Assembly (NCBI GenBank): GCA_021442845.1
Contig: JABUSD010000249.1
Span: 1-22,866, forward strand
Reading direction: 5' to 3'
DNA: 22,866 nt
Source: Holdemanella sp.
Lineage (GTDB): Bacteria > Bacillota_I > Bacilli_A > Erysipelotrichales > Erysipelotrichaceae
Both the position numbers and the translations under genes were made by a program. Within the stretch, counting starts at the first letter, position 1. Each line of letters starts with the position of its first letter. Positions 1 to 22,866 of the stretch are shown here, piece after piece. The notes under the pieces are model-generated. The model saw only the letters and a program-made list of their open reading frames with translations, was not told the origin of the DNA and searched no databases.

Positions 1-26
1 ATTTTTGCTCTTCTTTCTTTACGACT

Positions 27-230
27 TTATTTTACCACTGTAACATCTCTGGCTTGTTTACCGCGTTCGCTTTCAACTAGTTCATATGTTACTGTCTGGC
101 TTTCTTCCAATGTACGATACCCGTCAGCTTTGATTGAAGAATAGTGAACAAAAACATCTTTTCCGTCTTCAGCAGTAATAAAACCGTAGCCTTTTTCAGC
201 GTTGAACCACTTTACTTTACCCGTGTTCAT
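27..230 (-). CDS. Cold-shock protein, CspA/CspB family
   Basis: This 67-residue protein is a complete cold-shock domain, the usual length for the family. It should bind single-stranded RNA and DNA in the cytoplasm and act as an RNA chaperone. RNP1 reads KGYGFI (residues 14-19; the family usually has KGFGFI) and RNP2 reads VFVHY (residues 26-30); both are the aromatic nucleic-acid-contact motifs. The N-terminus [10 protein letters not shown] is canonical. A strong AGGAGG site lies just upstream of the ATG on the minus strand. The gene is monocistronic here and divergent from the LRR gene. Which paralogue it is (cold-induced or constitutive) cannot be told. No clear terminator is visible in the 26 bases left in the window. 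Confidence 0.96.
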
Positions 231-345
231 GAGCTACCTCCTATGGGAATACCGATATTTAGCAATGTACTTAAACTGAAAATTGATGATACTGACTTTG
301 ATTAGAAATTTTCATATTATGAGAAAAAGATATCCCTACGCCCAC

Positions 346-375
346 AATATAACACGGGTAGGCCGATTTTGTCTA
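346..375 (-). promoter_or_regulatory. Candidate promoter of the cold-shock gene
   Basis: On the minus strand TAGACA (370-375) is followed after 18 bp by TATATT (346-351). Transcription would start near 339, giving a leader of about 100 nt before the cold-shock ATG. Long structured leaders are typical of cold-shock mRNAs. This is inference from consensus similarity; the hexamers are imperfect. Confidence 0.4.
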
Positions 376-555
376 TAATAAAGCCCAATCATATGTATAG
401 AAGTTTCTAATACTTATTATTGAAGGAATTCCATTAATTTTCATGTTTACATATAGTGAAAATATCAAAGAAAGTGACCGAAGTACCAAATGTAAAGCGT
501 TTTCAAAAAGTATATTTCTTAATATTTTTTATAACACAATCCTTGTTCTGTGTTG

Positions 556-561
556 TATAAT
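556..561 (+). promoter_or_regulatory. -10 element of the LRR gene
   Basis: A perfect TATAAT preceded directly by TG lies 25 bp before the chosen ATG. Transcription from about 568 would leave a leader of roughly 19 nt carrying AGGAGG at 572-577. No good -35 hexamer is seen 17 bp upstream, so the promoter may rely on the TG. Confidence 0.5.
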
Positions 562-586
562 GGAAATAAGTAGGAGGAGTATATCT

Positions 587-2026
587 ATGTTTATCCCTGA
601 CGTTAACTTGCGCCAATGCGTAGCTCGCGCATTGAAAAAGAAAGAAGAAGATCTTGTAAGAGAAGATTTATTGAATCTGACATTCCTTGAAGCAGAGAAT
701 AAGGAAATCAGTAATATTGAAGGGTTACAGTATGCCGAAAATCTAGAAAAATTGAATCTATCCAATAATAATATTCAGACATTAGATCCAATCAGCAATT
801 TAAGAAATCTAGAAGTAATCGATGTTTCAAGTAACCAACTTCGTGATTTGCAGGCTCTGCATGGCTACAGACAGCTAAAAAAATTGAACATATCTCGTAA
901 CAATCTATATACTATGGATATTTCAAGTACTGCTGCCATGATTGAACTTGAATATTTGAATCTATATAAAACAAAAGTCGATTCGTTAATTCACTTAGAG
1001 AAATGCCGTAAATTAGAAGAATTATATATCAATACAGAAAACGGACCATTCTCTTTTGCGATTCTTGGAAGATTAAAGAATCTAAAAAGATTACATATGG
1101 CAAATATGCGTCTTTTCAATATTGAAGATTTAACATATATCTCAACTTTGGAAGAATTAGATTTATCAACAAATCTAATGAGTGATTTATCACCTTTAAT
1201 TGCGATGAAGGATTTAAAGAAATTAAATATCCAGAACTGTCCATATGTAACGGATTATTCAATTCTTAAGGAATTTACAAGCTTACGATCATTGGATATT
1301 TCATTTAACAGTTTAAAGGATTTCAAATTCTTTAAGGATTTACCATGGCTAGAAGATATCTTTATGGTTCAGACAGGATTCAGTGATATGAGACAGTTAA
1401 ACCACTTGAAGAATCTTCGCCGTTTGGATGTATCTAAAAATGAATTGACACATATGTCCAGCTTTACCGCAAAGGATAACTTAGAAGTGTTCAAGGCTGA
1501 ATATTGTCAGTTATTGGATGTTAAATTCTTACAGGGAGCTAAGAATCTAGTACAGATTGATATTTCAAATAACCGTATTTCCGATATTTCAGTATTGAAG
1601 AGTGCTAAGAAAATGGTACAGATTGATGTAGGTGATAATGGAATTCAGGATGTATCATGTCTAAAAGATATGAAGCAGTTAACAATCCTGAATATCAAGA
1701 ACAATAGCGTTCGTTCTATTGAACCATTACGCAATTTAGAAAATCTATGTATCGCCAACCTATACAATAACTATATCGAAGATTTAAGACCACTTGAAAA
1801 ATTACAGTTTATTTCATATCTATATCTAGATCACAATGCAGTTGTGGATTTGAAACCAGTATCAAGCCTTAAATTCTTACGTGAATTGACATTGAAATCA
1901 AACTATATTACAGATTTGACTCCATTAAAGGATTTAGAGCTTCTTGAATCCCTTCGTTTAGATGATAACCCTATCGAAGATACAAGTGTTATTGAAACAA
2001 TGGCATTCTATGACAAATTATCATAA
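587..2026 (+). CDS. Cytoplasmic leucine-rich-repeat protein (about 20 repeats)
   Basis: The protein (479 residues) is almost entirely SDS22/internalin-type 22-residue repeats of the form xLxxLxLxxNxIxDLxxLxxLx; I count about 20. It opens with a short helical cap beginning MFIPDVNLRQCVARAL, which resembles caps of internalin-like LRR domains. The start at 587 is chosen because AGGAGG sits 9 bp upstream and a TATAAT lies just before it. An in-frame ATG at 443 would add 48 residues, but that stretch contains the promoter and has no ribosome site. With this start there is no signal peptide, no membrane segment and no LPxTG or other wall anchor, so it is probably an intracellular protein-binding solenoid. 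No catalytic domain is present. Its partner is unknown; function cannot be assigned beyond protein-protein interaction. Confidence 0.9.
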   Translation: MFIPDVNLRQCVARALKKKEEDLVREDLLNLTFLEAENKEISNIEGLQYAENLEKLNLSNNNIQTLDPISNLRNLEVIDVSSNQLRDLQALHGYRQLKKLNISRNNLYTMDISSTAAMIELEYLNLYKTKVDSLIHLEKCRKLEELYINTENGPFSFAILGRLKNLKRLHMANMRLFNIEDLTYISTLEELDLSTNLMSDLSPLIAMKDLKKLNIQNCPYVTDYSILKEFTSLRSLDISFNSLKDFKFFKDLPWLEDIFMVQTGFSDMRQLNHLKNLRRLDVSKNELTHMSSFTAKDNLEVFKAEYCQLLDVKFLQGAKNLVQIDISNNRISDISVLKSAKKMVQIDVGDNGIQDVSCLKDMKQLTILNIKNNSVRSIEPLRNLENLCIANLYNNYIEDLRPLEKLQFISYLYLDHNAVVDLKPVSSLKFLRELTLKSNYITDLTPLKDLELLESLRLDDNPIEDTSVIETMAFYDKLS

Positions 2027-2053
2027 TAAAACAGGATATTAATCATACAGTTC

Positions 2054-2079
2054 AGGGCCCATATTTCGGCCCTTTTCTT
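2054..2079 (+). terminator. Rho-independent terminator after the LRR gene
   Basis: Stem AGGGCC (2054-2059) pairs with GGCCCT (2068-2073) around an 8-nt loop, followed by a T-rich run TTTTCTT. It separates the LRR gene from the small gene at 2199. Confidence 0.8.
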
Positions 2080-2149
2080 ATGCGCCATCTATCAAGGCGA
2101 CTAGGAAAATTCTTTATAGTTAGATGTAGAAAAAATACAGAATACTATA

Positions 2150-2155
2150 TATAAT
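2150..2155 (+). promoter_or_regulatory. Candidate -10 element for the small orphan gene
   Basis: A perfect TATAAT lies 43 bp before the ATG at 2199, downstream of the preceding terminator, implying independent transcription. No clear -35 was found, and the surrounding DNA is AT-rich, so chance similarity is possible. Confidence 0.4.
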
Positions 2156-2198
2156 GACTTAAAGAAATCAGGTATGAATATCTAGGATAGGAGTCAAT

Positions 2199-2555
2199 AT
2201 GGAAATAAGATTAGAGTTTGATGGATTATGTCAGGAAGATAAGAATATTTTAAAAAGTATAATAAATCAACAAGAGGACATTGAAAAGACCGTTGTTGAG
2301 GATCTGGGTTTTGATTTTTTGCCTTGGCTTACTGTTATATTAGGTTCAACTGCTCTTTCTAAACTAATAGAAGTAATAGGACAAATAAGCCTTGCAAAGA
2401 TACAGGCTAAAAAAGTAACAATTAAGTTAGGTGAGGATGAACTAACTTTTTCCGATTCAAAAGAAATTGAAGAGTTATATAGAAATTTAAAAAATATAAA
2501 AAACGAAAATGAACTATCAAAGATACGAGAAAAAATAGTATCAAATAGTAAATAA
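2199..2555 (+). CDS. Small orphan protein, EACC1-like in shape
   Basis: I do not firmly recognise this 118-residue protein. It has AGGAG 5 bp before the ATG and its own candidate promoter. The predicted order is a short strand (MEIRLEF), an acidic helical segment, one hydrophobic stretch around residues 40-65 (LPWLTVILGSTALSKLIEVI), a strand pair (KVTIKL...ELTFS, about 72-85) and a charged Lys/Glu-rich C-terminal helix. This order resembles the effector-associated constant component EACC1 of bacterial conflict systems, but that is shape matching only. The hydrophobic stretch could instead be a single membrane helix. By hand count about 29% of 300 nt are G or C, lower than the flanking genes, and CAA is used for Gln more than in neighbours, which hints at recent acquisition. 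Confidence 0.75.
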   Translation: MEIRLEFDGLCQEDKNILKSIINQQEDIEKTVVEDLGFDFLPWLTVILGSTALSKLIEVIGQISLAKIQAKKVTIKLGEDELTFSDSKEIEELYRNLKNIKNENELSKIREKIVSNSK

Positions 2556-2598
2556 CGTACTTTAAAGGTAAGCGTTAAGTAATCCGTGTATGCATAAT

Positions 2599-2623
2599 AA
2601 AAAGAGAATTGAATTCTCTTTTT
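2599..2623. terminator. Bidirectional terminator between convergent genes
   Basis: AAAAAGAGAA (2599-2608) pairs with TTCTCTTTTT (2614-2623) around a 5-nt loop. A-rich and T-rich flanks make it usable from both strands. It overlaps the stop codon of the minus-strand hydrolase gene and serves the plus-strand small gene. Confidence 0.75.
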
Positions 2624-3623
2624 ATTTGTCCCAGATTTTATTTAAAAAGTAACAGAAATGCGCACCATCCAGTATCAGTTCACGATCAAAGATGCCATCT
2701 GGACCAAGTTTTCTTAAGAAACAGAAAGAAAAGTTTCCATCATTTAGCTTAAGGCTTTCTTCAAATCCGGCTTCTATGACTTTTTCTTCAAATCCAACGC
2801 CAACAAATTTTGGAGCACGGCGGGCAAAGACACGCTTTCCATCCAGTTTGGCAATAGAGGCAACACGATCGGTTGTATGAGGTTTATAAATGGCAACACC
2901 TTCATTTTCATGTCCACTTAAGATATATTCAGCCGCTTTTACATACTTTTCAACATAAGATGCATCATGGAGATCATTTCCAGCTGCAAGGATATCATAA
3001 TAAGGTCTTAAAGCATTCCATCGTAAAAGATTGCGATAAGAGTGTTCTACAGAAATTGTCGAATCAAAGAAGTTTCCATTCAATTCATCCCCACAGAAAA
3101 GAATTCTGGATTTCCGATCTAAGAATTGAAGGCCGCCTTTTAGATGTTCTTCACAGTTGATGACTTCTAAAGGTCTTCCTTTTAGATTGATGATATCGCC
3201 ATCTTTAATAAAGACTACGGGATAATCGATAGGGGATTTAACCCCAGGTACCATTGTGCATTCTCTTCCTTCATAGGAATCCTTATGCATATAGACACAG
3301 TCAAATTGGTAACAGTTTAAGGTATGGTCACCATGGCAATGTGTCAGCAGCATTCTATATAGAGGCTTTTCAGGACAGAGTGATTGACAAAATTCTCTAA
3401 GATTACCAGCTCCCATACCGGCATCAATGACAATCAGTTCATCATCCCCTTCGACAACATAGCTATGATCTCCATCGCTTAAGACTTGCCATACACCATC
3501 GGCAATTTTCGTTGCCTTAAAATACGCTTCACTTTGTGGTCGGATATCCCCAGATGCATCTTCTAATAAAATATCATCTACACTTGAAAAGTCCAATGGA
3601 CCCATTCCTTTTTTCCATTCCAT
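2622..3623 (-). CDS. Metallo-beta-lactamase-fold hydrolase
   Basis: The 333-residue cytoplasmic protein carries the metal-binding signature THCHGDH (H95, H97, D99, H100). Further likely ligands are H160 in EEHLKGG, D179 in FCGDE, and perhaps H219 in GNDLHD. The MBL core occupies about residues 35-225; the last 100 residues are an extension with no domain I recognise. The family hydrolyses thioesters, phosphodiesters, lactams or lactones, and the substrate cannot be read from the sequence. The H-x-x-G position is HLKG instead of the more common HTPG. The ATG is preceded by AAGGAG. It lies after the terminator of the CotH-like gene and has its own TATAAT, so it is probably a separate transcript. 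Confidence 0.9.
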   Translation of the reverse strand: MEWKKGMGPLDFSSVDDILLEDASGDIRPQSEAYFKATKIADGVWQVLSDGDHSYVVEGDDELIVIDAGMGAGNLREFCQSLCPEKPLYRMLLTHCHGDHTLNCYQFDCVYMHKDSYEGRECTMVPGVKSPIDYPVVFIKDGDIINLKGRPLEVINCEEHLKGGLQFLDRKSRILFCGDELNGNFFDSTISVEHSYRNLLRWNALRPYYDILAAGNDLHDASYVEKYVKAAEYILSGHENEGVAIYKPHTTDRVASIAKLDGKRVFARRAPKFVGVGFEEKVIEAGFEESLKLNDGNFSFCFLRKLGPDGIFDRELILDGAHFCYFLNKIWDK

Positions 3624-3643
3624 ATAATTTCTCCTTTTTCTAT

Positions 3644-3649
3644 ATTATA
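3644..3649 (-). promoter_or_regulatory. -10 element of the hydrolase gene
   Basis: A perfect TATAAT with TG immediately upstream lies on the minus strand 20 bp before the ATG. Transcription from about 3637 would give a leader of about 14 nt that is almost entirely the ribosome site. The -35 region falls in the preceding terminator and is poor. Confidence 0.45.
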
Positions 3650-3677
3650 CAAAAAAATGACTCCATGATGGAGTCAT
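3650..3677 (-). terminator. Terminator of the VTC-DUF4956-CotH unit
   Basis: On the minus strand ATGACTCC pairs with GGAGTCAT (stem arms 3670-3677 and 3657-3664 on the plus strand), followed by seven T. It begins at the stop codon of the CotH-like gene. Confidence 0.85.
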
Positions 3678-5464
3678 TAATCAGGAGGATTCATGTTAGG
3701 AGGTGTAAAATTTTCCTGATTATTAAAATCTTTTCTATCCGGTTTTTCAAATCCATTAAAGTCCTGTGTAGGCATTTCACCATTTTCAAATGGATTGTTT
3801 GGCATTTCACCATTATCCATTGGCATCTGTTGGCCACCTTGTCCATTATTCATTGTACCCATATCGGATAGATTTAAAGTGCCTGTATCCACCTTATCGG
3901 TATTGCCATTCAACTGTTGTTTCACAGCCTGTAAGCGAAGTGTGGCAAAGGTTGAAATGGCATCCTTAGCTGTATCAAATTCTTCTAATGTACAGAATTT
4001 TGTTGGATCTTTTTCCACATAAGGACGAATCAGATTGTAGGTTTCTTCAATCATGGATTCTAATTTGTTGGAATTGATAAATTCATTAAATAATGTATGA
4101 TACATCTCTATATATTTTTCATTAGAGAAGATCCATCCTACCATAGGACGATCATTGACATCTCCATTGACAGGACTATCAATGGAAGAATTAATAATAC
4201 CAGAGGCATCATTTCCCTGGAAAGTACCGAAGGCAAGGTTGTAATCCCATGGAATCATGCTGAGTTTACCATCTTCTTCATAGAGATAATAGTTGTGAAC
4301 CATGGTACCTGTATAGCTGTCTTCGTTGCATACAAAGTTGTGGATGACAAAGTAACGAAGGACTTCTTCCATATTAATCGTATTTTCGAGATCTTTATAT
4401 TCACTTAGATTCTTTAAGGAGGCGATTAAACGATCCTTATCTGTATTGGTAATCTTAGTCTTGGCATTGTTGAAGATATTGGTATAGCTATCATAGTTAT
4501 CATCGATATATTTCAGTTTTACATCATCACTTCCCATGCCACCACCTTTACCACCCTGGCCTGGCTGATCACCCTGAGGCATCTGTTCTGGCTGGAAATC
4601 ATCAGGAATCTGCATATCATTCTGTGGCATCTGTCCAGGCTGGAAATCATCCGGCATCTGCATATCGCCCTGTGGCATCTGTCCAGGCTGGAAATCATCT
4701 GGTATCTGCATATCGCCCTGTGGCATATTGCCTTGTTGAGGCTGATTTTGGGTTGCCTGTGTTGTTGTATCGGTTGATTGTTCATTCTGTCTGGCTTCAA
4801 AGTCTTCCATGTTGAACTCTTTTCCATTTCCTCTTCCACCACCAAAATCAGAGCTATCAGGCTTGTATAGATTTCCACTTGTTGAATCATAGTTTCTTGA
4901 TAGGAATGAATCTTCAATGCCTTCGACTGCTAAGTAAAGTCCCCAGTCTTCATTGTTGACAGTAATATAGGCATAGCTGCATAAAGGCGAATCCACCCCA
5001 AATTCATTCATCATCTGATAGACGAGATAATCCTTCATCATGGTATTATCCTGAATTAAATTGTTTAGGCATAGCTTATCCAGTCCATAATAACTCAATG
5101 TATCATCATACTGGTCAAATTCCAGCTTAAAGCTATAACGAGAACTTCCCATTGATTTGACATTGGATAGCGATGTGTTTCCTTTGGCACGGATGCCAAC
5201 ATTGGCATATTTCTCTCCATCAATGACTAATGTGCAGGAAGTATATTCTTCATTTTCACATGTTTCAATAAAGGAATCCCAATCATCCATTATTATGGAG
5301 ATGGAGTGGACTTTCGATGTATCAAACAAGCGGTTTTCATAACCCATTGTCCGTTTTGAAGCGAAACCATCGATTGTGGATAGGGACATGAAACCAGCGG
5401 TTATTACCAAACCAAAGAGAATCAAGGCAATACAGATCTTATCAAAATATCTGCTTGTTGACAT
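3677..5464 (-). CDS. CotH kinase family protein, membrane-anchored, with internal repeats
   Basis: This 595-residue protein has an N-terminal hydrophobic segment (residues 10-28) after a short basic head, so it is probably secreted but tethered to the membrane. The CotH-like kinase domain is split: GIRAKGNTSLSN and FKLEFDQY lie in the first half (residues 90-118), and the metal-site motif SMIPWDYNLAFG (402-413, D407) lies in the second. Between them sits a low-complexity insert (about 205-312) with three 16-residue repeats. The C-terminal 60 residues are Asn/Met/Pro-rich with NGEMP repeats. Bacillus CotH phosphorylates spore-coat proteins; the target here is unknown. It starts 3 nt after the DUF4956 stop with only a weak GGGG ribosome site, suggesting translational coupling. 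The VTC/DUF4956/CotH grouping is a recurrent but poorly characterised arrangement. Confidence 0.88.
   Translation of the reverse strand: MSTSRYFDKICIALILFGLVITAGFMSLSTIDGFASKRTMGYENRLFDTSKVHSISIIMDDWDSFIETCENEEYTSCTLVIDGEKYANVGIRAKGNTSLSNVKSMGSSRYSFKLEFDQYDDTLSYYGLDKLCLNNLIQDNTMMKDYLVYQMMNEFGVDSPLCSYAYITVNNEDWGLYLAVEGIEDSFLSRNYDSTSGNLYKPDSSDFGGGRGNGKEFNMEDFEARQNEQSTDTTTQATQNQPQQGNMPQGDMQIPDDFQPGQMPQGDMQMPDDFQPGQMPQNDMQIPDDFQPEQMPQGDQPGQGGKGGGMGSDDVKLKYIDDNYDSYTNIFNNAKTKITNTDKDRLIASLKNLSEYKDLENTINMEEVLRYFVIHNFVCNEDSYTGTMVHNYYLYEEDGKLSMIPWDYNLAFGTFQGNDASGIINSSIDSPVNGDVNDRPMVGWIFSNEKYIEMYHTLFNEFINSNKLESMIEETYNLIRPYVEKDPTKFCTLEEFDTAKDAISTFATLRLQAVKQQLNGNTDKVDTGTLNLSDMGTMNNGQGGQQMPMDNGEMPNNPFENGEMPTQDFNGFEKPDRKDFNNQENFTPPNMNPPD
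4568..4726 (-). repeat. In-frame 48-bp tandem repeats inside the CotH-like gene
   Basis: Three consecutive 48-bp units (4679-4726, 4631-4678, 4583-4630) encode MPQGDMQIPDDFQPGQ, MPQGDMQMPDDFQPGQ and MPQNDMQIPDDFQPEQ (residues 247-294), and a fourth partial unit encodes MPQGD (295-299). The units keep the reading frame. The near-identity at DNA level suggests recent duplication and possible length variation between strains. Confidence 0.92.
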
Positions 5465-5467
5465 AGA

Positions 5468-6139
5468 TTACCCCATGTATTCGCCATTGTAGCTTACTAA
5501 TACAGCGCTGTTTACACCTTGAATGGTAGATAACTGGTTAATGAAATCGGTATTTTCACTCTTTAAACGGATTTCCATATTGATTTCATTTAAACCTTTT
5601 TGTACGGATTTGCTTTTGATAACGCATTTTTCAACATTTGTCTGAATAAAGCTCATAGCGCTCTTTTCAGATTCATATCCATTGCAGGAAAGAACAAGAA
5701 TATAGGGATTCTTATATGTCTTCTTATTGACAAAGATCAATAGAATGACACCAATGATGATAGAACCGAAAAGGGCAAGTGGAATCATACCAGCGGCAAG
5801 GATAATACCAGCGGCAATAGACCAGAATAGAAAGGCAATATCCAATGGTTCTTTGATAGCGGTTCTAAAACGGACAATCGATAATGCACCAACCATACCT
5901 AATGAAAGCACAACGTTAGAAGTAACGGCTAAAATAACTTGTGATGTGATCATTGTCAAGGCAATTAAGGTAACCCCAAAGGAAGAGGAATACATAACTC
6001 CCTGGTATGTCTTCTTATAGACAAAGAAGATAAACAAACCAATAATGAAAGCTAGCACAATGGTAATCACCATATCTATCAGGCTAACGGCTGCGATGTT
6101 TTCTAAAAAGCTTGATTTAAAAATGTCTGTAAATGTCAT
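5468..6139 (-). CDS. DUF4956 membrane protein
   Basis: The 223-residue protein has about four or five membrane helices (around residues 20-40, 53-72, 76-92, 102-119 and 120-138) and a soluble alpha/beta C-terminal domain (about 145-223). The most diagnostic stretch is GMVGALSIVRFRTAIKEP (81-98), typical of DUF4956 proteins. Its activity is unknown. It lies 18 nt after the VTC gene with AAGGAG before its ATG, and 3 nt before the CotH-like gene, so the three are almost surely one transcript. The basic, conserved cytoplasmic loop is a plausible place for polyphosphate or nucleotide contact, but that is inference. Confidence 0.9.
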   Translation of the reverse strand: MTFTDIFKSSFLENIAAVSLIDMVITIVLAFIIGLFIFFVYKKTYQGVMYSSSFGVTLIALTMITSQVILAVTSNVVLSLGMVGALSIVRFRTAIKEPLDIAFLFWSIAAGIILAAGMIPLALFGSIIIGVILLIFVNKKTYKNPYILVLSCNGYESEKSAMSFIQTNVEKCVIKSKSVQKGLNEINMEIRLKSENTDFINQLSTIQGVNSAVLVSYNGEYMG

Positions 6140-6157
6140 AATAAATAATCTCCTTTT

Positions 6158-6829
6158 CTATCGATATATGCGACATTGTTCATATTTTGAAAATGCCGAA
6201 GCTCTTCTTCCTGGAATTGTAACGGCATCCTTGATAATGGATGGCAAGAAATCATCCCATTTCACTTCTAAGATGATAGGACTGTCTCCTGCCGGGATTG
6301 TGATTGTCTCAGGATTTAGAAAATCAATGCGATTTTCACCTGTACGAATGGCATAATCCATTGTGATGCGTACATTTCCCGGTTTATAGACAAAAGCTTC
6401 TCTTGTATAATCCACGATTGTCTTTGGTCTAAGTCCCTGGGTATGCATCTTAAAATACAGCTCCTGACATAGAGGATGGGCTTTCATCATCCAGTCAAGC
6501 TTTCCATCAATGATGCTTTGCGCCTGCTCTTTTGTGATTGTAGCACTTATCTTCTGACACAGTCCATTGATCTTTGATTTCTTTTCTAAGACGATAAAGG
6601 AAGCATCGTGGTTATAATAACGAATCCTGAACTTCTCTCTTCGATTGACACCATCTATCTTGTCATAGAGAGCTTTATCATTGGGACTATCAAAATACAG
6701 GCTTCGTATTTCATATTTCCCATTGATGGTATGTTCATCGATATGCATGATGGCTTTCAGTCGCATACGCAACGTTAATAGATCGGCATAATTGATTTCA
6801 TGTTTCCATTCATGACGATATTCACTCAA
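6158..6829 (-). CDS. VTC-domain protein (polyphosphate polymerase fold)
   Basis: The 223-residue protein is a stand-alone VTC domain, the triphosphate-tunnel fold that makes polyphosphate from ATP in yeast Vtc4. Tunnel-lining basic and acidic residues are in place: RHEWKHE (K9), YEIRSLYFDS (R42), REKFRIRYYN (64-73), VLEKKSK (80-86), LEVKWD (187-192) and SAFSKYEQCR (211-220). No membrane segment is present; the DUF4956 partner probably holds it at the membrane. The start is TTG: AAGGTGA (6836-6842) lies 6 nt upstream, and there is no usable in-frame ATG. It is the first gene of the unit, driven by the divergent promoter opposite the two-component genes. Whether it truly polymerises phosphate is not shown by sequence. 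Confidence 0.9.
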   Translation of the reverse strand: MSEYRHEWKHEINYADLLTLRMRLKAIMHIDEHTINGKYEIRSLYFDSPNDKALYDKIDGVNRREKFRIRYYNHDASFIVLEKKSKINGLCQKISATITKEQAQSIIDGKLDWMMKAHPLCQELYFKMHTQGLRPKTIVDYTREAFVYKPGNVRITMDYAIRTGENRIDFLNPETITIPAGDSPIILEVKWDDFLPSIIKDAVTIPGRRASAFSKYEQCRIYR

Positions 6830-6859
6830 AATTAATCACCTTCTTTTCACATGTCTAGT

Positions 6860-6888
6860 GTATAAAGTAAAACTGAAATGATACTGAA
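6860..6888 (-). promoter_or_regulatory. Candidate promoter of the VTC-DUF4956-CotH unit
   Basis: On the minus strand TTCAGT (6883-6888) at the -35 position is followed after 17 bp by TTATAC (6860-6865). A second TTCAGT lies within the spacer. Transcription would begin near 6853, leaving about 23 nt with the AAGGTGA ribosome site. The -10 mirrors that of the response regulator about the operator centre. The -35 is far from consensus, as expected for an activator-dependent promoter. Confidence 0.5.
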
Positions 6889-6921
6889 AAAAAATATTTT
6901 TTTCTTCAGTTTTATTTCAGT
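6872..6921. promoter_or_regulatory. Symmetric double direct-repeat operator, probably for the response regulator
   Basis: TTCAGT occurs twice on the plus strand at 6905-6910 and 6916-6921 (11-bp period) and twice on the minus strand at 6883-6888 and 6872-6877 (same period). The four hexamers are exactly symmetric about 6896.5, with an A/T tract at the centre. Hexamers repeated every 11 bp are the classical target form of OmpR/PhoB-type winged-helix regulators. The adjacent response regulator is of that class, so autoregulation plus control of the divergent unit is the natural reading; binding itself is inference. Confidence 0.7.
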
Positions 6922-6933
6922 CTGTAGTATTAA
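6905..6933 (+). promoter_or_regulatory. Candidate promoter of the response regulator gene
   Basis: TTCAGT (6905-6910) is followed after 17 bp by TATTAA (6928-6933). Initiation is expected at about 6940-6943, that is, at or within three bases of the ATG at 6943. The repeat nearest the -10 ends 6 bp before it, the same gap as on the other strand. Confidence 0.5.
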
Positions 6934-6942
6934 TATGAATGT

Positions 6943-7620
6943 ATGAAAGTATTAATTGTAGAAGATGAAAAATTATTAGCAGACTCTTTAAAGGTTATGT
7001 TAGTGAAGAAAGGCTTTGAAGTGGATGCGGTATATGATGGCATAACAGGAAAGTATTATGCCCAGACAGGAATCTATGATCTGTTGATATTGGATGTGAT
7101 GATGCCAGGGATGAATGGCTATGAGCTGGCAAGAAGTGTACGAAAGAAGAAGATAGGAACATCCATTCTGATGTTGACAGCGAAATCGGAAATTGAAGAT
7201 CGGATTACCGGCTTAAATGCAGGCGCTGATTATTATCTGACAAAGCCCTTTGATCTAAGAGAGCTGATGGCATGCATCAATGCGTTATTGCGAAGACAGG
7301 GCGTGCAGGTTGATGTATTGAGATTAGGAAATACATCTTTGGATTTAGGAAGTGCCATGATGTCAAGTGATGTCAATTCTATCCGCTTATCCGCCAAGGA
7401 ATTTGATATTATGCGTTATCTGTTATCTGCAGGATCAAACAATGTATCCAAGGAAGCCATATTGGCACGTGTCTGGGGATTTGATAGTGAAGCGGTTGAA
7501 AACCATGTAGAGGTATATATTGGCTTTTTAAGAAAGAAATTGAAATCCATCCATTCCAATATTCGGATTGAATCCATCCGTAAATTAGGATACCATCTGG
7601 AGGTCGATGAAGATGATTAA
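6943..7620 (+). CDS. OmpR/PhoB-family response regulator
   Basis: This 225-residue protein has a receiver domain (1-115) with the acidic pocket at E7-D8, phospho-acceptor D51 (LILDVMMPG), T79 and K101 (LTKPFD), and a winged-helix DNA-binding domain (about 125-222; LSAKEFDIMRYL, VSKEAILARVWG, VEVYIGFLRKKL). It should be phosphorylated by the kinase encoded just downstream and bind DNA as a dimer on direct repeats. The start is fixed by the canonical MKVLIVEDE, yet no ribosome site precedes it: the DNA before the ATG is the promoter itself. The likely target is the TTCAGT operator in the gap to the VTC gene. The stimulus is not evident. Confidence 0.96.
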   Translation: MKVLIVEDEKLLADSLKVMLVKKGFEVDAVYDGITGKYYAQTGIYDLLILDVMMPGMNGYELARSVRKKKIGTSILMLTAKSEIEDRITGLNAGADYYLTKPFDLRELMACINALLRRQGVQVDVLRLGNTSLDLGSAMMSSDVNSIRLSAKEFDIMRYLLSAGSNNVSKEAILARVWGFDSEAVENHVEVYIGFLRKKLKSIHSNIRIESIRKLGYHLEVDEDD

Positions 7621-8809
7621 AAAATTAAGGATAAAATTCATCTGTATCAATATGGCAACCGTTGTTGTGATGTTATGTGCAATCTTTAGTTTATTCTATA
7701 TTTCCACAAAGAATAATATGGAAAATGAAAGCCTTCGTTCTATGCAGATGGCTATGGACCAGCCAAGAATGATGGAAGGGCCAGTCATGGATAATCATCT
7801 GCCTTATATCATCATTCAGGTAAATGAAGGCAAAACTATAGAGAAAGTGGATAGTGGAGCCTATACAATCACAAACCAGAGTGCTTTAGAGGAAATTGTA
7901 TCGGAAGTCATGAATTCCAATAAAACATATGATGTCATATCCAGATATTCTATGCGCTATCTGAAGCAGGATCGCATGAATGCACATTTTATCATCCTCA
8001 GTGATATATCGGATGAAATCAATACATTAAATTCGATTCTAAGAGTCTGTATCCTGATTGGTATATTCAGCTTTCTAGCTTTTCTTGTGATCAGCATTCT
8101 ATTATCTAAATGGGCAATTCAACCAGTGGAAGAGGCATGGAATCAGCAGCGCCAGTTTGTATCGGATGCATCGCATGAATTAAAGACACCTTTGGCTGTT
8201 ATCTGTACCAATTCGGATCTATTATCATCGAATGAATATAGTGATGAAGAAAAGAATCAGTTCATATCCAATATTCAGACTGTATCCAGACATATGAAGG
8301 TTCTTGTTGAACAGATGTTAGAACTGGCAAGAGCCGATAATGGAACCATTAAAAGCACAATGGAAGAAGTGGATGTCTATCCTGTTGTATCGGAAGTTGC
8401 CCTTACAATGGAAGCCTTACTATTTGAAAAGGGACATGAAATCACTCTAGATCTCTGTGAAGATGTCAAAGTTATTGCCAATCGGGAAAAATTAGGACAG
8501 GTTGTTGAAATATTACTGGATAATGCGGGTAAATATGCAAGTGAAAATGGAAAGATTTCTATATCTTTAAAGAAGTTCAAACATCATTGTGTATTTTATG
8601 TTGCCAATGAAGGAAGTCCAATCCCAAAAACAGAATTGAATAATCTATTCAAGCGATTCTATCGATTGGATAGTGCCAGACAAAGAGATGGAAGCTTTGG
8701 ACTTGGCTTATCCATTGCCTATCAGTTTGTGAACGATTTTAAAGGGAAAATCTGGGCGGATAGTAAAGATGGAATCAATACATTCTATGTACAGCTTCCT
8801 CTAAATTGA
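7613..8809 (+). CDS. Sensor histidine kinase
   Basis: The protein (398 residues) has two membrane helices (about 8-31 and 143-165) enclosing an extracellular segment of about 110 residues with no recognised sensor fold. Next come the H-box FVSDASHELKTPL (H188), N-box LLDNAGKYA (N304), F-box LFKRFYRLD (345-353) and G-box DGSFGLGLS (359-367). All catalytic elements are intact. The start at 7613 is chosen because GGAGG (7599-7603) sits 9 bp before it; the ATG at 7607 is only 3 bp away. It overlaps the regulator gene by 8 nt, so the two are translationally coupled. A classical HAMP domain is not obvious; a short linker (about 166-180) joins the second helix to the H-box. The signal is unknown; a cell-envelope cue would fit its neighbours. 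Confidence 0.94.
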   Translation: MIKKLRIKFICINMATVVVMLCAIFSLFYISTKNNMENESLRSMQMAMDQPRMMEGPVMDNHLPYIIIQVNEGKTIEKVDSGAYTITNQSALEEIVSEVMNSNKTYDVISRYSMRYLKQDRMNAHFIILSDISDEINTLNSILRVCILIGIFSFLAFLVISILLSKWAIQPVEEAWNQQRQFVSDASHELKTPLAVICTNSDLLSSNEYSDEEKNQFISNIQTVSRHMKVLVEQMLELARADNGTIKSTMEEVDVYPVVSEVALTMEALLFEKGHEITLDLCEDVKVIANREKLGQVVEILLDNAGKYASENGKISISLKKFKHHCVFYVANEGSPIPKTELNNLFKRFYRLDSARQRDGSFGLGLSIAYQFVNDFKGKIWADSKDGINTFYVQLPLN

Positions 8810-8835
8810 TTATCGATATTTGAATATGCTAGAAT
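8806..8835 (+). promoter_or_regulatory. Promoter of the lspA-rluD-dCMP deaminase run
   Basis: TTGATT (8806-8811) is followed after 18 bp by TAGAAT (8830-8835), with an extended -10 TGC directly before it. Transcription would start near 8842, about 11 nt before the lspA ATG, with a GAGGG ribosome site between. It overlaps the last codons of the kinase gene. Confidence 0.55.
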
Positions 8836-8852
8836 AGATAGGCGAGGGTAAT

Positions 8853-9353
8853 ATGAAAAAAGGAAAGAAATTATTAATATTAGTCATTTCAACGCTTATT
8901 CTTGTAGGCATTGATCAATATACAAAGATACTGGTTGTTAAGAATATATCCATATATGAACATATCGATTTAATTAAAAAGCTATTATATCTAACTTATA
9001 TCCAGAATACAGGAGCTGCCTTTTCTATGTTGGAGGGGGCAGGGAATATCTTCTTTTCATTGATCACATTCGCATCTTTAGGGTTCTTATTCTATCTATA
9101 TATGACAACGGATGATAAACGATACCAGCTTGGCTATGTTCTAATCTTTGCCGGTGCCATAGGGAATTATATCGATCGTATGATGCTAAACTATGTGCGT
9201 GATTTTATTGGTGTCTATATCTTTGGATGGGAATTTCCAATCTTTAACTTTGCGGATATCTGCATTACATGTGGCTTTATATTCGTTATAGGTTTAATGT
9301 TGTTTGATGAGATAAAGGAGAAATCAAGATGGAAGAAAGAATTGTCAAAGTAG
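8853..9353 (+). CDS. lspA: Lipoprotein signal peptidase (signal peptidase II)
   Basis: This 166-residue protein is an aspartyl protease of the inner membrane that cleaves prolipoprotein signal peptides after lipid attachment. Four hydrophobic segments are seen (about 7-26, 64-83, 93-109, 133-152). Family motifs are all present: DQYTK (21-25), NTGAAFS (52-58), GNYIDR (104-109), VRDFI (115-119) and FNFAD (131-135). D117 and D135 match the catalytic pair. The length is normal. A GAGGG site precedes the ATG. The end of the gene overlaps the next by 25 nt, the common lspA-rluD coupling in Firmicutes. Confidence 0.97.
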   Translation: MKKGKKLLILVISTLILVGIDQYTKILVVKNISIYEHIDLIKKLLYLTYIQNTGAAFSMLEGAGNIFFSLITFASLGFLFYLYMTTDDKRYQLGYVLIFAGAIGNYIDRMMLNYVRDFIGVYIFGWEFPIFNFADICITCGFIFVIGLMLFDEIKEKSRWKKELSK

Positions 9354-10237
9354 ATGAAGCCTATGCAGGTATGCGCGTTGACAAGGCCATCTGTCAGATT
9401 CTTGATTATTCAAGAAAACGCGTAAAGGATATGCTCGATGAAGGGCTTGTCAAAATCAATGGAAAAAAGACCAAGGCAAGCTATACATTGCAGATTCAGG
9501 ATGAATTGACTTTTGAAATTCCTGAAGAACAGGATTATGAAGCTAAGCCAGAAGCCATGGAATTGGATATCGTCTATGAAGATCATGATGTGATTGTCAT
9601 CAATAAGCCAAAAGGAATGGTAGTCCATCCTGCACCAGGCCATTATAGCGGGACACTTGTCAATGGACTTTTATATCACTGTAACGATTTAAGCGGAATC
9701 AATGGAGTCATGCGACCAGGGATTGTGCATCGTATTGATAAGGATACATCTGGACTTCTTGTTGTATGCAAGAATGATAAAGCCCATGAATCCATTTCAA
9801 AACAGCTGCAGGATAAGACATGTCACAGGGAATATCTAGCCTTAGTGCATAAGCCGTTTTCACATACGGATGGAACTATCAATGCACCCATTGGAAGAGA
9901 TGAAAAAGATCGAAAGAAAATGGCGGTTACCTCCAAAAATTCAAAGGAAGCCATCACCCATTTTACGGTATTAAAGAATTATAAAGAATATGCATACGTC
10001 CGCTGTTCGCTGGAAACGGGACGAACACATCAGATTCGTGTGCATATGCAGTATATTGAACATCCCATTGTCGGAGATCCTCTATATGGACCAAGAAAGA
10101 CAATGGATACTGAAGGACAGCTATTACATGCATGTAAATTGACATTTGTACATCCTTCCACAAACGAAACGATGTCATTTGAATCAAAGCTGGACCCAAT
10201 ATTTGAAGACGTATTACAGAAACTGGAGGAAGAGTAA
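9329..10237 (+). CDS. RluD-type 23S rRNA pseudouridine synthase
   Basis: The 302-residue protein has an N-terminal S4 RNA-binding domain (about 13-75; MRVDKAICQILDYSRKRVK) and a RluA-family catalytic domain (about 83-295). The motif HRIDKDTSGLLV (134-145) contains the catalytic aspartate, D137. Further family signatures are INKPKGMVVHP (91-101) and ETGRTHQIRVHM near residue 230. It should convert specific uridines of large-subunit rRNA to pseudouridine. AAGGAG precedes the ATG, inside the lspA gene. RluD is the closest classical type because of the S4 domain, but paralogues with other target sites exist, so I leave the symbol open. Confidence 0.93.
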   Translation: MEERIVKVDEAYAGMRVDKAICQILDYSRKRVKDMLDEGLVKINGKKTKASYTLQIQDELTFEIPEEQDYEAKPEAMELDIVYEDHDVIVINKPKGMVVHPAPGHYSGTLVNGLLYHCNDLSGINGVMRPGIVHRIDKDTSGLLVVCKNDKAHESISKQLQDKTCHREYLALVHKPFSHTDGTINAPIGRDEKDRKKMAVTSKNSKEAITHFTVLKNYKEYAYVRCSLETGRTHQIRVHMQYIEHPIVGDPLYGPRKTMDTEGQLLHACKLTFVHPSTNETMSFESKLDPIFEDVLQKLEEE

Positions 10238-10238
10238 G

Positions 10239-10718
10239 ATGAAAAGAAACAATGTACTAACATGGGATGAATATTTTATGAGTATGGCACACTTAAGTGC
10301 ATTACGATCAAAAGATCCAAATACACAGGTAGGAGCCTGCATTGTCAATAAGGAGAAAAGGGTCGTTGGACTTGGCTACAATGGATTTCCAATGGGATGC
10401 AATGACGATGTCTATCCATGGGATCGTGAAGGGGATGCCCTAGATACAAAATATGCCTTTGTGGTCCATGCGGAATTGAACGCAATTTTAAATTCCATTC
10501 AGAATCTAAGTGGATGTACAATCTATGTATCTTTATTCCCATGCAATGAATGTGCCAAAGCTATCATTCAATCCGGAATCCGTACGGTCATCTATGAAAG
10601 TGATAAATATGCAGGAACCCCAATGAATATCGCATCAAAGAAGATGTTCAAGGATGCTGGTGTAGAACTGATTCAATTCAACAATACAGTGAAATTAAAC
10701 TTCACAAAAGAAGCATAA
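10239..10718 (+). CDS. dCMP deaminase, ComEB-like
   Basis: The 159-residue protein is a zinc cytidine/deoxycytidylate deaminase. Zinc ligands and the catalytic glutamate are clear: HAE (H77, E79) and PCNEC (C102, C105). The N-terminal stretch LTWDEYFMSMAHLSALRSKDPN is typical of dCMP deaminases and of the protein encoded by comEB in Bacillus. The enzyme supplies dUMP for thymidylate synthesis. The start at 10239 is chosen because GGAGG (10225-10229) lies 9 nt upstream and the family N-terminus begins there; an upstream in-frame ATG would overlap the pseudouridine synthase gene by about 90 nt. It begins one base after the previous stop, so the two are coupled. Confidence 0.95.
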   Translation: MKRNNVLTWDEYFMSMAHLSALRSKDPNTQVGACIVNKEKRVVGLGYNGFPMGCNDDVYPWDREGDALDTKYAFVVHAELNAILNSIQNLSGCTIYVSLFPCNECAKAIIQSGIRTVIYESDKYAGTPMNIASKKMFKDAGVELIQFNNTVKLNFTKEA

Positions 10719-10720
10719 TG

Positions 10721-10742
10721 AAAGAGGACCGAGGTCCTCTTT
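10721..10742. terminator. Bidirectional hairpin between convergent genes
   Basis: AAAGAGGAC (10721-10729) pairs with GTCCTCTTT (10734-10742) around CGAG. It sits 3 nt after the deaminase stop and 2 nt beyond the end of the minus-strand glycosyltransferase gene. T runs are short on both sides, so efficiency is uncertain. Confidence 0.65.
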
Positions 10743-10743
10743 A

Positions 10744-12906
10744 CTATTTATATAGATTTACAATATCTTCTTCGATGGCTTCCCAGTCTCTGGATTTAGC
10801 TGTTTTAATACCATTGTAGTATAAGGTATTCTGTACATAGCCATCCAATACAATGCGATCAATGGCATTTAAGGCTTCATCAATATTGCCTTGTTCATAG
10901 ATCAGACAGTTTTCTTCATCCTTTAGATATTCCTTATTTCCATCATTTAAAATCGCAATGACATAACCACCAGTTGCCATCATTTCCATTGGAGGATATG
11001 AAAAACTTTCCAAAAGACTTGTCTTTAATAAGATATCACAGCTCTCATAGACTTTTGCGACTTCTTCATAAGGAACTTTATGCAGGAATTTATCTACATG
11101 ATACCAATCCTTTGGCTTGGCATTGTAAGACATATACCAGATTTCAAATTTATCCTTATCCAATTGATTGACAATCTTAAAGCTTTCATCAATATTCTTA
11201 TGTTTGGCACCACAGTCGCCTTCAATCAGAATGCGGACTTTCTTTCCAATCGTACGCTTATGCGGTTTGAATCGATTTAAATCCATTCCATTTGGTGCCC
11301 ATTTGGCATCCTGTCCATATTTTTCCTTTAACCAGCTTTCACACCATTTAGAAATGGTAATGAAGGTAAAGTCTTCCATTGGAGTATAGCTTTTATTGGC
11401 TTCTTTCTTTAATGGATTATCAAAATCATAGAAGTTGGTTTCAAAGTTCTGGACAAAATAGAATCTTTTCTTAATATTCTTGATATCCTTAACCATTTCA
11501 ACGGTAGGCCACATGGTAGCGATAACCTTATTGAAATGACAATCCAGCTTTTCCTTATCCAATGGAATGACAGGGAATTCATGATCCATATATGTATAGG
11601 AATTCACCGTATCATATAAAGACATGAAGGATACATTATAACCATGATCCTGTAAGATGGAAGCATGTTTCAAACAGACGATGATACCACCACTGATTTC
11701 CATTTTTGTGATCGCAAAGGTAATGTCTTCACTGACATTCTCTTTTAGAATATTGACGAGTTTATGTCCTGTATACATGGTGATGCAGTTTTCCATGACA
11801 TATTCATAGGCATTTAAGGCAATGGATTTACGGACTTCTACATTGTTGATCAATAGCTTTAATGCGTTTTTCCATTCTTCCTGTGTTGAACAGAGAAGAC
11901 CATTCTTATTGTGCTGGATGCATTTTTTAAAAGCACCAAAATCCGATGCGATTGTAGGCACCTGTACAAGAGCGGCTTCTATCCACTTGATTTCAGATTT
12001 GGCTTCATTAAAGATGGATTCCGTCAATGGAGCCAGGTTGATATCCATTTCATGAATCAATTTAGGAAGTTCCTTATAATCCATGAAAGGATGTACTTTT
12101 ACTTTGTTTTCCAATTGTTTCAATTCATCTGGTAAATCCAGTTCACCAACTAGATGCAGTTCCACATTGTCATATTGATTTAACGTTTCAACAATTACCG
12201 ATTGAATCATTTCAAAATCGGCATTGTGGGTAATGCTTCCAGAAAAATAGCCAATCTTAATTTTAGATGATTCTTTCTTTTCCTTTAATGCTTTCTGGGA
12301 TAAGGATACCATTTCATTCGAAGCGGTATTTCGATTGATGAATACCTTTGGAATATAGGTTTCCAATTCTCTTTGTAGTGCTTCGGTTGTCGTAATCGCA
12401 AAATCACAATTCTGTAATGTTTCCTTCATTGCCATTACATCTTTGTCATACTGGATTTTCTGTTCTTCCTTCATGGAATGAACATATGGAATGCAATCCG
12501 TATATTTTGTATCGATGACTAAATCATCAATATCAAAGATGACTGTCTTATTGTATTTTTTTGCCTGCTTGATAAACTTGTTTAAGGCATCTGTCATCGG
12601 AGCGCGGAATATGATGAATGTCTGATACATTGTTACATATTTTAAATCTATCCCCTGATAATAGATTTCATCGCATGTATAACCATTGAGTTCTAACTGC
12701 TCCTGCTGATGAGAGATGCGATACCGAGGTGGCTGGGATAGCAATTCCCTAGAGCACCCATTGATAAAAAGAATATCTTTACATGCATCTGTTTTTGGCT
12801 TTAATGACTGTTTTTTATTAAAGTAATGTTTTGTATGGGATACAACACCACTTAAACCATCGCTTTTAAAAACAGAGATAGCCTTCTGAATATTTGAATT
12901 TGCCAT
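10744..12906 (-). CDS. Tandem GT4-type glycosyltransferase (two catalytic-fold domains)
   Basis: The 720-residue protein has no membrane segment and appears to contain two glycosyltransferase-B units. The first (about 40-395) carries FIIFRAPM, VIFDIDDLV and KSEIKWIEAALVQVPTIASDFG. The second (about 400-720) carries FYFVQNFE, ISKWCESWL, APNGMD and LLESFSYPPMEMMATGG, in which E633 and E641 form the E-x7-E motif of GT4 enzymes. It would add two sugars, or one with a degenerate partner domain; donors are unknown. ATG 12906 is chosen over 12924 because AGGGGG (12914-12919) lies between them. It is divergent from the rest of the polysaccharide genes and shares their intergenic promoter region, which places it in the same pathway. 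Confidence 0.85.
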   Translation of the reverse strand: MANSNIQKAISVFKSDGLSGVVSHTKHYFNKKQSLKPKTDACKDILFINGCSRELLSQPPRYRISHQQEQLELNGYTCDEIYYQGIDLKYVTMYQTFIIFRAPMTDALNKFIKQAKKYNKTVIFDIDDLVIDTKYTDCIPYVHSMKEEQKIQYDKDVMAMKETLQNCDFAITTTEALQRELETYIPKVFINRNTASNEMVSLSQKALKEKKESSKIKIGYFSGSITHNADFEMIQSVIVETLNQYDNVELHLVGELDLPDELKQLENKVKVHPFMDYKELPKLIHEMDINLAPLTESIFNEAKSEIKWIEAALVQVPTIASDFGAFKKCIQHNKNGLLCSTQEEWKNALKLLINNVEVRKSIALNAYEYVMENCITMYTGHKLVNILKENVSEDITFAITKMEISGGIIVCLKHASILQDHGYNVSFMSLYDTVNSYTYMDHEFPVIPLDKEKLDCHFNKVIATMWPTVEMVKDIKNIKKRFYFVQNFETNFYDFDNPLKKEANKSYTPMEDFTFITISKWCESWLKEKYGQDAKWAPNGMDLNRFKPHKRTIGKKVRILIEGDCGAKHKNIDESFKIVNQLDKDKFEIWYMSYNAKPKDWYHVDKFLHKVPYEEVAKVYESCDILLKTSLLESFSYPPMEMMATGGYVIAILNDGNKEYLKDEENCLIYEQGNIDEALNAIDRIVLDGYVQNTLYYNGIKTAKSRDWEAIEEDIVNLYK

Positions 12907-12929
12907 AAAGTTTCCCCCTAACATATTCC

Positions 12930-12935
12930 ATTATA
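12930..12935 (-). promoter_or_regulatory. -10 element of the double glycosyltransferase gene
   Basis: A perfect TATAAT preceded by TG lies on the minus strand. Initiation near 12923 would give a leader of about 17 nt carrying AGGGGG. The -35 candidate TTAGTT (12953-12958) is weak. Confidence 0.5.
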
Positions 12936-12966
12936 CATTATTTTTGCGATGAAACTAAAGGCTTTG

Positions 12967-12975
12967 TGGTATACT
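12967..12975 (+). promoter_or_regulatory. Extended -10 promoter of the polysaccharide operon
   Basis: TGG followed by TATACT (12970-12975) is an extended -10. Initiation near 12982 would leave a leader of about 29 nt with GGTGA before ATG 13011. TTGCGA (12944-12949) is 20 bp upstream, too far to be a good -35. Confidence 0.5.
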
Positions 12976-13010
12976 TATTGTTGTAGTACTATGGACTAAT
13001 GGTGATAATT

Positions 13011-14741
13011 ATGAAAAAGAAAAGAAATATACTATTTACAGTGTTTGGATTGACATCCACATATCTTGCCTTAAGCTATTTTGCGAAGCGTTCAAAGGCA
13101 AAGGATCAGCTGGATGAATCACTGAAAGAGAATGCATATGAAAATGTCGGAATCCCTATGGATAAAAGAGATAGTACAATCTATGAAAAATATGGAAAGA
13201 GAGCTATTGATAAAGTGTTGTCCTTTGGTGGATTGATTGTATTGGCACCAGTATATGCATTAATCAGCCTTGCGATTAAAGTGGATGATCCAGGACCTGT
13301 TCTATTTACCCAGAAGCGAGTGGGACAGAACAAGACATTCTTCAAGCTGCATAAGTTCAGATCGATGAAGATGTCAACACCGCATGATACACCAACGCAC
13401 TTATTAGAAAATCCCGATCAGTATATTACGCGTGTGGGTAAGATATTACGTAAGTATTCTCTGGATGAGCTTCCACAGGTATGGGATATCTTTGTTGGCA
13501 ACATCTCAACAATAGGTCCACGTCCAGCTCTTTGGAATCAGGAAGATCTGGTAGCGCAACGAGATAAATATGGAGCGAATGACGTCAAGCCAGGCTTAAC
13601 GGGATGGGCCCAGATTAACGGAAGAGATGAACTGGAAATTCCGGAAAAGGCAAAGCTGGATGGTGATTATGTCAATGAATTGAAAGCCGGTGTTCTAGAT
13701 GGATTGAAGATGGATGCCAGATGTTTCTTTGGTACATTCGCATCGGTATTCAACCATGAAGGTGTCGTTGAAGGAGGAACAGGAAGCATTCAGAAGGAAG
13801 AAGCGGTTCAGGCTGGCTTTGGAAAAGAAGTTGTCGTAGATAAATCACTAAAGAAGAAGGTATTGATTACCGGTGCCAATTCTTTTATCGGTACATCCTT
13901 TGATGCTTATGCCAATAAAAACTATGCCGATAATTTTGAAATCCATACAGCCGATCTGATTGATTATGGCTGGCGAGATAAAGATTTCTCATCCTTTGAT
14001 ACTGTATTCCATGTGGCAGGCATTGCCCATGTGGATGTGGATACTGTCAGTATAGAAAGACAGAAAATGTATTATGAGGTGAATACCGATTTAGCGGTTG
14101 ACTGTGCTAAAAAGGCAAAGGCTGAAGGGGTTAGACAGTTTGTGTTCATGTCATCGATGATCATCTATGGAAATGCCGGTGGCTACAACCAGAAAAAAGT
14201 CATCACAAAATATACCCAGCCAGCCCCAGCGGATTTCTATGGCGATTCCAAGTGGCAGGCCGATCAGAAAATCCGTGAACTGGAAGATGAAAATTTCCAT
14301 GTCGTTATGGTTCGCCCTCCTATGATCTATGGAAAGGGAGGAAAAGGGAACTATCAGACGCTATCAAAGCTTGCAAAGATGCTGCCAATTTTCCCTAAGG
14401 TGGAAAATGAAAGATCGATGCTGCATGTTGATAACCTATGTGAATTCTTATGTCAGGTTATGTTAGTAGGTGAAGGAGGCATCTTCTTTCCTCAGAATAA
14501 GGAATATGTCAATACAAGCGATATGATGCGAAAAATCCTTTTATATAAGAAAAGGATTCCTGTCTCAACAAGAGCATTCAATCCATCTTTATGGATGTTG
14601 TCAAAGACAAAAGGAAAATTTGCCAAGCTAACAAACAAGGCATATGGAAACTGTGTTTACGATAAAGAATTAAGCCAATATCCTGGTATTGACTATCAGG
14701 TGGTTGACCTAGAAAAATCAATTGAATTATCAGAAGGATAA
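13011..14741 (+). CDS. Fusion of initiating sugar-phosphate transferase and NAD-dependent sugar epimerase/reductase
   Basis: This 576-residue protein joins two enzymes. Residues 6-25 are hydrophobic. Residues 60-250 are a bacterial sugar transferase (polyprenyl-phosphate phosphoglycosyl transferase) with KRAIDKVLSF, FTQKRVGQ, KFRSMK, the catalytic LDELPQVWD (D152-E153), STIGPRP and KPGLTGWAQ. Residues 283-570 are an extended SDR with the NAD motif VLITGANSFIG (284-294) and YGDSK (Y410, K414). The first half would load a sugar-1-phosphate onto undecaprenyl phosphate; the second probably epimerises or reduces the UDP-sugar or the loaded sugar. ATG 13011 is favoured over 12999 by GGTGA at 13001-13005. 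It heads the locus, as expected for the initiating enzyme. Confidence 0.9.
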   Translation: MKKKRNILFTVFGLTSTYLALSYFAKRSKAKDQLDESLKENAYENVGIPMDKRDSTIYEKYGKRAIDKVLSFGGLIVLAPVYALISLAIKVDDPGPVLFTQKRVGQNKTFFKLHKFRSMKMSTPHDTPTHLLENPDQYITRVGKILRKYSLDELPQVWDIFVGNISTIGPRPALWNQEDLVAQRDKYGANDVKPGLTGWAQINGRDELEIPEKAKLDGDYVNELKAGVLDGLKMDARCFFGTFASVFNHEGVVEGGTGSIQKEEAVQAGFGKEVVVDKSLKKKVLITGANSFIGTSFDAYANKNYADNFEIHTADLIDYGWRDKDFSSFDTVFHVAGIAHVDVDTVSIERQKMYYEVNTDLAVDCAKKAKAEGVRQFVFMSSMIIYGNAGGYNQKKVITKYTQPAPADFYGDSKWQADQKIRELEDENFHVVMVRPPMIYGKGGKGNYQTLSKLAKMLPIFPKVENERSMLHVDNLCEFLCQVMLVGEGGIFFPQNKEYVNTSDMMRKILLYKKRIPVSTRAFNPSLWMLSKTKGKFAKLTNKAYGNCVYDKELSQYPGIDYQVVDLEKSIELSEG

Positions 14742-14744
14742 CTT

Positions 14745-15839
14745 ATGAAAACTGTCATTGTATGTGCATTTGATACGTATTTCGATCGTGTCACATTGTT
14801 GAAAAACTATTATATGGAAAAAGGGAATGAAGTGCTTGTCATATCTTCCTCTTTTTCGCATCGCAATAAATCAAAGGTGCATGAATCTATGGCAGATATC
14901 TTAATTGCCTGCAGGGAATATAAAAAGAATCTATCAGTCAATCGATTAAGAAATCATATGGAATTTGCCAAAGGGGCAAGAAAAGAACTGGAAACAGTTA
15001 AACCGGATGTAATCCATTGTCTGATTCCATGCAACTCCCTGGCAAAGGAATTAGCGCTCTATAAGAAGGAGTATCCATGTATATTATATTTTGATCTGAT
15101 TGATCTATGGCCTGAAACAATGCCAATCAAACAGTTTAAGAATGCTTTTCCATTTACCATCTGGAAAAACTTACGGGATGATTACCTTAAATATGCGGAT
15201 AAGGTTTATGTAGAATGCGATTTATATAAAGAAGTATTAAAGAATGATCGCTATACAACGCTCTATTTCGCAAGAAATGAAAAGCCAATGAACACAAAGC
15301 CAGTGCTAAGAGAAAATGTGATTTCCCTAGCGTATCTAGGAAGTGTCAATCATATCATTGATATCGATCTGATTGAAAGCTTCCTGGTTGCCTGTTCAAA
15401 ATATAAGAAAGTGGAATTCCATCTGATTGGGGATGGAGAATCCAAACAGGAATTAATCCATCGCATGGAAAAGCAGAATATCAAATTCGTTGATCATGGA
15501 CAAATCTTCGATCAGAAACGCAAACAGGCCATCTTTGATATATGCCATTATGGCTTTAATGTGATGAAGGATAGCGTTGTTGTTGGACTGACTATGAAAT
15601 CACTGGATTATATGTGTGCTGGACTTCCTTTGATTAACACAATCCAAGGGGATACAAAGAAATTGTGCAATCAGAGAAATATCGGTTTTCATGTGACAAA
15701 GGATACAGTGGAAGAGATTGCCTTTAATGTTTGTTCGATTTCAAATGAGGACAATCGAATGCAAAGACAAAACATTAAAGATGTATATTGTCAATATTTT
15801 ACGGTTGAATCGTTCAACCAGACACTTGAGGGGAAATAA
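14745..15839 (+). CDS. GT4-like glycosyltransferase
   Basis: The 364-residue soluble protein has a GT-B arrangement: an N-terminal half (1-180, MKTVIVCAFDTYFDRV; FDLIDLWPE at 116-124) and a C-terminal nucleotide-sugar half (190-364) with LAYLGSVNH (195-203), FHLIGDGE (225-232) and GLTMKSLDYMCAGLPLIN (281-298), where K285 corresponds to the usual phosphate-binding lysine. The classical E-x7-E is only partly kept, since the first Glu position is not obvious. AAGGAT precedes the ATG, 3 nt after the upstream stop. It is likely the second step after the initiating transferase; donor and acceptor are unknown. Confidence 0.85.
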   Translation: MKTVIVCAFDTYFDRVTLLKNYYMEKGNEVLVISSSFSHRNKSKVHESMADILIACREYKKNLSVNRLRNHMEFAKGARKELETVKPDVIHCLIPCNSLAKELALYKKEYPCILYFDLIDLWPETMPIKQFKNAFPFTIWKNLRDDYLKYADKVYVECDLYKEVLKNDRYTTLYFARNEKPMNTKPVLRENVISLAYLGSVNHIIDIDLIESFLVACSKYKKVEFHLIGDGESKQELIHRMEKQNIKFVDHGQIFDQKRKQAIFDICHYGFNVMKDSVVVGLTMKSLDYMCAGLPLINTIQGDTKKLCNQRNIGFHVTKDTVEEIAFNVCSISNEDNRMQRQNIKDVYCQYFTVESFNQTLEGK

Positions 15840-16619
15840 ATGAACAATTTATATTGTATATTGGTCATCTATAATAAGAAGATTATAGATTCACCAACTT
15901 ACCAGTTTATAAAGGATAAGGGATGTCGCTGTATTATCTGTGATAATTCAACGACGGATATGAACAATAAAGAGGCTGTAGAAAAGGATGGACATATCTA
16001 TATTTCCATGGATGGAAATAAAGGCTTATCCAAAGCCTATAATAAGGCATTGGATACAATCCAGTCTACAAATAAGGAAATGGATGGATGGGTCATTCTA
16101 TTAGATGATGATACATCCTTACAGGATGAATATATCCAGGAAGTGAAGCGGTGCATGCATTTCTGTTCGGATCTATTTCTTCCGATTGTACGGGATGCCA
16201 AAGGGATTATGTCACCTTGCCTTGTAAAAGAGGAAGTGATTTCTCGAGTGGATAGTAAAGTGGATATCAATGCCTATGACAAATACGATTTAAGTGGAAT
16301 CAATAGTGGCATGATGATCCGCCTGGATGTATTCAAAGACTATCGATATGATGAAAATCTATTCTTAGATTTTGTGGATCATCACTTTATCAAAGCGATG
16401 AAACAGAAAGAAAAGATCATTCATATTATGAATGTGGAAATCCATCAGGATTTCTCTGCGCATTCCAATGATAAGGAAAGCGCCAAGAAACGCTTTACAA
16501 TCTTTAAAAAGGATAGTGCCTATTATTTCAAAAAGAAAAAGAATTATATCTATGTAGTAGGAAAAAGAAAGATACACCTTTTATTACAATATAAAGATGT
16601 ATCCTTTCTAGGATTATAA
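15840..16619 (+). CDS. GT2-family glycosyltransferase, short, rhamnosyltransferase-like
   Basis: The 259-residue protein has the GT-A features of family 2: an N-terminal strand with ILVIYNKK (7-14), DNSTTD (35-40), GNKGLSKAYNKAL (59-71) and the metal-binding LLDDDTSL (87-94, D89-D91). Later motifs SGINSGMMIRLDVF and LFLDFVDHHF resemble rhamnosyltransferases of wall polysaccharides. No membrane helices are present. The ATG directly follows the upstream stop (TAAATG), with GAGGGG before it, so translation is coupled. The sugar it transfers is not readable from the sequence. Confidence 0.87.
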   Translation: MNNLYCILVIYNKKIIDSPTYQFIKDKGCRCIICDNSTTDMNNKEAVEKDGHIYISMDGNKGLSKAYNKALDTIQSTNKEMDGWVILLDDDTSLQDEYIQEVKRCMHFCSDLFLPIVRDAKGIMSPCLVKEEVISRVDSKVDINAYDKYDLSGINSGMMIRLDVFKDYRYDENLFLDFVDHHFIKAMKQKEKIIHIMNVEIHQDFSAHSNDKESAKKRFTIFKKDSAYYFKKKKNYIYVVGKRKIHLLLQYKDVSFLGL

Positions 16620-16621
16620 AT

Positions 16622-17308
16622 ATGAGAAAGAACATATCAGTGGCATTAGCTGCTTATAATGGAGAAAAATATATAAAGGAACAATTGGATTCCATCCTAT
16701 GCCAATTAAAGGAAAAGGATGAAATTGTAATCTCATTAGATCCAAGTACGGATTCTACCGAAAGGATTCTATCATCCTATCATGATGATCGAATTAAATT
16801 GATTCATGGTTCTGGATCAGGACTTATCAAAAACTTTGAGAATGCGATTGCCCATACATCCAATGACATCATTTTCTTATGCGATCAGGATGATATCTGG
16901 ACAAATGATAAAGTGGATTGTGTATTAAATAGTTTTTCCGATGGCATTTATGTTGTGATGCATGACTGTTCCATCGTGGATGAAGAATTAAATGTTATTG
17001 AACCATCCTTCTTTCAACATCGAAGGACAAAACTAGGAATTGTATCCAATATTATCCAGAATTCCTATATAGGCTGCTGCATGGCATTTAGAAAAGAATT
17101 GAAGGAATATATCCTTCCATTTCCTGATCCATTACCGATGCATGATCAATATATCGGTCTTGTCGGGGAAATAAAAGGAAAGAATAAGTTAATACATAAA
17201 CCATTGTTGTATTATCGAAGACATGGAAAGAATGTATCCAGTACAAGCCATTCCAGTCTATTCCAGATGATCCAATGGCGATTCCAGATTATTAAGGCAA
17301 TCCTATAA
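16622..17308 (+). CDS. GT2-family glycosyltransferase with DQDDIW motif
   Basis: The 228-residue protein begins MRKNISVALAAYNGEKYIKEQL, a standard GT2 opening, followed by SLDPSTDST (38-46) in the place of the usual SDDGSTD, and FLCDQDDIW (85-93) with the metal-binding aspartates. LRRHGxN-type endings of this subfamily appear here as YYRRHGKNVS near residue 205. It is typical of capsular and wall rhamnan glycosyltransferases. AGGAT precedes the ATG, which lies 2 nt after the preceding stop. The length is short but matches this compact subfamily. Confidence 0.88.
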   Translation: MRKNISVALAAYNGEKYIKEQLDSILCQLKEKDEIVISLDPSTDSTERILSSYHDDRIKLIHGSGSGLIKNFENAIAHTSNDIIFLCDQDDIWTNDKVDCVLNSFSDGIYVVMHDCSIVDEELNVIEPSFFQHRRTKLGIVSNIIQNSYIGCCMAFRKELKEYILPFPDPLPMHDQYIGLVGEIKGKNKLIHKPLLYYRRHGKNVSSTSHSSLFQMIQWRFQIIKAIL

Positions 17309-17314
17309 GGATTG

Positions 17315-17323
17315 TGCTATGAT
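17315..17323 (+). promoter_or_regulatory. Candidate internal extended -10 promoter before the RgpF-like gene
   Basis: TGC followed by TATGAT lies in the 45-bp gap after the GT2 gene, the largest gap in this operon. Initiation near 17330 would give a leader of about 24 nt with GGGGTG. No clear -35 was seen, and read-through from upstream is likely as well. Confidence 0.4.
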
Positions 17324-17353
17324 AGTAACGTTTGATTTTAGGGGTGTGATACT

Positions 17354-19024
17354 GTGCAATTAAATGAACAGGCAAAGCGACTAGGTATCTTTATCTTTTT
17401 TGATAAGGATGGCATTGTCGATGATTATGTCAAATATATGCTGAATTCCTTTAAGGATTGTTGTGAAGATATAATTATTGTATCCAATTCAAAGGTAAAT
17501 GATCTCCAGGAATTCAAAGTATATACCGATAAGATCCTATTAAGAGAGAATAAAGGATTGGATGCGGGTGCTTTCAAGGATGTCTATGATCATTATCATG
17601 AACAATTCAAAGACTATGATGAACTGATTTTAATGAATGATACATTCTATGGACCATTTAAACCATTCAAGGATATCTGTAATGAAATGAATACGAAAGA
17701 TATTGATTTCTGGGGATTGTGCAATGGTTTTGAAATGATGAATTACTTCAAGATTATTAAAGATGAAACATTTCCCGTTCATATTCAGACATTCTTCATT
17801 GCCTTTAGAAAGACGGTATTACTTGGAAAAGCGTTCAATGAATACTGGAAGAATTATGATATGGAATCCATGTTGACATTTGGTGATGTTGTATCGAAAC
17901 ATGAAACACAATTCACAAAATATTTAGAATCCAATGGATATAGATGGGATACCTATCTGCATTTAGATCATTATGAAGTAAAGGAACCTTTATATAACTT
18001 TAATGTCTATACATATGCCAGCTATCCATTATTAAAATATTATGATGCACCATTTTTCAAGCGTAAGAATATTGTACAGGATAAAAGAGCTACGCTTTTG
18101 AATAATGATGGAAGTGATGTCTTAAAAAGCTTGCATTATATAAAGAATAAAACGGATTATGATATCCATCTCATCTATAAGAATGTGATTCGTCAATACA
18201 ATCCAATCGATTTATATTATGGCTTGAATCTGAATTATCAGATTCAGGGAATGGATGATTCACAGAATGAGGATGTATTATGCCTTATTGATATAGAAAC
18301 CGATCAGTATAATGCCTATTTAAATAGGCTTCCCTATACAAATATCCGTACTATCACAAAAAAGGATTATAAAGGGATTCAAAAGGTAACATCCATTTCA
18401 TCCTATTTAAAAGAAAATAAGGAAGAATTAAAGAAATATCCATATATATTTCTATTGCAGATTAAAAAGAATATACAGGCAGAAGCATCTGTGGATGAAT
18501 TCAATTTCATACGAATGATTGAAAACAGTATTGAAGTACAGAATGAAATCGTATCGGTATTTAAGAAAGATCCGTATTTGAATGTTCTATTAACACCGCC
18601 TTCATTCCACAATGAATATATCAATTTCTTTGATGGATATGAACATAAGAACTGGATTAAGAAATATGATCTTCCTGTAGGAAATAGAGAATTCATTGAA
18701 GCGAATAAAGATGTTCTTTTATTTAAATCCAGGTTACTGGATAGGTATACAGAAGATTGTGATGAATTGCTGTCGTATCATTTCATCCATCTATGTAAAC
18801 AATACAATGGATATGCAGGCAAGGTATATACAAAGGATTATATGGAATGTGATATGAACAGCTATGAAAGCATGTTCATTCACTTATTTGAAGATTATAC
18901 AAAACATGCAAAGTTTCCATTTGTAGGGTTATCAAGTGCGAATGTCTTTAAAAGGATGATTCGTATAGCCATTCCAATGGAAGCAAGAATAAAGCTAAAG
19001 GAAGCTTTAAAACATAGAAAATAA
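17354..19024 (+). CDS. RgpF-family rhamnan synthesis protein
   Basis: The 556-residue soluble protein matches the rhamnan-synthesis F family of streptococcal rhamnose-glucose polysaccharide loci by its motifs RENKGLDAGAFKD (64-76), ELILMNDTFYGPF (90-102) and IDFWGLCNG; its length is close to streptococcal RgpF. The first 230 residues form the recognisable domain; the remainder (about 250-556) is poorly characterised and carries a long charged region. It is thought to act in rhamnan chain assembly. The start codon is GTG, supported by GGGGTG seven bases upstream. Position before the ABC exporter genes agrees with a wall-polysaccharide role. No rhamnose-nucleotide synthesis genes occur in this window, so the sugar remains inferred. 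Confidence 0.87.
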   Translation: MQLNEQAKRLGIFIFFDKDGIVDDYVKYMLNSFKDCCEDIIIVSNSKVNDLQEFKVYTDKILLRENKGLDAGAFKDVYDHYHEQFKDYDELILMNDTFYGPFKPFKDICNEMNTKDIDFWGLCNGFEMMNYFKIIKDETFPVHIQTFFIAFRKTVLLGKAFNEYWKNYDMESMLTFGDVVSKHETQFTKYLESNGYRWDTYLHLDHYEVKEPLYNFNVYTYASYPLLKYYDAPFFKRKNIVQDKRATLLNNDGSDVLKSLHYIKNKTDYDIHLIYKNVIRQYNPIDLYYGLNLNYQIQGMDDSQNEDVLCLIDIETDQYNAYLNRLPYTNIRTITKKDYKGIQKVTSISSYLKENKEELKKYPYIFLLQIKKNIQAEASVDEFNFIRMIENSIEVQNEIVSVFKKDPYLNVLLTPPSFHNEYINFFDGYEHKNWIKKYDLPVGNREFIEANKDVLLFKSRLLDRYTEDCDELLSYHFIHLCKQYNGYAGKVYTKDYMECDMNSYESMFIHLFEDYTKHAKFPFVGLSSANVFKRMIRIAIPMEARIKLKEALKHRK

Positions 19025-19034
19025 AGAGGTATGT

Positions 19035-20141
19035 ATGAATAATGAGAATGCGATTGAAGTTCGAAATCTATATAAAACCTTTCGCATAGAACACGATGGA
19101 ACTCATTCACTAAAAGAGAAGTTTGTGTTCTGGAATCGTGGAAGAGTTGAATATCATGAAGTGTTGAAGGACATCAATCTGGATATAAAAAAAGGCGATA
19201 CAGTTGCCTTGATTGGAACCAATGGACAAGGGAAGTCTACCTTATTAAAGCTGATGACAAAAATCTATTATCCAACCAAAGGAACCGTCACAACCTATGG
19301 GGTTTTAACTTCGCTTCTGGAATTGGGAGCTGGTTTTCATATTGAATTTACGGGAAGAGAAAATATCTATTTCAATGCTTCTATTTTTGGGCTGACACGA
19401 AGCCAGATTGATAAACGTTTGCAGGATATCATTGATTTTTCCGAATTGGGTGAATTTATTGATACACCCGTTCGAACGTATTCATCCGGTATGTTCATGC
19501 GTTTAGCTTTCAGTGTTGCGATCAATGTAGATGCCGATATCCTTTTGATTGATGAAATCCTGGCAGTAGGGGATCAGCATTTCCAGGAGAAGTGCTATGC
19601 CAAACTAAGAGAATTAAGAGATAGCGGTAAGACCATTGTGATTGTAACGCACTCATTAGAAGCGGTAAGAGATTTATGTACAAGAGCCATCTGGATTTAT
19701 AAGGGAAGAGTTCATATGGATGGAAATCCCGATGATGTCGTCGATAGCTATTTGAAACAGGTAGCCCTTGATCATAGAGTTGAGAAAAAAAGAACAGCGC
19801 AATGCCACCTAATGATTGACTGTCCTGAACATATGCAGGCATTTCCTAAGACAGATGACACATTCACCATCAATGGATGGATGTGCTGTGATGATCCATT
19901 GGCAAAACCGGTTGTCAAAATCGATGGCAATGAAATTGATATCGATCGAAATGAGAGAAAAGATGTCTATCTGGCTTATGCGAATGTCTATAATGGGCTA
20001 TTGGATGCCAAAACACTTGGCTGGATCAAGGAATTAAAAAGGTCGGATTTCAAACCAGGCATCCATAAATTATCGCTTTCATGTGTAGATTCCAGCGAAA
20101 ATGTAGTAGAGACAAAAGAATGCTACTTCATAGTGGACTAG
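19035..20141 (+). CDS. ABC transporter ATPase, Wzt/RgpD/TagH type, with C-terminal beta-rich domain
   Basis: The 368-residue protein has an NBD (1-245) with Walker A GTNGQGKST (61-69), signature YSSGM (149-153), Walker B ILLIDE (169-174) and switch H206. The YSSGM signature and ELGAGFHIEFTGRENIY are characteristic of polysaccharide and teichoic-acid exporters. Residues 258-368 form an extra domain with alternating hydrophobic strands (FTINGWMC, VVKIDGNEI, KLSLSCVD); such tails in Wzt proteins can recognise the glycan end, though I cannot match this one to the known Wzt carbohydrate domain. GAGGT precedes the ATG. It pairs with the permease encoded 10 nt downstream; together they flip the lipid-linked glycan outward. 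Confidence 0.92.
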   Translation: MNNENAIEVRNLYKTFRIEHDGTHSLKEKFVFWNRGRVEYHEVLKDINLDIKKGDTVALIGTNGQGKSTLLKLMTKIYYPTKGTVTTYGVLTSLLELGAGFHIEFTGRENIYFNASIFGLTRSQIDKRLQDIIDFSELGEFIDTPVRTYSSGMFMRLAFSVAINVDADILLIDEILAVGDQHFQEKCYAKLRELRDSGKTIVIVTHSLEAVRDLCTRAIWIYKGRVHMDGNPDDVVDSYLKQVALDHRVEKKRTAQCHLMIDCPEHMQAFPKTDDTFTINGWMCCDDPLAKPVVKIDGNEIDIDRNERKDVYLAYANVYNGLLDAKTLGWIKELKRSDFKPGIHKLSLSCVDSSENVVETKECYFIVD

Positions 20142-20151
20142 GAGGAATGAC

Positions 20152-20937
20152 ATGAATTTATTTAAAAATCTATATGCCTATCGTGAATTGTTGAAGACAA
20201 ATATCAAAAAGGATATCCGGGGAAAGTATAAAGGTTCCTTTTTAGGCATTCTATGGTCATTTTTAACACCATTGTTGCAGGTGGTTGTCTATTGGCTTGT
20301 CTTTCCTTATATCATGGGAAGAGCAGGCAATGTCGATAACTATCTATGTTACCTTGTATGTGGTATCATTCCATGGACATTCTTTACCAGTGTTGTCACA
20401 TTAGGAACATCTGTCATCAACAACAATAAAGATTTAATTAAAAAGGTATATTTCCCAAGAGAGATTCTACCAATCTCTCAGGCAATCAGTGGTTTGATCA
20501 ACTTCTTTATCTCCTGTTCAATTATTGTGATTTTCTGTATTGGAACAGGAGCTGGTATATCTTTCCATATTGTATTATTACCGGTTATTGCCATTATTCA
20601 GTTCATGCTGAATTTGGGGATTGTATTCATCTTAAGTGCATTGAATGTATATATCCGTGATATTGAATTTGCGATTCAGTTTATCATCAATCTAGGATTT
20701 TATGCATCCCCAATCATTTACCCGGCTACATTGCTTCCAAAAGGGAATATCCTTACCTTTTTGATTACTATAAATCCGATTACAATTTTAGTGAATTCCT
20801 ATCGTGACATATTCTTAAATCATAGATGGCCTGATTTCACATCACTTGGATGTGTCTGCCTATTCTCATTGGGGGTTCTAATTATCGGTTATTTCATCTT
20901 TAAGAAACTTGAAAAAGGATTTGCAGAACAATTCTAA
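20152..20937 (+). CDS. ABC-2 type polysaccharide export permease, Wzm/RgpC/TagG type
   Basis: The 261-residue membrane protein has about six hydrophobic helices and the family N-terminus YRELLKTNIKKDIRGKYKGSFLGILWSFLTPLLQ, which carries the amphipathic coupling region (as NIKKDIRGKYKGSFLG). NVYIRDIEF (about 164-172) and NPITILVNSYRDIF (about 207-220) are also characteristic. AGGAGG precedes the ATG. Order here is ATPase then permease, the reverse of the streptococcal rgpC-rgpD pair. It closes the operon, followed by a strong terminator. Confidence 0.93.
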   Translation: MNLFKNLYAYRELLKTNIKKDIRGKYKGSFLGILWSFLTPLLQVVVYWLVFPYIMGRAGNVDNYLCYLVCGIIPWTFFTSVVTLGTSVINNNKDLIKKVYFPREILPISQAISGLINFFISCSIIVIFCIGTGAGISFHIVLLPVIAIIQFMLNLGIVFILSALNVYIRDIEFAIQFIINLGFYASPIIYPATLLPKGNILTFLITINPITILVNSYRDIFLNHRWPDFTSLGCVCLFSLGVLIIGYFIFKKLEKGFAEQF

Positions 20938-20941
20938 ACAT

Positions 20942-20968
20942 ACCCTTACCCATGGTAAGGGTTTTTTT
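20942..20968 (+). terminator. Terminator of the polysaccharide operon
   Basis: ACCCTTACC (20942-20950) pairs perfectly with GGTAAGGGT (20954-20962) around CAT, followed by seven T. It starts 4 nt after the permease stop and runs directly into the MerR-methyltransferase promoter. Confidence 0.9.
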
Positions 20969-20969
20969 G

Positions 20970-20978
20970 TGTTATAAT
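20970..20978 (+). promoter_or_regulatory. Extended -10 promoter of the MerR-methyltransferase gene
   Basis: TGT followed by a perfect TATAAT (20973-20978) is an extended -10 element. The gene's ATG begins 7 bases after the last base of the hexamer, so transcription should start at or within a base or two of the ATG. The -35 region lies inside the upstream terminator stem. Confidence 0.65.
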
Positions 20979-20984
20979 GAGTGC

Positions 20985-22130
20985 ATGTATTATACAACCG
21001 GAAAATTTGCAAAGCTGGCAGGTGTAACTGAAAGAACAATTCGTTACTATGATACAATTCATCTATTAAAACCAAGTTCTGTGTCTGCCAATGGATATCG
21101 ACAATATAATGAAGAGGATTTAATTAAGCTTCAGAAGATTCTAACGTTAAGAGAATTGGGATTTTCTATTGAAGAGATTTTTCCTATGGTTTCCAACAAG
21201 GAAAGTATAGAAGATTCCTTTCGCTTGCAGATTGAACTTGTCCAGTCCAAAATCAATTATATGAATTCTTTGCTGGATTCTTTAAAAATCGCATCCAATA
21301 CGATGAAATCAGGCAATATGAATTGGGATGTATTATCCAATCTGGTAAAGATAAACAATGAATCCAGTGCCTTGATTGAAAATTATAAGAATGCTTCCAA
21401 TCTAAACGCAAGAATTGCCTTGCATGAAAATTATTCGACCAATCCGATTGGCTGGTATGCCTGGATTGCTTCCAATGTCAACTGGAAAGGATTGAATCGG
21501 GTTTTGGAGGTAGGCTGTGGAAATGGAAAACTATGGGATTCTGTCAAAGTCAATCTAAGACATAGGGAAATCTTTTTAAGTGATAATTCCCAGGGAATGG
21601 TTGAATATATCCGAAAAAAATTAGGGAAGGATTTTAATTGTTTAGTGTGCCATTGTGAACAGATTCCATTCAAGGATGCTTATTTTGATGGAATCTTTGC
21701 CAATCATGTCTTATTCTATTCTGATTTATCGAAAAGCTTACAGGAAATATCTAGAGTATTAAAACCAGATGGTGTACTCTATGCGACAACCTATGGCAAG
21801 GATCATATGAAGGAAATCACCGAAATTGTCCATGGTTTTGATCAGAATATACAGCTTTCCAGTCATGCCCTCTATGATATCTTTGGACTTGAGAATGGAA
21901 TGGATGTATTAAGCCCTTATTTTTCCAATATAGAAAGAAGGGAATATGAAGATGCTTTGCTTGTAGATAAGGCAAAACCGATTGTAGATTATATCTTATC
22001 GTGCCATGGCAATCAGAATGAAATCCTAATGGCAAGATATGATATGTTTTATGCCTATATAGAATCGCTATTAGAGAAGGGTCCTATCAAAATCACAAAA
22101 CAGGCATGCCTGTTCATTTGCCACAAATAA
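20985..22130 (+). CDS. MerR-type DNA-binding domain fused to SAM-dependent methyltransferase
   Basis: This 381-residue protein starts with a MerR winged-helix domain (1-70: TGKFAKLAGVTERTIRYYD, NGYRQYNEEDL, LRELGFSIEEI), then a helical linker (75-110) of the MerR dimerisation type, then a class I methyltransferase (about 140-290) with VLEVGCGNGKLW (173-184), D200 in FLSDNS, and FDGIFANHVLFY plus LKPDGVLYATTY. It may sense a small molecule through the methyltransferase part, or modify it. An in-frame ATG at 20952 lies in the terminator upstream of the promoter, so 20985 is the start; it has no ribosome site. The substrate and target promoter are unknown. It is not clearly part of the polysaccharide pathway. 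Confidence 0.9.
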   Translation: MYYTTGKFAKLAGVTERTIRYYDTIHLLKPSSVSANGYRQYNEEDLIKLQKILTLRELGFSIEEIFPMVSNKESIEDSFRLQIELVQSKINYMNSLLDSLKIASNTMKSGNMNWDVLSNLVKINNESSALIENYKNASNLNARIALHENYSTNPIGWYAWIASNVNWKGLNRVLEVGCGNGKLWDSVKVNLRHREIFLSDNSQGMVEYIRKKLGKDFNCLVCHCEQIPFKDAYFDGIFANHVLFYSDLSKSLQEISRVLKPDGVLYATTYGKDHMKEITEIVHGFDQNIQLSSHALYDIFGLENGMDVLSPYFSNIERREYEDALLVDKAKPIVDYILSCHGNQNEILMARYDMFYAYIESLLEKGPIKITKQACLFICHK

Positions 22131-22192
22131 ATAGAAAGTATATAAATAATTCGTAAAATATAGTATATTATATAAGTTGAGGTAATTTACAT

Positions 22193-22866
22193 ATGAAAAC
22201 ATTAGTTGTCATTCCAGCCTATAATGAGGCGTTGAATATTGAAAGAACGGTCAATGATCTGATTGATCATGCACCCGATGTAGACTATGTGGTTGTCAAT
22301 GATGGATCGAAAGACAATACATTGGATGTATTGAAAAAGAATGGATTCAGATATATTGATGGATTCTGTAACCAGGGTTTGTTTGGTGCTGTGCAGACAG
22401 GGTTTTTATTGGCTTATAAAAATGACTATGACATTGTCATTCAGTTTGATGGCGATGGACAGCACGATGCCCGTTATATCCAGAAGTTAGTGGATAAAGT
22501 AGAAAATGGGTATGATATTGTCATAGGATCGCGTTTTTATACTGAAAAGAAGCCATGGACAGCTCGTATGGCAGGCTCTAGACTGATTGCCTTTGCGATT
22601 CGAATGATTACAGGAAAGAAGATCACGGATCCAACCAGCGGCTTTAGAGCCTATTCAAAACCATGCATCAAGGATTATGCGATGGATATGAACAATCCAC
22701 CAGAACCCGATACACTTGTCTATATGATTCGAAAAAATCGCAGAATCTGTGAAGTACAGGTAGAAATGCGTGAAAGAGAATTTGGGGAATCGTATTTGAA
22801 TCTTGCCAATACGATTAAATATATGAGCCGAATGATGATTTCAATCTTCTTCATTCAGCCATTTAG
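22193..22866 (+). CDS. GT2 glycosyltransferase, polyprenyl-phosphate sugar synthase type (partial, runs off window)
   Basis: The reading frame is open from ATG 22193 to the window end (224 codons plus two bases), so the C-terminus is missing. The opening MKTLVVIPAYNEALNIERTV, VVNDGSKDNT (about 41-50), FDGDGQHDARY and ITDPTSGFRAYSK place it among dolichol-phosphate-mannose-synthase-like GT2 enzymes, which load a sugar onto a polyprenyl phosphate for use outside the membrane. NQGLFGAVQTGF replaces the more common NxGxGaA run. A GAGGT site precedes the ATG. The visible part ends in a hydrophobic stretch (MMISIFFIQPF) that may begin a membrane segment. It could supply side-chain sugars to the polysaccharide made upstream. 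Confidence 0.88.
   Translation, partial: MKTLVVIPAYNEALNIERTVNDLIDHAPDVDYVVVNDGSKDNTLDVLKKNGFRYIDGFCNQGLFGAVQTGFLLAYKNDYDIVIQFDGDGQHDARYIQKLVDKVENGYDIVIGSRFYTEKKPWTARMAGSRLIAFAIRMITGKKITDPTSGFRAYSKPCIKDYAMDMNNPPEPDTLVYMIRKNRRICEVQVEMREREFGESYLNLANTIKYMSRMMISIFFIQPF

Follow-up and report, generated by a model that had tools for sequence, protein, structure and literature searches.

Direct repeats with an 11-bp period close to the -10 element are a shared feature of PmrA/BasR, PhoB, and SARP operators. CiaR and OmpR-type regulators bind an 11-bp repeat as a head-to-tail dimer, and the activator replaces the -35 element; some OmpR-family regulators repress from sites over the -35 region. Judged by such general features, the half-sites and -10 spacing of PmrA/BasR, PhoB, and SARP operators fit the locus described here less well than those of CiaR.

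Streptococcal CiaR has the recognition helix region VVEVYVSKVRKKL and binds NTTAAG-N5-TTTAAG, and its promoters have been searched for with a -10 element ten bases past the last half-site; in the parts of that work drawn on here, CiaH is reported from streptococci only (PMC3091779). HtrA belongs to the streptococcal CiaRH regulon, and in BAS0540-BAS0541, the CiaRH homologue of a Bacillus, the OmpR-type regulator binds TTTAAG-N5-TTTAAG, its own promoter included, as detected by EMSA (PMC4938410). The Bacillus system thus places an OmpR-type regulator on 11-bp repeats as we propose below, but the excerpts considered name no VTC or CotH target. In streptococci and clostridia, the pel locus is adjoined by accessory genes encoding VTC, CotH, DUF4956, and DUF4832 proteins, a gene set shared with our locus, although no regulator or operator is named in the sections concerned (PMC7112168). 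VTC genes also occur in a clostridial locus, for which the corresponding sections name no CiaR-type regulator (PMC2879425, PMC4983038). Titles and abstracts of the open-licence literature, in which CiaR together with polyphosphate was covered in part, yielded no CiaR-type link to VTC, DUF4956, or CotH.

Here we describe two putative operators of this type in a 22,866-nucleotide stretch of Holdemanella sp. DNA (the window). We propose, with a probability of roughly 85%, that they belong to two divergent, activator-dependent CiaR-like promoters, and that the phosphorylated response regulator encoded at 6943-7620 would bind both, driving its own gene and the kinase on one side and VTC-DUF4956-CotH on the other. 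Promoters of this kind are known already; to judge by the open-licence literature searched, the half-site variant and the regulon link are new.

Gene content of the window

Ten of the 25 listed open frames of the window were scanned for protein families. On the forward strand, an ATG at 6943 opens the gene of a CiaR-like response regulator (6943-7620), whose receiver domain (PF00072, 98.9 bits) and winged helix (Trans_reg_C, PF00486, 62.1 bits) place it in the OmpR/PhoB family; its recognition helix is HVEVYIGFLRKKL, and the helix region as a whole reads WGFDSEAVENHVEVYIGFLRKKL. The next gene encodes a sensor histidine kinase (7607-8809, +; PF00512 and PF02518) and is followed by genes for signal peptidase II and an RluA-family pseudouridine synthase.

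On the reverse strand, three adjacent genes with confirmed Pfam families form the VTC-DUF4956-CotH set. The first encodes a polyphosphate-polymerase-like VTC-domain protein (6158-6829, -; PF09359, E = 2.6e-40) and begins with a TTG at 6829 accompanied by a Shine-Dalgarno-like sequence. It is followed by genes for a DUF4956 protein (5468-6139, -; PF16316, E = 1.8e-9), a CotH-kinase-domain protein (3677-5464, -; PF08757, E = 4.1e-57), and then a metallo-beta-lactamase-fold protein. An MgtC/SapB-family model (NF007431) also matches residues 71-211 of the DUF4956 protein, but weakly and far under the cut-off (E = 7.4e-7). At 443-2026 the window encodes a leucine-rich-repeat protein, which matched class 1 internalin models far under their curated cut-offs.

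Paired operators and predicted promoters

Between the regulator and VTC genes, each strand carries a single exact TTCAGT-N5-TTCAGT, the reverse strand at 6872-6888 and the forward strand at 6905-6921, and all four TTCAGT copies are symmetric about 6896.5, just as the preliminary description had it. Extended by one base, these are a VTC-facing operator at 6872-6889 (-) and a regulator-facing operator at 6904-6921 (+), each composed of two half-sites with an 11-bp period. The two TTCAGT pairs are separated by 16 bp of A+T-rich sequence (6889-6904), the length of which varies among relatives.

We searched the genome assembly (2,201,301 bp in 430 contigs, 90% complete) for TTCAGT-N5-TTCAGT, a search that had been suggested earlier, and the only exact matches were these two. 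Allowing up to one mismatch gave 11 genome matches, against 18 for a reversed control pattern, so the motif has no general enrichment in the genome. Within the window, up to two mismatches gave 7 matches against 2.97 expected, a count reached by 3 of 100 shuffles, and only two of the 7 are exact. When the 170 bp before the regulator were dinucleotide-shuffled, a full-score TTMAG pair (M = A or C) appeared on both strands in 0 of 5000 shuffles and on either strand in 13. These counts bear on a reading in which no regulator is involved and the region is either a repeat that arose by chance or a terminator-like or structural palindrome rich in A+T. The A+T-rich centre and the inverted-repeat form of the whole would suit such an element; there is, however, no terminator-like site in 6600-7200, no shuffle reproduces both pairs, and relatives conserve the pairs around a centre of variable length, leaving this reading a negligible likelihood.

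We tested the promoter rule NTTMAG-N5-NTTMAG-N10-(-10), and both operators of the window fit it: TTTCAG-TATCA-TTTCAG-N10-TACACT on the VTC side, with the predicted -10 hexamer at 6857-6862 (-), and CTTCAG-TTTTA-TTTCAG-N10-TAATAT on the regulator side, with the predicted hexamer at 6931-6936 (+). Both hexamers lie 10 bp past the last TTTCAG and match the consensus in only 4 of 6 letters, which counts against the two-promoter reading. The -10 hexamers proposed previously, at 6860-6865 and 6928-6933, were described as mirror-placed. That relation is true of both placements, because the two promoters share the same inner geometry; the positions themselves are probably 3 bp off, as judged by the N10 rule taken from the VTC-facing promoters of relatives. 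The regulator start codon lies 6 nt past TAATAT, and since the predicted hexamer ends that close to the ATG, the regulator mRNA may be leaderless, with its transcription start placed accordingly by prediction. Scanning 6600-7200 for the consensus turned up no sigma-70 -35/-10 pair; shuffled sequence gave 3.2 on average.

The half-sites overlie the -35 region, a place from which some OmpR-family regulators repress; read as repressor operators, they would let the regulator repress its own gene and VTC alike. Against this, the N10 distance to the -10 element together with the lack of a -35 element is the geometry of a CiaR-activated promoter, as far as it is described in the parts of PMC3091779 considered, and it is kept in all 16 VTC-facing sites listed below. 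We regard repression as unlikely, and we infer that the window regulator binds here and that it activates.

The likeness to the CiaR promoters of Streptococcus, as set out in the sources cited above, extends to the 11-bp direct repeat, the N10 distance to the -10 element, and a similar helix (VVEVYVSKVRKKL vs HVEVYIGFLRKKL in the window). They differ in the half-sites, TTTAAG in Streptococcus and TTTCAG or CTTCAG in the window, and in the target, which in the window is VTC-DUF4956-CotH. Measured against the strict form NTTAAG-N5-TTTAAG, the window keeps the period, the G, and the -10 at 10 bp, yet in each of its four half-sites a C stands at the third position of TTAAG, and we therefore label these promoters a CiaR-like variant and not CiaR promoters. 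The helix HVEVYIGFLRKKL is likewise similar but not identical to the CiaR helix VVEVYVSK[VI]RKKL (with V/I changes). Because CiaH is reported from streptococci only in the parts of PMC3091779 drawn on, we call the window regulator CiaR-like rather than an orthologue. SARP-like activation, which had been offered as a parallel, is rejected: the neighboring gene encodes an OmpR-family regulator beside a kinase, the geometry fits the CiaR rule, and CiaR is the better model.

Conservation of the operators in divergent loci

Two sets of regulator loci were assembled by protein-sequence search. A family set, drawn from 272 family genomes at E <= 1e-50 (33 matches listed), comprised 30 loci, and a named set comprised the best 80 loci from a genome-contig collection, found with a search that included the recognition helix. 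A VTC profile was run over all 110 loci, the window included, and among the matches listed VTC is divergent from the regulator in 16 of the 110 (the window, L040, with L042, L049, L051, L059, L060, L172, L173, L174, L175, L176, L179, L181, L184, L185, and L188). VTC is the second gene in L060 and is split over two frames in L175. The ten named divergent loci are metagenome bins labeled Oscillospiraceae, Ruminococcus, Lachnospiraceae, Clostridia, Clostridiaceae, Eubacteriales, and Coriobacteriaceae, and the 16 loci are not independent of one another. Their regulators share 42-88% identity and fall into 6 clusters at 60% and 11 at 70%, and the range of identity together with the 6 clusters indicates that the loci are related yet do not form one recent family.

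All 16 divergent loci listed have a VTC-facing pair that matches 9 or more of the 10 letters, and in 13 of them it matches 10 of 10; the regulator-facing pair is present in 14 of the 16, with 10 of 10 letters each time, and is absent from L175 and L176. Orthologous loci lacking the repeats had been named as the observation that would speak against a shared regulator, and none of the 16 listed lacks the VTC-facing site. Within 170 bp, full-score pairs at 11 bp occur in 14 of the 16 listed loci facing the regulator and in 12 facing VTC, against shuffle means of 0.035 and 0.02 of 16, respectively, and any other period from 6 to 20 gives full-score pairs in at most 1 of the 16. With the 9-of-10-letter score over the same 170 bp, the counts are 14 (regulator-facing) and 15 (VTC-facing); other periods then give as many as 5 of 16, and the shuffle values are 0.6 and 0.7.

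The -10 spacing is exact on the VTC side and looser on the regulator side, both sets of counts being given without a shuffle control. At exactly N10 from the VTC-facing site, 16 of 16 loci listed have a hexamer that carries A2 and T6 and matches in 4 or more of its 6 letters; in L060 a better hexamer lies at N15. Among the 14 regulator-facing sites, the distance is N10 in 8, N9 in 3, N11 in 1, and N21 in 2; within the N10 cases, L179 matches in 3 of 6 letters only, and L172 to L174 have a better hexamer at N13. The gap between operators in the 14 loci with both sites is 7, 8, 16, 18, 28, 39, 54, 63, or 64 bp. Because it ranges so widely, the exact mirror symmetry in the window is no functional constant; it is incidental, and a special role for it is rejected.

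Promoters of relatives mix TTAAG and TTCAG half-sites. In G129, both outer half-sites read TTAAGG where the window has TTCAGT. The G127 regulator, 71% identical to that of the window, has no VTC within the 3.7 kb fetched, and its two pairs are TTAAG-type. The joint half-site change in G129 and the TTAAG-type pairs of G127 link the sites to the regulator.

Pfam searches of the genes downstream found VTC-DUF4956-CotH in L172, VTC in L181, CotH in L188, VTC-DUF4956-Cthe_2159 in L184, and DUF4956 with Cthe_2159 in L185; the downstream genes of the other divergent loci were assigned from open frames alone. In L184 and L185, a Cthe_2159 carbohydrate-binding domain protein occupies the place of CotH after DUF4956. 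Two family regulators of the same type, in L050 and L057, have a divergent HtrA-like protease, judged from its translation, and such a protease is a known kind of CiaR target.

Predicted mechanism

Recurrence of this layout in distant relatives makes it very probable that both the regulator gene and the VTC operon are under the control of the regulator. The conservation of the sites in the divergent loci listed thus lends support to the earlier suggestion that the adjacent OmpR-type regulator serves both. Each promoter would consist of a head-to-tail pair of NTTMAG half-sites (here TTTCAG or CTTCAG) with an 11-bp period, a -10 element 10 bp away, and no recognizable -35 element. The phosphorylated CiaR-like regulator would most likely bind each pair as a dimer, its subunits head to tail along a single face of the helix, where it would substitute for the -35 contact and recruit RNA polymerase. 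One promoter would drive the regulator and kinase genes, giving autoregulation, and the other VTC-DUF4956-CotH.

Such a link would tie the widespread VTC-DUF4956-CotH sets to a CiaR-like two-component system and to a definite promoter rule, making their signal and function testable. It would also extend CiaR-like promoters, with a half-site variant, from streptococci and a Bacillus to loci labeled Oscillospiraceae, Lachnospiraceae, Ruminococcus, Clostridia, and Paenibacillus.

VTC loci with other arrangements

Nine named loci among those listed (L201, L204, L215, L217, L220, L222, L224, L228, and L245) have the regulator and VTC on one strand, with VTC downstream. A site with a -10 element at N10 stands directly before VTC in five of these nine regulator-kinase-VTC loci (L204, L215, L217, L220, and L222), in L201 a pair is visible by eye, with a period of 10 bp, and the remaining three have no pair before VTC. 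The genomes with CiaR-like promoters directly before VTC include that of Paenibacillus cellulositrophicus (L217). The family loci L045 and L064, with a piece of VTC downstream, have no site before it; L214 and L216, where VTC lies upstream on the same strand, were left outside the site scan. G191 (L311) carries the series regulator, next frame, VTC, DUF4956, and CotH, the last three Pfam-confirmed. Counting against the two-promoter reading, VTC in the sister genome G002 (L010) is 62% identical, with no regulator within 1.5 kb and no TTCAG pair upstream.

Also counting against that reading, a pair with a fitting -10 element was found in only 7 of 91 family VTC loci, two of which share upstream sequence, and the spacing is N10 in 4; at many other family VTC loci an open frame ends just upstream. 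In an unbiased scan of the 91 upstream regions, TTCA at a period of 11 ranked third, behind ATGG at 15 and TGGG at 21, which we take to be coding repeats in the upstream open frames because their periods are divisible by 3. Regarding the Pho regulon, a TIGR02136 (PstS) search of 16 genomes gave matches in 7.

A candidate lipoprotein target

The promoter rule predicts further targets, and one was found in the window genome. TTMAG-N6-TTMAG has 24 matches there, against 39 for the reversed control, and a -10 element at N9-11 accompanies 3 of the 24, namely both intergenic operators and a site at G000:C9:2441; a large regulon of the motif in this genome is thus unsupported. The third site, TTTCAG-TTTTA-TTTAAG-N10-TATACT, precedes a lipoprotein gene. 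This gene (G000:C9:2441-4421, also L303:2441-4421) encodes a repetitive 641-aa lipoprotein with no Pfam family and is the predicted third target.

Homologues of the lipoprotein occur in 70 of the 272 family genomes (E <= 1e-20). In 30 fetched loci with mechanically assigned starts, TTCA at an 11-bp period is present upstream in 24; the remaining periods between 6 and 20 give 0-3, and the opposite strand gives 2. Six loci have no TTCA pair. Among these, the scan finds TTMAG pairs in L341 and in L312, which comes from the genome of the window; inspection by eye shows TTTAAA/TTTAAC-N5-TTTAAG in L318 and L332; and L317 and L334 have neither. These predicted sites support a regulon that is small and made up of envelope proteins.

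A second OmpR-type regulator in relatives

Upstream of VTC, TTCA at period 11 occurs in 9 of the 91 family loci, against 0.6 in shuffles, and 8 of these 9 have no CiaR-like regulator in the fetched stretch. In 27 of 27 measured loci (30 fetched, all from genus g19), the gene of a second OmpR-family regulator, RR2 (helix RTLDTHMKLLRKDL), is preceded by a pair of the ATTCAG-N5-TTCAC type; at E <= 1e-62, RR2 matches in 224 of the 272 genomes. The adjoining regulator of the window could then be there by chance, the real ligand of the operators being the unlinked RR2 or its kin; VTC and other genes of relatives do have NTTCAS tandem arrays with no adjoining regulator. RR2 itself has no match at E <= 1e-62 in the window genome or in the four others of its genus, however, and TTMAG pairs accompany the CiaR-like regulator locus by locus. 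We therefore consider RR2 a very unlikely ligand here and retain the CiaR-like regulator in that role.

Working from few cases, we infer that two regulators may exchange over the same targets. A conserved envelope regulon, comprising the VTC-DUF4956-CotH or Cthe_2159 operon and the unlinked lipoprotein, would be governed, by way of tandem operators with an 11-bp period, by either of two OmpR-type regulators that can replace each other, one CiaR-like (TTMAG, often adjoining VTC) and the other RR2 (NTTCAS). On exchange, the targets would acquire other half-site letters but keep the 11-bp period and the -10 spacing, and the window genome would represent the CiaR-like case. We hold this proposal tentatively, at a little short of even odds. 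Within g19, 30 of 36 genomes match RR2 at about 1e-101 or better, and G127 and G129, the only two that carry the CiaR-like regulator, are among the other six. Counting against exchange, G012, G014, G015, and G174, which have CiaR-like divergent loci, also gave RR2-search matches at 1e-72 to 1e-76.

Four of nine fetched stretches (L304, L305, L309, and L310) were left out of the analysis. A triple TTCA-N7 pattern gave 46 matches in 16 chosen genomes, against 5 for the reversed control, and 11 of the 27 placed triple loci fall inside long open frames. The RR2 loci (L342-L371) show a -10-like hexamer near the ATG, and their mRNA, too, may be leaderless. At L306:581-639 (G082:C61), an array of consecutive TTCA-N7 units gives four overlapping triple matches.
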